A program made the translations under genes and the position numbers. 64,000 bases of DNA from Paenibacillus terrae (GTDB taxonomy: Bacteria > Bacillota > Bacilli > Paenibacillales > Paenibacillaceae), in the NCBI RefSeq assembly GCF_005217525.1, contig NZ_PNXQ01000018.1, positions 92,924 to 156,923 of the forward strand, given 5' to 3'. The notes under the pieces are model-generated. The model saw only the letters and a list, made by a program, of their open reading frames with translations, was not told the DNA's origin and did not search any database. Below, piece after piece: positions 1-64,000 of this stretch (the first letter of the stretch is position 1; the number at the start of each line of letters is the position of its first letter).

Positions 1-1180
1 GCTCTCGTGCCTTATCCGGCTTGGTGCGCGTCGTAGAGGCAATGGCGTTCAGCGCGTTGAACAGAAAATGCGGATTGATTTTAGTCTGGAGCGCCTTCAA
101 CTCGGCTTTATTCGCCGCTTCCTTAATTTGCTCCACACGCGATACTTCCATTAACGTGGATATAATTTGGGACAAGCCAATCGCCATTGTTTGCAACGGG
201 TACGTGATTTTATAAGCTTTGCGGTAGTAAATTTTCAGGGTTCCGGTAACCTCTCCCCGTTCCTCCAACGGGATAATGAGCAGAGACTGGATTTGGGGTG
301 TTTTATCGTCGGCAATATGGTTGCGAATCGTGATTTTACCGCTGCGGATCGTCGATTTGGTCACATCGCTAATGATCTCGTCGCCGATATGATAACGTTC
401 CTCTCCAAAACCAACGTAGGCCAATACATCCCTGGTATCCGTAATCGCCACCGCGTCCGCCTTGATATCCTCCTTAATGATCGAACAAATGGTATGCAGC
501 GATTCGGCATTAATGGAGCGAAAATAAGGCAGCGTCTTGTTGGCAATATCTAGAGCCAGCTTGGCCTGTCTGGCCGCGATATTTTCCTTTTCCCCCTCGA
601 CACTCTGAATCAGCAGAACGATCAGACCGACGCTGACTTGCCCCATAATCATGGGCAGACCAATCTTCGAAACGATGTCCAAACCAAGCTCATACGGTTG
701 TGCCATCACCAGAATGAGCAGCATCGTTAATGTTTCGCAGATCATCCCGGCGGCAATGCCGACCAGCCACCTCTTGGAGCGGTCGACCCGGCGCCCGATA
801 TATCCCGATACCACACCTGCCAGAATACTCGTAATCAGACACGGAATCGAGGTCACTCCCCCGATATCAATCAGATAACGGTGAATACCCGATACAATAC
901 CCGTAATAATCCCGACCCACGGTCCAAATAAGATGCCACCCGCCATAATCGCAATAATCCGAACATTTACGAGCGACCCTTCGACTTCGATCCCGGTATA
1001 GGTGCCGAACAGCGCAAACATACAAAAAATCATCGTCAATAGCGTCAGCTCTGCCGGGGAATGGCTATTCTTTTGCAAGGTTTCTTTAAACCGGGGAATA
1101 CGGGTAATAAAAAATAGACAAATCAGCAACAACGCTGCGCGTTCAAATAGCTGCATCAACGTTTCCAAAAAGCCGTTCAC
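1..1180 (-). CDS. LytS-type sensor histidine kinase (C-terminus off window)
   Basis: Only the N-terminal ~393 residues are inside the window. The frame starts at GTG (1178-1180) behind GGGAGG; the ATG just before it is followed at once by a stop. The first ~190 residues are hydrophobic, with glycine-rich helices typical of the 5TM-5TMR_LYT membrane sensor domain. A GAF-like stretch follows (~210-345). The protein then enters a HisKA_7TM/His_kinase region with the H-box [12 protein letters not shown] near residue 375. LytS/BtsS-family kinases sense extracellular metabolites or envelope state and pair with a LytTR response regulator, which would lie off the left edge. The ligand cannot be told from sequence. 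Confidence 0.88.
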
Positions 1181-1232
1181 ATGCGTTCCTCCCAAATATA
1201 AACCCATCATCAAGCCTTCTCTCCCCCACTCA

Positions 1233-2219
1233 CTATTCACATATTTCAAGATCAATCATGCCATTCCGGGCACGAATACTTGCCTTCCCGCCAATCGGAT
1301 ATGTAAATTGCGGTGTGGTGTGTCCGAAATCCGCATCTGCGATCACCGGGATCGAGGCCAGTTCCTTTTTCGAGCTAATGATTTGCCGCAGCAGCTTTTC
1401 CGTCATTTTAGATGCCTGCTGAAAACGCCCGATGATGATTCCTCTCACCTGATCGAAGCCCGGCTGGAGCAGCAGGGATTGCAAATCCCGATCAAACGTA
1501 GCAGGAGAGCTTTCATAATCATCCTCAACCAATAGAATCGTTCCTTCCAGGCTCGGCATATACGGCGTTCCCTGCAACAAATTCAGGGTACACAGGTTTC
1601 CACCCACAATCGTACCGTGTGCTTCTCCTTCGTGAATCGCATAAGGCCCGACATTGGGGTAAAAGATTCGTTGATCCTGATCCAAATACCATGTATCGTC
1701 ACTCCACTCAGGCGAGGACTGAATTTGGATACTCCCCTCCTCCAACATCATTTTCTGAAAATACGCTAATGTATATTCATTTCCTTGCAACATGCCGAAC
1801 GTCAAAAAATGAGGTCCTGCATACGTGATAAGCCCTGTTTTTGCATATATGGCATGACTTAAAGCAGTAATATCCGAATAACCACATAACCGTTTAGGAT
1901 GAGCGCCAATCAGTTCATAGTCAAGGTGGGCAAGGAGCTGATTAGCATTATACCCGCCAATGGCAGTCAGAATGCCCTTCACCTTCGGATCGGCAAAAGC
2001 TTCGTGCAAATCTGCTACTCTGGATTCTATTGAGGAAGATGTAAAATCATCGCTTTCCAGCACATGTTGCGAAAAGCTCACCGCAAATCCAAGTTGCTCC
2101 AGCTTTTGCTGGGCGATCAGGCGATTTTTCTCGGAAACGATAGACAAACTTCTGGACGGCGAAAGAATGCGTATCTCGTCTCCAGCCTTTAGTTTGGGCG
2201 CTTGCTTTCCGATGATCAT
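1233..2219 (-). CDS. LD-carboxypeptidase, S66 family (LdcA/MccF-like)
   Basis: This is a cytoplasmic serine peptidase of family S66, whose members trim the terminal D-Ala from muropeptide tetrapeptides or cleave microcin C-like conjugates. Counting from the upstream ATG at 2225, the Ser nucleophile is in GYSDIT (S117), with GGNL at 208-211, the catalytic Glu in LLVEDD (E234) and His in DFGHTTP (H302), so the Ser-Glu-His triad is complete. The ATG at 2225 is only 2 nt from AGGGGG; the in-frame ATG at 2219 has 8 nt spacing and is preferred. There is no signal peptide. It ends 52 nt before the LytS-like kinase with no terminator between, so they may be cotranscribed. The choice between recycling and MccF-type immunity is open. 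Confidence 0.9.
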
Positions 2220-2429
2220 GGTCATTTCCCCCTATATACGAAGCATTTAAAACTGCCACAAATTATACCATCAACTTCCATCAAATTATAGCTTTTAGAA
2301 ATACGCTCTCCATTAGCCCGATGATGAAGCTATCAATATTCAAAATCGGCATAACCGCTGCGACAACAAAACCTACTCCATTAGACACACACACCGAGGG
2401 ATTAGATAATGCCGGGACATATGTAAACG

Positions 2430-2463
2430 CAAAAAATCGCCCCCTGATCAGGGAGCGATTTTA
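2430..2463 (-). terminator. Rho-independent terminator of rplY
   Basis: Read on the minus strand, the arms AAAATCGCTCCCTGA and its near-complement form a stem around a GATC centre and run into a T tract. It lies 63 nt after the L25 stop. The rest of 2226-2525 holds nothing else I can support. Confidence 0.85.
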
Positions 2464-2525
2464 CATTTATCTTTGAATAGCCGTCTTTAGCAGGAAGGCA
2501 CCCATCTATTCGATGACCTACAGCA

Positions 2526-3167
2526 TCAGGCTTCCTTGTTTTCGGAAGCCTTTTCTGTACCTTCTGTTGCAGCTGCATCGCCTGCCACAGCAGCATTTTC
2601 CACCTCAACCGAACGCGGAACGATAATGGAAGCAAGCAGCTCTTCCTCAGGAACGTGCAACGTTACTCCTTTAGGAAGTTTCAGGTCGCTTGCGCTCAGC
2701 TTGTCACCAACATCCAGTGCGGATACATCCACCTCAATGGTAGATGGCAGGTCAGCAGGAAGACCCTCAACTTCGACCTCGGTTTCCTGGATTTGCAGAA
2801 TACCGCCCGTTTTTGTACCTACAGGTGTACCCTGATAATCAATAGAAACCCGTACGCGAAGCGGCTTATTTTTGGAAATTTTCAGAAAATCGGCATGCAA
2901 CCAATGGTTGTCACGCTGCTGATAATCCTTAATGATGACCGGAATGGTTTCTCCACCCTCTACTGTGAGGTTGAACACCTCGGAACGTCCGGTTCTGACT
3001 ACTTTATTAAATTCTTTGGCATCAACATGTACAGGGGTTCCTTCAAGCTCAGAGCCGTAAACCACAGCTGGAATCCGTCCTTTTAACCTCAATCCACGAA
3101 GTGCCGAACCCTTCTTCTCTGTTCTCGGCTGGGCGGTCAGTTGAATACTTCCTCCATTAGAACTCAT
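2526..3167 (-). CDS. rplY: 50S ribosomal protein L25 / general stress protein Ctc
   Basis: This is a 213-residue long-form L25 (TL5/CTC type). The N-terminal 5S-rRNA-binding beta domain (~1-95) carries the family signature RLKGRIPAVVYG. The C-terminal beta domain (~100-185) contains the characteristic EVEVEGLPADLP. An acidic, alanine-rich tail (~190-213) is likely disordered. The start is the ATG at 3167, 9 nt after AAGGAGG; an upstream in-frame TTG is not needed. In Bacillus, ctc is a general stress gene of the sigma-B regulon. I found no convincing sigma-B promoter here. It has its own terminator and is probably monocistronic. Confidence 0.95.
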   Translation of the reverse strand: MSSNGGSIQLTAQPRTEKKGSALRGLRLKGRIPAVVYGSELEGTPVHVDAKEFNKVVRTGRSEVFNLTVEGGETIPVIIKDYQQRDNHWLHADFLKISKNKPLRVRVSIDYQGTPVGTKTGGILQIQETEVEVEGLPADLPSTIEVDVSALDVGDKLSASDLKLPKGVTLHVPEEELLASIIVPRSVEVENAAVAGDAAATEGTEKASENKEA

Positions 3168-3251
3168 GATATACAACCTCCTTCAGGTTACCTTACAAAT
3201 GATTATTCCTCAAGAATCTTGCCTGTTCACCAGTCGCACTACAAGGTATAA

Positions 3252-3265
3252 GCCAGCAAGCTGGC
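3252..3265 (-). promoter_or_regulatory. Palindromic hairpin in the rplY leader
   Basis: The 14-base GCCAGCAAGCTGGC is a perfect palindrome about 85 nt upstream of the rplY start. A TATAAT box lies further upstream on the minus strand (about 3285-3290), so the hairpin should be inside the untranslated leader. No T tract follows it. Function unknown. Confidence 0.35.
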
Positions 3266-3328
3266 AAAACCAAACAAGTCCATAATTATATATTACCCCT
3301 TTTTTCTGAAACTGACACACGTTTGCAT

Positions 3329-3368
3329 AAAAAAATAGCATTTCTCGAAATCCTCGAAAAATGCTATT
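3329..3368 (-). terminator. Rho-independent terminator of pulA
   Basis: On the minus strand, arms AATAGCATTTTTCGA and TCGAGAAATGCTATT pair, with a short loop, and run into a seven-T tract. It begins about 30 nt after the pullulanase stop. Confidence 0.9.
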
Positions 3369-3399
3369 CAATGTACGAAAGACAACCACCCCTATAGAG

Positions 3400-5901
3400 C
3401 TATCCTGCCCGGTTGTCGTTGACCAGCAGCAAATATTCTTCTCTGCCACTGTGAATCAATACCTGCATCACAGATCGGTTCAGGTCTACATCAATATACC
3501 GATCGGCCTCAATATCCTTGGCATCCCACTGATTGAGGCGGACGATGTAGCCGATACGCCGCACATAAGGAGCCACTTGAATACGCGCTACTGCGCGACC
3601 GTCATCCAATTCACTCAATTCTACATGTCCGTCCCGGTATCCGGTGCCCCATACCCACACATTCCAGCCGGAATATTGTCGATCCGCACGCTCGTAAATC
3701 AACTCAACGGTGCGATACAACGCTGCTTCTTCGTAGTGACCTGCGATTTCCTGGTCTGTTCCTTCATCCGAGCCTGCCAATCCGTTCTCCCCTAGCTCGG
3801 TCGTCTGATCCTGTAAAGTCAAAAGGGATGACTGAGCGGGTTCCTCCTGATCATACAGTACCATCATCGACCAGCGCGAAACGGCCACACGATGGCCTGC
3901 TACTTCATACCGTATCTCATTTCCAGCCCCGTGAGCATCCACAACGACATGCCAGCGATCCGATTCCGGAGGCAGCAGTATCGTCTGCTCCATATCCGAG
4001 CCGTTATAAATCACCACAATATAATTCCAGGTATCGCCGTTTGCATGGTGCCTCAATGCAAAAGCCACCACATGCCCACTGCTGTGCAGCACCTCCATAT
4101 GCTGCTCCACCAGCTCCCGGTGATCCATTCGGAATGCCGGGTGACTGCGCCGTAAAGCGATTAACCCCTGATAGTAATCAAATATAGGACGAAATCTCGC
4201 CTTGTTCTCCCACCGAATAGCATTCACCACATCTACACTACGATAGCTATTATGGTCTCCATATTTGGAGCGCAACAGTTCATCACCTGCATGGATAAAG
4301 GGAATGCCCTGGGAGGTCAGTACCATGCCGTTTGCCAGCAAGGATTTGCGTACAGTTTCGTCCTCCAGCAATTCATGCTCATTCAATTCCCGGTACGGGT
4401 CTGCTTCCGCCACGGCTTGTTCAGCTGTTCTCCCATCCTGCGGCTGACCCTGCTCCCATTGCGGAAAACCGCAACGCTCCCGCAAATACCGCACCGTCAA
4501 AATTTTATCCCACAGGTTGAGATTATCGTGAGCCGTGACATAATTGACCGTTTCCGAAGGTTGAGCCGTAAAATCATGAATAGCTCCAAAAGCACCTTTA
4601 AGCACCAACTCCTCCTGATCCCATGCCCCCGTAGCAAAGCCGCTTGCGGTACCATCACTGTCACCCTTAATAGCAGAACGGTAGTTGTCATTGAAAACGG
4701 CAAAGCCTTTGTCCCGTTGTGTTCCTTTTAACGTAAGCAGAGTCTGCGGGGATTCTCCTCCCGTCCAAGGCTCTCCATAAATGAGCAGATCGGGCCGAAC
4801 CTCGGAGCGAAGCTCCTGTGTAAGCTGCTCCACCGTCGGCGTATCCATCAGGCCCATCAGATCAAAGCGGAAGCCGTCTATATGATATTCCTCTGCCCAA
4901 TAGCGCAGTGAATCCTTGATATACTTGCGAACCATCGGGCGTTCGCTTGCCACCTCATTACCCACACCCGAGCCGTTGGAGAGCTGCCCATGCTCATCCG
5001 TACGGTAATAGTAACCCGGTACAACGGGCTCAAACGGCCCTTTTTCCACCGAGAAGGTATGGTTGTATACGACGTCCATAATGACACCGATGCCAGCAGT
5101 ATGCAGGGATTGCACCAGCAGCTTCAACTCCCGTATTCGTGCCTCCGGGTCAGCCGGATTCGAGGAATAAGATCCCTCAGGCACATTATAGTGCTGCGGA
5201 TCATAGCCCCAGTTATATTCCGTGCCCTGTTCCGCAAAATCATTTACCGTATGGAAATCAGCTACTGGAAGCAGATGGACATGTGTAATGCCCAGCTCCA
5301 GCAAATGATCCAGTCCGATGCTGTTGCCCACCGAATCTTTTAGTCCCGTATACGTAAAGGCTGCAAACCGTCCTTGTGCGGCAGATAAGCCTTTTTCTCC
5401 AGTATTAAAATGTGTATCCATTGAAAAATCACGCACATGAAGCTCATATATAATAGCATCCGTAGCCCGGGCAAGTGTGGGTCCAGCATCCTCTTTCCAT
5501 CCGTCCGGATGGGTTTGAGCCAAATCAACAATGGCCGTACGCTGTCCATTGGCTGATACCGCTGTCGCATAAGGGTCGGCGGCATAATGAAGGGTACTGT
5601 CTGCCCATTCCAGCCTGTACATGTAATAATACTTGTTCCAGTCGCCTTCCAGCTCTACGGACCATACACCACGCTCATCACGGCTCATCGGAAATTCCCG
5701 GCCACCGCTATGGTCCTGAACGTTACCTTCCTGGTCGTACAATCCAACGTTGTCATATAGCGCTACATGGACCTGCTTTGCAGTCGGTGCCCATACTTTA
5801 AACATGCTGCCCGCAGGCGTATAAGTAAGACCCAAATCATGGCCTTCATATGTGGGATATGTTGTGTGCTCAAGCTCCTTGAGTTGATTGAAATCAGACA
5901 T
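3400..5901 (-). CDS. pulA: Type I pullulanase with C-terminal CBM41-like domain
   Basis: This GH13 debranching enzyme hydrolyses alpha-1,6 bonds in pullulan and limit dextrins. It has 833 residues. A CBM48/isoamylase-N domain is at ~20-115. The type I signature YNWGYDP is at 229-235. Catalytic residues are D347 (GFRFDLMG), E377 (YGEPW) and D459 (TAHDN). Beyond the GH13 beta domain (~690), residues ~725-833 look like a CBM41/PUD starch-binding fold (GWNVWVWG, GYIVRLNQWDAKD, a final beta hairpin). CBM41 is normally N-terminal, so this placement is odd. No signal peptide is present, so the enzyme is predicted cytoplasmic, perhaps acting on glycogen or imported dextrins. It starts at ATG behind GGGTGG, is monocistronic and has its own terminator. 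Confidence 0.95.
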   Translation of the reverse strand: MSDFNQLKELEHTTYPTYEGHDLGLTYTPAGSMFKVWAPTAKQVHVALYDNVGLYDQEGNVQDHSGGREFPMSRDERGVWSVELEGDWNKYYYMYRLEWADSTLHYAADPYATAVSANGQRTAIVDLAQTHPDGWKEDAGPTLARATDAIIYELHVRDFSMDTHFNTGEKGLSAAQGRFAAFTYTGLKDSVGNSIGLDHLLELGITHVHLLPVADFHTVNDFAEQGTEYNWGYDPQHYNVPEGSYSSNPADPEARIRELKLLVQSLHTAGIGVIMDVVYNHTFSVEKGPFEPVVPGYYYRTDEHGQLSNGSGVGNEVASERPMVRKYIKDSLRYWAEEYHIDGFRFDLMGLMDTPTVEQLTQELRSEVRPDLLIYGEPWTGGESPQTLLTLKGTQRDKGFAVFNDNYRSAIKGDSDGTASGFATGAWDQEELVLKGAFGAIHDFTAQPSETVNYVTAHDNLNLWDKILTVRYLRERCGFPQWEQGQPQDGRTAEQAVAEADPYRELNEHELLEDETVRKSLLANGMVLTSQGIPFIHAGDELLRSKYGDHNSYRSVDVVNAIRWENKARFRPIFDYYQGLIALRRSHPAFRMDHRELVEQHMEVLHSSGHVVAFALRHHANGDTWNYIVVIYNGSDMEQTILLPPESDRWHVVVDAHGAGNEIRYEVAGHRVAVSRWSMMVLYDQEEPAQSSLLTLQDQTTELGENGLAGSDEGTDQEIAGHYEEAALYRTVELIYERADRQYSGWNVWVWGTGYRDGHVELSELDDGRAVARIQVAPYVRRIGYIVRLNQWDAKDIEADRYIDVDLNRSVMQVLIHSGREEYLLLVNDNRAG

Positions 5902-5987
5902 TCCTGTTCACCACCCATTTCTGTACATCGGCTTTCAGCCTCTGTTCATCCATCATTTATGATGTTTACGACTTGTCAATATACCTC

Positions 5988-6006
5988 AGGATTTTGCAAA
6001 AATCCT
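5988..6006 (-). promoter_or_regulatory. 19-bp palindrome upstream of pulA (operator candidate)
   Basis: AGGATTTTGCAAAAATCCT is an inverted repeat of 8-bp arms around a 3-base centre, about 90 nt before the pulA start. On the minus strand a possible -10 (TATATT, plus 5979-5984) lies just downstream, so a protein bound here would cover the promoter spacer. The regulator is unknown. The rest of 5902-6187 shows no other clear signal. Confidence 0.35.
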
Positions 6007-6187
6007 TACCTACTAGGCTATCAAAATAAGACAAGCTTGAAAAGTCGGATGATTTCAAATACGGATGCTGCTTTCATTTCACACGCACACTCCATTTTAT
6101 GACAAAACTATGAACAGGCTACAGCAGCAGCCCTCCAAGCACCATAAATAACTCCCTTTATCCCTTCAAACACATATGTAAAAAAAA

Positions 6188-7843
6188 TCAGGACAGCCTG
6201 CGGTTATCCATCTGAAACATGTCGTCCGCAATCCGCATGGTGGAGCTTCGGTGGGAAACAAGGACAATCGTTTTATCCTGCTGCTGTTCCTTTAACGATT
6301 TTAAAATGATCGCTTCGTTCAGGCTGTCCAAATTGCTGGTAGGCTCATCGAGCAGCAGGAGCGGAGCATCATGAACCAAGGCTCTGGCCAGCCCCAGCCG
6401 CTGACGTTCACCACCGGACAGCCTGTCCCCCAATTCTCCGACACGGCTGTCATATCCTTGAGGCAAGGTCATAATAAAATCATGCACCGACGCCCTGCGG
6501 GCTGCTTCCACAACCTGCTCATGCGTAGCATCAGGTTTTCCAATTTTAATATTGGCCGCAATCGTATCATCAAACAGGAACGTATCCTGATCCACATAGC
6601 TTTGCAGACCTCTCAAATGCTTCGTTCCGATTTCTTTCAAATCATGTCCAGAGAACAATATCCCGCCCTGCTGTGGGTCCCTGAATCGCATCAACAGCTT
6701 GAGCAAAGTGGACTTGCCAGAGCCGCTTTTACCCTGAATACCTGTAATCCGCTTGTGCGGTATCGTGAGACTTACATCATCCAACACCGTCTGGCCCTCA
6801 TATGCAAAAGTTACCTTGTCTACCTTCGCCCCGGAAAAGGCAACGCTCATTCCCCCGATATTTTCCTCGACCTCCGGGGTTTCCTCCAGCAGACTCAGTA
6901 CGCGTTCCCCGCTCGCCAGCGTTTGCAGCAGATTGTTGGACAAATTGCTAAGCGCAACTACCGGGCCAAACGAGCTAAACAGGGCAATGACGGAAATAAG
7001 CATCCCTGTAAAGCTGACTTGCCCCTTGGACATACCATACAATCCAGCCAGCAGCATCAGAAATGAAAATCCCACGACCGCCGCATCCGTTATCGCCCTT
7101 GTAATGCCTTCATGATGCTTCAAGCTCTTCTGCTTGGCATCCAATTGATCCGTGCGACGGTTAATCTCAGACAGTCGCTGTTCTCCGCGCCCGTATTGCA
7201 CAATTTCCTTCATACCACGCAGGCTGTCCAGAAAATAACTGCTCAGCTTGCCGAAGCTGCTCCGGTATTCCATGCCCTGACGTCTGCCCATACGCGAGGT
7301 TAGCAGAGGAATAAACAGGCCGACTGTGATGTAAGCAAGCGCAGCGAGCCAACCTAATAGAGGCTCATAAGAACCGATAAAGAATACCATTAGCAGTGAA
7401 ATGATGATGCCGATCATAACAGGCGCTATCGTGTGTGCATAAAACACTTCCAGCAGCTCAATATCACTCGTAATCAGCGAGATCAGATTTCCTTTGTCCT
7501 TGCCTTCGAGCTTGGCTGGCGCCAGTCTGCGCAGGGCTTGAAGCACCTTGTCACGCAGCACAGCCAGCAGTTTGAAGGCGAGGTAATGACCACTCATTTG
7601 CTCGCCATAACGGAACACCCCACGCAGTACAGCACAAATCACGATGGCCGTGAGCAGAAACGTCATACTGTAGCCTGTCGTGATGCCCGTTGCTGTAAAC
7701 AGGGCAAGGGCTCCATAGACAATAATGCCAATAGCACAAGCAAATCCAAGCACTCCTGTAACAATCGTTATGAGTAGCACTGGTAAAAGAGGCCCGGCCA
7801 GTACCAGTAATTGGGCCATGATCCGTAATCCGTGTCTACGCAT
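6188..7843 (-). CDS. cydC: ABC exporter, CydC-like subunit
   Basis: A half-transporter of about 551 residues: a transmembrane domain with six predicted helices (~1-310), then an ATPase domain with Walker A GKSGSGKST, signature LSGGERQRLGLARAL and Walker B LLLLDEPTS. CydDC heterodimers export cysteine and glutathione to the cell exterior and are needed for cytochrome bd assembly; more recent work also links them to heme. The ATG at 7843 has GGGGG 8 nt upstream and overlaps the end of the partner gene by 8 nt, so the two are translationally coupled. No cydAB lies beside it. Given the Fur box in front of the pair, an iron- or heme-related substrate is possible. Confidence 0.85.
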   Translation of the reverse strand: MRRHGLRIMAQLLVLAGPLLPVLLITIVTGVLGFACAIGIIVYGALALFTATGITTGYSMTFLLTAIVICAVLRGVFRYGEQMSGHYLAFKLLAVLRDKVLQALRRLAPAKLEGKDKGNLISLITSDIELLEVFYAHTIAPVMIGIIISLLMVFFIGSYEPLLGWLAALAYITVGLFIPLLTSRMGRRQGMEYRSSFGKLSSYFLDSLRGMKEIVQYGRGEQRLSEINRRTDQLDAKQKSLKHHEGITRAITDAAVVGFSFLMLLAGLYGMSKGQVSFTGMLISVIALFSSFGPVVALSNLSNNLLQTLASGERVLSLLEETPEVEENIGGMSVAFSGAKVDKVTFAYEGQTVLDDVSLTIPHKRITGIQGKSGSGKSTLLKLLMRFRDPQQGGILFSGHDLKEIGTKHLRGLQSYVDQDTFLFDDTIAANIKIGKPDATHEQVVEAARRASVHDFIMTLPQGYDSRVGELGDRLSGGERQRLGLARALVHDAPLLLLDEPTSNLDSLNEAIILKSLKEQQQDKTIVLVSHRSSTMRIADDMFQMDNRRLS

Positions 7844-10001
7844 ATACAGCACCCCCTTTTACAAACTGCTCTACCCGGAGTTGACTGAGATACATCTCCG
7901 CATAATGTCCCTGCTGGCTCAACAGCTCATGATGCGTTCCCGATTCTGCCACCAAGCCGTTTTGCAGCACATAAATACGGTCGGATTGGACAACATTTTC
8001 CAGTCTATGCGAGATGAGAATAATGGTTTTTCGGCCTGCCAACGCATGTATAACCTCCATAATACCTTCCTCGCTCTCACTGTCTATGTTAGAGGTAGCC
8101 TCGTCAAAAATGTACACGCTACTATCATGCAGCAGCGCTCTTGCCAGCGCTAGCCGTTGGCGTTGTCCCCCTGACAGGTTGGTTCCCTGCTCCTCCAGCT
8201 CTACTTCCAGCCCTCCCTGTGAGAGAACAAAGTCATACAGCTTCACCTGCCGCAACGCTTCCAGCATTTGTTCCTCATTCGCGTGCTCATTGCCCATTTT
8301 CAAATTAGCTCCGACCGTGCCCTTAAAAATATAGCTGTTGAAGCCGATCCAGGTCATATGCCGCATACGGCTTTCTTCTGAAATGGCGGCAAGCTCGGTT
8401 CCTCCAACGGTCAGACTTCCTTGATAACCCTCATGATGACCAACGATTAATCCGGCTACCGTGCTTTTACCAGAGCCTGATTCCCCGACAATGGAAATGA
8501 AGCTGCCCTGAGGAATATCCATAGATATATTTCGCAGGGTGTCCCTTTCGTCGTAGGCAAAATTCACCTGATCCAGTCGAATATCGGTAGTCTCGATGCT
8601 TTCTTTTCCTTGTACCAGTTCCTCTGTACTCAGAATTTGAAATATTTTGTCACTCGCTGCCATCCCGTTCATGGCGATATGAAAGTAAGAGCCCAGCAGA
8701 CGCAGCGGAATGAAGAACTCCGCCGACAGCAGCACAATGATCAGCGCTCCCGCCAAGCCGATATGACCAGCGGTATATTCGCTCACTGCGACCAGAACAC
8801 CAGCAGCGGCACCGCCAAATGCAATAAGGTCCATGACTGCCACCGAATTAAGCTGCATGGTCAGTACTTTCATGGTCATTTTGCGAAAATCCTCGGCCGC
8901 CGTGTTCATTTCCTGGTGCTTCTGCTGGTCTGTTCCATATATTTTAAGTGTGGTCAGACCCTGTACATTTTCCAAAAAGCTGTGACCCAGATTGACATAG
9001 CTGCCCCAATATTTGCGAAACAGCTTTTTAGCCATCCTCATAATGACTATAATCGACACCGGAATCAGCGGAACGCAGATCAACAGAATAATGGCAGCCT
9101 TGAAGCTGACAAAGGATAGTGTGATGAACAACGTTACGGGTGCAAGCAGACTGTAAAATAGCTGAGGCATGTATCTGCCAAAATAGGTTTCAAGCTGCTC
9201 CACTCCTTCTACAGCAACCTGAATAACCCCCGACGTGGAGGTATGATCCGTATACGCCGGCCCCAGCTTTAGCAGCTTGCCGTAAATTTGCGAGCGCAGC
9301 GTTTTTTTGGCATTCACGGAGGCCCGATAGGACAGCATACTGGCTGCATAATTGCACAAGCATCGGACTGCAATCGCAGCAATAACAATGGCCGTCACAG
9401 ATAGGATCAGCTTACGGGTAACTTGTCCCGCCCATGCCTGCTGCAAAACATAGGACATGGACAAAACAGCGGCTATACTGCCTAAAAGACCAATCCACTG
9501 CACAAGCACGCCCAGAACGATATACTTTCGGGAATGCTCCACCAGACCAAGCAGACGGCTGTCGACCATTTTAGACCTTTTCTTCGTGGTATCAGCAAGC
9601 TCAGCTACAGATGAGCTTGAGGACGGAGTTTCCGCTGTAGTGCCTCTCACCGTTCCGATCCTGAATATAAAGTAATAATATTTGAAGAGGATGACTAACC
9701 CGATAATCACCTTGGCCCACACTGGCGGGGTTAAAATAAAGCCGGTAATGAGCATGGCTGACGCCAATCCCAGAGTCATTACTTTTGTGGACAGCTTCAA
9801 CGATCTTGTTTGGACAAAGCTTTCCAGATGCTTATGGTACAAAGAGGTATTCGAAAACCAATGATGGAGCCGTTCAGACCCCCGCATAAAGAAAAAGGCT
9901 GCCAGCAGCAAAAACGGCGTAGTCGGCAGCAACGGTACCACCACGCCAATGACTCCAAGCGCCAAAAATAGAAACCCTAAGGTAACATAGATCGGTTTCA
10001 C
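7836..10001 (-). CDS. cydD: DUF454 (YbaN-like) fused to CydD-like ABC exporter subunit
   Basis: The protein has 721 residues from GTG 10001 (GGGAGG 6 nt upstream). Residues ~1-115 are a DUF454 membrane domain: GVIGVVVPLLPTTPF, then FFFMRGSERLHHWF and two more hydrophobic segments. A Ser/Thr-rich linker (~120-145) joins it to a complete ABC half-transporter: transmembrane domain ~155-435, then Walker A GESGSGKST, signature LSGGQRQRLALARAL and Walker B VYIFDEATS. The reading frame stays open further upstream, but that extension would translate the Fur box (starting MFILIMIIIIHQMG), so it is rejected. With cydC it forms a heterodimeric exporter. DUF454 proteins have no agreed function; fusion to an exporter suggests an accessory role in the membrane. 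Confidence 0.85.
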   Translation of the reverse strand: MKPIYVTLGFLFLALGVIGVVVPLLPTTPFLLLAAFFFMRGSERLHHWFSNTSLYHKHLESFVQTRSLKLSTKVMTLGLASAMLITGFILTPPVWAKVIIGLVILFKYYYFIFRIGTVRGTTAETPSSSSSVAELADTTKKRSKMVDSRLLGLVEHSRKYIVLGVLVQWIGLLGSIAAVLSMSYVLQQAWAGQVTRKLILSVTAIVIAAIAVRCLCNYAASMLSYRASVNAKKTLRSQIYGKLLKLGPAYTDHTSTSGVIQVAVEGVEQLETYFGRYMPQLFYSLLAPVTLFITLSFVSFKAAIILLICVPLIPVSIIVIMRMAKKLFRKYWGSYVNLGHSFLENVQGLTTLKIYGTDQQKHQEMNTAAEDFRKMTMKVLTMQLNSVAVMDLIAFGGAAAGVLVAVSEYTAGHIGLAGALIIVLLSAEFFIPLRLLGSYFHIAMNGMAASDKIFQILSTEELVQGKESIETTDIRLDQVNFAYDERDTLRNISMDIPQGSFISIVGESGSGKSTVAGLIVGHHEGYQGSLTVGGTELAAISEESRMRHMTWIGFNSYIFKGTVGANLKMGNEHANEEQMLEALRQVKLYDFVLSQGGLEVELEEQGTNLSGGQRQRLALARALLHDSSVYIFDEATSNIDSESEEGIMEVIHALAGRKTIILISHRLENVVQSDRIYVLQNGLVAESGTHHELLSQQGHYAEMYLSQLRVEQFVKGGAVYA

Positions 10002-10043
10002 TGTAATCCTCCCTAAAAAGATATGATGATGACCCATTTGATG

Positions 10044-10062
10044 GATAATGATAATCATTATC
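10044..10062 (-). promoter_or_regulatory. Fur box upstream of cydDC
   Basis: GATAATGATAATCATTATC matches the classical 19-bp Fur consensus at every position and lies 43 nt upstream of the GTG start of the DUF454-CydD gene. The sequence is its own near-reverse complement, as expected for a Fur dimer site. This predicts repression of the exporter when iron is plentiful. Confidence 0.88.
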
Positions 10063-10109
10063 AATATAAACAATTTAGACAGGTTGTTATGTGATGTAAA
10101 TCACGCATA

Positions 10110-10190
10110 AAAAATCCTCTTGAAGCACATCTCTACAGAACACGCTTTTGCGGGTGTTGGTAGTAGATGTATTGGCTTCAAGAGGATTAT
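10110..10190 (-). terminator. Long-stem terminator of the mtl operon
   Basis: Outer arms of 14 bp (10113-10126 and 10175-10188) enclose two inner stems (ACATCT/AGATGT and AACAC/GTGTT). On the minus strand the structure ends in a T6 run. It starts about 30 nt after mtlD and separates the mannitol operon from the cydDC promoter. Confidence 0.85.
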
Positions 10191-10218
10191 CGAAAATAAT
10201 GCGCGATATTACGTTGTT

Positions 10219-11364
10219 TTATGAATTTATAATATCATATTGCTCCAATACCTGCCGATGTAGCGGGTGGTCTGCGGGTATGGATGTATAGCGTGTCAGC
10301 GCCACACCCAGTCCTTCGCTGCGGATCACCTGCTGAAGCTCGACCGCCTCAGGGTCCTCCGCAATATCAAATTTACAGGCAGCAGCCATTCCTAGCGCCA
10401 GATGATCCGTCAAGATGTCATACTCCTCCGCTTGCAGTGCCGGACGTACAAGACGGTCATTGGGAGACAGCTTCCGCAATGGTGAACGTCCAACCCGAGT
10501 GACCTCGTCTGTCAGATTAGGGTTGCGGAAGCGATCTAAAATTTTGGAGATGTACTTCTGATGCTCTCCCTGATCCAAACCGAAGCGCTTCACAAGCACC
10601 GCCCCTGTTTCCTCCAGTGCCCCTTGGATAGAATCCACCACCTTGTCATCCTTCATCGCTTCCTGAATGGTGGCATAACCCGTAGCATAACCAAGGTAGG
10701 CCGCCACGCAATGTCCCGTATTCACCGTGAACAGCTTGCGTTCAATGTAAGGCTCCAGATTCTGCACGTAAAGGATACCTTCAATCTCTTCATGGTCAGG
10801 AGCCATTTGCGAACGATCCACTACCCACTCGTAAAAGGGCTCTACCTGCACATGCAACGGGTCCTCATGATGCTGGATCGGCACAATCCGGTCTACAGCA
10901 GCATTCGGAAAATACACCGCAGTCTCCGCCTTGGCACGAGTCGCCTCATCCAGTAGCGCAAAAACATGCTCCTTCAGTTGGGCGCTGCCTCCGATTGCAT
11001 TTTCGCAGGCAATCACATGCAGCGGCGCTGCCCCGCGCTCTACCCGCCGCTTAATTCCCTCGGCAATGCCTGCTGCAATATGCTTGAGGATGCTGACACC
11101 CACTGCGGTCGTTACCAGATCAGCGTGGTCTACCGCATCCGCTACAGCCCCTGCATCTTTGCCGTCAATCGCGGTTACATTCGTGACCGTTTCCGTATCC
11201 CTGGTATCATTCGCCAACTCTACAGTGTATTGCTTGCGCCGCCGTAACTCGGATACAAGGGTGTCGTTAACATCCGAAAAGACAACCTCATAGCCTGCAC
11301 GCGACAGAATCAATCCGATAAAGCCGCGACCGATATTTCCTGCTCCAAAGTGGACGGCTCTCAT
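10219..11364 (-). CDS. mtlD: Mannitol-1-phosphate 5-dehydrogenase
   Basis: This cytoplasmic enzyme oxidises mannitol-1-phosphate, delivered by the PTS, to fructose-6-phosphate with NAD+. At 381 residues it has family length. The N-terminal Rossmann motif VHFGAGNIGRGFIG is intact, and the C-terminal substrate domain carries the family KLFTVNTGHCVAAYLG and GRSPLRKLSPNDRLVRPA blocks. Its ATG overlaps the mtlF stop (ATGA), so it is coupled to the EIIA gene. It is the last gene of mtlA-mtlR-mtlF-mtlD and is followed by a strong terminator. Confidence 0.97.
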   Translation of the reverse strand: MRAVHFGAGNIGRGFIGLILSRAGYEVVFSDVNDTLVSELRRRKQYTVELANDTRDTETVTNVTAIDGKDAGAVADAVDHADLVTTAVGVSILKHIAAGIAEGIKRRVERGAAPLHVIACENAIGGSAQLKEHVFALLDEATRAKAETAVYFPNAAVDRIVPIQHHEDPLHVQVEPFYEWVVDRSQMAPDHEEIEGILYVQNLEPYIERKLFTVNTGHCVAAYLGYATGYATIQEAMKDDKVVDSIQGALEETGAVLVKRFGLDQGEHQKYISKILDRFRNPNLTDEVTRVGRSPLRKLSPNDRLVRPALQAEEYDILTDHLALGMAAACKFDIAEDPEAVELQQVIRSEGLGVALTRYTSIPADHPLHRQVLEQYDIINS

Positions 11365-11795
11365 AGCTCCATCTCACTTTCGAACAGATCTATAATTTCC
11401 TGAGGGGTCACCGCGCTGCGAAGTTTGTCCATGTTTTCTTCCTCGGCACACACCACAGCGATACTCGTCAAAATCTCCATATGATCGCCGCCTTGTGCTG
11501 CGATGCCGATCACCATATATGCTTTTTCTTCCCCAAAATCTACACCTTGCGGGAACTGAATGATTGAGATGCCTGTCGATTGAATGAACGTCTTGGATTC
11601 CTTCGTGCCGTGTGGAATAGCCAGCCCGTTCCCGATATAGGTGGACACGATCTCCTCGCGTTCCAGCATCTTGTCAATGTACTCACCTGTAATATGTCCC
11701 GCATCCAGCAGGATTTGTCCAGCCATACGAATCGCCTCATATTTATCTTTGGCGGTTGCGTTCATTTTTACTTTGTCTATCGTCATAATGCTCAC
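11361..11795 (-). CDS. mtlF: PTS mannitol-specific EIIA
   Basis: A 144-residue single-domain EIIA that takes phosphate from HPr and passes it to EIIB of MtlA. The active-site His is H62 in GLAIPHG. It starts at GTG (11795) behind GGGAGG with 8 nt spacing, overlapping the mtlR stop by 4 nt (GTGA); its own stop overlaps mtlD. In Gram-positive bacteria the mannitol EIIA is usually a separate protein, as here, because MtlA has only the C and B domains. It can also phosphorylate MtlR. Confidence 0.96.
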   Translation of the reverse strand: MSIMTIDKVKMNATAKDKYEAIRMAGQILLDAGHITGEYIDKMLEREEIVSTYIGNGLAIPHGTKESKTFIQSTGISIIQFPQGVDFGEEKAYMVIGIAAQGGDHMEILTSIAVVCAEEENMDKLRSAVTPQEIIDLFESEMEL

Positions 11796-13870
11796 GGTAG
11801 GTTCCTCCCTGTCCCTAATTTACTGTGAAAAAATTCAGCCAGTTCACTCGATATATAATTGGAGATATGCTCACGGCTACCGTGTTTCAGTAGCGTAACC
11901 ATGTCTTCCCGAAGTAGTAATGCACTAATCTCGCTCAATACCTCCAGACTTTCTCTCGGCAGTTCACGAGGTCCCAGCATAAGCAGCACGCAATCTACCT
12001 GTTCGCCTGCATCCGCCAGCAGCGGCTCTGCCAGCTTATACAGGGTAAGCGAAGGCTGGCGAATATAGTGGCTACGCGTATGAAACAAAGCAATGGAGGT
12101 ATCAAGGATCACCTGACTACCCTGGCGCTCTCTTTCCATGAGTTGTGCAGCAATGACAGAAGGCTCTGTAATATTCCCCCGCCCCGCCTCCAGCATGCAG
12201 ATAGCCTGTACGGTAGCCTGCATATCCATCCCCTGATTTTCTAGCGTATATACTTGAAATTGCTGTACAATGTGTACAATTTCCTCGATACTTCTTCGCA
12301 GCCCGGTGAGCCATTCCATCCCCTGACCGGGCTGAACGGACTGTTCCTGCTGCTGATCATTGGGGTGCTTGAGTGTAATATGCTGGATAAAATGACGCAG
12401 GCGATCACTTTCCTCCTGCGTCAGCAGCGGGCTGATCTTGAGATAACGATCCGGTTCAAGCGGTAGCTCCACCGTCGAAATGATCAGATCATAATCCTCT
12501 TTCGGAATCCGCGCTGCCTCATACCATGAGGCCCTATCCACGATTTTGATCTGTGGCAGCTCCTTGGCGAGCCTTGTTGCCAGCAGCCTGGAGGATCCAA
12601 TGCCGCTCGTACAGACGACGATGGCCCGCACCTCCCGCCGCAATTGTCGCAGCCGCTCCAGCGAAGCTCCGAAATGCATGACGAGAAATCCGATCTCTTC
12701 ATCCGGCACTTCCATTTCTGTCATGTCCGCCGCAGCCTTCTTCACCGAGTCGAACAAGTTGCCGTAATCCTTGCGGATTTGCTGGAGCAGAGGATTGCGG
12801 ATGGATCTTCCTTCCTTCAAACGTTTGAGTACAGGAGCCATATGGGCAATCAGTCCTTCACGCAGAACGCGATCCTCTGCCAATGGCGTATCTGTCTCTT
12901 CCTCCACACGACGAATCAACTCATGAACCGACTCCAGCAGTACGAGATCATCCAGCGGCAGCAGCCGGGTGGAATGATCCTCGGCATCCCGGAACAACAG
13001 TCTGAAATAAGATCGTTCCGGCTCCGGAAAATCAATATCCAGCGCCTCTGACAATTCAGTGCATATGCGTTCCACCATAGCTGTGCGCAGCATGATATTC
13101 TCATCCGAATCTGATTTGGAATACGAGGGACGGTGATCCACAACGTATCCAAGTCGCAGACGTGCCAGCGAAACGCAAATTTGAATCAACAGCTCCATAT
13201 ATTTGCTTTCCACCATGCTTTTCAGCCATTTCTCATGGGGCTGCCAGAGGGCATTTTCCACGGTCAGCAGGTTCTCTCTGCCAATCATCTCCAGCAACTT
13301 GTCAGCGACACGTGTCACAGGACGGAGCTCCTCACGGCTAGAAAACAGATCCGATTCATCCAAATACTCTAGAGCCAGCTCGGAAATCGCCCGTCTTTTG
13401 TCCATCTCCCGGCCTGTAATCTCGACGCCGTACCCGCGTCTGCGAACAAGCACGAGTCCTCGTTTCCCAATCCAGTCTTGCAATTCGTCCAGATCATGAC
13501 TGACAGTAGTTACCGTGACCTTCAAATCAGCAGCCAGCGCCAGCAGCTTGATCGGATCCTGTGAATCCAGCAGCATACAGAGGACTACAATCTTTCTCTC
13601 CTCAGCCGAATATTCGTCCGACTTCGTATGCATCAATTGCTCCCGCAGACATACAAGCTGAGCCGGGTCGGCATCCACATAGATACCAATCCCTGATTTT
13701 TTCTCCAGCTTTACCTCATGAGCCGCTAGCCAATGCTCGACTGCGCTGAGTTCCCGGTGAACCGTCCTTGTGCTGACATTAATCTTCGTGGCAATTTCCC
13801 CAGCCGTTACCTCTTGGGACTGCTCCAGAAGGTATTCCACGATGTCACGTTGTCGTTTCGTAATATTCAT
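11792..13870 (-). CDS. mtlR: Mannitol operon activator MtlR (PRD regulator)
   Basis: A 692-residue transcription activator with the MtlR domain order: N-terminal HTH (~5-60, EIATKINVSTRTVHRE), second HTH (~90-150), PRD1 (~190-300), PRD2 (~305-410; H343 in IAHM, H399 in VMHF), an EIIB-like domain with C420 (VVCTSGIGSSR) and an EIIA-like domain with H597 (ALFHTRSHY). From Geobacillus and B. subtilis work, HPr phosphorylation of PRD2 activates, and phosphorylation of the EIIB/EIIA-like domains through MtlF inhibits. Both residues are conserved, so the same logic is expected. It lies between mtlA and mtlF with an 82-nt gap after mtlA. It starts at ATG after GGAAGGA. Confidence 0.95.
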   Translation of the reverse strand: MNITKRQRDIVEYLLEQSQEVTAGEIATKINVSTRTVHRELSAVEHWLAAHEVKLEKKSGIGIYVDADPAQLVCLREQLMHTKSDEYSAEERKIVVLCMLLDSQDPIKLLALAADLKVTVTTVSHDLDELQDWIGKRGLVLVRRRGYGVEITGREMDKRRAISELALEYLDESDLFSSREELRPVTRVADKLLEMIGRENLLTVENALWQPHEKWLKSMVESKYMELLIQICVSLARLRLGYVVDHRPSYSKSDSDENIMLRTAMVERICTELSEALDIDFPEPERSYFRLLFRDAEDHSTRLLPLDDLVLLESVHELIRRVEEETDTPLAEDRVLREGLIAHMAPVLKRLKEGRSIRNPLLQQIRKDYGNLFDSVKKAAADMTEMEVPDEEIGFLVMHFGASLERLRQLRREVRAIVVCTSGIGSSRLLATRLAKELPQIKIVDRASWYEAARIPKEDYDLIISTVELPLEPDRYLKISPLLTQEESDRLRHFIQHITLKHPNDQQQEQSVQPGQGMEWLTGLRRSIEEIVHIVQQFQVYTLENQGMDMQATVQAICMLEAGRGNITEPSVIAAQLMERERQGSQVILDTSIALFHTRSHYIRQPSLTLYKLAEPLLADAGEQVDCVLLMLGPRELPRESLEVLSEISALLLREDMVTLLKHGSREHISNYISSELAEFFHSKLGTGRNLP

Positions 13871-13952
13871 AAGCGATACCGTTCCTTCCCAAGCTCATCC
13901 CTTCAGCAGAACAAACGAACTGCATACAAGGCGGCCTGAATACTCCAGGGGA

Positions 13953-15437
13953 TTAAGAATCGGATTTCAGACGTTCCACCAGCGCTTCGTATGCAGGACT
14001 CTTCAGGAAATTATCAATAGAAATATGCTCGGCATTTGGAGCCACCGTTTTAGCCCGGTCCGTCAACGTTTTTTGCGTAATAACAATATCCGCATCCTGC
14101 GGAATCTCACTGATTGCCGTGTTCGTTACCGTAACATCCACACCCGCCTGCTTCATTTTTTTGCGTAAAATCGAGGCGCCCATAGCGCTTGAGCCCATAC
14201 CTGCATCACAGGAAAAGACGATCTTGTTCACATCTGATTTATCCTTGAGCGTTTGAACTTCGACAATCCCCGCAGCCCGATCAGCTTCGCGGTTATCTTC
14301 CGTTACAGTGGCATTTTCGCCTGCAGCCTTACTTTGAGTTTGAGTTTTCATATCCTTCATGCGGGAGGCCGCTTCCTCAAGACCCTCTTCTTTTTGCTTA
14401 CCTGTCTTGAGTAACACAGCAGCAACAGCAAATGATACGACCGCAGCAGCAATCACACCGCTCAGCATTGGCAAATATCCGCCTTTTGGTGTCATCAGGA
14501 AATAAGCGATGATACTGCCCGGTGAAGGTGCTGCAACCAGTCCGGCACCTGTCAGCATGAAACAGAAGGTTCCCACCACGCCTCCTGCTATAGCAGCAAG
14601 AATCAGAATCGGCTTCATCAAAATATAAGGGAAATAAATTTCATGAATCCCGCCGAAAAAGTGAATGATGACCGCGCCGGGAGCCGACGACTTCGCAGAG
14701 CCTTTACCAAACAGGCAGTAGGCCAGCAAAATACCGAGCCCCGGTCCAGGGTTGGATTCAAGCATGAACAAAACGGATTTGCCTGTTCTTGAAGCTTCCT
14801 CCAGCGCAATTGGACTTAATACTCCGTGGTTCAATGCGTTGTTTAAAAATAATACTTTTCCGGGCTCAATAATGAGGTTGACGAGCGGCAAAAGCCCTGC
14901 GTTTACGAGGAACTGTACCCCTGCTGACAACACTTGACTGATAATTTGTACAAACGGTCCGATTGCCACGTGGGCAAGCAGCGCTAAAATCGCCCCGATA
15001 ATCCCTGCCGAGAAATTATTGACCAGCATTTCAAAGCCTGATTTAACTTTGCCGTCAATCGCCTTGTCGAACTTCTTCAATATCCATGCAGCCAACGGAC
15101 CCGCTACCATCGCGCCGAGGAACATCGGAATGTCCGCCCCGACAATGACACCCATCGTCATAATGGCCCCGATCACACCTCCGCGCTGTCCGTGAATCAT
15201 GGTGCCACCCGTATAACCGATCAGCAGCGGCAGCAAATAATTTTTCATCGGATCAACCAGTTGTGCAAAACCCTCATTTGGGAACCATCCGGTCGGAATA
15301 AAAAGTGCCGTGATCAATCCCCACGCGATAAAAGCTCCCATATTGGGCATAACCATACCACTGAGAAAACGACCAAAACGCTGTACGGCAACGCGTGCGC
15401 CTCCGTTTGAATTGGACTTTGCGTCCACTGTGCTCAT
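13953..15437 (-). CDS. mtlA: PTS mannitol-specific EIICB
   Basis: The mannitol permease of the PTS, 494 residues. The EIIC domain (~20-345) is a multi-spanning channel with the conserved GGIHEIYFPYIL block near 262. A flexible linker rich in K/E/Q/T (~350-400) leads to EIIB with its phospho-cysteine C410 in SCDAGMGSSAMG. No EIIA domain is present; MtlF supplies it. The start is the ATG at 15437, 8 nt after AAGGAGG; in-frame starts further upstream lie too close to or beyond that site. It is the first gene of the operon, with a regulatory region of ~250 nt upstream. Confidence 0.96.
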   Translation of the reverse strand: MSTVDAKSNSNGGARVAVQRFGRFLSGMVMPNMGAFIAWGLITALFIPTGWFPNEGFAQLVDPMKNYLLPLLIGYTGGTMIHGQRGGVIGAIMTMGVIVGADIPMFLGAMVAGPLAAWILKKFDKAIDGKVKSGFEMLVNNFSAGIIGAILALLAHVAIGPFVQIISQVLSAGVQFLVNAGLLPLVNLIIEPGKVLFLNNALNHGVLSPIALEEASRTGKSVLFMLESNPGPGLGILLAYCLFGKGSAKSSAPGAVIIHFFGGIHEIYFPYILMKPILILAAIAGGVVGTFCFMLTGAGLVAAPSPGSIIAYFLMTPKGGYLPMLSGVIAAAVVSFAVAAVLLKTGKQKEEGLEEAASRMKDMKTQTQSKAAGENATVTEDNREADRAAGIVEVQTLKDKSDVNKIVFSCDAGMGSSAMGASILRKKMKQAGVDVTVTNTAISEIPQDADIVITQKTLTDRAKTVAPNAEHISIDNFLKSPAYEALVERLKSDS

Positions 15438-15473
15438 ATTCATATCCTCCTTATAGGTCAGCATTTTGCATCA

Positions 15474-15582
15474 TTCGATTCCCTACGCTCGAAAGTACAA
15501 TAGATAGACGAACTAAACCGTTTCGATCTATCTATTGATGATTTGAAATCGCTCTTGGGATTGCTGCAAAATACTCAGGTAA
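15474..15582. repeat. Structured intergenic element, copy 1
   Basis: This ~105-bp stretch upstream of mtlA has a relative at 40801-40903. Over the first 84 aligned positions, without gaps, I count 65 identities. The core (15498-15537) is an inverted repeat: an 11-bp stem (CAATAGATAGA/TCTATCTATTG), a bulged A, a 4-bp stem (CGAA/TTCG) and a 9-base loop. The downstream motif TCGCTCTTG (15549-15557) is identical in both copies. It lies 36 nt before the mtlA start and is read in reverse relative to that gene. No ORF or T tract is present. Confidence 0.7.
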
Positions 15583-15632
15583 TAAGCATCACTACCTTTT
15601 CTTAAAATTCATACTAAATGACAACGCTATCT

Positions 15633-15679
15633 TCATCAACGAAATGAAAACGTACTTTCGTCATGAACGTTGATGACAA
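15633..15679 (-). promoter_or_regulatory. Nested palindromes upstream of mtlA (MtlR/CcpA site candidates)
   Basis: TCATCAACG (15633-15641) and CGTTGATGA (15668-15676) form a long inverted repeat. Inside it, ACGAAA/TTTCGT pair. ATGAAAACGTACTTTC (15644-15659) resembles a cre site with about one mismatch in its core. Read on the minus strand, 15657-15679 is TTGTCAT-N8-ATGACgAA, reminiscent of MtlR sites that carry TTGNCA half-sites. The promoter itself is not clear to me. The remainder of 15438-15952 holds the structured element and the gcvH terminator. Confidence 0.4.
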
Positions 15680-15851
15680 CATTTAAATTTAAGATAAACA
15701 GGCGCGAAATCATTAGGCATAATTCCTCTTAATATGGCCTGTAACGTTAGAAATTAGTCGAGAAACCATGCGTCATCTATACCATTTCTGTACAAGGAAT
15801 AACCTCTAAGTAAGGAAAAAACACGTAATTACGCTTGCTAAAAAAGACAGC

Positions 15852-15890
15852 AAAAAATAGCCGCTATGCCCAATCATCGCGACTATTTTT
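15852..15890 (-). terminator. Rho-independent terminator of gcvH
   Basis: On the minus strand, AAATAGTCGC pairs with GCGGCTATTT around a 14-base loop and is followed by further Ts. It begins about 60 nt after the gcvH stop. Confidence 0.85.
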
Positions 15891-15952
15891 ATACAAAACC
15901 GAGCGGACAAACGCCACTCTTATTCAGTTATCCAACCTAATTTGCCCCATTA

Positions 15953-16348
15953 TTACTCATTGGCAGTCAACTGCTCGTACTGATCCGCAGACAGCAGCTT
16001 GCTTAGTGCTTCCTCTACATCTTCTCCAATCTCCACTTCGATCATCCAGCCTTTTTCATAGGGAGACTCGTTTACCAGTTCAGGCGTGGTTTCCAGTTCT
16101 TCATTCACCTTCAACACCGTTCCCGTCACCGGAGCGAACAGGTCGGATACTGTCTTTACCGATTCAATAGTACCAATCTCTGCCCCCTGCTCAATCGTTG
16201 CTCCCTCCCCAGGCAGCTCCACGAAAACGATATCCCCTAGTTGATGCTGTGCAAAGTCCGTGATACCGATTCGTACCGTTCCATCCTCTGTGCGCTGAAC
16301 CCACTCGTGTTCCTCCGTGTACCACAAATGCTGCTTCACTTCACTCAT
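15953..16348 (-). CDS. gcvH: Glycine cleavage system H protein
   Basis: The lipoyl carrier of the glycine cleavage complex, 131 residues. It shuttles the aminomethyl group from P protein to T protein. The lipoylated lysine is K65 in the family motif ESVKTVSDL. Hallmarks FAQHQLGDIVFVELP and NESPYEKGWM are present. The ATG at 16348 follows a weak GGCGGAG site; the longer in-frame start at 16396 adds an uncharacteristic arginine-rich leader and is not used. It is transcribed away from gcvT, outside the riboswitch. GcvH is also a lipoyl relay to other 2-oxoacid dehydrogenases in Bacillus, which may explain its separate control. Confidence 0.95.
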   Translation of the reverse strand: MSEVKQHLWYTEEHEWVQRTEDGTVRIGITDFAQHQLGDIVFVELPGEGATIEQGAEIGTIESVKTVSDLFAPVTGTVLKVNEELETTPELVNESPYEKGWMIEVEIGEDVEEALSKLLSADQYEQLTANE

Positions 16349-16411
16349 CCTGCTCCGCCTCGCTTCCATATGGATTACATCGTTTCGCCTACCCATCTAT
16401 GACAGGTTAAG

Positions 16412-16439
16412 ATTATGACAAGAAGAACTATTATGTCAA
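16412..16439 (-). promoter_or_regulatory. Probable sigma-A promoter of gcvH
   Basis: On the minus strand TTGACA (plus 16434-16439) and CATAAT (plus 16412-16417) are separated by 16 nt, about 65 nt upstream of the gcvH ATG. This is a good sigma-A match but not proof of use. Confidence 0.5.
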
Positions 16440-16571
16440 TAATACTAACAAAAATATTTCATATCCCTCCATATGTTGTTTTAATTAAAAATACGACAGG
16501 ATATAACAAACGCTTACATATCCTTATCTATGAATAAAATGTTTTTAATAATATTTTTCATGACATTTTTG

Positions 16572-16600
16572 TTGACATTTCGAATAAATTTGCGTATTAA
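16572..16600 (+). promoter_or_regulatory. Probable sigma-A promoter of gcvT-gcvPA-gcvPB
   Basis: A perfect TTGACA (16572-16577) lies 17 nt from TATTAA (16595-16600). Transcription would begin about 16607, just before the glycine aptamers, as expected for a riboswitch leader. Confidence 0.6.
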
Positions 16601-16656
16601 TGGGTTATAACAAGTGCTTTTGGAAATACCCGATAACTGTAAACGCGGATGAACGT

Positions 16657-16930
16657 GGAGGGAGAGACTGCCAAAAACTCGCATAGCTGCTGCCACTTGT
16701 GAAAACAAGGTAGCAAGCGAGTGGAATCAAGCTGTTACCGGCAGGACCGGATGGCATATAGCTGATCCAAGGGCAGCGCCGAAGGAGTAAACCTGCATCG
16801 CAGGTGAATCTCTCAGGCAAAAGGACCTCTGCCGGACGCATCTCTGGAGAGCATTCGCCATACAGGCGGATCACCCAAGGGGAAACCTGGTACGCACCGG
16901 GGTAACTCTCAGGTATCAAGGACAGAGCTG
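16657..16930 (+). ncRNA. Tandem glycine riboswitch (gcvT RNA)
   Basis: Two consecutive glycine aptamers precede gcvT. Aptamer 1 (~16657-16835) has GGAGAGACTGCC at its 5' side and CGCCGAAGGAG, a short hairpin, then AATCTCTCAGGCAAAAGGACC. Aptamer 2 (~16845-16930) has GGAGAGCATTCGCC, CACCCAAGGGGAAACC and AACTCTCAGGTATCAAGGACAGAG. Aptamer 1 contains an unusually long insertion (~100 nt) between its conserved parts. In Bacillus, glycine binding turns on degradation genes by preventing termination. The terminator overlapping the second aptamer's 3' strand fits an ON switch. Confidence 0.95.
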
Positions 16931-16982
16931 AAAAAAAGTGTGTGGACTGCCGTTCATACGTTTTTTTCGGCCTGTCTTTTTT
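16921..16982 (+). terminator. Expression-platform terminator of the glycine riboswitch
   Basis: GACAG at the 3' edge of aptamer 2 pairs with CTGTC at 16972-16976. The stem continues through GCTGAAAAAAA with TTTTTTTCGGC and GTGTG with CATAC, and is followed by T6. Because GACAG is also needed to close aptamer 2, ligand binding and termination should exclude each other. Confidence 0.8.
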
Positions 16983-17015
16983 GTTTAGCTGATCACACCG
17001 GATAGGAGTGGAAAA

Positions 17016-18116
17016 ATGACTAACTTGCGAAAAACGCCGCTGTATTCGTCCTACGGCACGCTGCCGGGGGTTCGTTGCATTGATTTTGGCGGCTGGGAGC
17101 TGCCTGTACAGTTCAGTGGCATTCAAAAGGAGCATGAGGCCGTCCGACAACGTGCGGGATTGTTCGATGTATCGCATATGGGTGAATTCTTGGTCGAAGG
17201 CCAGGAAGCCGAAGCATTTCTGCAACAGGTAACGACGAACGATGTCAGTCAGTTGGAGCCAGGTCAGGCCCAATACTCGCTCCTGTGTTACCCGGATGGA
17301 GGTGTAGTAGACGACCTGCTTGTTTACTGTAAAGGGTCGGAGCGTTACATGCTCGTTGTGAATGCCTCCAATATCGACAAGGATTGGGATTGGCTGCTTC
17401 GCCATGCTCCTGCATCCGTTCATCTGGAAAACGTATCAGATGCGGTAGCACTGCTGGCATTGCAAGGACCTGAAGCTGCTCGTATTGCCGCAGCCGTGAC
17501 AGACACGGACATTACGAAGCTGGCATCCTTCCGATTCAATGAGGATGTGCAGTTGTTCGGGGCAAAAGCGCTCGTCTCCCGCACCGGATACACGGGGGAA
17601 GACGGCTTTGAATTCTATGTGCCTGCGGTGGATGCACCGGCAGTGTGGGACGGATTGCTTCGCATCGGTGAGCCGTATGGTCTGGTTCCCGCCGGACTTG
17701 GAGCCAGGGATACGCTGCGCTTCGAAGCGCGGCTACCGCTGTACGGGCAGGAGTTGTCCGCTACCATTTCCCCACTGGAAGCTGGTTTAGGCTTCTTCGT
17801 CAAGCTGAATAAGGGAGATTTTATCGGCAGAGAGGCCCTGCAACGTCAGAAAGAACAAGGTATTCCGCGCAAGCTGATCGGACTGGAAATGCTCGACCGC
17901 GGCATACCGCGTGCCCATTATCCCGTTTTTGCGGAAGGACAGCACATTGGCGAGGTCACAACGGGAACCCAGTCGCCCACCTTAAAGCGTAATCTGGGTT
18001 TGGCTCTGGTGGACTGCCGTTTCAGTTCCCTATCCACACCGCTGGAGGTCGAGATTCGTGGCAAGCGCCTGCGTGCCGAGGTGGTAGCAGCGCCCTTTTA
18101 TAAACGTCCACGCTAA
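17016..18116 (+). CDS. gcvT: Aminomethyltransferase (glycine cleavage T protein)
   Basis: T protein transfers the methylene group from aminomethyl-GcvH to tetrahydrofolate and releases ammonia. It has 366 residues, the usual length. The N-terminal folate-binding domain has [11 protein letters not shown] and LQQVTTND. The central motif [14 protein letters not shown] is intact, and the C-terminal barrel carries [21 protein letters not shown] 17016 follows ATAGGAG. It is first in gcvT-gcvPA-gcvPB and lies directly behind the riboswitch. A 128-nt spacer without a clear signal separates it from gcvPA. Confidence 0.97.
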
Positions 18117-18244
18117 TTTAAATGCTCGGCTTACTATAACTATCGTGATCCGTTACTAACGCTGCCCCGTTCGCAATCGTTTATTAATCATTCGTTAATC
18201 GTTCTACGTTTTTACGATTTGTTGGTTGAAAGGAGCCAGACCCA

Positions 18245-19600
18245 ATGAAACAACATCGCTACCTTCCCATGACTGAACAGGATCAAGCTGAAATGCTACG
18301 CGCGGTCAGCGCATCGTCTATCGACGATCTATTCAGCGATATTCCTGAGGCGATCCGGTATGAGGGGGAGCTTCCCCTGTCTTCTGGGCTAGACGAAAGA
18401 GCCTTAACCCGCCACTTATCCGGACTGGCCGGGCAAAATGCCAATACAGACACGCACGCCAGCTTTCTCGGCGCAGGGATTTACGATCATCATATTCCAT
18501 CCGTCATCCAGCATATCACTTCGCGCTCGGAATTTTATACGGCCTACACTCCTTACCAGCCGGAGGTAAGCCAGGGCGAGCTGCAAGCCATCTTCGAATT
18601 CCAATCGTATATATGCGAATTAACAGGCATGGCTGTAGCCAATGCCAGTATGTATGATGGAGCGACTGCGCTGGCAGAAGCAGGCTCATTGGCTGCCGCT
18701 GCCACCCGCCGCAAGCAACTCATCGTATCGCGGACCGTCCATCCAGAGGCACGCCAGGTGCTGGCTACTTATGCGCGCGGGCTGGATTTAGATATCGTGG
18801 AAATCGGCTGTGCAGACGGTGTAACCGACGTGAAAGCATTAGCGGTAGCCATATCGGAACAGACGGCGGCTATTTTGGTCCAAAGCCCTAATTTTTTCGG
18901 GGCCGTGGAAAATCTGAAGCCGATGGCTGACCTGGTCCATGCCCACAAGGGCCTTATGGTCGTCAGCGCCAATCCGCTGGCGTTAGGCCTGCTGGAAGCA
19001 CCCGGCAAGCAGGGTGCTGATATTGTCGTAGGAGACGCGCAGCCGCTTGGCATCTCCTCCTCCCTCGGTGGCCCAACCTGTGGTTACTTTGCCGTTTCTC
19101 AGGCGCATATGCGCCGTATCCCCGGACGTATAGTGGGCCAGACCACAGATCGCAACGGTAAACGCGGCTTCGTGCTGACCTTACAGGCACGGGAGCAGCA
19201 TATCCGCCGGGAAAAGGCCACCTCTAACATATGCTCCAATCAGGCGTTGCTCGCCTTATCCGCCTCTGTGTATTTGTCCGTCATGGGTAGACAGGGCATC
19301 GCGGAAGTAGCCGAGCTAAACCTGCACAAAAGCCGCTACGCATTGGAGCAATTACTCGGCTTGAAGGGCGTAACCGCCTCCTTTACCGCACCCACCTTTA
19401 ACGAGTTTGCCCTTCGGTTGCCTGAGGGTACGGATATGAGTAAACTGCAAGCCGGATTGCTTGCTGCCGGCTTTATCGGCGGCTACGATTTGGGCCGGAA
19501 TTATGAGGAATATGCAGGTCACATCCTGATTGCCGTGACAGAGCAACGAACAAAGGAAGAGATCGATCAATTCGTACACATCTTGGGGGGATTGCTATGA
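18245..19600 (+). CDS. gcvPA: Glycine dehydrogenase subunit 1 (P protein, alpha half)
   Basis: In Firmicutes the PLP-dependent glycine decarboxylase is split into two chains; this is the N-terminal-half homolog (451 residues). Markers are [40 protein letters not shown] split as [14 protein letters not shown], and [19 protein letters not shown]. This half resembles the PLP fold but the cofactor lysine is in GcvPB. The start ATG 18245 has GAAAGGAG upstream. The stop overlaps the gcvPB start (ATGA), so the two subunits are coupled. Confidence 0.97.
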
Positions 19601-21123
19601 CGCATACTACAGGACAGGATCAGGGTACACCGAATCCAGAAGTCGAATCCAGTCAAAATCAGAAGAAAAAGCATGAGCAGGCGCTCATTTTTGAATTGAG
19701 CAGACCGGGCCGTATCGCCTATTCCCTGCCTGAATGCGATGTTCCCCGGCGTCCAGTGGCAGAGCTTTTGCCGGATTATGCGCAGCGCAACGAGCCTGCG
19801 GCATTGCCCGAGGTATACGAAGTAGACGTTATTCGACATTATACCGCACTGTCACGGCGTAATTTTGGCGTGGACAACGGATTTTATCCACTCGGCTCCT
19901 GTACGATGAAATACAACCCCAAGGTGAACGAGGATGTCGCCCGTTATGCAGGCTTCGCCAAAATCCATCCGTACCAGCCGGAGGACAGCATCCAGGGCGC
20001 CATGGCGCTGCTCCATACGCTTCAAAACGATCTGGCCGCGTTAACTGGCATGGATGCTGTCACCCTTCAGCCCGCCGCGGGCGCCCATGGCGAATGGACC
20101 GGGCTGATGATGATTCGCTCCTACCACGAAGCGCGTGGTGAGCGGCGTACCAAGGTGCTCGTGCCGGATTCCTCGCATGGAACGAACCCCGCCAGCGCCA
20201 CTGTGGCAGGCTTCGAAACGATAACCCTCCCCTCCACACCACAGGGGCTGGTGGATCTGGACGCGCTGCGTCAAGCCGTAGGCAACGACACCGCTGCGCT
20301 TATGCTGACCAACCCGAACACGCTCGGGCTGTTCGAAAAGCAAATCGCTGACATTGCCGCGATTGTGCATGAAGCGGGTGGCCTGCTCTACTATGACGGC
20401 GCGAACTCCAACGCCATTATGGGGATCACCCGCCCTGGGGATATGGGCTTTGACGTGGTGCATCTCAATTTGCACAAAACGATGAGTACCCCACATGGCG
20501 GAGGCGGGCCCGGCGCGGGACCTGTGGGGGTAAAGCAGCGGCTCATTCCGTATTTGCCCAAGCCGCTTGTCGTGCGTGATCCACAGGGCACGTACCGTTG
20601 GGACCGAGAACAGGGAGATTCTATCGGACGGGTCAAAGCCTTTTATGGCAACTTCGGTATTCTTGTCCGTGCCTATGCCTATATCCGCAGCTACGGTCCT
20701 GATGGCTTGAAGCGGGTATCCGAATGTGCCGTACTCAATGCCAATTATATGATGCACCGATTGGCTCCGCATTTTGACATCCCTTATCCGGGGTATTGCA
20801 AGCACGAATTTGTGATGTCTGGGCGCGGCTTACAGAAATTCGGAGTGCGTACGCTTGATGTTGCCAAGCGATTGCTCGATTTCGGCTACCATCCACCTAC
20901 GATATATTTCCCGCTGAATGTAGAGGAATGTATCATGATCGAGCCGACCGAAACGGAAAGCAAGGAGACGCTTGATGCCTTCATCGACACGATGATCCAA
21001 ATTGCGCGGGAAGCTGAGGAAACGCCTGAATTGGTGCTGAATGCTCCGTATACCACTCCAGTCACGCGACTGGACGAAGCAACTGCAGCTCGCAAGCCTA
21101 TATTGAATTGCTCATGCAGCTAA
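19597..21123 (+). CDS. gcvPB: Glycine dehydrogenase subunit 2 (P protein, beta half)
   Basis: This 508-residue subunit carries the PLP lysine K294 in [16 protein letters not shown], next to the glycine-rich loop. Other family blocks are [26 protein letters not shown] and [11 protein letters not shown]. It pairs with GcvPA to decarboxylate glycine and load the aminomethyl group onto GcvH. The N-terminal ~28 residues are polar and probably disordered. No T-rich terminator is seen on the plus strand after the stop; the hairpin at 21149-21177 has its T run on the minus strand, though it may still impede read-through. Confidence 0.97.
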
Positions 21124-21148
21124 AAGCAAACTTAAATTTTGGGCATAC

Positions 21149-21177
21149 AAAAAAGCCGGTATCTATTAGATACCGGC
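21149..21177 (-). terminator. Terminator of the pts operon (after ptsI)
   Basis: GCCGGTATCT (21155-21164) and AGATACCGGC (21168-21177) form a perfect 10-bp stem with a 3-base loop. The minus strand continues with T6. It closes the ptsG-ptsH-ptsI transcript in the convergent gap with gcvPB. Confidence 0.92.
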
Positions 21178-21242
21178 CGCTGTATGTAGACAGCACTTTT
21201 TGTTGGAAAAAGATATAACCTTTGAAAATGTGATACCCTTCC

Positions 21243-22955
21243 TTAGCCTTCAATGCTTTGAACCAATTCAACAACCTGCTCGGCTGTTTGCATGTCCAAA
21301 GCTTTTGCAGCCAGTTTCTCCATATCCGCGCGGGACAATTTCGAAATTTGACTGCGTGCTGGCAGAATGGAAGTGGCACTCATGCTGAACTCATCGAGTC
21401 CCAGACCCAGCAGCAATGGAATTGCTGTTGTATCCCCTGCCATTTCGCCGCACATACCAACCCAACGTCCTTCACGGTGAGCGGCATCAATAACCATTTT
21501 CACCAGACGCAGAATGGATGGGTTATATGGTTGATACAGGTAAGAAACCCGCTCGTTCATGCGATCCGCTGCCATTGTGTATTGAATCAGATCGTTCGTA
21601 CCGATACTGAAGAAATCAACCTCTTTTGCGAATTGGTCAGCCAATACTGCTGTAGAAGGAATTTCTACCATGATGCCCAACTGAATTTCTTCAGATACAG
21701 CTACACCCGCTGCTACCAACTTTTCCTTTTCCTCCAGCAACACAGCTTTGGATTCACGGAATTCGTTCAGTGTAGCAATCATTGGGAACATGATCCGCAG
21801 GTTACCGTGTACACTTGCCCGCAGCAAAGCACGCAATTGAGTACGGAAAATATCCTGACGATCCAGACACAGACGAATAGCACGGAATCCGAGGAATGGA
21901 TTCATTTCCTTCGGCAGATCCAGATAAGGAAGCTCTTTGTCGCCACCGATGTCCAACGTGCGGACTACAACCGGTTTGCCTTCCATTCTTTCCAGAACGG
22001 TTTTGTATGCTGTGTACTGTACTTCTTCGGATGGAAGCTTATCGCGTCCCATATACAAGAATTCAGTACGATACAGGCCAACGCCTTCGCCACCGTTATC
22101 CAAAACGCCAGCTACATCGTTAGGCGTACCGATATTGGCTGCCAGTTCGACATGCACACCATCGACGGAAATTGTAGCTTCGCCGCGCAGCTTGCGCCAC
22201 TCTTCGCGTTGCTTGTCGTATGCCACTTGTTTAGCCTTGTACTCCGCAACGATCTCTTCGGAAGGGTTCACGAATACGTGACCATCCAGACCGTCGACGA
22301 TAATCAAATCGCCGCTTTTAGCTTGGGACAGTATATTTTTAGTTCCAACAACCGCAGGAATTTCAAGAGAACGAGCCATAATAGCCGAGTGCGAAGTACG
22401 TCCACCGATATTGGTTGCAAAGCCTTTAACAAATTCGCGATTCAGCTGAGCTGTGTCGGAAGGTGTCAAATCTTCTGCAAGTACAATCGTTTCTTCGGCA
22501 ATTTCTGCAGGACTGACAAAATGAACACCAAGCAGGTGATTCAGGATCCGCTTGGTTACATCCCGCATGTCCGATGCGCGTTCTTGCAAATAAGCACTTT
22601 TCATGTTTTCGAACATGGAAATAAACTGTGTAGCTACCTCGTTCAGAGCATAGTCAGCATTAAGCTGCTCATCTCTGATTTTGGCTTTAACTGGATCGAT
22701 CAATTCAGGATCATTCAGGATCAACAGGTGAGAAGCAAAAATCTCTGCTTTTTTCTCGCCAAGCTCCTGTAAAGTTTTCTCCTTAATCGCTTCCAATTCG
22801 GTTTGAGATTCTGCCAAAGCCGCATCCAATCTTGCAATTTCAGCTTCAACATCACCAACCGCGCGTCTCTCTACAGCGTAATTCGGATGCTCCAAGATAA
22901 ACGCCCGGGCAATGGCGATGCCTGCCGAAGCGGCAATCCCGGAAATTTTAAGCAT
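21243..22955 (-). CDS. ptsI: PTS enzyme I (PEP-protein phosphotransferase)
   Basis: Enzyme I autophosphorylates from phosphoenolpyruvate and phosphorylates HPr. At 570 residues it has full length. The phospho-His is H189 in [17 protein letters not shown]. The PEP-binding C-terminal barrel has [50 protein letters not shown] (key part [13 protein letters not shown]) and GMCGEMAGD with the catalytic Cys. The ATG overlaps the last codons of ptsH (8 nt), so EI synthesis is coupled to HPr. It serves every PTS in the cell, including the glucose and mannitol systems of this window. Confidence 0.98.
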
Positions 22956-23223
22956 GAATTTCGCCCAGCCCTTCGTTAACGATTACATTTTCAAGAGCTT
23001 TCAGAGCGTCAGCAGCTTCAGCACCTTCACAGATGATGTTGATTGTATCGCCTTGTTCCAGACCGAGAGACAATACACCCAGAATGGATTTCAAAGTTAC
23101 TTTTTTACCGTTAGCTTCGGCGAAAGACTCAGCACCGCTGAATTTGTTAGCTGTATTTACCAGCGCAGTTGCAGGACGTGCATGGATACCGTCTTCATCT
23201 GTAATTCTAAAAGTTGTTTGCAT
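22948..23223 (-). CDS. ptsH: Phosphocarrier protein HPr
   Basis: HPr has 91 residues. The catalytic H14 is in DGIHARPA and the regulatory S46 in [11 protein letters not shown], so it can be phosphorylated both by EI (transport) and by HPr kinase (catabolite control as CcpA cofactor). ATG 23223 follows GGGAGG with 7 nt spacing. It lies between ptsG and ptsI; a perfect palindrome stands in the ptsG-ptsH gap. The short C-terminal extension EGLGEIHA overlaps the ptsI start. Confidence 0.98.
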
Positions 23224-23295
23224 AATTGTTCCTCCCACTTTCCTAATGGATAATATTTGTTTACACGCAGTATACGTGTAGTGAAACCGGGTCAT

Positions 23296-23323
23296 TGATG
23301 AGGCGGCCTAGGCCGCCTCATCA
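23296..23323. repeat. Perfect 28-bp palindrome in the ptsG-ptsH gap
   Basis: TGATGAGGCGGCCT is followed directly by its exact reverse complement. It begins 22 nt after the ptsG stop and ends 73 nt before the ptsH ATG. Neither strand has a T tract, so it is not a standard terminator. As RNA it would fold into a very stable hairpin between the two coding regions. Confidence 0.75.
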
Positions 23324-23344
23324 CGAATCCGAAACACATAGAGT

Positions 23345-25390
23345 TTATTTTATCGTAATTATACCATCTTCGCCAGCCTTCAATACTCCAGTTTTGTTTA
23401 AAGTTACCGAAGAACCTTCTGGAAGGTTGGTAAAAATGACTGGTGAGATGATGGATTTTGCGTTTGCCTTCACGTATTCCAGGTCTACTTTCATAATCGG
23501 CTGACCGGCTGACACAAGATCGCCTTCGTTCACCAAAACGTCAAATCCTTGGCCCTTAAGCTTCACTGTGTTCACCCCGATATGAACAAGCACTTCTTTA
23601 CCGCCATCAGATTGGATACCAATGGCATGCTTGCTTGGGAATACATTGAATACTTTACCATATACAGGTGACACAATCGTTCCATCATTTGGCACGACAG
23701 CAAAACCGTCTCCTGTCATACGTTCTGCAAATACCGGATCGGGAACAGTCGAAATATCAACCAATTCTCCGTTAACAGGCATCACGATATCTTCAACGAT
23801 AATGGTCTGTTTTTCTTCACCAGCTTCCTTCTCTTCTTGCGGAGCAGGTTGAGCCGGGGCCGGAGCAGGTGTGCGTCCCGCCATAATATCAGCCATTTGC
23901 GTTTTAATCGTGTCGGAACGTGTACCGAAAATGGCCTGTACGTTGTTGCCGACTTCAAGTACGCCCGATGCGCCAAGCTGTTTCAGACGAGCCTTGTCAA
24001 CATTGGACTTTTCGTTAACTTCAATACGAAGACGTGTGATACAAGCATCCAAATGCTTGATATTGGACGCCCCGCCGAAAGCTGCCAAAATATTGCCTGG
24101 AAGCTCGTCTGTGGTACCGACTGCGGCTCCTTCAACATTTTCTGTGGCTTCTTCACGACCTGGTGTTTTCAGGTTAAACTTCCGTATGATGAATCGGAAT
24201 CCGAAGTAGTAAATAACCGCCAAAATCAAACCGACGATGATGACGTACCACCAAGGCGTACGATTCGGAATAATCCCGAAAATCAGGAAGTCGATAAATC
24301 CGCCAGAGAAGGTCATACCGATTTTAACATTCAATATTTGCATCGTCATAAACGACAACCCTGCAAACACAGCATGCACTGCGAACAGCAGTGGAGCTAC
24401 GAACAGGAAGGAAAATTCCAGTGGCTCCGTAATCCCTGTCAGGAAAGAAGTCAAAGCTGCTGAACCCATAATACCTGCTACATATTTCTTGTGTTCCGGT
24501 CTTGCTTCATGATACATCGCAAGCGCTGCGGCTGGCAAACCGAACATCATGAACGGGAATTTACCCACTTGGAACGTACTTGCTGTCAATGTAACTCCAT
24601 CACGAAGCTGGTTAAAGAAGATTTGCTGGTCACCATGAATCGTTTGACCTGCCTTGTTCACATACTCGCCGAACTCAAACCAGAACGGGGAATACCAAAT
24701 GTGATGCAATCCGAAAGGAATGAGTGAGCGTTCAATGACCCCAAAAATGAAAGCGGCCAGTGTCGGGTTGGAATCAACCATGAAGTGAGACACGACGTTC
24801 AGTCCTTGCTGTACGGGAGGCCACACAATGACTAGCAATAGTCCGATTAGCAATGAAGATACTGCTGTTACAATCGGAACGAAGCGCTTACCCGCGAAAA
24901 AGCCCAGATACGAAGGAAGCTCGATTTTGAAAAAGCGATTGTACATGGCCGCGGCCAATATACCGATGATAATCCCGCCGAACACCCCGGTTTGCAGCGT
25001 TGGAATCCCCAACACGTTCGCATAGCCCGGGATTTTTTGAGCAATCAGACCCGGTGTAACACCTACGGCAGTACCCAATGTAATATTCATAACGAGATAA
25101 CCGATGATCGCAGCCAAACCTGCTACACCTTCACCGCCTGCCAGACCGACGGCTACGCCGACTGCAAACAACAGTGCCAGATTATCAAAAACAATTTGTC
25201 CGGCATTCATCATGATCGTCGCTACCGATTGAACCCAGCCCGCATTTAATGCCGGAATGTACTGGAGAAAATCGGGATTGACCAGCATGTTGCCGATTCC
25301 CAATAATAGTCCCGCAGCCGGCAAAATGGCTACAGGAAGCATTAAAGCTTTGCCGACACGCTGTAAAACGCCGAAAAGCTTTTTAAACAT
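23345..25390 (-). CDS. ptsG: PTS glucose-specific EIICBA
   Basis: Glucose permease of the PTS, 681 residues, with all three domains in one chain. EIIC (~5-410) carries GITEPLEFSFLFV near 319. EIIB has the phospho-cysteine C450 in LDACITRLRIEV. An Ala/Pro linker (~508-520) leads to EIIA with H588 (KHAIGI) and H603 (VHIGVNTV). The ATG at 25390 is 8 nt from AAGGAAG; an in-frame GTG just upstream is less likely. Expression should require GlcT antitermination at the RAT/terminator in the leader. It heads ptsG-ptsH-ptsI as in B. subtilis. Confidence 0.97.
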   Translation of the reverse strand: MFKKLFGVLQRVGKALMLPVAILPAAGLLLGIGNMLVNPDFLQYIPALNAGWVQSVATIMMNAGQIVFDNLALLFAVGVAVGLAGGEGVAGLAAIIGYLVMNITLGTAVGVTPGLIAQKIPGYANVLGIPTLQTGVFGGIIIGILAAAMYNRFFKIELPSYLGFFAGKRFVPIVTAVSSLLIGLLLVIVWPPVQQGLNVVSHFMVDSNPTLAAFIFGVIERSLIPFGLHHIWYSPFWFEFGEYVNKAGQTIHGDQQIFFNQLRDGVTLTASTFQVGKFPFMMFGLPAAALAMYHEARPEHKKYVAGIMGSAALTSFLTGITEPLEFSFLFVAPLLFAVHAVFAGLSFMTMQILNVKIGMTFSGGFIDFLIFGIIPNRTPWWYVIIVGLILAVIYYFGFRFIIRKFNLKTPGREEATENVEGAAVGTTDELPGNILAAFGGASNIKHLDACITRLRIEVNEKSNVDKARLKQLGASGVLEVGNNVQAIFGTRSDTIKTQMADIMAGRTPAPAPAQPAPQEEKEAGEEKQTIIVEDIVMPVNGELVDISTVPDPVFAERMTGDGFAVVPNDGTIVSPVYGKVFNVFPSKHAIGIQSDGGKEVLVHIGVNTVKLKGQGFDVLVNEGDLVSAGQPIMKVDLEYVKANAKSIISPVIFTNLPEGSSVTLNKTGVLKAGEDGIITIK

Positions 25391-25435
25391 ACGTTCCACT
25401 TCCTTCTCTGAAAATTAGAATACAGAGGCAAAACA

Positions 25436-25538
25436 ACAAAAAAGGCATGAGCCGAATTAAGTATGTTTGAACACAACCTTGGGATATAGCTTACCCCAGT
25501 AGGCTGTAAACAATCATAACTTAAAACAACTCATGCCT
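25436..25538 (-). terminator. Leader terminator of ptsG (GlcT-controlled)
   Basis: On the minus strand AGGCATGAG (plus 25530-25538) pairs with CTCATGCCT (plus 25443-25451) and the stem is followed by a T run (plus 25436-25442). The loop is long (~78 nt). The left arm lies inside the RAT sequence, so GlcT binding would block terminator formation. Confidence 0.85.
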
Positions 25539-25557
25539 GATCGAATCAGTAACACGT
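25528..25557 (-). promoter_or_regulatory. GlcT ribonucleic antiterminator (RAT) of ptsG
   Basis: The minus-strand sequence includes GTGTTACTGATTCGATCAG followed by GCATGAG. As I recall it, this is almost the same as the B. subtilis ptsG RAT bound by GlcT. It overlaps the ascending arm of the leader terminator, the arrangement needed for antitermination. Confidence 0.85.
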
Positions 25558-25646
25558 TAGATATTCATTTGTTGTCTTGCTCATTACGAAGTTTATTATA
25601 GCATTCTGCCAAAAGTGAGGCAATACTTTTTTCGATTCTAGCTGTT

Positions 25647-26504
25647 CTAACGTTGCTCTCCCTGCTCTTTGCGTTGGGACAACCGCTGTAAATGCATCGT
25701 CAAATAGCTAACCTCAGCCGTATAAACGGATTTGCGTAGCCTTTTCTCCATAATTTTCGTGAGTTTCCAGGCTAACATATACATTTCTGGATACTCTTCA
25801 TTCAAAAGCTTGTCCAATCGGTAAATCTCCTGCACAATCTCTCCCCGACGTACACGTTCAATCGCAAACCTCAGATGGGTCAGCAGACGCGAGTAATCCA
25901 GGGATTGGAGAGGAATGCGATAATCCAGCGTAGTCTCTACTACCTGTACCATATCAGCAATCAATTGAGAATCCTTCCTGACCTCGGAAATATGCTGGTT
26001 CGTCATAGCACTGTAAATATGCAAGGCCACGAATCCGATTTCATCTTCTCCCAGATCCACACCCATTTTGTCCTTGATCAAAGAGACTGCCTGTTCAGCC
26101 ATCTTGTATTCCTGAGGATAAATTTCTCTCGTTTCATACAAAAACGGATTATGGATCGTAATGCCCTGCTTCTGACGATTAATGGAAAAGGCGATGTGAT
26201 CGGTTAAAGCAATCAATATGTGCTCATTCAGAGGCTTCTTCGCTTGAAGCTGAACATGGTGAAGCACCTCACCGATGACCTCAATGAGCTTTTCATCCAG
26301 TTCAGGAAGCAATCGCTTGTATTGCTCCTGCTCCTCATGGCTTTTTAATATAAATAATTTTTCAACTGAATCCAACGAAATAAGATCGCCGTTTTTACGA
26401 TTGAAGCCGATTCCTTTTCCAATCACAACAACCTCATCATGCTCGGGATGCATCCCGATAATCACATTGTTATTCAGCGCTTTCGCCACTTGTAGGCTGC
26501 TCAC
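25647..26504 (-). CDS. glcT: Transcription antiterminator GlcT (BglG family)
   Basis: A 285-residue RNA-binding regulator: CAT domain (~1-60, KALNNNVIIG), PRD1 (~70-165, with H in LHHVQL and DHIAFS) and PRD2 (~175-285, with IGFVALHIYSA and LTMHLQRL). The unphosphorylated protein stabilises the RAT hairpin so that ptsG is read through. Phosphorylation by EIIGlc inactivates it when glucose is absent. GTG 26504 follows AAGAGGTG; the ATG overlapping it is followed by a stop. It lies directly upstream of ptsG with a 256-nt gap holding RAT and terminator. No separate glcT terminator is evident. Confidence 0.95.
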   Translation of the reverse strand: MSSLQVAKALNNNVIIGMHPEHDEVVVIGKGIGFNRKNGDLISLDSVEKLFILKSHEEQEQYKRLLPELDEKLIEVIGEVLHHVQLQAKKPLNEHILIALTDHIAFSINRQKQGITIHNPFLYETREIYPQEYKMAEQAVSLIKDKMGVDLGEDEIGFVALHIYSAMTNQHISEVRKDSQLIADMVQVVETTLDYRIPLQSLDYSRLLTHLRFAIERVRRGEIVQEIYRLDKLLNEEYPEMYMLAWKLTKIMEKRLRKSVYTAEVSYLTMHLQRLSQRKEQGEQR

Positions 26505-26601
26505 ATCCGCACCTCTTTTTATCTGAACCTTGTTCCTAATAATTAGAGCATGAAGCTCAGAGGAATCCACGTTAAAGTACCAAATATTCCGCTAAAGGTC
26601 A

Positions 26602-26662
26602 ATAAAAAGAAAACGCTTTTCTTCACAATAGTCGGGAAAACCAGTGATGAAAAGCGTTCTTT
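26602..26662 (-). terminator. Terminator after floT
   Basis: On the minus strand AACGCTTTTC and TCAC pair with GTGA and GAAAAGCGTT, followed by TTCTTTTT. It ends the yuaF-floT transcript about 35 nt after the stop. Confidence 0.85.
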
Positions 26663-26697
26663 CTGTTAAGGGATATCTGCTCCTGAAAGCCCTGCGG

Positions 26698-28242
26698 CTA
26701 TTCTTTATCCCGCGGCGCAACCTCAACCGGGGCATGAATATGCAGCTTATCCGTTTCACCGAAGGACGGTGCGGAATGAAGGCCCTTTTTCCCCGTGGTC
26801 AGCCCCCTGATTAACTGCTCCACATCAATACCGGACACACTCTTGAGCATCTCTGGAGCCGTAGCCATTAGCTCTGTGACATAATTGCTGACACGCGCTG
26901 CTCCTTCTCCCTTGCCTGTATCCACAACTGTTAATTTATCAATGGACGCAATCGGCTCGGCAATCCGCCCGGCCAGCTCAGGCAGCATGTTCACGATAAT
27001 ATCGAGTACGGCTGCCTCGCCAAATTTCTGGAACGCCTCGGCCAGCTTTTCCTTGGCCTCGGCTTCCGCAAGACCACGTAAACGGATGACATCAGCATCC
27101 GCCGTACCTTTGGCTCGTTCCGCATCCGCTTCCGCTTGCCCATTCAGCCGTTTTTGTTCAGCTGACGCTTTAGCCTGTGTCTCAATCGAGTATTGCAGCG
27201 ATTCCGCCTCACGCATTTTACGCGATTTATCCGCCTCCGCGGCTTGCTCTACCGCATACCGATCCGCTTCCGCTTTCTTCTTCACTTCCGCATCGTATTG
27301 TTTTTCACGCACCTGAATTTCCTTGGTTTGAAGATCAATTTCCCGCTCCTTGCGCACCAGTTCGACCTTCATCTGCTCTTCGACGGCAGTCTGCTTGGCA
27401 CGAGCCTCCTGAATGTGATAAGCCTGATCGGCTTCCGCCTTGGCTGTATCCTGCTCCTTTTTAAACGAAGCCACTTTCAGTTCCTTCTCCTTGGCTGCCT
27501 CGGCAATGTTTGTATCACGCAAAAGTTCAGCCTTCTGCCCCTCCTGTTCCGCACGTGCCTTTTGAATCCGCGCATCCCTTACCGCCTCAGCTTCGGCAAT
27601 TTCTGCATCCCGTTTCACAGCGGCAATTCTCGGCTTACCGAGCGCATCCAGATATCCGTGCTTATCACGTACATCTTTAATCGTGAACGAGACAATTTGC
27701 AGCCCCATCTTTTTCAGATCGCGAGCCGCCACGCCCTGTACTTCCTGCGCAAACCGATCCCGATTACGGTATACTTCCTCCACCGTCATGGTGCCGAGGA
27801 TCGCACGCAAATGGCCCTCCAGCACTTCCTGAGCCTCTCCCCTAAGGGCCTCCAGCGGCTTCCCGATGAACTGCTCCGCTGCTGTTGCAATATCCTCAAT
27901 GGAGCTGCCTACCTTGATGATTGCCACACCGTCCGCTATCACGGGAACTCCTTGCTCGGTATACACTTCCGGTGTTGTTACATCCAGCTTGTGGGACAAT
28001 AAAGAAATAAATTCGGACTGCTGAAAAATAGGCCATATAAAGGCGCCACCGCCGCGTACAATTTTGATTTTGCGACCGGAATCATCCTCGGAAATATTTT
28101 TATTTCCCAAAAATGAGCCCGTCACGATCATCCCTTCATCCGGTCCTACCGTTTTGTAACGGGCCCAAAAGGCGATCCCTAATATGACGATAACGATGAC
28201 GACAATCCCCGGAACCAACACAATATCCTGCAAACTTGACAC
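26698..28242 (-). CDS. floT: Flotillin FloT (YuaG)
   Basis: A membrane-scaffold protein of 514 residues. An N-terminal membrane hairpin or helix (~8-27, PGIVVIVIVILGIAFW) is followed by an SPFH/PHB domain (~30-200) and a long Ala/Glu/Lys-rich coiled coil (~210-400, repeated AEA and KAEAD motifs). A flotillin C-terminus (~405-470) follows. FloT organises functional membrane microdomains with its NfeD partner. It starts at GTG 28242 and lies 39 nt after the NfeD gene. The locus matches B. subtilis yuaF-floT, including a sigma-W promoter. Confidence 0.95.
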   Translation of the reverse strand: MSSLQDIVLVPGIVVIVIVILGIAFWARYKTVGPDEGMIVTGSFLGNKNISEDDSGRKIKIVRGGGAFIWPIFQQSEFISLLSHKLDVTTPEVYTEQGVPVIADGVAIIKVGSSIEDIATAAEQFIGKPLEALRGEAQEVLEGHLRAILGTMTVEEVYRNRDRFAQEVQGVAARDLKKMGLQIVSFTIKDVRDKHGYLDALGKPRIAAVKRDAEIAEAEAVRDARIQKARAEQEGQKAELLRDTNIAEAAKEKELKVASFKKEQDTAKAEADQAYHIQEARAKQTAVEEQMKVELVRKEREIDLQTKEIQVREKQYDAEVKKKAEADRYAVEQAAEADKSRKMREAESLQYSIETQAKASAEQKRLNGQAEADAERAKGTADADVIRLRGLAEAEAKEKLAEAFQKFGEAAVLDIIVNMLPELAGRIAEPIASIDKLTVVDTGKGEGAARVSNYVTELMATAPEMLKSVSGIDVEQLIRGLTTGKKGLHSAPSFGETDKLHIHAPVEVAPRDKE

Positions 28243-28281
28243 TCCCGTTCACGCTCCCTTCAAGTTAAGCGAATGCGTCGT

Positions 28282-28797
28282 CTATGTGTCCAGATACGCT
28301 ACGCGGACGACACCCTCTGCGACCTCAACCACGACGATACGGGTTCCCGCAGCCAGCGGTTTGTGATCAAAGCTCGATGCTGTATGTATGGTGTTGCCTG
28401 CACCCAAGCGGATCATAACCTCCCCGTAACCAACCTCAGGTACCGGAACGGTGACCTCACCGATTCTGCCAGTCAGCTCACGCATCGAGAAGCCGCTGGA
28501 TACCTCAGAGTTCGCCATTGGCTTGATAAACGCAAAAAACACAAGTACTCCGATCACAAACGCAATCGCAAGGGCAAGCAGAACAACCCGGTTCATGCTC
28601 AACCCGGTATATTTCGTCAGCAACACACCCGCCCCGCCAAAAGCGGTCATCGCTCCAAGTAAAACGACGGGTCTGAACCAATCGAGGCCGGGAAGCTCCA
28701 ATCCATCCAGCCAACCACCGAGTACATCCCCGATCAGCACACTGACCACGGTAAAGATAGCGCCCCCTGCCAATAACCACCAAAATATAGTTTCCAT
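28282..28797 (-). CDS. yuaF: NfeD-family membrane protein (YuaF-like)
   Basis: A 171-residue NfeD1b-type protein. Three or four membrane helices (~5-25, 45-65, 72-95) precede a C-terminal OB-fold domain (~105-171) with the typical pattern LTGRIGEVTVPV and GTRIVVVEV. NfeD proteins pair with flotillins and affect their stability or assembly. ATG 28797 follows GGAAGGAGG. It is first in a two-gene operon behind a sigma-W promoter, so both are probably induced by envelope stress. Confidence 0.92.
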   Translation of the reverse strand: METIFWWLLAGGAIFTVVSVLIGDVLGGWLDGLELPGLDWFRPVVLLGAMTAFGGAGVLLTKYTGLSMNRVVLLALAIAFVIGVLVFFAFIKPMANSEVSSGFSMRELTGRIGEVTVPVPEVGYGEVMIRLGAGNTIHTASSFDHKPLAAGTRIVVVEVAEGVVRVAYLDT

Positions 28798-28853
28798 GCG
28801 GCTCCTCCTTCCATGTCCCTATTTCAGTCTGGTTTCCAGCCTATAACTATGTT

Positions 28854-28879
28854 TACGTATTCAACCTTAAAAAGTTTCA
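28854..28879 (-). promoter_or_regulatory. Sigma-W promoter of yuaF-floT
   Basis: On the minus strand TGAAAC (plus 28874-28879), exactly 16 nt, and CGTA (plus 28854-28857) match the B. subtilis sigma-W consensus fully. It lies 57 nt upstream of the yuaF ATG. The homologous operon in B. subtilis is a sigma-W target. Confidence 0.88.
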
Positions 28880-28910
28880 AAATTTTCCTCTAGAATTCCA
28901 AATCAAACCC

Positions 28911-28952
28911 AAAAAAGCACGTCCATACGTCTAATGACGTACAAACGTGCTT
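28911..28952 (-). terminator. Terminator of the iron-dependent alcohol dehydrogenase gene
   Basis: On the minus strand GCACGT and GTACGTC pair with GACGTA and GACGTGC around ATTA, followed by T6. It begins about 28 nt after the stop and lies just upstream of the sigma-W promoter. Confidence 0.92.
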
Positions 28953-28980
28953 GCAATTATCCAATGACTGAATGACTGGA

Positions 28981-30144
28981 TTACAAAGATGCTTTGTAAA
29001 TTTCCACTACATCTTCACGATTCAGCTTGTTAAATCCGCCAAAAGATCCGAATTTCACAGCTTTATCAGCCATAACGTCGATTTTGGAACCGTCAATATC
29101 GTAATCAGCCAGACGGCTTGGCGCACCAATCGAGTTCCAGAAATCACGCAACGCCTGAATACCTTCCAGCGCTACTTCTTCATCACTCTTGCCTTCCGGG
29201 TTCACATGGAACACATTCACAGCCAGTTGCTTGAAGCGTTCAGGCTTCACATGCAGGTTGTGCTTCATCCAGTTCGGGAACAAAATCGCCAGTCCTCCGC
29301 CATGTGGAATATCATAAACAGCAGACACCGCATGCTCGATATTGTGAGTCGCCCAGTCACCTGTCAGCCCCATGTTCAGGAAGCCGTTCAGCGCCATCGT
29401 ACCACAGTACATCATCGTTTCACGCAGCTCGTAGTTCTCCAGATCGTTGACCAGGCCCGGAGCCGCATCCATAACTGTACGCAAAATCGTTTCACACCAG
29501 CCAAGCTGAACCGGAGTGTTAGATTCCAAATGGAAGTAGTGCTCCAGCGTATGTGACATCATATCCACGATTCCGTACACCGTTTGATTTTGTGGCAGAG
29601 AATACGTGTTCACGGGATCAAGAATGGAAAACGCAGGGAATGCAAATACGCTGCCCCAGCCCAATTTTTCCTGTGTTTCTTCGTTCGTAATGACAGAACC
29701 TGCGTTCATTTCGGAACCGGTAGCTGCCATCGTCAGAACTGTACCTAAAGGCAATGCTGCCTGTGGAGCCGCTTTACGCTCTGCAAAATCCCACATATCC
29801 CCATCATATTTCGCCCCGACAGCAATCGCTTTGGAGCAATCCAGCACACTACCGCCGCCAACAGCCAGTACGAGGTCGATTTGATGCGTTTTACACAATT
29901 CCACGCCTTTATGTACTGTGGACAAGCGAGGATTTGGTTCTACACCAGCCAGTTCCGTTACCTCTGCTCCAATTTCTTGAAGCAGACTGATTACATTATC
30001 ATACAAGCCGCTGCGTTTAATACTGCCGCCGCCATATACAAGCAGTACACGTTTACCGTATTTAGGAACTTCACGCTTGAGAGCCTCTAATTGCCCTTTA
30101 CCGAAGATCAATTGAGTAGGATTATAAAATTCGAATGCTTTCAT
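28981..30144 (-). CDS. Iron-containing alcohol dehydrogenase (butanol dehydrogenase-like)
   Basis: A group III, metal-dependent alcohol dehydrogenase of 387 residues, closest in style to BdhA/YugJ. NAD(P) binding is indicated by [15 protein letters not shown] (~94-108). Metal ligands are D194 and H198 (DMMSH), H267 (WATHNIEH) and H281 (DIPHGGG). A role in fermentative reduction of aldehydes such as butyraldehyde or acetaldehyde is likely; the substrate is not readable from sequence. ATG 30144 follows GGAGGCG with long spacing (~10 nt). It has its own terminator and appears monocistronic. Confidence 0.93.
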
Positions 30145-30243
30145 CGCAAACGTTCGCCTCCAATATTTTTTGAAATTTAATGTTAAGAAACTACTCTATT
30201 ATAACCTTCTCAGTTACAGGAAACAAATTTGCTTCTTTTTCAG

Positions 30244-30276
30244 AAAAAAAACCATGTTCCTAAAGGAGCATGGTTT
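30244..30276 (-). terminator. Terminator of the gal operon
   Basis: On the minus strand AAACCATG and CC pair with GG and CATGGTTT around a short loop, followed by a T run. It lies 57 nt after the galT stop. Confidence 0.88.
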
Positions 30277-30332
30277 CCATGTCATATCTTGGGAGGGTTC
30301 TCGCACAGTATTATGCGCTGCCTGCAATTATT

Positions 30333-31976
30333 CTATTCCCCTGTTGTATAACCCAGTTGCTTTATAAAACGTCCAAACGCTTGCTGACCTTCCGAATCAC
30401 GCTTGTACACTCCTGCATGCTCCAAAATTTCACTGAACTTCAGTCCAACTTCATTTTGTACCGTGCCAACAGCCGTCTCCTTGTCAGGCAAGCGACCGAA
30501 TCGGGTGTTTAACTGGTGAATCCAGTCCGCGTGCTTGAATAGCGGATGCCCTTCCTGCTGCATAGCTACAGCCAACTCGTCGTTACCGCATAAAATATCT
30601 GCAATACCATCCAGTTCATCCTTAAGCCGCCCCGGCAAAATCGCAAGTCCCATAACCTCGATCAGACCGATATTTTCCTTCTTGATGTGATGCATCTCGC
30701 GATGAGGATGAAAAATACCTTCCGGGTACTCATCACTCGTTCGGTTGTTTCGAAGCACCAGATCCATCTGGTACTTTCCTTCCGCATCCCGGCGTACAAT
30801 CGGTGTCACTGTATTATGCGGCACCGTTTCTCCGTCCTGCTCCGTATGAGAGAGGACATCGGCTGCGGGATCGCTGTAAGCCTTCCAGGCTTCAAATGCG
30901 GCATTCCCCGCCTCCAGCAACGATTCGGCATCCGTTGAAGTAAAGCGGATCACTGACATCGGCCAGTTCACAATCCCTGCTGTGACCTGCGGGAAGGCTT
31001 CATTGCGATACACAACGTCCACACCCGCTTTTTCAATCGGGAACGTATGACGTCCACCTTGAAAGTGATCGTGAGTCAGAATAGATCCTCCGACAATCGG
31101 CAGATCGGCATTGGAACCGATAAAATAGTGCGGGAACGCTTTCGTAAATGCCAGCAACCGCCGCAGTGTATCCTTCGTGAGCTTCATCGGTACATGATCG
31201 TGATGGAACACAATACAATGCTCGTTGTAGTAAACGTAAGGAGAATATTGAAAAAACCACGGTTCCTCGTTCAATTCCAATGGAATGATGCGCAGGTTTT
31301 GGCGGGACGGATGATTCACCCTTCCGGCATACCCAACGTTTTCACGGCATAATTGACATTTTGGATAAACTGGCGGCGGAAGAAGCTTCGCCATTGCGAT
31401 TTCCTTTGGACTTTTCTCCGGCTTGGACAGATTAATTGTGATTTCCATATCTCCGTAAGGTGTCGGCTGATTCCAGTACACATTGCTGGCAACGCGGTCC
31501 ATTCGGATGTAATTCGAGTCGATGGACAGTTGATAAAAAGCATCTGTCGCTGCCTCTATGCCACGTTCGGCCTCCGTTTGGCGAAAGTCACGGACGACCT
31601 CAGAAGGTCTGGCCATCAGCAGTCCCATGATTTTGGAATCCAGCAAATCACGGTACGTATCTGTGTTTTCCGATATGAGTCCAATCGCATACCCATAATC
31701 AATCAATACATTAAGCACAGGCTGGAGAACCTCGGGGGCTGTGATGCCCCCTGCCTCCACGCCGGAATAAGGCTCCGAAAACCCGAACTGCTCCAGCAGC
31801 AGATTACGGCTGTAATCTGTATCTTGCAGACCGATTAATCCCCGGTTTTGTGCGAATGCAACCAGTTGCTCAATCGCATACAGAGCGGCTTGTTGTAGAA
31901 TTTCATCGATGTCATGGGCCGTATGTCGGGAATGCTCCCGGCCTTGACCTCTATCTGCGGATTGACTCTTGCTCAT
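30333..31976 (-). CDS. galT: UDP-glucose--hexose-1-phosphate uridylyltransferase (class II)
   Basis: The Leloir pathway uridylyltransferase exchanges UMP between UDP-glucose and galactose-1-phosphate. At 547 residues this is the Firmicute class II form, not the ~350-residue E. coli form. Markers are YPKCQLCRENVGYAGR, FFQYSPYVYYNEHCIVFH (part of), GGSILTHDHFQGGRH and FHPHREMHHIKKENIGLIEVMGLAILP. The first ~20 residues are polar. It is last of galK-galE-galT; ATG 31976 is 18 nt after the galE stop. Confidence 0.97.
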   Translation of the reverse strand: MSKSQSADRGQGREHSRHTAHDIDEILQQAALYAIEQLVAFAQNRGLIGLQDTDYSRNLLLEQFGFSEPYSGVEAGGITAPEVLQPVLNVLIDYGYAIGLISENTDTYRDLLDSKIMGLLMARPSEVVRDFRQTEAERGIEAATDAFYQLSIDSNYIRMDRVASNVYWNQPTPYGDMEITINLSKPEKSPKEIAMAKLLPPPVYPKCQLCRENVGYAGRVNHPSRQNLRIIPLELNEEPWFFQYSPYVYYNEHCIVFHHDHVPMKLTKDTLRRLLAFTKAFPHYFIGSNADLPIVGGSILTHDHFQGGRHTFPIEKAGVDVVYRNEAFPQVTAGIVNWPMSVIRFTSTDAESLLEAGNAAFEAWKAYSDPAADVLSHTEQDGETVPHNTVTPIVRRDAEGKYQMDLVLRNNRTSDEYPEGIFHPHREMHHIKKENIGLIEVMGLAILPGRLKDELDGIADILCGNDELAVAMQQEGHPLFKHADWIHQLNTRFGRLPDKETAVGTVQNEVGLKFSEILEHAGVYKRDSEGQQAFGRFIKQLGYTTGE

Positions 31977-31994
31977 TATGTCATCGTCTCCCGT

Positions 31995-32984
31995 CTATTC
32001 GTCGCCGTAGCCCTGAGGATGTGACTGATGCCAGCCCCAAGCTCCGCTAATAATGTCCTCCAGTTGGGTACGCGCCGGACTCCAGCCCAGCACCGAACGT
32101 GCCTTTTCAGAAGAGGCAACCAATACTGCCGGATCACCCGAGCGCCGTGGCTCTGTAACGACCGGAATGTCGAGTCCAGTGACCTTGCGTGCCGTCTCGA
32201 TCACTTCCTTCACCGAGAAGCCCTGCCCGTTGCCCAGATTAAACACGTTGCTGTCATGGCCTTCGCGCAAATAATTCACCGCACGCACATGGGCATCCGC
32301 CAGATCGCTCACATGAATGTAATCTCGGATGCACGTTCCGTCAGGTGTAGCATAGTCCTCACCAAACACCGCGATGTGCGGGCGCTGTTTCAGTGCTGTC
32401 TGGAGTACCAGCGGAATCAGATGGCTTTCCGGACGATGATCCTCACCGATTTTGCCGCTCTCATGCGCACCAGCCGCATTAAAGTACCGCAAGGACACAT
32501 ATTTGATGCCCAGTACTTTATCAAACCACGACATCATACGCTCCATCATCAGCTTTGTTTCACCATATACATTCGTTGGCTCCGTACGGTCGCCCTCTTC
32601 AATCGGTACCTTTTCCGGTTCGCCATAAGTAGCCGCAGTGGAGGAAAATACGATCCTGCGTACACCGGCATCCTTCATGGCCTCCAGCAAGCTCAACGTG
32701 CCGAATACGTTGTTGTCATAATATTTACCCGGATTTTGCATACTTTCCCCGACCAGCGAGTTGGCTGCAAAATGAATAACTGCGTCGATACTATTTTCGG
32801 AAAACAGTCTGGAAAGCAGTTCTTTATCTCTCAGGTCACCTTCATACAGCTTGCCTCCGAGCAGTGCTGCCTTGTGCCCGGTTTGCAAATTGTCCAGCAC
32901 CACAACTTCTTCTCCCCGATCCAACAGCTCTGCTACCGTATGTGAACCAATATATCCAGCTCCGCCTGTTACTAAAATGGCCAT
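31995..32984 (-). CDS. galE: UDP-glucose 4-epimerase
   Basis: An extended short-chain dehydrogenase of 329 residues that interconverts UDP-galactose and UDP-glucose. NAD-binding motif TGGAGYIGSH is at the N-terminus. Catalytic S/T and YxxxK are in FSSTAATYG and VYGETKLMME. The C-terminus has VFNLGNGQGFSVKEVIE. ATG 32984 follows AAGGAGG, which is embedded in the last codons of galK; the longer frame to 33035 overlaps galK and is rejected. It is translated right behind galK. Confidence 0.97.
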   Translation of the reverse strand: MAILVTGGAGYIGSHTVAELLDRGEEVVVLDNLQTGHKAALLGGKLYEGDLRDKELLSRLFSENSIDAVIHFAANSLVGESMQNPGKYYDNNVFGTLSLLEAMKDAGVRRIVFSSTAATYGEPEKVPIEEGDRTEPTNVYGETKLMMERMMSWFDKVLGIKYVSLRYFNAAGAHESGKIGEDHRPESHLIPLVLQTALKQRPHIAVFGEDYATPDGTCIRDYIHVSDLADAHVRAVNYLREGHDSNVFNLGNGQGFSVKEVIETARKVTGLDIPVVTEPRRSGDPAVLVASSEKARSVLGWSPARTQLEDIISGAWGWHQSHPQGYGDE

Positions 32985-32985
32985 G

Positions 32986-34164
32986 TTATTCGTCCTCCTT
33001 CTGTTCTTTAACTCCGTCTCCCGCCTTACATACATAAAAGCTGGCTTCCAGCCCTGTACGGGTCTGATAAGCTTCGCCGATTTCCTTCACAAACCGTTCC
33101 ACATCGTCCTCATGGACAAGTGAAACCGTACAGCCCCCAAATCCGGCTCCCGTCATACGCGCACCGAGCGTGCCAGGAATGCGCCGTGCTTCCTCGACCA
33201 TCACATCCAGCTCCGTGCAGCTAACCTCATACAAATCGCGCAATGAATCATGCGAAGCGTTCATCAATTGCCCAAAAGCTTCGAGATCATTCGCAGCAAG
33301 AGCATCGACAGAGGCCAGCACGCGAGCGTTTTCCTCTACCACATGCTGTGCCCGGCGTCGTACCGTTTCATCCGCAATATAATGCTGGAGCTCATCAAAA
33401 CGGGTCTCATCCAGCTGAGCAAGGTATTCCAGCGTAGGCTCCTGCTGCTGCAAAATGGACAGAGCTTCGGCACATTGGCTGCGGCGCTCGTTATAGGCTG
33501 AATCCACCAGCCCGCGGCGCTTATTCGTGTTGCCGATCACTAGCTTATAGGCACCGGTACGGAATGGGACCTTACGGTATTCCAGCGTATCGCACATCAG
33601 CAGAATCGCATGGTCAGCCGCACCGTTTGCGACAGCGAACTGATCCATAATACCGCAATTGACACCTACGTAATTGTTTTCTGCCCGCTGGGACAATAAA
33701 GCAATTTCGACTGTGTTCGTTTCCTGTTTTTCGGTAGTGAGGAACGCGTATCCCGTTACAACCTCAATGGAGGCAGAGGAGGATAATCCGGCACCATTCG
33801 GTATTTCTCCATGATAGAGCAGGTCGTATCCACTAGACGGATAAACTCCCTTTTCAGCCAGCTCCACCAGAACGCCGACAGGATAGTCCACCCACTCATC
33901 CGTTTTACTTTTACCTATTTCTCCGCGTGGGATAGATACTTCATACGAAAGGTTTGTCGAAGTAAAATGAATTTCATCATCATTACGCGCACGAAGAATC
34001 AGCGTGGTACCGAATTCCAGTGCAGCCGGGAGTACATAACCACCGTTGTAGTCGATATGCTCCCCAATCAGGTTAACACGCCCAGGAGCATGAAATATTC
34101 GCAGCTCATGGCTGCTTTCACCATATTTGTCGATAAAACGTTTCTTTATTTCAGTAGTGTTCAT
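32986..34164 (-). CDS. galK: Galactokinase
   Basis: A GHMP kinase of 392 residues that phosphorylates galactose at C1. Signatures are GRVNLIGEHIDYNGG (sugar binding), GAGLSSSASIEV (phosphate loop) and TGAGFGGCTVSLV (motif 3). The ATG at 34164 is 8 nt after GAGGTGG; an in-frame GTG at 34176 is a less likely start. It is first in galK-galE-galT, divergent from an AraC-type regulator that is the obvious candidate controller. Confidence 0.97.
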   Translation of the reverse strand: MNTTEIKKRFIDKYGESSHELRIFHAPGRVNLIGEHIDYNGGYVLPAALEFGTTLILRARNDDEIHFTSTNLSYEVSIPRGEIGKSKTDEWVDYPVGVLVELAEKGVYPSSGYDLLYHGEIPNGAGLSSSASIEVVTGYAFLTTEKQETNTVEIALLSQRAENNYVGVNCGIMDQFAVANGAADHAILLMCDTLEYRKVPFRTGAYKLVIGNTNKRRGLVDSAYNERRSQCAEALSILQQQEPTLEYLAQLDETRFDELQHYIADETVRRRAQHVVEENARVLASVDALAANDLEAFGQLMNASHDSLRDLYEVSCTELDVMVEEARRIPGTLGARMTGAGFGGCTVSLVHEDDVERFVKEIGEAYQTRTGLEASFYVCKAGDGVKEQKEDE

Positions 34165-34250
34165 ATCCACATCCACCTCATCACGGTTAGTAAAGTCCCC
34201 CCTGACTTCCTTGTAACAAACTTAATCAGGCTGGCGCTTCTTATGATTTC

Positions 34251-34280
34251 AGTATAAATGAAAGCGTTAAATAATGTAAT
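34251..34280 (-). promoter_or_regulatory. Candidate galK promoter with cre-like sequence
   Basis: On the minus strand TATACT (plus 34251-34256) is a plausible -10; the -35 region 17 nt away is poor (TTACAT), as in activator-dependent promoters. TGAAAGCGTTAAAT (34259-34272), in the spacer, matches a cre consensus except for its last two bases, suggesting CcpA repression. Confidence 0.4.
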
Positions 34281-34383
34281 GCATCCATGTGTTAAAGCTA
34301 TGGATAAATGTGACTTGGATATGTACAATGTAAGTATACCGTATCTAATAAACCATTCACAAATCTAGGAAGGATGACCCTAT

Positions 34384-35250
34384 TTGCAAGCGCATTCATA
34401 TAGTTATGCTGTGGCCTCCAATCCAGTGTTTTATGAAAATAGCCCGCTGCACGTGCTTTTTGCCGGCGAGAGCCAAACCAAATCCGGTCATGCCGTCGGG
34501 CCGAAGCTATATGATTACTATCTGCTTCATTTTGTAGAATCTGGAAAAGGCATCTACCGAACAGAGCAGCACTCATATCAGCTTGAAAAAAACGATTTTT
34601 TCCTGATCCATCCCGGTCAACTCGTAAGCTACACCTCCGATGAGGAGGAACCGTGGCGGTATCGCTGGTCTGCGTTTACAGGACAGCATACCGAAACCAT
34701 GGTGCAGGAAGCAGGACTGCTCGTGCACCAGCCTGTCTTCCACGCTTCCAGTGAAAGCCTGATCCCCAGCTATTTGGAGCAGATGCAGTTAGCCTTTTAC
34801 AGCCGAAAATCCAGCTCGCATCTTGCAGCCCTCGGCTACCTGTATCTGATCATGGGGGAGGCGGGTAATCATTTAAGCGACTGGTCTGACCCAACCGGCG
34901 CAGATTCGCAAATTCGGCGGACGGTCAAGCAGATGGTCCAATATATGTCCACTCAATATGCGCATCCCGTTTCTATCGAACAAATGTCCGAAGGACTTGG
35001 TTATAACCGTGCGTATTTGTCACGTATATTCAAGAAGGAAACGGGCGTCTCTCCGGTCACCTATCTGCTCAAACTGCGAATTGACAAGTCTCGTCATCTG
35101 CTACGCGAGCGTCCCGAGCTTTCGGTGGAGCAAGTGGCCGCTTCGGTGGGATTGACAGACGCTTTGTATTTCTCGCGTCAATTCAAGCGCTTCTGCGGTC
35201 AGTCGCCAACCCAGTACCGAAGCAAGGTTCAGCAATATCCGCATCCTTAG
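34384..35250 (+). CDS. AraC-family transcriptional regulator, divergent to gal genes
   Basis: A 288-residue AraC/XylS-type regulator. The N-terminal cupin-like ligand domain (~10-150) contains GKGIYRTEQHSYQLEKNDFF and HPGQLVSYTSDEEEPW, read in parts. The C-terminal double HTH (~185-283) has IEQMSEGLGYNRAYLSRIFK and VEQVAASVGLTDALYFSRQFK. The start appears to be TTG at 34384, about 9 nt behind AGGAAGG; no good ATG is near. Divergence from galK suggests control of galactose use, with a sugar or a glycoside as ligand. That is inference from position only. Confidence 0.85.
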   Translation: MQAHSYSYAVASNPVFYENSPLHVLFAGESQTKSGHAVGPKLYDYYLLHFVESGKGIYRTEQHSYQLEKNDFFLIHPGQLVSYTSDEEEPWRYRWSAFTGQHTETMVQEAGLLVHQPVFHASSESLIPSYLEQMQLAFYSRKSSSHLAALGYLYLIMGEAGNHLSDWSDPTGADSQIRRTVKQMVQYMSTQYAHPVSIEQMSEGLGYNRAYLSRIFKKETGVSPVTYLLKLRIDKSRHLLRERPELSVEQVAASVGLTDALYFSRQFKRFCGQSPTQYRSKVQQYPHP

Positions 35251-35350
35251 CAGGCTTTAACCGTTCACATATCCTTTCTGCTTCGTCTGATGATTGATCC
35301 TCTGTTCCGGCATGGGCAACGACCAATCTGGTATGGTTCGGAAAATAGCA

Positions 35351-35383
35351 AACAGCCCGCATCCTTTAACGATGTGGGCTGTT
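35351..35383. terminator. Bidirectional hairpin between araC-type gene and AKR gene
   Basis: AACAGCCCGCATC pairs with GATGTGGGCTGTT (one mismatch) in the convergent gap. T tracts on both sides are interrupted, so strength is uncertain. Confidence 0.6.
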
Positions 35384-35446
35384 GTGTGTATATTGGGCAT
35401 GAAAAAATGCACGTTATGCCCATGATGATGGAATAGCTTTTGGGCT

Positions 35447-36466
35447 TTAGGCTGTGCCGCCGTCCTGTAAATTCCCCGCATTCAGAATCGAATCAATCCG
35501 ATCCAGCTCTTCCTGCGAAAAGTCCAGATTGGACAGGGCGGCAACATTTTCTTCAATTTGGCTCACACGGCTGGCCCCAATCAGGACGGAGGTCAGACGT
35601 TCACCACGCAGAGCCCAGGCTAACGAGAATTGAGCCAAGCTTTGTCCGCGCGCAGCCGCCATCTGATTAAGAGCACGCACCTTGCGAAGTGTCTCGGGTG
35701 TCACATTGTTCTCATTCAAGAAGACAGATGCACTTGCCGCGCGTGAATCCTCGGGAATTCCGTTCAAATATTTATTCGTTAGCAATCCCTGAGCCAAGGG
35801 GCAAAAGGCAATGCTGCCGATCCCGTTTTCGTCCAGTACATCCTGCAACCCGTTTTCAATCCAGCGGTCGAGCAGAGAATATTTGGGCTGATGAATCAGC
35901 AGCGGTGTTCCCAGCTCCTTTAGAATACGAGCCGCTTCTGCCGTTTGCTCCGCGCTATAATTAGACACGCCCACATACAGCGCTTTTCCGGAACGAACGA
36001 TATGATCCAGAGCCTGCATTGTTTCTTCCAACGGCGTATCAGGATCAAAGCGGTGGGAGTAAAATATGTCGACATAATCCAGACCCAACCGCTTCAAGCT
36101 CTGATCCAGACTGGATATCAGATATTTGCGCGAGCCCCAATCACCATAAGGTCCTGGCCACATAGTGTAGCCCGCCTTGGTCGAAATGATCATCTCATCC
36201 CGGTACGGCTTCAAGTCACTCGCCAGCACTTGTCCGAAAAATTCCTCTGCTGAGCCCGCTGGAGGACCATAGTTATTAGCTAGATCAAAATGCGTAATCC
36301 CCAGATCAAAGGAACGAGTAACCATGCTACGACCGTTCTCCGCATTGTTGATCCCGCCAAAATTGTGCCACAAGCCCAGTGAAATGGCAGGCAGCTTAAG
36401 GCCTGATCTCCCTGTGCGGTTATATTTCATACTTTCATAGCGTTCATCGCCAGCCAAATAAACCAT
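35447..36466 (-). CDS. Aldo/keto reductase, YghZ-like
   Basis: An NADP-dependent oxidoreductase of 339 residues in the AKR14/YghZ (L-glyceraldehyde 3-phosphate reductase) style. Family features are GLWHNFGGIN, FDLANNYGPPAGSAEEFFG with the catalytic D and Y, ISTKAGYTMWPGPYG with the Lys, and the H of FYSHRFDPDTPLEETM. The C-terminal cofactor block is VLIGASRVSQIEENV. YghZ detoxifies methylglyoxal in E. coli. ATG 36466 follows AGAGGCTGGG; a second ATG 12 codons in is possible. It may end the hydrolase-HAD-sirtuin run (84-nt gap). Confidence 0.92.
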   Translation of the reverse strand: MVYLAGDERYESMKYNRTGRSGLKLPAISLGLWHNFGGINNAENGRSMVTRSFDLGITHFDLANNYGPPAGSAEEFFGQVLASDLKPYRDEMIISTKAGYTMWPGPYGDWGSRKYLISSLDQSLKRLGLDYVDIFYSHRFDPDTPLEETMQALDHIVRSGKALYVGVSNYSAEQTAEAARILKELGTPLLIHQPKYSLLDRWIENGLQDVLDENGIGSIAFCPLAQGLLTNKYLNGIPEDSRAASASVFLNENNVTPETLRKVRALNQMAAARGQSLAQFSLAWALRGERLTSVLIGASRVSQIEENVAALSNLDFSQEELDRIDSILNAGNLQDGGTA

Positions 36467-36550
36467 GCTATCCCAGCCTCTCTCGAAACATTGTTATGTC
36501 CAGTACAACAACATCATAGCGCCTTTATCCGGCCGTTGACAAGAAAACGA

Positions 36551-37294
36551 TTACAAACTCAATTGATTGCCGAGTTCTCCCAGAACCCTGCCGATGGGAT
36601 CGATAATCAGGAGATCCGCCTTGTGATCATATGAAGTGGGATCTGTATTAAGCAGTACCGTATGTTTACCGTGAAAATAAGTAATCAGTCCCGCCGCAGG
36701 ATGCACCGTCAGTGAGGTTCCTCCAATTAATAGCAGATCGGCCTGCGAGATAGCCTGAATGGATCGGACAAGCGTATCCTGATCCAGCTCTTCCTCGTAT
36801 AAAACGACATCCGGTTTGATCATTCCCCCGTCTACTGGACATTTGGGCACCACCTCGGAGCTGTCCATCACTTCGTTCAGACTGTAAAAACGCCCGCATT
36901 CCATACAATGGTTGCGATGTACCGAGCCGTGAAGCTCCAGCACATTCACACTGCCTGCGACCTGATGCAATCCGTCAATGTTTTGCGTCACGACCGCTTT
37001 GAGTCGCCCATGCTGTTCCAGTGATGCGAGGAAATGATGGCAACCGTTAGGCTCCGCATCGGGATGCAGCATTTTGCTGCGATAGAAGCCAAAGAACACT
37101 TCAGGATGCTTTACAAAAAAAGAACGGCTAAGCATAACCTCCGGGGGATAAGGCAGCTTTTCCTCACTCTGATACAGACCAGCCGCCGAACGAAAGTCCG
37201 GGATACCGCTCTCCGTCGATGTACCCGCCCCGCCGAAAAAAACAATATTTTGCGATTGCTGTATCCAATCAGCCAACATTTTTACTTTGTCCAT
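36551..37294 (-). CDS. NAD-dependent protein deacylase, Sir2 family
   Basis: A 247-residue sirtuin. NAD-binding and catalytic motifs are complete: GAGTSTESGIPDFR (23-36), TQNIDGLH (103-110) and H122 in LHGS. The zinc site is not: C130, C133 and C152 are present, but the fourth position of the second CxxC is Asp (CPVD, D155). Either Asp serves as ligand or zinc binding is weakened. Sirtuins remove acyl groups from lysines such as that of acetyl-CoA synthetase. Its ATG overlaps the HAD gene by 13 nt behind GAGGTG, indicating coupling. Confidence 0.92.
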   Translation of the reverse strand: MDKVKMLADWIQQSQNIVFFGGAGTSTESGIPDFRSAAGLYQSEEKLPYPPEVMLSRSFFVKHPEVFFGFYRSKMLHPDAEPNGCHHFLASLEQHGRLKAVVTQNIDGLHQVAGSVNVLELHGSVHRNHCMECGRFYSLNEVMDSSEVVPKCPVDGGMIKPDVVLYEEELDQDTLVRSIQAISQADLLLIGGTSLTVHPAAGLITYFHGKHTVLLNTDPTSYDHKADLLIIDPIGRVLGELGNQLSL

Positions 37295-38061
37295 GTTTCA
37301 CGCACCTCCAGCTCTTCATATCCGCGGACGATGATGTCCGCATCCAGCAAATGACCGGAACGTTCCTGCTCTGGCGCAAATCCGATGGCCAGCCGCACCC
37401 CGGCACGCTTGCCCATCTGCATATCCCCGTTGCTGTCTCCAATGACAACTACATCTGCTGGCGTCAGTCCCAGCAAATCGCAGGCTTTTTCAGCCATTTC
37501 CGGGTCTGGTTTGCCGTATGTAACCCTGTCGTGACCGATGACCTCATCAAAATAGGATGTCAGCCCCATCCACTCCAGATGCTCCTGCGCGGCCTCTGTA
37601 CTGTCAGAGGTGACGACCGCCAGCTTCAATCCGGCACGGCGGCTTTGCTCCAATAACGTGCGTAAACCCGGAAACGCCTTCGCGGCCCGATGTCGCCGAA
37701 TATCAGCCATCGCCATTTTGTTAAAGTCCCGAACAAGCCTCACCGCTTCATTCCACGGTACACCGACAGTATAAAGCTGCCAAGCCAGCACGCCCGTGCT
37801 CTCATCCACTGTCCCCATCGCCAGCGGGCCAGAAGGATCATAGCCGATCACGCTCCCCTCAGGGTCGTGGATGGTGCCCAGAATGCTGCCTTTTTCCACC
37901 GTAAACTCAGTACCTGCCACGGCAAGCTGCTGTTCCAGCATATCCAGTATAGAACGGGCCCAGGGCCCCCACAACTGAATAAAATCCAGCAGCGTTCCAT
38001 CCTTGTCCAATAAAATGCCACGGCATGGAAACCGCTGTCCCCGCACGACTAACTCAGACAT
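37282..38061 (-). CDS. HAD-superfamily hydrolase (phosphatase)
   Basis: A phosphatase of 259 residues with a helical cap (subclass I). Motif I is DKDGTLLDF (D19 nucleophile, D21 acid), motif II VVTSDST, motif III the Lys in YGKPDPEM and motif IV VIGDSNGDM. It resembles phosphoglycolate or pyrophosphatase-type HADs, but the substrate cannot be assigned. ATG 38061 follows GGAGGCGG. It lies 15 nt after the alpha/beta hydrolase gene and overlaps the sirtuin gene, so the three are one transcript. Confidence 0.9.
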   Translation of the reverse strand: MSELVVRGQRFPCRGILLDKDGTLLDFIQLWGPWARSILDMLEQQLAVAGTEFTVEKGSILGTIHDPEGSVIGYDPSGPLAMGTVDESTGVLAWQLYTVGVPWNEAVRLVRDFNKMAMADIRRHRAAKAFPGLRTLLEQSRRAGLKLAVVTSDSTEAAQEHLEWMGLTSYFDEVIGHDRVTYGKPDPEMAEKACDLLGLTPADVVVIGDSNGDMQMGKRAGVRLAIGFAPEQERSGHLLDADIIVRGYEELEVRETWTK

Positions 38062-38076
38062 GCAGCCGCCTCCTTT

Positions 38077-38883
38077 TTACTGATTTTTTGGAGCTGAATC
38101 TACACTCTCTTTCATCCAGTCCTGCAAAGCTGAAACCGTTTGATTCCATTGCTCGGCCGGGCTAATTTTCCCAGGGTTATCGCCCTTTTGGGCTCCGTAG
38201 CTGCCGAATTGGGCATGGTTTCCTCCCTCAACTGTAAAATACAACGTATTGGCTGGTAGATAAGCTCTTCCACTCTGAACACTATCCATTTTAATCACTC
38301 CATCATCACTTCCAAGCAGGGAAATGACCGGCAGATTTTTATCCTTCAAATTCCCCTTACTGTCCGGGTAGGAAGCAAGGAAAAATACGCCCTTGACCTG
38401 ATCGGGATGTGCAGCGGCATAGCGGGCAGCCATAACACCGCCTAACGAATGGCCTCCGATCACAAACGCTTCTTTCGGATATGCCTTCAGTACCTCACCC
38501 GCCAAATTCGGGGAAGTCAATGCAAGATTCAGCGGCATTTTTGCTATGATCACATGATGACCCTTTTCCGCCAAACGGCGGGCCAATGGAGCGTAGCTTT
38601 CAGGCTTTACCAACGCACCCGGGTACAAAATAACTCCGGCACCATTTCTTTTTGCAGGCTCAAAACCAATCCAATGCTCCTGTTCGTTCACCTTCACAGC
38701 ATCGGCTGCTTCTGCTAATGCGGCAGTGGCCGTGTTGTCAGGCTGATAGGGTGTGAATACTTTCCATGCTCCCCAAGCTGCAATAAGCACAATGACCATC
38801 AGGATACCCAATATAATTTTCCATATCTTCCTATTAGCGCCTGTCCCATATGAGCTGTATGATCTTCTCGTTCTTCTTCTCAT
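38077..38883 (-). CDS. Membrane-anchored alpha/beta hydrolase
   Basis: A 268-residue protein. An Arg-rich N-terminus (RRRTRRS) precedes a single membrane helix (~20-40, IILGILMVIVLIAAWGAW), so the enzyme domain should face outside. The fold is abhydrolase_5: VILYPGALVKPESY, nucleophile Ser in GGHSLGGVMAARY, acid in LLGSDDGV and His in EGGNHAQFGSYG. Substrate unknown; a carboxylesterase or lipase-like role is likely. ATG 38883 follows GAAAGGAA and is preferred over an in-frame start 13 codons upstream. It heads the run with HAD and sirtuin genes. Confidence 0.87.
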   Translation of the reverse strand: MRRRTRRSYSSYGTGANRKIWKIILGILMVIVLIAAWGAWKVFTPYQPDNTATAALAEAADAVKVNEQEHWIGFEPAKRNGAGVILYPGALVKPESYAPLARRLAEKGHHVIIAKMPLNLALTSPNLAGEVLKAYPKEAFVIGGHSLGGVMAARYAAAHPDQVKGVFFLASYPDSKGNLKDKNLPVISLLGSDDGVIKMDSVQSGRAYLPANTLYFTVEGGNHAQFGSYGAQKGDNPGKISPAEQWNQTVSALQDWMKESVDSAPKNQ

Positions 38884-39196
38884 TTTAAAGGTTCCTTTCG
38901 TAATTCGTACCTTATGATTCATGATTGGTATATGAAATTTTTGCTGCGTAAATCAGCTTATCTATAACCTTGTTAGGGTACCATCGTGCGCGCACAGGGT
39001 CAAATAAGAAGACATTTCCAGACATTTGCCTGGTCTTTGTCCCCTGTTCAAGCTTCCGCCACATAATAAGGACATGATAGCGCTTACCATTGTGAATAAA
39101 ATCACAATTGTAAGACTCAGAGTATCGTACCTTGTTCCTTGTAAGGATTATTTTGCACAGAGTTTACTCGGCTTAGTGCCGTTCGGAGGGAATTAC

Positions 39197-40231
39197 ATGA
39201 CGACAAGCCATGACATACAAGGAGAAAGCTTTTTTCTCAATTTGCGCTTTATGCTGATCGTATGCGTATTTGCAGGCAATGCTCTGGAGCCCTTGGTTGG
39301 CTCGCTTCACATCGCCCAACAATGGTTTAGCTGGATATTCATGTTTCATATGCCGTTGTTCGTGCTCGTTACAGGCTACTTTGCCAAATCATCATTAGGG
39401 GGGCCCACAGGCCGGAAAGTTTTGCTTCAGATCGGTATGCAATATCTTATTTTTCAAACCCTCTATTCGATATTGGATGCTGCACTCTTCCATGTCCCTC
39501 ATATTCATCATTCTTTTTTTGCACCTTATTTGCTGCTCTGGTTCCTTGCCAGTCATATTTGCTGGAGACTGCTGATGCTTGCTTTCCAGGGAATGCCGCC
39601 TGTTGTCCAATTAGGTATATCCGTGCTGCTGGGTATCCTTGTCGGATATCTCCCGGTGGATGGCGTCTGGCTCAGCGTGTGCAGAACCTTTGTTTATTTG
39701 CCTTTTTTTGTAGCAGGGTATCATTTGAATTATACAGATGTTCGGCGCTTCTTCACGACTCCAGTCCGTGTGATCGCAGGCATAGTGTCCCTTCTGCTTA
39801 TGGTACTGGCGGGAACGTCGTACTACGGCATTCCGACAGGCTGGCTGTATGGCAGCATGACTTATGGTGAGCTGGGTCATGCCGAATGGTATGCGGGGAT
39901 TTACCGAATTGGCATTTACGGAGTGCAATTCATAGCAGCTATCGCGTTTTTGAGCTTTGTTCCAGCCGTCACTGGACGTATGACTGAAATGGGGCGGCGG
40001 ACATTATACGTCTTTTTGCTCCATGGTCTGATTGTCCGTACCGCTGCTGCCAAGGGGATTTACGATTATATAGACACTCCGGTGGAAGTGATGCTGATCG
40101 TAGCGTGTGCTGCGGGTCTGTGCTGTCTACTGACTCTGCCTTGGGTGCGAAATGCAACACATCCTTTAATCGAGCCACGGGTTGACTGGATGCTTAAGCC
40201 GTCTCCTTATCTTTTTAAACGATCCGCATAA
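39197..40231 (+). CDS. Membrane acyltransferase, acyltransferase_3 family
   Basis: A polytopic protein of 344 residues with about ten hydrophobic helices across its whole length, as in the OatA-N/YfiQ/fucose 4-O-acetylase family. The start fits this family (FFLNLRFMLIVCVFAGNALEPL), and FMFHMPLFVLVTGYFAK resembles the conserved helix 2-3 region. It probably transfers acetyl groups to an exopolysaccharide or cell-wall sugar. The ATG at 39197 follows GGAGGG with 6 nt spacing; the frame is open back to 39026 without a good site. No glycosyltransferase neighbours are present to indicate its target. Confidence 0.85.
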   Translation: MTTSHDIQGESFFLNLRFMLIVCVFAGNALEPLVGSLHIAQQWFSWIFMFHMPLFVLVTGYFAKSSLGGPTGRKVLLQIGMQYLIFQTLYSILDAALFHVPHIHHSFFAPYLLLWFLASHICWRLLMLAFQGMPPVVQLGISVLLGILVGYLPVDGVWLSVCRTFVYLPFFVAGYHLNYTDVRRFFTTPVRVIAGIVSLLLMVLAGTSYYGIPTGWLYGSMTYGELGHAEWYAGIYRIGIYGVQFIAAIAFLSFVPAVTGRMTEMGRRTLYVFLLHGLIVRTAAAKGIYDYIDTPVEVMLIVACAAGLCCLLTLPWVRNATHPLIEPRVDWMLKPSPYLFKRSA

Positions 40232-40305
40232 CTTTTTATGTCCATCCTATAACAAGCGTCAGCACGCGACAAACGGCTATCAGACGAAGAACTAGGCGGA
40301 CCCGG

Positions 40306-40364
40306 ATCCTCTTTACTTAGCAAGAGGCCTGTTTCATCAAGGCATGATGTGGTAAGTAAAGGAT
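40306..40364 (+). promoter_or_regulatory. Long inverted repeat in the leader of the KGG gene
   Basis: ATCC and TTTACTTA (40306-40319, with TC bulged) pair with TAAGTAAA and GGAT (40353-40364), giving 12 bp. Two smaller hairpins can form inside (CCTCTT/AAGAGG and CATC/GATG). It ends about 30 nt before the ribosome-binding site and has no T tract. A leader regulator or an operator are both possible. Confidence 0.5.
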
Positions 40365-40406
40365 GCGCGCAACAAAAAACAACTTTTCATAAAGGAGTGT
40401 TTTGTA

Positions 40407-40655
40407 ATGGCACGTAATCAGGATCAAGGTAAAATGAGCCGCGAAGAGGCAGGTCGTATGGGTGGGGAAGCTACATCCAAGAAGCACAACAAGGAATTTT
40501 ATCAGGAGATTGGTAAAAAAGGCGGGCAAGCTACCGCTAACTCCCACGATAAAGAATTTTATCAGGAAATTGGTAAACGTGGCGGCGATGCTACCGCTGA
40601 GTCTCATGACAAAGATTACTACAGGGATATTGGACGCAAAGGCGGCAAAAATTGA
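40407..40655 (+). CDS. KGG-repeat general stress protein (GsiB/ConB-like)
   Basis: An 82-residue hydrophilic protein made of about three repeats of ~21 residues, each ending in GR-M/K-GG and A-T/S (SREEAGRMGGEATSKK, EFYQEIGKKGGQAT, EFYQEIGKRGGDAT, DYYRDIGRKGGKN). This is the KGG stress-protein family to which B. subtilis GsiB belongs, thought to protect against desiccation or starvation; such proteins are disordered in water. ATG 40407 lies about 10 nt after AAAGGAG. It is monocistronic, with a structured leader and a terminator. Confidence 0.93.
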   Translation: MARNQDQGKMSREEAGRMGGEATSKKHNKEFYQEIGKKGGQATANSHDKEFYQEIGKRGGDATAESHDKDYYRDIGRKGGKN

Positions 40656-40704
40656 ATCAAGTACCACATAAAACACCTTTTGTAACTATAAAAAGCAAGC
40701 TCAA

Positions 40705-40736
40705 GCCCATCCCGCTTTATTGCGGAGTGGGCCTTT
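40705..40736 (+). terminator. Terminator of the KGG gene
   Basis: GCCCATCCCGC pairs with GCGGAGTGGGC around TTTATT, followed by CTTTTCATATTTT. It starts 50 nt after the stop. Confidence 0.85.
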
Positions 40737-40800
40737 TCATATTTTGCGACATCACAAATATCCAAACGATTACTTTTTATCAACAGCATTTTACACAAAA

Positions 40801-40903
40801 TTCAATTCCAGCTGCTCCAAGGTGCAATATATAGACGAACCAAATCATTTCGATCTATATATTGTCGATTACAGGTCGCTCTTGAATTTTCACAAAATCC
40901 TCA
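40801..40903. repeat. Structured intergenic element, copy 2
   Basis: Relative of the element at 15474-15582, here upstream of ilvD and in the same direction as that gene. Core hairpin 40825-40864: 11-bp stem CAATATATAGA/TCTATATATTG, bulged A, CGAA/TTCG, 9-base loop. Relative to copy 1, the sixth pair changes from G-C to T-A on both sides, so pairing is kept. TCGCTCTTG (40876-40884) is identical in both. The rest of 40656-41014 holds the KGG terminator, a CodY-like site and the ilvD leader. Confidence 0.7.
40885..40899 (+). promoter_or_regulatory. CodY-box candidate upstream of ilvD
   Basis: AATTTTCACAAAATC matches 13 of 15 positions of the CodY consensus AATTTTCWGAAAATT. It lies 115 nt before the ilvD start and partly overlaps the right end of structured element copy 2. 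CodY represses branched-chain amino acid genes, including ilvD, in B. subtilis. Confidence 0.55.
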
Positions 40904-41014
40904 TATATGTAGAAATATGCGCACATGTATGATAGACTCTTTAGAAAACATCTGCGCTAATTCGGCGTCTTCGAACGCCATAAAATTTTTTAACTTTGGG
41001 GGGAAACCAGCATC

Positions 41015-42703
41015 ATGACAGCAAAGACGAAAATGCGTTCCGATATGATTAAAAAAGGCTTTGACCGCGCTCCTCACCGCAGCTTGTTGCGCGCAGCGGG
41101 CGTTAAAGAAGAAGATTTTGACAAACCATTTATCGCGGTGTGTAACTCGTATATCGACATCGTACCGGGCCACGTCCATTTGCAGGAATTCGGCAAAATT
41201 GTCAAGCAAGCCATTCGTGAGGCAGGCGGCGTACCTTTTGAGTTTAACACCATTGGTGTAGATGACGGCATTGCCATGGGACACATCGGTATGCGTTATT
41301 CTCTACCAAGCCGCGAAATTATTGCCGACTCGCTGGAAACTGTCGTTTCCGCTCACTGGTTTGACGGCATGGTCTGCATTCCAAACTGTGATAAAATCAC
41401 ACCCGGCATGATGATGGGCGCATTACGCGTGAACATCCCGACTATTTTCGTCAGCGGCGGCCCCATGAAAGCTGGTAAAGACAAGAACGGGCGCTCCATC
41501 TCCCTGACCTCCGTCTTCGAAGGCGTAGGTGCATATCAGGCTGGTAAAATCGACGATCAAAGCCTGCTGGAATTAGAACAATACGGCTGTCCAACTTGCG
41601 GCTCTTGCTCAGGTATGTTCACAGCGAACTCTATGAACTGTCTCGCTGAAGCAATGGGTCTGGCTATGCCTGGTAACGGCACCATTCTCGCAGTAGCGGA
41701 AGAACGTAAAGAATTCGTTAAACAATCTGCACGTCAATTGATGGAATTGATCAAGCTGGACCTGAAACCACGTGATATCGTGACTAAAGAAGCTATTGAT
41801 AACGCATTTGCGCTGGATATGGCCATGGGTGGTTCCACCAATACGGTATTGCACACATTGGCACTGGCTCATGAAGCTGAAGTAGACTACCCTATCGAAC
41901 GGATCAATGAAGTGGCGAACCGCGTACCTCATTTGTCCAAATTGGCACCTGCTTCCGACTATCATATCGAGGATGTTCATAATGCAGGCGGCGTAAGCGC
42001 AGTGCTGAATGAATTGTTGAAGAAGCCGGGCGCACTGCATGGTGACTGTATTACCGTAACCGGAAAAACGATCCGCGAAAACGTAGAGGGGCAGGAAATT
42101 CTGGATACCAATGTTATCCACAAGCTGGACAACCCTTATTCCGAACGCGGCGGTTTGGCTGTATTATTCGGTAATCTGGCACCGCAAGGCTCCATCATTA
42201 AAGTCGGTGCAGTTGATCCGTCTGTTGGTGGTTATCATAAAGGCCCTGCCATCTGCTTTGATTCACAGGAAGATGCGCTGGCTGGTATTGCCAATGGTAA
42301 AATCGCAGAAGGCCACGTTGTTGTTATCCGTTATGAAGGTCCTAAGGGTGGACCGGGTATGCCTGAAATGCTCGCTCCAACTTCGCAAATCGTCGGTATG
42401 GGACTTGGTGCCAAGGTCGGCCTGATTACAGACGGGCGCTTCTCAGGCGCATCACGTGGTATCTCCATCGGTCACATTTCCCCCGAAGCAGCAGAGGGCG
42501 GCCCTATCGCTTTTGTTGAAGACGGCGATATTATCGAGCTGGATCTGAACAATCGTACGATTGAGCTGCAAATTAGTGACGAAGAATTTGAACGTCGTCG
42601 CGCAAACTGGAAAGGCTTCGAACCGAAGGTTAAAACAGGTTACCTGGCACGCTACTCCAAGCTGGTGACCAATGCAAGCAACGGCGGTATTATGAAAATC
42701 TAA
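41015..42703 (+). CDS. ilvD: Dihydroxy-acid dehydratase
   Basis: An iron-sulfur dehydratase of 562 residues, the third step of valine and isoleucine synthesis (2,3-dihydroxy-acid to 2-keto acid). Candidate cluster cysteines are C43 (AVCNSYID), C125 ([11 protein letters not shown]) and C198 ([11 protein letters not shown]). The C-terminal signature [20 protein letters not shown] is intact. ATG 41015 follows GGGGGG. It stands alone here, without ilvBN-C or leu genes. The upstream region holds a CodY-like site and structured element copy 2. A strong terminator follows. Confidence 0.98.
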
Positions 42704-42736
42704 TCCTTATCATGAATGTTATAAAAACGAATAAAC

Positions 42737-42783
42737 AAAAGCCTCCCGAACCCCCTGTTAACTGGGGTTCGGGAGGCTTTTTT
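42737..42783. terminator. Strong bidirectional terminator between ilvD and deacetylase gene
   Basis: AAAAGCCTCCCGAACCCC pairs with GGGGTTCGGGAGGCTTTT around a short loop. T6 follows on the plus strand and TTTTGTTT on the minus strand, so it serves both convergent genes. Confidence 0.95.
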
Positions 42784-42792
42784 AGCGTTAAT

Positions 42793-44190
42793 TCAACTAC
42801 TTGATCTCGTATCTGCTGCTTGCGAGGCTCTAACTGTTTCCTGAATAGGATCTATTTTGCTTTGACCTTGATCCGTAGGGTAAGAATCCCTCAGCCAGAA
42901 TCGGTCAAACAGAGTATCAATCGGCATCACAATCATCTTCGGCACCATCTCGTCCCTTTTTTCATTCAACAGCTCTGAGCCGGAAGGATGGATAACACTA
43001 AATAACAGCTTTAAATATAAGGTTGACACTAGCCTGAACAGTCCCCTGGGAAGCTCTCGTATCTGAAAACCCAGCTTCTCCGATCCCCGATTAATCATAC
43101 TCACTGCATAGACCGCCTTAATACCGTTCATTTTGGGATCATTCGAAATTCGATAGGCGAGATCAGGAAGTTGTCGTTTTACAATCCGAATCAGTTGAAT
43201 GGCCAAATGCACCATAGACTTGGCTGTTGTGCCTAACTGAAACAACATTTTATTATCAAAATGCAGCTCAACCACGGCGTCCCCTTTTTCCAGCCACCTA
43301 CCGTTCTCCATGTTCACATTTGGCCCGTGATAGGTACTACGCTTGTAATAAAAGATCGTGTCCTCCTTACGCACCGGACGTAGACGGAACAGAATGTGAA
43401 ATAGCCGCTCATACAGCAACCATCCGAATACTAACGTTCTTTTAAACCAACTCGTATTGGGTGTTTCAGTAGTTGCAGGTCTGCTCGCAGACTCACGACA
43501 AAATAAGGTATCGACCCGTACGCTGCGCAGCTTCCGTTCTTGGGCAACCACCAACAGCTTCTCCAGCGCAATCAGCATGTTTTGCGGAGCGCCTACGTCT
43601 GCCCCCAGTGTTGTACCGCAGTCATGGAGCAGCATCACCTCGCCACCCCTCAGCTTTTTGAGCATTCGCTCAGCCAACTGTTTGGCTCCAACGCTTGCCT
43701 TCCAGTCCCCAAACATAGAGGACCATAATACGATTCGGCGACCATTCGAGTTGGAAATATCAAAGAAATTCACAATTCCCCATGGCGGGCGGTAAAAGGT
43801 CGTTCCTTCTCCGGTTACCCGGCGAATAACAACCTCTGTCCGGGCAATTTGTCTTCTGACCGTGACAGGCCGCATAAGCCAATTCGACTTGTGCACATAA
43901 TTATGAATACCGATCAAGTGACCTTCGTCATGCATGCGTTTCAAAAGCTCCGGGTGTTTTTCCGCATGTATGCCTACAACAAAAAAAGTAGCCTTGGCAT
44001 CAAAACGCTTCAGCAAATCAAGCAACTGCGGCGTATACACTGGATCAGGACCATCATCGAAGGTGAGCGCATACTCTTGCTCACTTTTGCCCCGCCGAAA
44101 CACTCGGAATCCAAACATTCGACTGACCAGCGCCGGAATAAACGCATAAAAAGTTGAAATGTAAAACATCCATAACAGTAAAGTCTGCAC
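42793..44190 (-). CDS. Polysaccharide deacetylase with C-terminal YkoP-like domain
   Basis: A 465-residue protein. An N-terminal membrane helix (~4-25) is followed by a NodB/CE4 domain with all five motifs: TFDDGPDP (D45, D46), IHNYVH (H96, H100), YRPPWG, DWKAS and VMLLHDCG. Residues ~250-440 are a second, non-NodB region (RPVRKEDTIFYYKRSTYHGP, KGDAVVELHFDN), probably the YkoP-like domain found behind some Bacillales deacetylases. Its role is unknown. The enzyme is likely anchored outside and deacetylates peptidoglycan or exopolysaccharide. It starts at GTG 44190 after GTGGGG. Confidence 0.9.
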   Translation of the reverse strand: MQTLLLWMFYISTFYAFIPALVSRMFGFRVFRRGKSEQEYALTFDDGPDPVYTPQLLDLLKRFDAKATFFVVGIHAEKHPELLKRMHDEGHLIGIHNYVHKSNWLMRPVTVRRQIARTEVVIRRVTGEGTTFYRPPWGIVNFFDISNSNGRRIVLWSSMFGDWKASVGAKQLAERMLKKLRGGEVMLLHDCGTTLGADVGAPQNMLIALEKLLVVAQERKLRSVRVDTLFCRESASRPATTETPNTSWFKRTLVFGWLLYERLFHILFRLRPVRKEDTIFYYKRSTYHGPNVNMENGRWLEKGDAVVELHFDNKMLFQLGTTAKSMVHLAIQLIRIVKRQLPDLAYRISNDPKMNGIKAVYAVSMINRGSEKLGFQIRELPRGLFRLVSTLYLKLLFSVIHPSGSELLNEKRDEMVPKMIVMPIDTLFDRFWLRDSYPTDQGQSKIDPIQETVRASQAADTRSSS

Positions 44191-44459
44191 GTTTTATCCC
44201 CACTTTTCTATTTCTGGACTACCAAGCAGGCTTCCTGAGGAAAACTCACTTACTTATATGTTATCACAAAGACGTAAGCGTGCCGAGATTTTGCTGCATT
44301 CTTTTCTTGAGCATAACGATCAACTACCGGGCTAACCCGTTGCTGCTTTAGGCGGTTATACTGTCGGTTTTGATTCTGTATTTTAGGACTGTATAAGCAG
44401 CATAGAGATCCAATTTAGTGTACAATAGGTTAAAATCTTAAAGGAGTCGTTGTATACAC

Positions 44460-45614
44460 ATGCTTCCATTGTACAAAAAATATTGGCGAACCGTTTTTGA
44501 TATCGGCCTGATTGTATTAACCGTGTATTTAATTATGTTCGTATCCAGTAAGCTGTATCAGCTCGCGGCCCCTGTGTTCCTGTCGTTCGTTGTGTTTTGG
44601 TGCATTGAACCTGTGGCCCGTTATTTCCACCGGAAAGGTATGAAGAAGCCCTTCGCTTCCGCACTCTCTGTTTTGCTGTTTATCATCCTTTTACTCGCTA
44701 TTTTTTTTGGATTAGGTCTGATTCTGGTTACACAATTTACGAAAGTGGCGCAAAATCTCCCACAGTATACCCAGATTATCCAAACGGAATTCACACGGTA
44801 TCTTCATCTTTCCCAAGATAAAATTGCCGCTTTGCCGCCGGGGATTACCGAACGTGTTAACGATTATTTTGAAACTGCGACTGCTATTGCCACCAAATGG
44901 GCGCAGTTGGGGCTCTCCTTTTTCATACAGTTTCTCAGCTCCTTCACAGTCTTTATGGGCAACTTTGCAGTTGCCATTATTTTAGCTTTCTTTTTAAGTA
45001 TGGAGATTAATCTTTGGAAAGGCATTGCCCGTAGTAAAACACCCAAGACGCTTAAAACCGCTTATCTTTTTCTTAAAAATCATGTACTCAAAGCAATTTC
45101 GGCCTTTTTAAAGGCACAAGTCATGCTGGTAAGCATCACCTTTGTTCTCGTATTTATAGGTTTACTCATTTTGCAGGTGGATAATGCTCTGTCGTTGGCT
45201 CTTGTGGCGGCTTTGTTCGATATTTTACCCTTACTGGGTGTACCTGTTATTTTTATTCCGTGGGCAGTCTATTTGTTCATCACAGGCAACACCAGCCTGG
45301 CTATAGGGCTGCTCATTGTCATGGCTGTTACGGTAATCGTTCGCCAACTGGCAGAGCCTAAAATCACAGGTCATTCCATCGGTGTTTCATCCGCTTATCT
45401 AATGCTTTCCTTTGCCATCATATCACTGTCGATCTTCGGATTGGCCGGGCTGATCCTGTCTCCAATCCTGATCATTTTACTGAAGGAATTATGGCAGCAA
45501 GGCTATTTACAGCAATGGATTCGATTTCCGACAGAAGAATTCGAGGAGCCTCCCTTTATCGTCAAAATTCAGGAGGAAGATCGTGTAGCTCCTCGTGGAA
45601 CCGAGGAAAATTGA
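44460..45614 (+). CDS. AI-2E family transporter (permease)
   Basis: A 384-residue membrane protein of the AI-2E/PerM family (PF01594), with about eight helices: pairs at the N-terminus (~12-60), a long extracytoplasmic or amphipathic region (~85-150) and five helices (~155-345). Family blocks LVAALFDILPLLGVPVIFIPWAVY and VVRQLAEPKITGHSIGVS are seen, read in part. Members include autoinducer-2 exporters, Na+/H+ antiporters and many of unknown substrate. ATG 44460 is unusually far (13 nt) from AAGGAG. Its 3' end overlaps the convergent PBP gene by 46 bp. Confidence 0.9.
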   Translation: MLPLYKKYWRTVFDIGLIVLTVYLIMFVSSKLYQLAAPVFLSFVVFWCIEPVARYFHRKGMKKPFASALSVLLFIILLLAIFFGLGLILVTQFTKVAQNLPQYTQIIQTEFTRYLHLSQDKIAALPPGITERVNDYFETATAIATKWAQLGLSFFIQFLSSFTVFMGNFAVAIILAFFLSMEINLWKGIARSKTPKTLKTAYLFLKNHVLKAISAFLKAQVMLVSITFVLVFIGLLILQVDNALSLALVAALFDILPLLGVPVIFIPWAVYLFITGNTSLAIGLLIVMAVTVIVRQLAEPKITGHSIGVSSAYLMLSFAIISLSIFGLAGLILSPILIILLKELWQQGYLQQWIRFPTEEFEEPPFIVKIQEEDRVAPRGTEEN

Positions 45615-47371
45615 GCCAACAGGTCCATCACTTGACCGAACAGTGTTGTTGCCTGATTTGCAGAATGCTGTGGCGCATTTTGTACCAAGACGGCAACGGC
45701 ATAACGAGGATGCTCCACCGGACCATAACCGATAAACCATTGGTGATTCACGGGTTGCCCGTCCTTTAGAGCTTGGGCTGTGCCCGATTTTCCAGCCAGA
45801 TGCCAAGACTTGCCACGCAAGGATGCACCTGTGCCGTGGGCTACAACCTTCTCCATCGCTTCACGAAGCGCGCGGGCTGTTGAAGCGTGAACTGGACGGC
45901 TTCCTTCGGGTGATGGAGAAGCATGGGCTGCCAAATCCAGCAACGTGCCTCCGTCTGCGTAGCCAATGTGCTTCACTAGCCGTGGAGCATGTACCTGACC
46001 ATCATGCAGCAATGTCACGATAAGATTGGCGGCTTGGAGGGGCGTGACCAGTACGTCTCTCTGACCGATAGCTGTCTGGACACGTACACCCGGATTAGCC
46101 GCATCTGTATGGGAGCCGAAAACGGCTCCCTTTTCTTCGTGATCCAACGGACTAAACTGCGCTATGCCCGCAAGATTCTGCTCCTGCCAGCCGACGGTCC
46201 GGCTCAATCCGAGCGCAGAGGCTGTCGCCTGAATTTGGGCGGGACTAAGCCGTTCACCCAGATGAGCGAACACGATATTACAGGATACGGCCAGCCCCTC
46301 CTCCAGGTTCAGAGTACCGTGTCCTTCTTTTTTCCAGCAAGCCAAACCATACTTCCCATAGGTCCCATGACAATGGAATTGCTCCTTCGGTTGGACTACC
46401 CCCGATTCAAGCGCAGCAGCAGCCGTAACAAGCTTAAAAATGGAGCCGGGCGTCACCGCCTTGAGGGCACGATTAGACCAACCTGTTGTCTGGTGTGGAT
46501 CGACGCGACCAGGGTTATAAAAAGGACGAGACACCATCGCCAGCACATCGGCGTTCCCCGCATCCAGCACAACCACCGCCCCTTCTGTTAGATGATTGGT
46601 TTCCGTCAGCTTTTCAAGCTGCTGCTGTAATGGAAGATCAATGGTCGTCTGGACCTGTAGAGGATAGTGGCCATTGGAAGGGGCACTGACACGCAACGGC
46701 AAATGAGCCAGCGGACGGCGCTGTGCATCCACAAATCGGGAAACGAAGGTTTCACCCACACCACTCAGGAGTGGCTCCAGCGTTCTTTCCAGCCCGGCTG
46801 CCCCAATTGGCAATTGCCCCGGTCGATCTGGTCGTTCGTACAGAAATCCAAGCCACTGCTTGCCATTGGGTACATTGTTGTAGCGTGTCGAATACGGTAC
46901 AAGCTCTACCAGAGAAGGTGCGAGGCTAAGCAGTTGATCCGCTTCATCCGGCTTGATATGCAGGGGTTGTCCGTGTCCGTCTCGCCATAACAGCGGGGAT
47001 TGCAGCTCCTTCCATTGAGCCAGCAGCTCCTTCTTATTTGTCCGCAGCAGCTTGGCAAGCTGTTCTCCATGCCCGGCTGTTTTACCGTCTACATCAGGAA
47101 AAAGCACTGGCGTCCATACCACGCCCCCAGTTAACGGTCGTCCGTACCGATCCGTAAATTGTCCCCGCCCCGAGTCGATTGCAATGCCCTCCTGCCGCTG
47201 GCGCACAGACATTTCCTTGAGCGAATGCCCCCCGTAAGCAGACATTTGGACACCCGCCGTCCCCTGTATCCAGGCCAGCCGCAACAGCAAAATGAGTAGC
47301 AAAGCCGTAATGCCCACAGCCATATATGCAATTCGACGTTTTCGAATGAAACTACTGCCACGCCTCGGCAC
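45569..47371 (-). CDS. Class B penicillin-binding protein (transpeptidase)
   Basis: A peptidoglycan transpeptidase of about 600 residues. A single membrane anchor (~12-35, MAVGITALLLILLLRLAWI) and a PBP-dimer domain precede the catalytic domain: SxxK in PGSIFK (~S310/K313), SxN as SCN (~363-365) and KSGTA (~528-532). The exact start is uncertain: ATG 47377 directly abuts AGAAGG, whereas GTG 47371 has 6 nt spacing and is chosen. The frame continues upstream through a terminator, which is not coding. Possibly a sporulation or specialised PBP; no spoVD-type PASTA domain is present. Confidence 0.87.
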   Translation of the reverse strand: MPRRGSSFIRKRRIAYMAVGITALLLILLLRLAWIQGTAGVQMSAYGGHSLKEMSVRQRQEGIAIDSGRGQFTDRYGRPLTGGVVWTPVLFPDVDGKTAGHGEQLAKLLRTNKKELLAQWKELQSPLLWRDGHGQPLHIKPDEADQLLSLAPSLVELVPYSTRYNNVPNGKQWLGFLYERPDRPGQLPIGAAGLERTLEPLLSGVGETFVSRFVDAQRRPLAHLPLRVSAPSNGHYPLQVQTTIDLPLQQQLEKLTETNHLTEGAVVVLDAGNADVLAMVSRPFYNPGRVDPHQTTGWSNRALKAVTPGSIFKLVTAAAALESGVVQPKEQFHCHGTYGKYGLACWKKEGHGTLNLEEGLAVSCNIVFAHLGERLSPAQIQATASALGLSRTVGWQEQNLAGIAQFSPLDHEEKGAVFGSHTDAANPGVRVQTAIGQRDVLVTPLQAANLIVTLLHDGQVHAPRLVKHIGYADGGTLLDLAAHASPSPEGSRPVHASTARALREAMEKVVAHGTGASLRGKSWHLAGKSGTAQALKDGQPVNHQWFIGYGPVEHPRYAVAVLVQNAPQHSANQATTLFGQVMDLLAQFSSVPRGATRSSS

Positions 47372-47454
47372 ATGCATCCTTCTTTCATCTTTTTTCCAGT
47401 AGTATGTCCTGTAAATGTTTTTTCCAATCGGTATGCTGTATAGCATGTCATTTG

Positions 47455-47494
47455 TTAAAAAAAGAAAACCACCCAGCTTGAAAAGCTGGGTGGT
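47455..47494 (-). terminator. Terminator after the first YjcZ-type gene
   Basis: ACCACCCAGCTT and AAGCTGGGTGGT (12 bp) pair around four bases; the minus strand then reads TTTCTTTTTTT. It separates the mini-protein gene from the PBP gene. Confidence 0.93.
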
Positions 47495-47525
47495 ACTGAA
47501 ACATTCCTTCACGATTCTTTACAAA

Positions 47526-47627
47526 TTAAACCCAACAGGCTTTAGTGATGATAACCAACAGAATAAAGAGTACCAAAATTGCACCTGTAGAAGTCCACAC
47601 GCCGCAACCACCTTCAAATCCACCCAT
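47526..47627 (-). CDS. YjcZ-type mini-protein 1
   Basis: A 33-residue protein with ATG at 47627, 8 nt behind GGGGGG. It begins MGGFEGGCGVW, then a hydrophobic helix with the family core LFILLVII, and ends KACWV. This is the YjcZ/sporulation mini-protein pattern (Gly-rich head plus membrane segment) common in Bacillales. Two cysteines are unusual. Function unknown; several relatives are made late in sporulation. A second, similar gene lies just upstream. Confidence 0.82.
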   Translation of the reverse strand: MGGFEGGCGVWTSTGAILVLFILLVIITKACWV

Positions 47628-47707
47628 GGCTTGATCCCCCCTTCGATGAAAGTACACTTCAATATATGTAGAAGATTACTCAAGGGCAGGGCATTCAGGC
47701 AAACAAA

Positions 47708-47740
47708 TAAGGCTCTACCCATACAACGCGGTAGAGCCTC
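47708..47740 (-). terminator. Terminator after the second YjcZ-type gene
   Basis: On the minus strand AGGCTCTACC pairs with GGTAGAGCCT and is followed by TATTTGTTT. It lies six bases after the stop, so each mini-gene has its own terminator. Confidence 0.85.
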
Positions 47741-47745
47741 CAATG

Positions 47746-47850
47746 TTATAAGAGAAACGTTTTCAAGATGATCACTAGCAAAATAAACAGTGTCAGGATA
47801 GCAGCTATTGATGTCCACACTCCTCCGAAGCCTCTTTCCATTCCCCCCAC
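47746..47850 (-). CDS. YjcZ-type mini-protein 2
   Basis: A 34-residue protein from GTG 47850, 7 nt behind AAAGGAGG. It has a Gly-rich head (MGGMERGFGGVW) and a hydrophobic tail with the same LFILLVII core as its neighbour. The two share the pattern GG-VWTS-AIL-LFILLVII, so they are tandem duplicates. Upstream on the minus strand CATAGCCTA (plus 47882-47890) fits the CATAnnnTA -10 of mother-cell sigma-K promoters, but no good -35 is visible. Confidence 0.82.
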   Translation of the reverse strand: MGGMERGFGGVWTSIAAILTLFILLVIILKTFLL

Positions 47851-47995
47851 AAGAACGCCTCCTTTGTTTTAGCGTACTGTATAGGCTATGCAAGGTCTTG
47901 ATGAAGGAAAGGGCTTCTGGGTAAACAATAAATTCATATAGCACGATAATCCTCAAACGTCAGCAGGCTCCTACAATTTATGAAGACGCACGCCC

Positions 47996-50245
47996 TTACA
48001 CTGTAAACCGTGAAAGCTGTTCCTTCAAATTGACCGATACCCCTTCCAGCTTATCAGACAATCCTACCAGCTGATTGCCGATATTCGCCTGCTCGGTACT
48101 GAGAGAAGCGACTTCCTGCGAAGTGGCGGAGGACTGCTCGGCTACCGCACTCACATTGGTCATCGCCTCCGACAAAATCGCCTGCGATTCACTCAACTCC
48201 TGAATGGATGAGGTAACCGTACCTAATCGAAGCGCAAATTCTCCCATTTGCTGCTGTACCGATTGGAAAATGTCCGTCGTCTCCTGTACCGCTCCCATCT
48301 GCTGGCGGAACAGTGGATACACCTCAGATAACGCCTGAACCGTCTCATTCATCTCGCCGACGATGTTATTAATAATTCCCGTCGCGGTGCGAATGGCTTG
48401 ACGTGATTGTTCAGCCAGTTGCCGAACCTCATTAGCCACCACCATAAATCCACGCCCTGCCGTTCCAGCCCTAGCCGCTTCAATCGTAGCATTCAGCGAT
48501 AAAATATTCGTTTGCTTCGCAATATCCTGTAGCACGTCCAGCACCTTAAAGACATCGGAGGTTGTTTCCTTCAGCTTGTCTACTTTGCTCACAAGCGCAT
48601 GTGTCGTTTCTTCGGTAACCTTGGTCTTACCTAGAAGATTTTTCAATTGAACCGTTCCTTGTTCACTGGATTGCTCAACCTCGTGTGCAACCTTGCTCAT
48701 TTCATGGTTGGAGGCTATAACCGTATCCATTTGCTGTGAAATGTTTCCGGTCAGTCCGCTGCCACGTTCAGCCTCTGTGGCCAAGCTGGCGGAGCCGTGA
48801 GCAATCTCCTCCGTTGCTGCTGCAATTTCCTTGGCTGAGATGGCCGTTTTCTTTGACGCATCACTCAGTTCCGTCGCTGTATTCAACACCTCTTGGGCTG
48901 AAACGTTCGTCTGTTCTACCAGCAAAGTAATCTGCTCCATCATCGTATCAAAGCTTTCAGACAATTGCCCGATTTCATCCTTAGCGTTGTAGTGGGTACG
49001 AACCTGCAGATTGCCCTTGGCTCCTTCCAGCATCAGATCTTTTAAATGCGTTAAAGGGAGCGCCACAAGTCGCACCATCCACAAACCGATGAACAACGCG
49101 ATCAGTGCAGCCACTACAGCAAAAATCCAGGTCGTCGTTAAAATCCCTTCAGCATCTTTAACTAGCACTGATACAGGTATGACACCCAGGAGAATCCACT
49201 TGGAGGTGCCCAGCGTATTATGCACGGCCAGCACATTTTGCACTTTTCCATTAGCTGACTGCTCCAAAATCTGATTTCCTTCAATACCCTGGAGTTTCGA
49301 AACGTAATCCAGCTTTTGTTTTCCTCCTGCCAGCGCCTCAATGTTCGAGCCTATAAAAGCACCATCCTGTGTAATCAGGCTAATCATGCTGCCCGCACCG
49401 AGATCTATACTTTTCAACTGATCATCCACGGCACTGGACTTCAAATCCATAACCAAAACATAAGTCCCACCCAAGCCGGACATGCTGTTCATAGAACGAG
49501 CCAGACGAAACGTCTTGCTACCGTTTTCATTTACCTGTGTAGGCAACCAGACGATCCCTTTATTTTTTAAAATACCCTTGAACCATGCTTCCTGCCGCAC
49601 ATCTTTTTGTGTTCCTGTGCCCATAGCAGCCTGATCCGTTTGTTCCGGATACAGATAAAGCGAATCAATTTCCTTGTTCGTAAATGCAATATTCGTTAAC
49701 TTTTTGTTTACTTCACCCATAGCAACAAAGGATTCAAACGAGTTTTTCTCCTGCTTTGCCGCCCTTTGTAGCTGATCACTTAATTCACTATCGAAGAACA
49801 CCTGTGTCGAGGTATCCTGAAAGCGTTCTAAAATGATATCCAGCTTCTCTGCTGTTTGTTGAACCGTTTGCTGATAAGCCGTAGCCGCATTTTGCTCAAT
49901 TGTATTTTTGGCTTTGAAGTATGAAATCATTCCCAAACTAATCACAAACAACATAATCGCTGTAAAAAAAATCAAAAACAGCTTCATGCCAACTGAACGG
50001 ATCGGATTATAATTTTTAACCAAATGCATAAAATCTTTACTGTATTTTTCCGGCTTGAGTAAGCGCTTTAAATTGTATGCGCCTACACGAGTAGCCTTAG
50101 ACAACCAGGAAGCGTCCTTCAAAGACCCCCCAACTGTTTTGTCTCCTTTAGCCGTTGTCATCTTGCTGCCCTTTAATCCTTTAACTAGAGCTGTTTTCTT
50201 TGGCTGCTTCTTCGTTGTATTCCCCTCTTTTTTCCAAAAAACCAT
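47996..50245 (-). CDS. Methyl-accepting chemotaxis protein
   Basis: A chemoreceptor of about 749 residues. A basic cytoplasmic N-terminus of ~80 residues (lysine-rich, unusual) precedes helix 1 (~88-110), an extracellular Cache-type sensor (~115-365), helix 2 (~370-392), HAMP (~393-445) and the signalling domain with the conserved tip DIAKQTNILSLNATIEAARAG and GFMVVANEVRQLAEQS. ATG 50245 follows AGGTGAG. The ligand is unknown. It is not next to other chemotaxis genes. Confidence 0.92.
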   Translation of the reverse strand: MVFWKKEGNTTKKQPKKTALVKGLKGSKMTTAKGDKTVGGSLKDASWLSKATRVGAYNLKRLLKPEKYSKDFMHLVKNYNPIRSVGMKLFLIFFTAIMLFVISLGMISYFKAKNTIEQNAATAYQQTVQQTAEKLDIILERFQDTSTQVFFDSELSDQLQRAAKQEKNSFESFVAMGEVNKKLTNIAFTNKEIDSLYLYPEQTDQAAMGTGTQKDVRQEAWFKGILKNKGIVWLPTQVNENGSKTFRLARSMNSMSGLGGTYVLVMDLKSSAVDDQLKSIDLGAGSMISLITQDGAFIGSNIEALAGGKQKLDYVSKLQGIEGNQILEQSANGKVQNVLAVHNTLGTSKWILLGVIPVSVLVKDAEGILTTTWIFAVVAALIALFIGLWMVRLVALPLTHLKDLMLEGAKGNLQVRTHYNAKDEIGQLSESFDTMMEQITLLVEQTNVSAQEVLNTATELSDASKKTAISAKEIAAATEEIAHGSASLATEAERGSGLTGNISQQMDTVIASNHEMSKVAHEVEQSSEQGTVQLKNLLGKTKVTEETTHALVSKVDKLKETTSDVFKVLDVLQDIAKQTNILSLNATIEAARAGTAGRGFMVVANEVRQLAEQSRQAIRTATGIINNIVGEMNETVQALSEVYPLFRQQMGAVQETTDIFQSVQQQMGEFALRLGTVTSSIQELSESQAILSEAMTNVSAVAEQSSATSQEVASLSTEQANIGNQLVGLSDKLEGVSVNLKEQLSRFTV

Positions 50246-50406
50246 TTCTCTCACCTACCACCCTATAATTAGTTTCCTGATCCACGTATCCTTTATGTAT
50301 CTATTAATTATCTATATCATATCTATCGGATTTATTCGACAAGGAATGTAGCTTTCCTTTCAACAACCACTAAATTTTGTGAAACTTTTTTCCTAGAAAA
50401 GTATTC

Positions 50407-50440
50407 AAAAAAAAGCCCCTCCAACCGATAGGAGAGGCTT
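50407..50440 (-). terminator. Terminator of the U32 pair/mltG transcript
   Basis: On the minus strand AAGCCTCTCC pairs with GGAGGGGCTT (one mismatch) and is followed by T8. It lies about 30 nt after the second U32 gene. Confidence 0.9.
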
Positions 50441-50472
50441 TGGAATCTTTTTATCCACGACTTAAGACTTAA

Positions 50473-51804
50473 TTACTTCTTTTTACGCATCATGTCAAAA
50501 TAGGATACAGGCTGATCTACCTTCATTTTGATCCGTTGAAGCGGGTGACGGGCAGCATCCAGTTCGTTGCCTTCCTCATCCCAGATCGTTCCAACCGTTT
50601 GTTTAAAGAACGTTCCGTTCGGACCAAAAAATTCAATTTCATGCCCCGGTTTAAAATGGTTACGCTGTTGAATGGTAGCTATACCACTCGCCGCATCGTA
50701 GTCCATAACCAGTCCGGCAAAATCATAAGGCGCAGCCTTTTCTTCCGGCTCATAAATATGATCTTCGTGATCCGGTGTATCGTAGAAAAAGCCAGTGTTC
50801 AGCGGACGATTAGCCGCCTTGTTTATTTCATCTATCCATTCCGGTTTGAGCACATAATTTTCAGGATCAGCCATATACGAGTCAATCGCTTGACGATAGA
50901 CATTTACAACCGTAGCCACATAGTGAATGGACTTCATACGTCCCTCTACTTTGAAGCTGTCCACACCGACGTCAATCAGATCAGGGACATTTTCAATCAT
51001 GCACAGATCCTTAGAGCCCATAGAAAAGGCATTATCACTTTCTTCAAACAATGGCATTTGATTAACGCCAAGCTGGAACTGCTTCAGAACATTGCTATCC
51101 TGCGCCTCTTCCTCTGATATCCACACCTCGTCTTTACGGGCATCCTCAAACAAATCGTATTTCCAGCGGCAGGACTGACAGCAGCCCCCACGATTGGAAT
51201 CCCGGTCCGTAAAGTGATTGGACAGCACGCAACGACCGGAAAATGAAGAGCACATCGCACCATGGACAAAGGCTTCGATTTCGATGTCCACATGCTTTTT
51301 AATTTCTTCAATTTCCTCCAAGCTGGTCTCACGCCCCAGTACCACACGCGGCAGTCCTTCATTCTTCCAGAACTTTACCGCCTGCCAGTTCAGCGTCGAT
51401 TGCTGGGTGCTCAAATGTACTTCCAGCTCCGGCACCGTACGCAATGCCACTGATACAATCGCCGGATCAGCGACAATGACAGCATGAATACCAGCCTTGT
51501 ACAAATTACGCAGGTATTCTTCAATCCCCGCAATATCCTCATTGTGCGCATAAATATTGGTAGCAACAATAACTTTGGCGCCATATTTTTTCGCAAACTC
51601 TACGCCTTCCCGCATTTCCTCAAAGCTGAAATTATCGGCATTGGAGCGCAGACCGTATTTTTGTCCACCAATATACACGGCATCCGCACCATAGTGAATA
51701 GCAAACTTCAGCTTTTCCAGATTTCCGGCAGGAGCCAGCAGCTCTGGCTTATCCAGACGATTCCGCTTGCCCGTATATTTTCTCGTTTTGGTCATCGTTC
51801 CCAT
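50473..51804 (-). CDS. trhP2: U32 family tRNA hydroxylation protein (TrhP2/YrrO-like)
   Basis: A U32 'peptidase' of 443 residues. Its homologs in E. coli and B. subtilis (YrrO) are now known to hydroxylate U34 of certain tRNAs to ho5U using prephenate, rather than to cut proteins. The barrel domain has PELLAPAGNLEKLKFAIHYGADAVYIGG, in parts, and the U32 signature EAFVHGAMCSSFSGRC. Further cysteines in GGCCQSCRW fit an Fe-S site. A C-terminal beta domain (~350-443) follows. ATG 51804 follows AGAGGGGGG. It is 33 nt after its partner. Confidence 0.92.
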   Translation of the reverse strand: MGTMTKTRKYTGKRNRLDKPELLAPAGNLEKLKFAIHYGADAVYIGGQKYGLRSNADNFSFEEMREGVEFAKKYGAKVIVATNIYAHNEDIAGIEEYLRNLYKAGIHAVIVADPAIVSVALRTVPELEVHLSTQQSTLNWQAVKFWKNEGLPRVVLGRETSLEEIEEIKKHVDIEIEAFVHGAMCSSFSGRCVLSNHFTDRDSNRGGCCQSCRWKYDLFEDARKDEVWISEEEAQDSNVLKQFQLGVNQMPLFEESDNAFSMGSKDLCMIENVPDLIDVGVDSFKVEGRMKSIHYVATVVNVYRQAIDSYMADPENYVLKPEWIDEINKAANRPLNTGFFYDTPDHEDHIYEPEEKAAPYDFAGLVMDYDAASGIATIQQRNHFKPGHEIEFFGPNGTFFKQTVGTIWDEEGNELDAARHPLQRIKMKVDQPVSYFDMMRKKK

Positions 51805-51837
51805 GACGTTCCCCCCTCTGTGCACTCATTTTTAAAA

Positions 51838-52767
51838 TTAATAAACCTGTTCTTTATAGAAAAATCCGAAGGACAGTTCCCGTTCAGGATCTTGAAGACG
51901 GCGAACCTCATCCAGCCAGCTTTCATCATAAACATAAGCTTCAGGATCGGCTGTAAAGGTATCCATCGCTTTGCGATAAGCACGAACGACCGCCACGTTA
52001 TAAACCGTAGGCTTCAACAAGCCCTCAATCTTAAAGCTGTGCACGCCTGCCTCCATCAAAATATGCAGGTCCTCCATAATACAAAAATCATCCGAACTCA
52101 TAATATGCGTTCCGTTGATATCCTCATAAATCGGAAACTTCTCTTCCTGTCGCTCTGCTTCGATCAGAAACAAGCCTCGATCTCTGCCCAGATCACCTTC
52201 CACCGGGCGTCCCTGATGCAACATATAACTTTGTACAAGCTTGCGCTTGGAATGATAAATATTAGTCATGCCATGCACCTGAACCTGCGCCTCCATGTTC
52301 AGATTTGGCACCATTTCCGTAATTTCGTCCATACTCAGCTCACGGGCCAAAATGACGCGAGAGGCCCCCTTCTCTCCCCAATAGTTGGCGGTTGCGAAGT
52401 TGGTGGAAATCATCTCACCGTTCCAGAACAACTTCACATGAGGGGCATATTCCTTTACCGCCATCAATACGGCCGGATCATTAAACTCAATGGCATCTAC
52501 GCCGCATCCGGCAAGCGTCTGCACGTATTCGGGAAGGAACGGCAGTAGCTCGTTCGTCATCAAGTTGGTCATGGATACATATACCTGGGCCGTATGCTTT
52601 CGAGCTTCTTCCACAACCTCACGGATTTGGTCCGGTGTAAAATGTCCCGGGAGCCGCATCCCAAAGCGGTCATCTCCAATAAGTAATGCGCTCGCGCCAG
52701 CCTCCAGCATTTGACAGGCATCCTCCGGAGAGCTGGCAGTTACCAATAGTTCGGGTTTGTAAGCCAC
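51838..52767 (-). CDS. trhP1: U32 family protein, partner subunit (TrhP1/YrrN-like)
   Basis: A 309-residue U32 protein that lacks the cysteine cluster of its larger neighbour (VQVHGMTNIYHSKRKLV in place of the Cys-containing signature), as does B. subtilis YrrN. YrrN and YrrO are both needed for ho5U34 in B. subtilis, so this is probably a partner subunit. It starts at GTG 52767 behind GGAGGTG. In B. subtilis the methylase gene trmR sits between mltG and this gene; here the gap is only 11 nt, so trmR is absent from the locus. Confidence 0.9.
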   Translation of the reverse strand: MAYKPELLVTASSPEDACQMLEAGASALLIGDDRFGMRLPGHFTPDQIREVVEEARKHTAQVYVSMTNLMTNELLPFLPEYVQTLAGCGVDAIEFNDPAVLMAVKEYAPHVKLFWNGEMISTNFATANYWGEKGASRVILARELSMDEITEMVPNLNMEAQVQVHGMTNIYHSKRKLVQSYMLHQGRPVEGDLGRDRGLFLIEAERQEEKFPIYEDINGTHIMSSDDFCIMEDLHILMEAGVHSFKIEGLLKPTVYNVAVVRAYRKAMDTFTADPEAYVYDESWLDEVRRLQDPERELSFGFFYKEQVY

Positions 52768-52778
52768 AGGCTCACCTC

Positions 52779-53831
52779 CTAATTTGTCTTACGGTTGCTT
52801 ACCTGAATATTATGCAAATGTTCTTTATATGTCTTGGCAAACAAATGTCCGTGCGTTCCATCTTTTTTGGTCACATAAAATAAATAATCCGTAGCATCCG
52901 GCTGTAAAGCCGCCACCACTGATTTCAGGCTGGGGCTTGCAATCGGCCCCGGTGGAAGTCCCTGATGCAAATACGTATTATATGGGCTTTCTACAGCCAA
53001 ATCCTTGTAGTACAGCCGTTCCTTTTGCTTGTCCAGCATATATTGAACGGTAGCGTCAATTTCCAACTTCTTATCCTGCTTGAGCCGGTTATAAATGACG
53101 CTAGCTACAACAGGCCGTTCCTCATCCACAACCACCTCGCGCTCTACTAGAGAGGCAACCGTCAGCAGTTGATGCAGTGTTTCGCCCCGCTGTTTCAGCT
53201 TGGCGTCCAAATCGGGAACGGTCTCCAGACGTTTTTGCGTCTGTTCCAGCATCGCCTGTATAATATCTTTGGTCGTACTGCCCTTTTTCAGCTCATAGGT
53301 TTCCGGGAAAAGATAGCCTTCCAGCGCATAGCGAAGCCCCGCCTGCTTTGGAATATCCCGCACCAGCGCGACGTCAAAAGCGGACGGATCGTTGGCCAGC
53401 TGCAAAAATTGCTTCTGGTCCGCCAGTCCTTCCTTTTGCAGCTTATCAGCCATCTGTCTGATCGTAAATCCTTCCGGTATCGTAAAACGGATCATTTCCT
53501 CTTTCACAACGTCCCCTGCCGAGAGCTTAGCAATCAGCTGATCGAAGGTAGCACCGGGCTGAGCCTCATATTTTCCAGCCATAAACGCGCTGCCTTGCTG
53601 TTTGAATTTAAGGTAAGCCTTAAATACGAGCGCATTACGTATGAGTCCCTTTTGCTCCAGTGTATCTGCTATAGCGGACGTGCCCGTTCCCTTCACTATT
53701 GTAAATGCAACCGGCTGCGTTTTTGCCTGAACAGGCTGCATGGCATTCCAAATATAGAGAGTTGCTACGCCTGCTATGGTCACAATCAACAGAAGCAACG
53801 TAACCAACGTCGTCCTTCGCTTCACTTCCAC
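52779..53831 (-). CDS. mltG: Endolytic murein transglycosylase MltG
   Basis: A 350-residue membrane-anchored enzyme that cuts nascent glycan strands. An N-terminal helix (~8-29) is followed by a LysM-like subdomain (~42-110) and the YceG catalytic domain with GYLFPETYELKKGS (~172-185) and the catalytic Glu E230 in ASLVEREV. The C-terminal RTNYNTYLHQGLPPGPI-type block appears as SPYNTYLHQGLPPGPI. It starts at GTG 53831 after GAAGGAG. A hairpin terminator separates it from the upstream DUF1292 gene, so it may have its own promoter or be attenuated. Confidence 0.94.
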   Translation of the reverse strand: MEVKRRTTLVTLLLLIVTIAGVATLYIWNAMQPVQAKTQPVAFTIVKGTGTSAIADTLEQKGLIRNALVFKAYLKFKQQGSAFMAGKYEAQPGATFDQLIAKLSAGDVVKEEMIRFTIPEGFTIRQMADKLQKEGLADQKQFLQLANDPSAFDVALVRDIPKQAGLRYALEGYLFPETYELKKGSTTKDIIQAMLEQTQKRLETVPDLDAKLKQRGETLHQLLTVASLVEREVVVDEERPVVASVIYNRLKQDKKLEIDATVQYMLDKQKERLYYKDLAVESPYNTYLHQGLPPGPIASPSLKSVVAALQPDATDYLFYVTKKDGTHGHLFAKTYKEHLHNIQVSNRKTN

Positions 53832-53848
53832 CCAACTCCTTCACAGCC

Positions 53849-53874
53849 AAAAAGGGCGGACTGGTCCGCCCTTT
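53849..53874 (-). terminator. Terminator or attenuator between DUF1292 gene and mltG
   Basis: AAAGGGCGGA pairs with TCCGCCCTTT around a 4-base loop, followed on the minus strand by TT. It stands only 17 nt before the mltG start, close to its ribosome-binding site. Confidence 0.8.
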
Positions 53875-53902
53875 CAGGTTTGATCTCCTCGTTATCCAGA
53901 CC

Positions 53903-54208
53903 TTACAGCTCTTCCGGCAGCGTGCATTCATCATACAGCTCGGAAATATCTTCCCACTCATCGTCATCCTCAATCGTGGTGATGGAAATATCGCCTTCCG
54001 GGGATGGGCTCACATGATACAACTCATGCTCGCCTTCAGCAGCTCCAGGTTTGCGCAATACGGCGTACCGTTGCTCTCCTACCTTGAACTCTGCTTCCAG
54101 TTCCATGCGTACCGCACGACCCTGTTCATCCTGTAGCTCTACATCGCCGCCGAACGCTTCCTTCAAATCAGATGTCCAGCTCAGGTCTTCACGTGAATAG
54201 TTCGTCAT
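53903..54208 (-). CDS. DUF1292 protein (YrzB family), copy 1
   Basis: A 101-residue acidic protein of the YrzB/DUF1292 family. The pattern is a beta-rich domain with VELQDEQGRAVRMELEAEF and RYAVLRKP, ending in ITTIEDDDEWEDISELYDE, which matches the family end. Function unknown. It overlaps its neighbour by 4 nt (ATGA). B. subtilis has a single yrzB here, so this is a tandem duplication, and the copies have diverged strongly. Confidence 0.82.
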   Translation of the reverse strand: MTNYSREDLSWTSDLKEAFGGDVELQDEQGRAVRMELEAEFKVGEQRYAVLRKPGAAEGEHELYHVSPSPEGDISITTIEDDDEWEDISELYDECTLPEEL

Positions 54209-54507
54209 TTCCCGTCTTCCTCGTCCTCTTCTTCCACAAATGTATTAAAGGTCTCTTCAACGATTTCCCATTCGGCATCGTCTTGGATCACAAACAATTT
54301 AATATCATCGCCTTCTTCCTCGTAACGGAAGGCGTACACATCGGACTCGTCGGCTTCAGGGTCCACTGGCGCAACCATCATGTACTTCGCTTCGGAACCG
54401 TCTACCTCAAACTTCATAATGACCTCGAACTCTTCCTCGTTGCCCTCGTCATCGGCAATGTAAATAATTTCCGGCTCTTCTTCCATACCCACTTGATTTT
54501 CAGCCAT
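54205..54507 (-). CDS. yrzB: DUF1292 protein (YrzB family), copy 2
   Basis: A 100-residue, very acidic protein with the canonical DUF1292 features: IIYIADDEGNEEEFEVIMKFE, KYMMVAPVD, VYAFRYEEEGDDIKLFVI and the ending DDAEWEIVEETFNTF. It sits between ruvX and its paralog, at the place of yrzB in B. subtilis. ATG 54507 follows GAGGGGG. No function is established for the family. Confidence 0.9.
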   Translation of the reverse strand: MAENQVGMEEEPEIIYIADDEGNEEEFEVIMKFEVDGSEAKYMMVAPVDPEADESDVYAFRYEEEGDDIKLFVIQDDAEWEIVEETFNTFVEEEDEEDGK

Positions 54508-54520
54508 TACGAAATCCCCC

Positions 54521-54937
54521 TCACCTTGTACTGTGTGCGTCCAAATAGTTTTGCAAGATCAGGCTTGCGGCCAGTTTGTCTACCACCTGCTTGCGTTTTT
54601 TTCGGCTGACGTCGGCCTCCAGTAGCGTGCGCTCTGCCGAACGCGTCGTCAGCCGTTCATCCCAAAGGTGAACGGGTAAACCCAGTAACTCCTTGAGCCG
54701 GTTCGCAAACTCAATGCAAATCTCACCGCGTGGACCCACGGTACCGTTCATGTTTTTCGGCAAGCCTACTACAACCTCGCCGACCTCATTGTCACGGACC
54801 AGATTTGCAATTTTACCGAACTCGCTGTCGTCACCGCGTCGTTCTATGACTTCCAATCCTTGGGCGGTCCAGCCGAAGGCATCACTTACGGCGACCCCGA
54901 TTCGGCGGTCCCCGTAATCCAATCCCATTACTTTCAT
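54521..54937 (-). CDS. ruvX: Holliday junction resolvase-like protein RuvX (YqgF)
   Basis: A 138-residue RNase H-fold protein. Motifs are MGLDYGDRRIGVAVSD (metal Asp), VVGLPKNMNGTVGPRG and LWDERLTTRSAERTLLEADVSR, with the Asp of KQVVDKLAA. YqgF proteins act in 16S rRNA 5' end processing and have been proposed as alternative resolvases. ATG 54937 follows AGGAGACAGG. It lies 9 nt after ireB and 13 nt before yrzB, in the conserved alaS-ireB-ruvX-yrzB order. Confidence 0.95.
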   Translation of the reverse strand: MKVMGLDYGDRRIGVAVSDAFGWTAQGLEVIERRGDDSEFGKIANLVRDNEVGEVVVGLPKNMNGTVGPRGEICIEFANRLKELLGLPVHLWDERLTTRSAERTLLEADVSRKKRKQVVDKLAASLILQNYLDAHSTR

Positions 54938-54946
54938 GCCTGTCTC

Positions 54947-55207
54947 CTAACGGTGCTTGGCCAGATAGAAACGAACCAGCTCTTCAATCAATTCATCGCG
55001 TTCTTTTTTGCGTACCAGGCTTCTGGCATTATTATGCCGTGGCACATAAGCCGGATCACCTGACAACAAATACCCGACAATCTGATTGATCGGATTGTAT
55101 TCTTTTTCCACCAAAGCATCATATACGGTCAACAAAATCTCCTGAGCAGAAGCTTCCTTCTCATCCGCCTTGACATTAAATTTGACCGTTTTGTCCATGG
55201 AATCCAC
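54947..55207 (-). CDS. IreB family regulatory phosphoprotein (YrzL)
   Basis: An 86-residue helical protein. The family N-terminus [13 protein letters not shown] and core [35 protein letters not shown] are clear (given here in parts: [18 protein letters not shown]). Enterococcus IreB is a substrate of the IreK Ser/Thr kinase affecting cephalosporin resistance. The start is taken as GTG 55207, 6-7 nt behind GAGGTG; a longer frame to 55234 lacks a site. It lies between alaS and ruvX as in other Firmicutes. Confidence 0.92.
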
Positions 55208-55349
55208 TGTTGACACCTCGCTTCCACAAAACATGTGTACATGTTTATGCCAGCTTATTCTTATACATCATACCATAAGCAGAGCCCTTCAAGGAAATGT
55301 CTAAGTTCGGTTTTTTCCAAAATTCCGCAAAAATTATCGAACTTTATTC

Positions 55350-57977
55350 TTAAGAAGCCGCCACTACCAATTCACGGGCGCGCACAAGTGCTTCGTCCAG
55401 CTTGCTGGCATCCTTGCCTCCGGCTTGCGCCATATCTGGACGTCCGCCGCCGCCGCCGCCGCATACAGCAGCAATTTCCTTCACAAGCTTGCCTGCATGA
55501 AGCCCAGCCTTGGTATGCTCTGCCGGTACAGCTACGACAAAATTGACTTTGTCATCCATTGCAGCCCCAAGTACCAGCACAGCAGCTGGAAGCTTGCCTT
55601 TCAGCTCATCCGCAATCGCACGCAGCGCATCCATACTGGAAGCCTGTACACGTGCAGCCAACAGCTGTACTCCGCCAGCTTGCACGACCTGATCGGTCAA
55701 CTGGCCCGCTTCAATAACACTCAGCTTGCTTTGCAGCGATTCATTTTCACGACTGAGGTCCTTAATTTGCTGCTGCAAGGATTCGATGCGTTTGGGCACC
55801 TCGGACAGCTTGGATTTCACCAGACCTGCTGATACTTTTAACAGTTCCAACTGGCCTTCCATATATTCAAAGCCAAAGCGTCCGGTCACCGCTTCAATAC
55901 GGCGAACACCCGATCCGATACCGCTCTCGCTGACAAGCTTGAACAGTCCGATTTGTGAGGTGTTGCTCACATGACAGCCGCCGCAAAGCTCAATGCTGTA
56001 ATCGCCTACCTTGACGACACGTACGATATCTCCATATTTTTCACCGAACAGCGCCATCGCTCCGAGAGCCTTGGCTTCATCAATCGGTTTCAGTTCAATA
56101 TTTACATCCAACTGGCTCCAAATGGCGCGATTTACACGCAGCTCAATATCCGCCAGTTCTTCCGGCGTAATGCTACCAAAATGGGAAAAGTCAAAACGCA
56201 GACGCCCAGGCTCCACCAGGGAACCTGCCTGATTGACATGGTCGCCCAGCACTTCTTTAAGCGCTTTGTGAAGCAAATGCGTAGCCGTATGATTTTTTTC
56301 GATTTCACCGCGAGATGCTTGATCTACTTCCGCTTTCACCGTATCGCCAACGTTAAGCTCACCGGCTTCCACGACGACCTGATGTACATGCTGGCCTTGA
56401 GGCGCCTTGAACAGTCCTTCGACCTTCGCCGTTACCTTGCCCCCGCGCAGCAAGCCGTGATCACTTACCTGTCCGCCGCTTTCAGCATAAAAAGGAGTCA
56501 CGTCCAGCACAACCTGACAAGTCTGTCCTTCACTAACACTGTCCACCAGCACATCTTCATATACAATAGCCACAATTTTAGACTCGGTTACGAGGTCATT
56601 ATATCCAACAAAATCGCTTTTAACCGCCAGGTCAGACAGGGCTCCACCCTGAATCTTCATGCTGGCATTGTCCTGATGAGCGTCACGCGCACGTTGCCGT
56701 TGTCCCTGCATCGCTTCATCAAAGCCCTCACGGTCTACTTTCAAGCCCTGCTCGTCCGCATAATCCTCTGTGAGGTCAAATGGGAAGCCGTACGTGTCAT
56801 ACAGCTTGAATGCGTCCGCTCCACTGATGACATCGCGGCCTTCCGCTTTCGCCTGAGCACTGATATCAGCCAAAATAGCCAATCCGTCTGTCAGTGTCTC
56901 GTGGAAGCGCTCCTCTTCTGTTTTAATCACCTTGATGATGAAATCACGCTTGTCCACCACCTCAGGGTAGTACACGCCCATGACATCCCCCACCGTTTCC
57001 ACCAGTTCAAACATAAATGGACGGTTCATGCCCAGCATTTTTCCGTAACGCACAGCACGGCGCAGCAAACGACGGATCACGTAACCACGGCCTTCGTTGG
57101 AAGGCAGCACACCGTCACCAATCGCAAAAGCTACGGTACGAACATGGTCGGCAATCACTTTGAGAGCCACATCGCTGTCCACATTTTCGTTATATTTAAC
57201 CCCTGCCATAGCGGCTGTTTTCTGAATAATAGGTTGGAAAATATCCGTATCGAAGTTGGAATCCACATTTTGCAAAATGGATGCAAAACGCTCCAATCCG
57301 GCGCCTGTATCAATATTTTTGTTCGGAAGCGGCGTATAGCTGCCATCCTTGTTATGGTTGAATTGTGAGAATACGAGGTTCCATACTTCCAGATAACGCT
57401 CGTTTTCTCCGCCCGGATACATTTCAGGGTCTGTCATGTCGCTGCCGTAAGCTTCGCCTCGATCATAAAAAATTTCCGTACAAGGTCCACAAGGGCCTTC
57501 GCCGATATCCCAGAAGTTATCTTCCAGTTTGATAATACGTTCAGCAGGAAGCCCTACCTTTTCATTCCACAGCTTGTATGCTTCTTCATCCTCAGGATAC
57601 ACGGTTACAGCCAGACGCTCCGGATCAAAGCCGATCCACTTCGGATCAGTCAGAAATTCCCACGCCCACACAATAACTTCTTCCTTAAAATAGTCACCAA
57701 TCGAAAAATTACCGAGCATTTCGAAAAAGGTGTGGTGGCGGCGTGTTTTGCCGACATTTTCAATGTCATTCGTGCGAATACATTTTTGCGAATTGGCAAT
57801 ACGCGGATTTTCAGGCTTCACACGTCCGTCAAAATAAGGCTTAAGCGGTGCCATCCCCGCATTAATCCACAGCAGGGAAGGATCTTTATGTGGAACAAGC
57901 GGTGCGCTTGGTTCAATCACATGTCCCTTGCTTTCAAAAAACTCCAGCCATTTGGAGCGGATTTCACTAGCTTTCAT
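55350..57977 (-). CDS. alaS: Alanine--tRNA ligase
   Basis: A class II synthetase of 875 residues. The catalytic core has [13 protein letters not shown] and [14 protein letters not shown] at the N-terminus. The editing domain has [11 protein letters not shown] and [13 protein letters not shown] with the zinc residues. A C-terminal coiled region (~720-765) and the glycine-rich [16 protein letters not shown] of the C-Ala domain follow. ATG 57977 follows GGAGG. Expression is controlled by an upstream T-box. No terminator separates it clearly from ireB, 142 nt away. Confidence 0.97.
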
Positions 57978-58033
57978 ATAAGTAGCCTCCTAGTTATGGT
58001 GTCACTTGTTCTTGGCACAGGCCATAAAAACAG

Positions 58034-58252
58034 AAAAACGCCCCTGAACGGATCAGGGACGATTGTATCGCGGTACCACCCTGGTTATCGCCGTCCCCTC
58101 TGTACGAAATGCTACATGTGCAAGCTGCACACCCAACATCTGCTTAACGGACGAGCGATCGCCTTGTTTTCACTGGTAACGGGAGCATCCCGGCGGGTTC
58201 AGCCCGCACTCCGAAATGAGCTTTCCTTACTGGATAAACACATTTAAACACA
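58034..58252 (-). ncRNA. T-box leader of alaS
   Basis: The minus strand contains the T-box core AGGGTGGTACCGCG (plus 58069-58082), whose GG-side pairs with the uncharged tRNA acceptor end. Upstream lies a stem I-like region of ~150 nt (about 58100-58252, beginning near CAGTAAGGAAAGCTC). Downstream is the terminator CGTCCCTGA/TCAGGGGCG followed by T5 (58034-58062). The gene identity predicts an alanine specifier codon, but I could not place it with confidence. The remaining stretch to 58318 shows nothing else. Confidence 0.93.
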
Positions 58253-58318
58253 CTCAATTCAGTATATCCGTGTCATTTAGCCGTGTCAACGCGATTTCAG
58301 ACGGGGATATGGACGAAA

Positions 58319-59386
58319 TTAGATCGTTTTGCGCTTCACGTAATAAGCAAAAAAATGCTGAAGCGCCACCTTCAAGACAGCCATCACCGGAACCGCTAAA
58401 ATTAACCCCGTTATTCCCGCTATTTCCCCGCCCACCAGCAGGGCGAAAATGATGGAAATGGGATGCAAATGCAAGGTTCGTCCAACCACCTGGGGAGAAA
58501 TGACGTTACTTTCCAGCACTTGAATACAGGTGTTGACGACTACGACCATAAGTACCATTTTAAAGGAAACCGTAGAAGCCATAACGACCGCCGGAGCAGC
58601 TCCCAAAAACGGGCCTAAATACGGCACGATATTAAATACAGCCACCACTCCTGCCAGCAGCAGCGCATAAGGCATCCCAATCAGCATATAACCGATATAG
58701 GACATCACCCCGATAATGACGCACACCAACAGCTGTCCGCGTACATAGTTACCGAGCGCCTGATCAATTTCCTTGAGCACCGTTACAATGGCCTTGCGGC
58801 GGGATCGCGGGAGATAAGACACAATAGCCCGTTCGAACACATCGAAATCCTTTAAAATATAAAAAATGAGAAACGGCACAATGAATACATTGAACAACAT
58901 ATTGATCATCCCGCCGATGTTGTCCATAAAAGCAGCAATGCCTGTAGCCATCCGATTTTCGAGTTGGAAAAACCACTGATTCATTCCTGTGCGTACCCCT
59001 TGGGGTAAAATACTCCCGTCCATATTGGTCATTAATCCCTGTGCATGCATGGTCAGTTCAGGCAGATGCTCATTCAGTTCATCCAGTTGATCAATAAACA
59101 TCGGAATCAGGTGCATCAGAATAACGACGAGGCTGCCCAAAAATACAGCATAAATGAGCAGGACGGCTACACTTCGAGGCACCTTGCGTCCACCCAGCAT
59201 ATTGACCACAGGATTAAGCACATAGGAAATAATCATCGCCACCGCAAATGGCGCAATAATCGTTTTTAGAAAATCATACAGATGCAAAAACAAAGGCCGT
59301 AGCAGCCAGATAAAATATAGAATGACAAGTCCCAGTAGCGTCCATATTCCGTATCGGAACAGCCTGCTTTTCGTTAATTGCTCCAT
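58319..59386 (-). CDS. AI-2E family transporter (YrrI-like)
   Basis: A 355-residue membrane protein of PF01594 with N-terminal helices (~12-32, 38-58, 72-95), a long amphipathic segment (~95-150) and C-terminal helices (~160-340). Family blocks are GVVAVFNIVPYLGPFLGAAPAVV (in part) and NVISPQVVGRTLHLHPISII. It lies upstream of alaS as does yrrI in B. subtilis. Substrate unknown. It is the second AI-2E protein of the window and not a close copy of the one at 44-45 kb. ATG 59386 follows AAGGGGG. Confidence 0.92.
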   Translation of the reverse strand: MEQLTKSRLFRYGIWTLLGLVILYFIWLLRPLFLHLYDFLKTIIAPFAVAMIISYVLNPVVNMLGGRKVPRSVAVLLIYAVFLGSLVVILMHLIPMFIDQLDELNEHLPELTMHAQGLMTNMDGSILPQGVRTGMNQWFFQLENRMATGIAAFMDNIGGMINMLFNVFIVPFLIFYILKDFDVFERAIVSYLPRSRRKAIVTVLKEIDQALGNYVRGQLLVCVIIGVMSYIGYMLIGMPYALLLAGVVAVFNIVPYLGPFLGAAPAVVMASTVSFKMVLMVVVVNTCIQVLESNVISPQVVGRTLHLHPISIIFALLVGGEIAGITGLILAVPVMAVLKVALQHFFAYYVKRKTI

Positions 59387-59514
59387 ACCGTGCCCCCTTA
59401 CCGGACTAGCCTCTTTTAAGTATATGCCTGTACCTTTACTTTAATCCTTCCCATAACTGTAGAGACGCCTTAAATAATGACTATGAAGAAAGAATGAAAA
59501 CAATTAAAAATGAC

Positions 59515-59541
59515 TAACAAAGTCATTCTATCTGACGATAT
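59515..59541 (+). promoter_or_regulatory. Sigma-D promoter of the second chemoreceptor
   Basis: TAAC (59515-59518), 15 nt, and GACGATAT (59534-59541) match the sigma-D consensus TAAA-N15-GCCGATAT at 10 of 12 positions. It lies 54 nt before the ATG. Sigma-D drives motility and chemotaxis genes in Bacillus. Confidence 0.75.
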
Positions 59542-59595
59542 AAGTACAAAGAACTATTTTAGCTTTCACATTTCTGGATCATCGGGGGTCGTTAC

Positions 59596-61569
59596 ATGAA
59601 CTTAAAAATGAAGCTTATTCTCCTTTTCACCTGTATTGTTATCGTTGCAGCCGGACCTTTGTCCGTCATTAGTATGACAAGCATTAAAAATCAGGCCAAC
59701 CGTGACATACAAGAGCTTATGAACAGTAAAGCCTCCGAGACCGTCAACCAGCTCGACGGATGGACACGCGGAAACGCCAAAATTATCGAAACACTGGCTG
59801 CGGGATTACAATCCAGTGATATTCCCTCAGATGCCAAAATAGCTTCTCTAAAGGCGGCCTTTCAAAACTATAAGGATCAAAGTATCGCTAACATTTATGC
59901 AGGATTTGAGGATGGAACCTACTGGGATGGCTCCGGCTGGTCTGATGCGGGCTACGATCCTCGCACACGTCCGTGGTACAAGGATGCCAAAACCAAGGGG
60001 GAATTGTATTATTCCTCACCGTACGTTGATGCAGGAAGCCAGGACTTCACCATTTCCATTGCGAAGCCTCTTAAGAACTCCAATGGCTCTATCACTGGGG
60101 TGATCAGTGAGGATATTATGTTAAACGACATGACAAAAATTATTAAAAACATGAACCTGAACGGATTAGGCTATGCATTTTTGATTGACCAGAATGGAAT
60201 CGTGGTCGCGCATCCGGACAGCAAGCTGGCTGGTAAAAATCTCAAGGATACGCCCGAGTTGGGTCCATCAACGGCGACCCTGCTCAGCGCCCCTTCGGGC
60301 AAAGCCGACTACAATTACAGTGGCAGTGATCGGCAGCTTTATTTTAAGAAAATGCCCAGCACGGGCTGGATTGTAGGCTTGTCTATTTCAAAGGATATTG
60401 CTTTTCAGGAGTATTACTCCATTCGTAATTATTTACTCATTATCGTTGCTATCATCTTTGTCGTTGCTATGGTACTGGCGATCTGGGCGGCGAACAGCTT
60501 TATCAAGCCGATTCGGAGGCTTCAAGCGAACGTCAAGCGGGTGGCTGAAGGGGATATGACAACACGTGTGGATATTAAGGGCAAAGATGAAATTGCCAGC
60601 TTGGGTACGGATTTTAATATCATGTCAGATAATCTCTCTCACTTGTTGCGCAAAGTGGCAGATACGGCTGGCGAGGTCAGCTCAGCTTCTCATGACATGC
60701 ACCAGCATGCCAAGGATACCGGGACCATTGCATCACAAATCTCCAGTGCCGTTCAGGAGCTTGCTCAAGGAGCAAGTGATCAGGCCGAAGCTGTATATTC
60801 CGGCTCTGAAAAGCTGTCGCATATGACAGGCTCCATCAACCAGATCGGTGAAAGCGTCAAGCGAACCCAAACCGCCGTGCTGGAAACGGACTCTGCCGTG
60901 CTGGCTGGGTACGAAACAGCAGAGCGTCAAGCGAAGCTTGCAGCCGAGTCCAGACAAACCACAACCGCTGTAGGTAAAGCTGTAGAATCGCTCACGTTGA
61001 AAACACAGGATATTGAGCGGCTGGCCGGAGCCATTCATGATATCGCAGCCCAAACCAATCTGCTCGCGCTGAATGCTTCCATTGAAGCAGCCCGCGCTGG
61101 GGAACACGGACGAGGCTTTGCCGTCGTTGCCGGGGAAGTACGCAAGCTGGCTGAGCAAGCAGGAAGCTCCAGTGACAGCATTATGCACAAACTGGAGGAA
61201 ATCAAGGTTGCGGGATTGCGGAGCGCAGAGGAAATGAAGAAGGCTCTGTCTGTAACAGTAGAACAGGAGCAAGCGGCTACCGCTACGAGAGAGGCGTTCG
61301 AGTCCATACGGGGAGCTTCTCAGCATATGCTTACTCAGATTGAGGACGTATCCGCTGCGGCTGATCATCTCCGTACCAACGCCGGACATATTTCAGATGT
61401 AATCTCCAGCGTTGTCGCAGTTTCCGAGCAAAGCGCAGCATCTACTGAGGAAGTGGCTTCATCCGTACAAGAACAAGGGCATTCCATGAACAATATTGCC
61501 GAGCTTTCCGCCAAACTGGACTCTCACGCAGACATACTGCTGGAAGAGGTTAGACGCTTTAAGCTATAA
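59596..61569 (+). CDS. Methyl-accepting chemotaxis protein (dCache)
   Basis: A 657-residue chemoreceptor. Helix 1 (~7-29), an extracellular dCache_1 sensor (~33-275; [18 protein letters not shown] and [19 protein letters not shown] are typical of small-ligand Cache domains, shown in parts), helix 2 (~280-302), HAMP (~303-356) and the signalling domain with [21 protein letters not shown] and [15 protein letters not shown]. The RPWY motif suggests amino acid or organic acid sensing, but the ligand is not assigned. ATG 59596 follows GGGGGTC. A sigma-D promoter stands upstream. Confidence 0.95.
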
Positions 61570-61629
61570 AGCATATCTGCTAAAAAATAAGTAAATAGCA
61601 TTCCATCCATCTGGACAGGGATCTATATG

Positions 61630-61680
61630 AAAAAGAGGGTGACTCCCAGGCTATTATAGCCATCGGGAATCACCCTCTTC
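61630..61680. terminator. Terminator between chemoreceptor and zinc-ribbon gene
   Basis: AAGAGGGTGA and TCCC pair with GGGA and TCACCCTCTT, with a nested GGCTAT/ATAGCC stem in the loop. The T run is on the minus strand (CTCTTTTTC), so it serves the minus-strand genes best. Confidence 0.85.
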
Positions 61681-61782
61681 GTTACTCATCAAGCATGGTC
61701 CAATCAATTGACCGTTCAACTGCTGAACGATATAGTCACATCCCATATAGATTTACAGCCTGTCCTCGATTCAAGTTTAAGC

Positions 61783-62013
61783 TTAGGAAGAAGCGTGGAT
61801 CTGCGGCAGGTCCTGCTGTACTATGTCATCTCCAAAGAACAGGTCGTCCAGTGAACTGAGCGTACCGTCCTCTTCCACTTGGTAGACGGACATTTTTTCA
61901 CCATTCACTTGAAGTTCGATGAAGCATCCCCAACAATAAAATTGATGGGAGCCAATTTTGCCGATATCTTTGGAATTACAATTCGGACATCTCAATAAAC
62001 TCACCCTATCCAT
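61783..62013 (-). CDS. Zinc-ribbon small protein
   Basis: A 76-residue protein. Four cysteines, CPNC (C9, C12) and CWGC (C27, C30), form a likely zinc ribbon; the remainder (~31-76) is acidic with VYQVEEDGTLSSLDDLF. I do not recognise a named family. Its ATG overlaps the stop of the PRC-barrel gene by 8 nt, so it is translationally coupled. A GTG three codons in is an alternative start. It may act as partner of the PRC-barrel protein. Confidence 0.7.
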   Translation of the reverse strand: MDRVSLLRCPNCNSKDIGKIGSHQFYCWGCFIELQVNGEKMSVYQVEEDGTLSSLDDLFFGDDIVQQDLPQIHASS

Positions 62014-62527
62014 TAAAAGAATATATGGCTTTTTCCAAACGCTGCTCGCTTAACGGGGGCACCATAATGGCATTCTCCCCGATGGACATTTCTTCGGTGC
62101 AGGGCAGCCATTTCCGCCCTTCTATAATATCCGATACAAAACCATCGCTGATTTCCAAGCCTATTATGTTATTGCCCATTTCCTGGTCAAAATAAACATC
62201 CGAAATGTGTCCGAGCATAAGCCCTTCATCTGTAAGCACGGATAAATCCTTCAGTTTACCGGGTCCAAGCAAATACGTATGTTGAATATCGTTGGCCTCC
62301 GTTTTACGGACAGCTTGCTGATTGCGAATCATAATCGCATCTTCGCCATAAGCGACAATGTCATCCCAAGCTACCATTTTCACTTGAGATGAAAAAAGGC
62401 CTTTGCCCTCCAACTCGATCCCTGTAATTTTCCAATCAGCCGTCACCATAAAATCTTGTATTTTACCAATCTGCTTCCCGTCCTCTACGTCGAAAACGGC
62501 AAGTCCGATCATATCCTGAAGCTTCAT
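62006..62527 (-). CDS. PRC-barrel domain protein (YrrD-like)
   Basis: A 173-residue protein with two PRC-barrel repeats: residues ~1-75 (MIGLAVFDVEDGKQIGKIQD, MVAWDDIVAYGEDA) and ~85-165 (LKDLSVLTDEGLMLGHISDVYF, ISDGFVSDIIEGR). PRC barrels occur in ribosome maturation and photosynthetic proteins; YrrD of B. subtilis is uncharacterised and lies in the same neighbourhood. ATG 62527 is about 9 nt after GAGGAGG, preferred over a longer frame. It is coupled to the zinc-ribbon gene downstream. Confidence 0.85.
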   Translation of the reverse strand: MKLQDMIGLAVFDVEDGKQIGKIQDFMVTADWKITGIELEGKGLFSSQVKMVAWDDIVAYGEDAIMIRNQQAVRKTEANDIQHTYLLGPGKLKDLSVLTDEGLMLGHISDVYFDQEMGNNIIGLEISDGFVSDIIEGRKWLPCTEEMSIGENAIMVPPLSEQRLEKAIYSFNG

Positions 62528-62660
62528 AATAGGGTACCTCCTCATTCTGCAATCCGAACGGAGGTGCGGTCCTTTCCTTCATGCGTGTCAGACCTTGGTT
62601 CCGTTCATGCAATGAAATGGAAAACCGCCCCTCCCTTCTTATTAAAGTGCGGAGAAAACC

Positions 62661-63812
62661 CTAGTACCTAGTACGTAGCCGCTTCCATATGGTTTCAATT
62701 TTCTTGGCTGTGTATTCCATTTCCTCCGTAGTATTACCCAAACCGAAGCTAAAGCGAATCGCTGAATTCAAAACATCTTCAGAAAGATCCATCGCCTGCA
62801 ACACATGCGACAATTCCAAAGACCCGGAAGTACAAGCTGAACCGCTGGCCGCTGCAATTCCTTCCATATCCAGATTCATCAGCATGGTCTCCGTACCGAT
62901 AGCCGGGAAGCTAATATTTAGCACATTCGGTAAAAAATGCTCAGGGTCGCCGTTGATTACAAAAGCGTCTGTACCCAAAGCGTTTTCCAGCTCTTTCAGC
63001 AGAGTTTGCCGAAGAGTCATATCGTGCGCCCAACGTTCCTCTATAGAGGTGCTGGCCAGAGTTGCTGCTTTAGCCAAACCTGCAATCCCGGCAATGTTTT
63101 CCGTACCGGCACGGCGTTTCTTCTCCTGAAGCCCCCCGTGCATCAAAGGTTGGATACGTATACCCTGACGGATATACAAAGCTCCAATACCTTGCGGGCC
63201 GTTAATCTTATGACCGGATACACTGAGTAAATCAACTGGAAGGCTCTGGCAGTCTATCTGTGTATGACCGTAAGCTTGTACCGCATCTACATGGAATACG
63301 ATGCCATGTTCTCTCGCAAGCTGCCCCACCTCATGGATCGGCTGAATTACTCCTACCTCATTGTTGACATACATCATACTGATCAAAAAAGTATTCGGCC
63401 GAATCGCGGCCTCTATATCCGCTGGATTGACGCACCCAAAGCTATTGACTGGCACATAGGTCACTTCGTAACCCGCTTTTTCGAGTTCAGTGCAAGCATG
63501 AAGCACCGCATGATGCTCAATGGCCGTCGTAATGATATGGCCGGAAGTGCGGCCATCTGCCGTAGCCGTCCCGAACAGGGCCAGATTATCGCTTTCTGTC
63601 CCTCCGCTTGTAAATATGATTTCTTCGGGCTTGCAGCCCAAAGAGGCCGCAACGGCATCCCGCGCAGCGCTGACGGTGCGCTTGGCATCCCGGCCAAAGG
63701 CATGAACGCTTGAAGCGTTACCGAATTGGCCGGTCATGATGTCCATCATAGTCTGCGCAACCTCAGGATGCATAGGAGTCGATGCGGCATGATCCAGATA
63801 AATTCTGTTCAT
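62661..63812 (-). CDS. Cysteine desulfurase (NifS/YrvO type)
   Basis: A PLP enzyme of 383 residues that mobilises sulfur from cysteine. IYLDHAASTPMHPEV begins the protein. The PLP lysine is K202 in SVSGHKINGPQG and the persulfide cysteine C327 in GSACTSGSLELSHVL. The short active loop fits group II-like YrvO, which supplies sulfur for tRNA thiolation by MnmA. It follows the CymR gene by 11 nt, as in B. subtilis cymR-yrvO, but mnmA (trmU) is not the next gene here. ATG 63812 follows AGGTGA. Confidence 0.93.
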   Translation of the reverse strand: MNRIYLDHAASTPMHPEVAQTMMDIMTGQFGNASSVHAFGRDAKRTVSAARDAVAASLGCKPEEIIFTSGGTESDNLALFGTATADGRTSGHIITTAIEHHAVLHACTELEKAGYEVTYVPVNSFGCVNPADIEAAIRPNTFLISMMYVNNEVGVIQPIHEVGQLAREHGIVFHVDAVQAYGHTQIDCQSLPVDLLSVSGHKINGPQGIGALYIRQGIRIQPLMHGGLQEKKRRAGTENIAGIAGLAKAATLASTSIEERWAHDMTLRQTLLKELENALGTDAFVINGDPEHFLPNVLNISFPAIGTETMLMNLDMEGIAAASGSACTSGSLELSHVLQAMDLSEDVLNSAIRFSFGLGNTTEEMEYTAKKIETIWKRLRTRY

Positions 63813-63823
63813 GTCGTTTCACC

Positions 63824-64000
63824 TCAAATGTAAAACATGTAGTTATCCAATTCATCATGTTCCTGGTATGTGATCAAGTCCTTGAGTGTAGTGGAATCCA
63901 GTACTTCTGCAATACTGTCACGAATCCGCAGCCATAGCTGACGCTTCGCCGGATCATCCTCTTCAGTGAAATCTACTGGAGAAATCGGACCCTCCAAAAC
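63824..64000 (-). CDS. cymR: Rrf2-family regulator CymR (C-terminal part)
   Basis: Only the last 58 codons plus stop are in the window. They read VLEGPISPVDFTEEDDPAKR and a tail ending LDNYMFYI, matching the effector-domain end of CymR-type Rrf2 proteins (LRIRDSIAEVLDSTTLKDL, in part). CymR, with CysK, represses cysteine synthesis genes in B. subtilis. Position before the cysteine desulfurase agrees. The DNA-binding domain lies off the right edge. Confidence 0.85.
   Translation of the reverse strand, partial: VLEGPISPVDFTEEDDPAKRQLWLRIRDSIAEVLDSTTLKDLITYQEHDELDNYMFYI

Follow-up and report, generated by a model that had tools for sequence, protein, structure and literature searches.

Described relatives of the locus

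Heme enters the CydDC heterodimer of Escherichia coli from the membrane through a lateral gate of which the elbow helix forms part. The axial heme ligands of this transporter are H85 of CydC and H312 of CydD, and it is at these histidines that this outward pump is loaded from the inner leaflet (PMC10374445, PMC10691846). The pair described here lies in Paenibacillus terrae, in a window (the whole stretch of DNA analysed) of 64,000 nucleotides, and shares with the heme transporters CydDC of E. coli and Mycobacterium (PDB 7ZD5, 8IPS series) a heterodimeric type IV ABC architecture, sister clades in the trees, both histidines and a TIGR02868 score just above the cut-off. It differs from them in a DUF454 domain that is fused or adjacent, in a Fur box, in having no cydAB alongside and in falling short of the cut-off of the CydD model; further differences are Q for R81 and H for R136 in the C subunit and F for Y311 in the D subunit.

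The streptococcal SiaDE appears to be the named relative. The sia operon of Streptococcus pyogenes is under the control of MtsR instead of Fur. This operon comprises shr, shp and siaA to siaH, and its SiaD and SiaE are described as a "putative ABC transporter" (PMC6593403). Four Streptococcus-like genomes hold a pair followed by genes sized and ordered like siaFGH, to which the name SiaDE was assigned by layout because the S. pyogenes sequences themselves lay outside the comparison. These four pairs group with the window pair in both the D and the C tree and carry the motif EVF[YF]AHT and both axial histidines, but no DUF454 was found near them.

The N-terminal part of the fusion is of the same Pfam domain as YbaN of E. 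coli, the gene of which belongs to the Fur regulon (PMC7157518, PMC10164565) but stands alone between priC and apt, with no ABC exporter seen in 6 kb. The Cht locus of Clostridium perfringens is an iron-regulated NEAT, sortase and ABC heme locus with a Fur box; the main text of its description names no CydD, and no DUF454 is seen there (PMC5026354). The yersiniabactin importer YbtPQ, which has an exporter fold, is likewise an iron-linked type IV ABC heterodimer, but falls outside both clades and lacks the H312 equivalent.

Gene layout

An earlier note on this DNA described a DUF454 domain fused to a CydD-like half-transporter and followed by cydC, and this architecture is confirmed by the domain matches and by the CydC-type gene that comes next. 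The operon and its promoter comprise:

6188..7852, minus strand: CydC-like partner half-transporter, 554 aa, start at 7852 (GTG) or 7843 (ATG); TIGR02868 330.4 bits, cut-off 329.05
7836..10001, minus strand: fusion gene of DUF454 and a CydD-like ABC half-transporter, 721 aa, GTG start at 10001, AGGGAGG at 10008-10014
7965..9530, minus strand: CydD-like half-transporter, residues 158-679; TIGR02857 414.4 bits, cut-off 435
9660..9995, minus strand: DUF454 (PF04304) domain, residues 3-114; 117.5 bits, cut-off 35.1; four long helices in the model
10044..10062, no strand assigned: Fur box GATAATGATAATCATTATC, exact match, 42 bp upstream of the GTG start
10090..10105, no strand assigned: Fnr-like site TGTGATGTAAATCACG, differing at one position from TGTGA-N6-TCACA; lies 27 bp ahead of the Fur box

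In the profile search of the fusion protein, DUF454 (residues 3-114) is followed by ABC_membrane (163-426) and ABC_tran (489-637). An alternative, longer frame would begin with TTG at 10073, placing the start upstream of the Fur box, and the partner gene overlaps the fusion gene from either of its own starts. General models, still named thiol exporter, place the pair nearest CydD and CydC; however, the D part misses the cut-off of the CydD equivalog model TIGR02857, which gives the CydD of the same genome's cydABDC 552.2 bits, and the partner exceeds that of the CydC equivalog model TIGR02868 only marginally. Related fusions occur at loci L017-L027 and also at L118 of P. terrae. By eye, the neighbours of the operon in the window resemble sugar metabolism genes, which was counted against the heme-related role proposed below.

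Promoter

The perfect 19-bp Fur box that had been claimed ahead of the fusion gene stands as an exact 19-mer, identical at 19/19 positions across nine polymyxa-like loci (the window's and eight others) in which the flanks diverge (identical columns 57/96 upstream and 38/77 downstream); in the shuffled window, with as many as three mismatches allowed, matches average 0.03. The Fnr-like site was scored against TGTGA-N6-TCACA, which we take to be the Fnr consensus. By count, such sites are not above chance across the window (2 found against 2.0 expected), but this one recurs with a single mismatch across the nine polymyxa-like loci compared, and its conservation hints at oxygen control as well as iron. 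The contrast first drawn, iron instead of oxygen, is weakened by this conserved site.

The suggested survey of the same architecture and its upstream motifs in other genomes was run, with divided results. The trio of DUF454, D and C recurs and has Fur-like boxes ahead of it in L095, L098 and L109, but with up to four mismatches allowed there is no Fur match before the trio in L089, L101 and L105, nor directly before the fusion in L093/L094. A Fur core score of at least 13 of 14 was reached in 5/77 module operons against 0/788 other genes, a comparison that favours the module, as each module operon was scored by the best among several upstream regions and each control gene by a single one; the best score is 11 or less in 69/77. 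This patchiness was counted against a heme-related role.

Phylogeny and database searches

Support in the D tree is 100/100 for the family clade, 100/99 for canonical CydD and 100/100 for the two jointly; the corresponding values in the C tree are 99/98, 100/100 and 100/99. The window pair lies outside the canonical CydD and CydC clades, in strongly supported sister clades for both subunits, and this position is stable after the addition of YbtP, YbtQ and MsbA (joint D 100/99, joint C 100/98). MsbA, YbtP, YbtQ and the other exporters all fall outside the CydD and CydC groups, YbtP and YbtQ belonging neither to the D clade nor to the joint clade of CydC and family C (100/98). On sequence grounds, the pair belongs to an overlooked sister group of CydDC that includes the SiaDE-type pairs of Streptococcus-like genomes.

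The fold search ranks MsbA first and CydD chains second to fourth, with YbtPQ and IrtAB also among the matches. Sequence searches of the PDB returned mostly eukaryotic multidrug pumps. With D, the best bacterial chains are CydD (249.4 bits); with C, multidrug pumps and YbtPQ lead, the best bacterial chains are SAV1866 and YbtPQ (the latter at 211-225 bits), and a CydC chain is not among the 60 matches listed of 134. Because of this result with C, the reading preferred below was lowered slightly and that of a siderophore, thiol or drug transporter was raised.

Counterparts of the CydDC heme ligands

Three codons of the window correspond to heme-contacting residues of CydDC:

8679..8681, minus strand: His441 codon, aligned with the axial heme ligand H312 of E. 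coli CydD
7586..7588, minus strand: His89 codon, aligned with the axial heme ligand H85 of E. coli CydC
7433..7435, minus strand: His140 codon, aligned with R136 of E. coli CydC, which contacts a propionate; His at this position is characteristic of the clade

The H85 equivalent is kept in 79/79 family C sequences and the H312 equivalent in 84/84 family D sequences, the latter partly pre-selected in that the D histidine lies in one of two scan patterns, although the 8 A1 rows found otherwise all have it. Both residues also occur in five canonical and four SiaDE-type pairs. Two features of the C subunit were counted against heme. A histidine at the H85 column is not specific, being found in 9/18 other exporters (all of one related group) and in YbtP, and of the propionate-contact arginines, R81 is replaced by Q and R136 by H, each in 79/79 family C sequences; at the R77 position, 40 have H and 39 have R. 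These altered arginines may reflect a substrate or orientation differing from that of CydDC. In the D subunit, Y311 of CydD is replaced by F. The putative ligand is most likely heme or a closely related metal-tetrapyrrole, held by two histidines as in CydDC.

Cytochrome bd genes

The absence of cydAB noted at first holds for the window neighbourhood but not for the genome, which has two cydA genes, one of them in a complete cydA-cydB-cydD-cydC operon away from the window. As this operon has its own cydDC, the case that had been named as refuting, a cydAB operon relying on the window pair alone, does not apply, and the idea that the pair is the genome's only CydDC is ruled out. The second cydAB lies at C2:54937, and the surrounding 18 kb contain no frame large enough for an exporter. 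The same genome also holds a NEAT/PBP2/FecCD locus of the NEAT/Isd type elsewhere.

The five canonical cydDC pairs examined adjoin cydAB and have no DUF454 within 17-20 kb. The family lacks this genomic tie: cydABDC is separate here, and cydA was absent from 20/26 carrier genomes searched, a hand-chosen set of which 14 come from the 80 loci described below. Among the same 26, a PF00762 ferrochelatase was absent from 23, which is no proof against heme synthesis, because G090, G750 and G189 have cydA without a PF00762 match; NEAT genes are present in 13.

Neighbourhoods in other genomes

DUF454, D and C recur together, mostly as separate genes. The loci compared derive from the best 80 of 487 confirmed stretches (at least 595 pattern matches) and lean to close relatives; DUF454 lies within 3 kb in 63/78 and NEAT genes occur in 13/78. 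Outside Pfam calls, the labels NEAT, YgbA, DUF454, D and C come from custom profiles and score rules, the Pfam names of neighbour groups are each taken from one representative, and the small ATPase label denotes grouping with ABC proteins. The module is found in NEAT-type heme-uptake loci of several Clostridia and two Paenibacillus genomes. Genes of the NEAT, Shp, PBP2, FecCD and ATPase types form one run with D and C in L128, L149, L152, L163, L168 and L187, part of this set lies beside D and C in L122, L125, L141 and L142, and NEAT proteins flank the fusion operon on both sides in L093. That NEAT genes occur in only half of the carriers and a sixth of the loci was counted against the heme reading.

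The DUF454 domain

DUF454 was found in 56/398 sampled Bacillota genomes and is present in E. coli too. The AlphaFold model of the domain alone has a mean pLDDT of 83.2 and a pTM of 0.59, and a fold search with it gave no PDB fold match (one match, at E 8). In the model of the whole fusion the DUF454 part is of low confidence (block means 34-60), so that its placement against the transporter is not established by the model.

Around DUF454 genes without D and C, the 25 most frequent of 157 Pfam families include no heme or iron family that stands out (110 neighbours, 29 of 32 loci), a count that leaves out 18 of 128 neighbours, namely L077, L079 and L102 entire and six long or doubtful frames. 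L077 and L079 were omitted as near-duplicates of L076 and L075; the omitted L102, in which a DUF454 gene lies beside NEAT, Shp, PBP2 and FecCD genes, would have favoured heme. The count weighs against a heme role, and the notion that DUF454 is always heme-linked was rejected on this ground. The clue to DUF454 that the fusion was expected to offer holds for the module of DUF454, D and C, but not for every DUF454 protein.

Proposed function and alternatives

From the computed sequence, motifs, gene order, phylogeny, retained ligands and neighbourhoods, and with cydA absent in most carriers searched, we consider it on balance probable that the pair is a heme-binding ABC transporter serving heme handling in iron starvation, not bd assembly, with DUF454 as a putative accessory. 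The iron or heme role first suggested for the locus thereby gains comparative support from the axial ligands, the NEAT/Shp/HtsABC-type neighbours in some loci, the Fur-like boxes and the carriers without cydA. Fur would repress the operon when iron is plentiful, and under iron limitation the pair would be made alongside surface heme-capture and heme-import systems. DUF454, with its four helices, would be an accessory of the pump in the membrane, joined to the D subunit immediately ahead of the elbow helix, much as TMD0 is placed in other ABC proteins; because this helix is part of the lateral gate in CydDC, DUF454 may gather heme or control its entry at that point. Outward transport from the inner leaflet, driven by ATP as in CydDC, is only slightly favoured over import, and would provide a relief valve or redistribution accompanying uptake.

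It is possible, if doubtful, that the pair, in spite of its exporter fold, imports heme or a metal-tetrapyrrole after surface capture, as IrtAB or YbtPQ import siderophores. ABC transporters under Fur control are mostly uptake systems. Import would suit the operons that in several Clostridia also encode NEAT and Shp-type surface proteins, the scarcity of PF00762 among the carriers and the appearance of YbtPQ and IrtAB in the fold search. HtsABC-type genes, however, already stand in many of the same operons, which speaks against a further importer and equally leaves the need for a second transporter unexplained in the preferred reading, although some trios (e.g. L120 and L184) are without neighbouring HtsABC-type genes. 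The kept histidines, moreover, correspond to those at which an outward pump is loaded from the inner leaflet (PMC10374445, PMC10691846), and the tree position of YbtP and YbtQ and their missing H312 equivalent set them apart.

It is unlikely that the pair exports an iron-free porphyrin or heme breakdown product after iron removal, with the Cys-rich YgbA in the processing step. YgbA often accompanies DUF454, D and C, has seven invariant cysteines (43/43) and is fused to DUF454 in L075, TspO adjoins one trio, and the changed CydC arginines would also fit; but a metal-free substrate has no need of two axial metal ligands, which are kept, and the genome of the window gave no YgbA match. Similarly improbable is a transporter for siderophores, thiols or drugs in general whose iron regulation is happenstance. 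The Fur box, the thiol-exporter name of the models, the fold shared with MsbA and YbtPQ and the multidrug pumps that lead the search with C speak for it, but the clade, the ligands and the heme-operon neighbours in part of the loci favour heme, and other exporters, MsbA and YbtPQ stay outside the CydD and CydC groups. Least credible is a second CydDC for cytochrome bd in iron limitation, serving one of the two cydAB sets or backing up the cydDC of cydABDC, which the exporter-free surroundings of the second cydAB, an Fnr-like site as before cydA and the axial histidines would allow, but which the distinct sister clade, the many carriers without cydA, the canonical pairs that adjoin cydAB without DUF454 and the changed arginine contacts oppose.

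Wider meaning

The heme-handling reading proposes a testable role for DUF454 and sets a heme-linked lineage apart from canonical CydDC, though general models still place it nearest CydD/CydC. More tentatively, DUF454, the CydDC-like pair and often YgbA could make up a heme-handling machine that is widespread in Bacillota yet unrecognised, in which DUF454 would hand heme to the lateral gate, a thiol- or Fe-S-based YgbA would handle heme iron without oxygen, and the Paenibacillus fusion would reveal the complex. Many of the presumed hosts of this machine are gut anaerobes that gave no match to cydA or to a PF00762 ferrochelatase. The lineage points to an overlooked step of heme use in gut anaerobes and in streptococci, where SiaDE is still termed "putative" (PMC6593403). 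The polymyxa-group Paenibacillus is a soil organism, and its single fused gene thus offers a convenient handle.

The fusion operon and its relatives

The operon is real and conserved, and there is more to it than was observed in the earlier note, which had described a gene fusing DUF454 to a CydD-like half-transporter, cydC next to it, and a perfect 19-bp Fur box in front. That description is borne out in the window by the following features:

10001 to 7836, minus strand: DUF454 (residues 3-114) and a CydD-like ABC half-transporter in one open frame
7852 or 7843 to 6188, minus strand: CydC-like second half-transporter, its end overlapping with that of the fusion gene
10044-10062: Fur box, exact 19-base match, 42 bp before the GTG start of the fusion gene
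10090-10105: Fnr-like site TGTGATGTAAATCACG, upstream of the Fur box, before the fusion operon

AGGGAGG stands in front of the GTG start. Among NCBI models the fusion best matches CydD (TIGR02857, 414.4 bits, below the cut-off of 435) and its partner CydC (330.4 bits against a cut-off of 329.05). No heme genes adjoin the operon in the window. Besides Paenibacillus terrae, the fusion was found among 98 other relatives at 87-96% identity in eight genomes, one of which matches at residues 1-540 only, and at 64-66% identity in three; a more distant fusion occurs in locus L089.

DUF454 scored above the cut-off in 56 of 398 Bacillota genomes, mostly as a small separate protein. Forty DUF454 neighbourhoods were fetched, L093-L095 being picked since the fusion was already known there, and eight hold a pair of CydD-like (D) and CydC-like (C) half-transporters beside DUF454, fused in L089, L093, L094 and L095 and separate in L098, L101, L105 and L109. 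Named genomes were also scanned with the transmembrane part of D, and the best 80 of 487 confirmed stretches derive chiefly from Lachnospiraceae and other Clostridia, along with Paenibacillus, Erysipelothrix and Lancefieldella. Within these best 80 of 487, 78 loci hold a D frame, accompanied by C in 69, by the Cys-rich YgbA in 37, and by DUF454 within 3 kb in 63 (62 on the same strand); where at least 3 kb is available on both sides, DUF454 is present in 45 of 53 loci and absent from eight. As a control, 398 Bacilli were searched by profile, with 16 matches; the ten places fetched comprise five canonical cydDC pairs beside cydAB, four SiaDE-type pairs, and one locus where DUF454 immediately precedes a family D gene (L218:8927-11073, genome G750; no C seen in filtered frames). 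Since no DUF454 lies within 17-20 kb of the five canonical pairs, or near the four SiaDE-type pairs, the tie to DUF454 belongs, as far as sampled, to this lineage and not to CydDC at large. An Erysipelothrix locus (L185:10013-13492) carries a 1158-aa frame matching D, long enough for both half-transporters.

Kinship with CydDC and conservation of heme ligands

A maximum-likelihood tree with 46 rows, D and C together, unites family D with the SiaD types (100/100); canonical CydD (100/99) stands beside this clade, and the two join at 100/100. Family C and the SiaE types likewise group together (99/98) next to canonical CydC (100/100), the two joining at 100/99. With YbtP, YbtQ and MsbA added, the joint D and C groupings stand at 100/99 and 100/98 with YbtPQ outside both, the exact places of canC, ecD and YbtQ being unsure because of long branches. 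The SiaDE label was assigned by the gene layout of four Streptococcus-like genomes, where the D/C pair is followed by three genes matching siaFGH in size and order; the motif EVF[YF]AHT is common to the four SiaDE-type pairs and family C. In Streptococcus pyogenes itself, siaD and siaE are described as putative ABC transporters of the MtsR-controlled shr-shp-sia operon (PMC6593403). The family is read here as a variant of the CydDC-like heme transporters, with SiaDE as a named but uncharacterised cousin and DUF454 as its usual partner.

According to two studies of E. coli CydDC (PMC10374445, PMC10691846), the heme iron is ligated by CydC H85 and CydD H312, the propionates are held by CydC R81 and R136, and the D elbow helix, TM4 and TM6 take part in the lateral gate. 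On alignment to E. coli, the H85 equivalent is His in 79/79 family C sequences and the H312 equivalent is His in 84/84 family D sequences (83 distinct), a count that is partly selected because one of the two scan patterns includes the D histidine; it is also His in 8/8 rows of an alignment free of that pre-selection (A1). R81 is replaced by Gln and R136 by His in all 79 C sequences, the R77 position is His in 40 and Arg in 39, and Y311 is replaced by Phe in all 84 D sequences. Of 18 other exporters, a single one has His at the H312 column, namely L028, placed with CydD by the tree; nine rows, all of one related group, have it at the H85 column. YbtP has His at the H85 column, and YbtP, YbtQ and MsbA lack an H312 equivalent. 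As judged from these alignments, the CydDC-like trait is the two histidines together, H85 alone being insufficient.

Heme-uptake neighbourhoods and YgbA

In six clostridial loci (L128, L149, L152, L163, L168, L187) the gene order is NEAT (Shr-like), Shp type (PF11545), binding protein (PF01497), FecCD (PF01032), small ATPase and the D/C module, which in L187 is without DUF454; part of this set accompanies D/C in L122, L125, L141 and L142. In both Paenibacillus genomes that carry the 64% fusion, NEAT proteins lie on either side of the operon, and in L093 the NEAT protein before the operon and the first one after it also have S-layer domains, with YgbA after C. The genome of L101 has a second DUF454 (L102) with NEAT, Shp, PBP2 and FecCD genes next to it. 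Across the loci, DtxR-type and MarR-type regulators are the representatives of groups that recur nearby. As NEAT domains are present in 13 of the 26 chosen carriers and in 13 of 78 loci (best 80 of 487), the link is frequent without being general.

YgbA_NO proteins recur in the module (e.g. L093:13522-13869, L101:10155-10499), and none was found in the window's genome. Their seven cysteines, invariant in 43/43 YgbA-type proteins, suggest a metal or Fe-S protein, and in E. coli YgbA_NO proteins are NO-responsive (PMC5320621). DUF454 and YgbA_NO are joined in single proteins at L075:9854-10546 (PF04304 and PF11756, Pfam) and L079:9480-10199 (by our own profiles), a second natural fusion of two module members. 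A TspO/MBR protein (L101:9164-9646) directly follows D-C-YgbA-DUF454.

Regulation

The Fur box is invariant at 19/19 positions in nine loci, those of the window and eight related genomes, amid diverging flanks (57/96 upstream and 38/77 downstream columns invariant), which argues that it is very probably under selection. Fur-like boxes also precede the DUF454-D-C trio in L095 (one mismatch to the 19-mer), L109 (three) and L098 (four, a near-perfect palindrome); L089, L101 and L105 have no match of four or fewer mismatches before the trio. In L093 and L094 the box does not directly precede the fusion but stands some 3 kb farther upstream, ahead of a NEAT gene, and the intervening gap contains, by eye, a hairpin-like stretch and, after it, T residues. 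Among the best 80 of 487 loci, in a comparison that somewhat favours the module, Fur core scores of at least 13/14 were reached by 5/77 module operons against 0/788 other genes (Fisher p 5e-6), and of at least 12 by 8/77 against 4/788 (p 1e-6); no strong box was seen in 69 of the 77.

All nine loci retain the Fnr-like TGTGATGTAAATCACG with a single mismatch. A perfect TGTGA-N6-TCACA, the Fnr consensus of Bacillus, precedes both canonical cydA (L014:9898) and the L093 NEAT gene (L093:6291), in the latter case next to that gene's Fur box. The operon may be under the control of both iron and low oxygen. Elsewhere, a perfect Fnr/CRP-like TGTGAATAAAATCACA lies away from the operon at 39091-39106 of the window, and a strong Fur-like box, GTTGATAATGATTATCAAC, lies upstream of a stand-alone Paenibacillaceae DUF454 gene (L092:9851-10300).

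Independence from cytochrome bd

The absence of cydAB noted earlier holds for the surroundings of the locus and not for the genome, which has two cydA genes, one of them in a complete cydA-cydB-cydD-cydC operon on contig C2 (its CydD, 552.2 bits). Reliance of cydAB on the fused pair alone does not apply to that operon, which has its own cydDC. The second cydAB (L015, G000:C2:46000-64000) has no exporter-sized frame in the surrounding 18 kb and lies about 6 kb from a NEAT-domain cluster. This cluster (C2:43.4-48.8 kb) has two flanking sets of genes for a binding protein, a FecCD permease and an ATPase, with Fur-like boxes between divergent units, and looks like an Isd-type heme uptake region. 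No DUF454 gene other than the fusion was found in the genome.

No cydA was found in 20 of 26 carriers chosen by us, so in most of these the pair cannot serve cytochrome bd. PF00762 ferrochelatase was likewise missing from 23 of the 26, a less certain guide to whether heme is made, since three carriers (G090, G750, G189) have cydA and yet no PF00762 match.

Proposed role of the pair and of DUF454

Given the retained bis-histidine site, the Fur box of the clade and the heme-capture genes in part of the range, the pair most likely binds and moves heme. It would employ a bis-histidine site as in CydDC, with new residues at the propionate docking positions. Outward movement would be the default direction because of the kinship with CydDC, and import of heme is the serious rival. 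The DUF454 domain model has four long helices, placed in the fusion before the D elbow helix, and four membrane passes would leave both ends on the cytoplasmic side. From this position next to the lateral heme gate, DUF454 may collect or gate heme there; a model of the whole fusion has low confidence in the DUF454 part and so in its placement relative to the transporter.

In the literature, DUF454 rises when iron is restricted in Avibacterium (PMC7970244), is listed among the iron-related genes of Actinobacillus seminis (PMC13167830), and is, with heme oxygenase, one of the domains that co-occur with cluster 1 type 11 secretion genes (118/1,111; PMC12282271). E. coli ybaN is a Fur target (PMC7157518, PMC10164565), and a YbaN protein is mentioned in PMC10213633 and PMC12377095. 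In a search of mainly open-access literature, no report was found tying DUF454 to a CydDC-like pair in the text available. In S. aureus, the gene of the YbaN protein SAOUHSC_00131 adjoins isdI.
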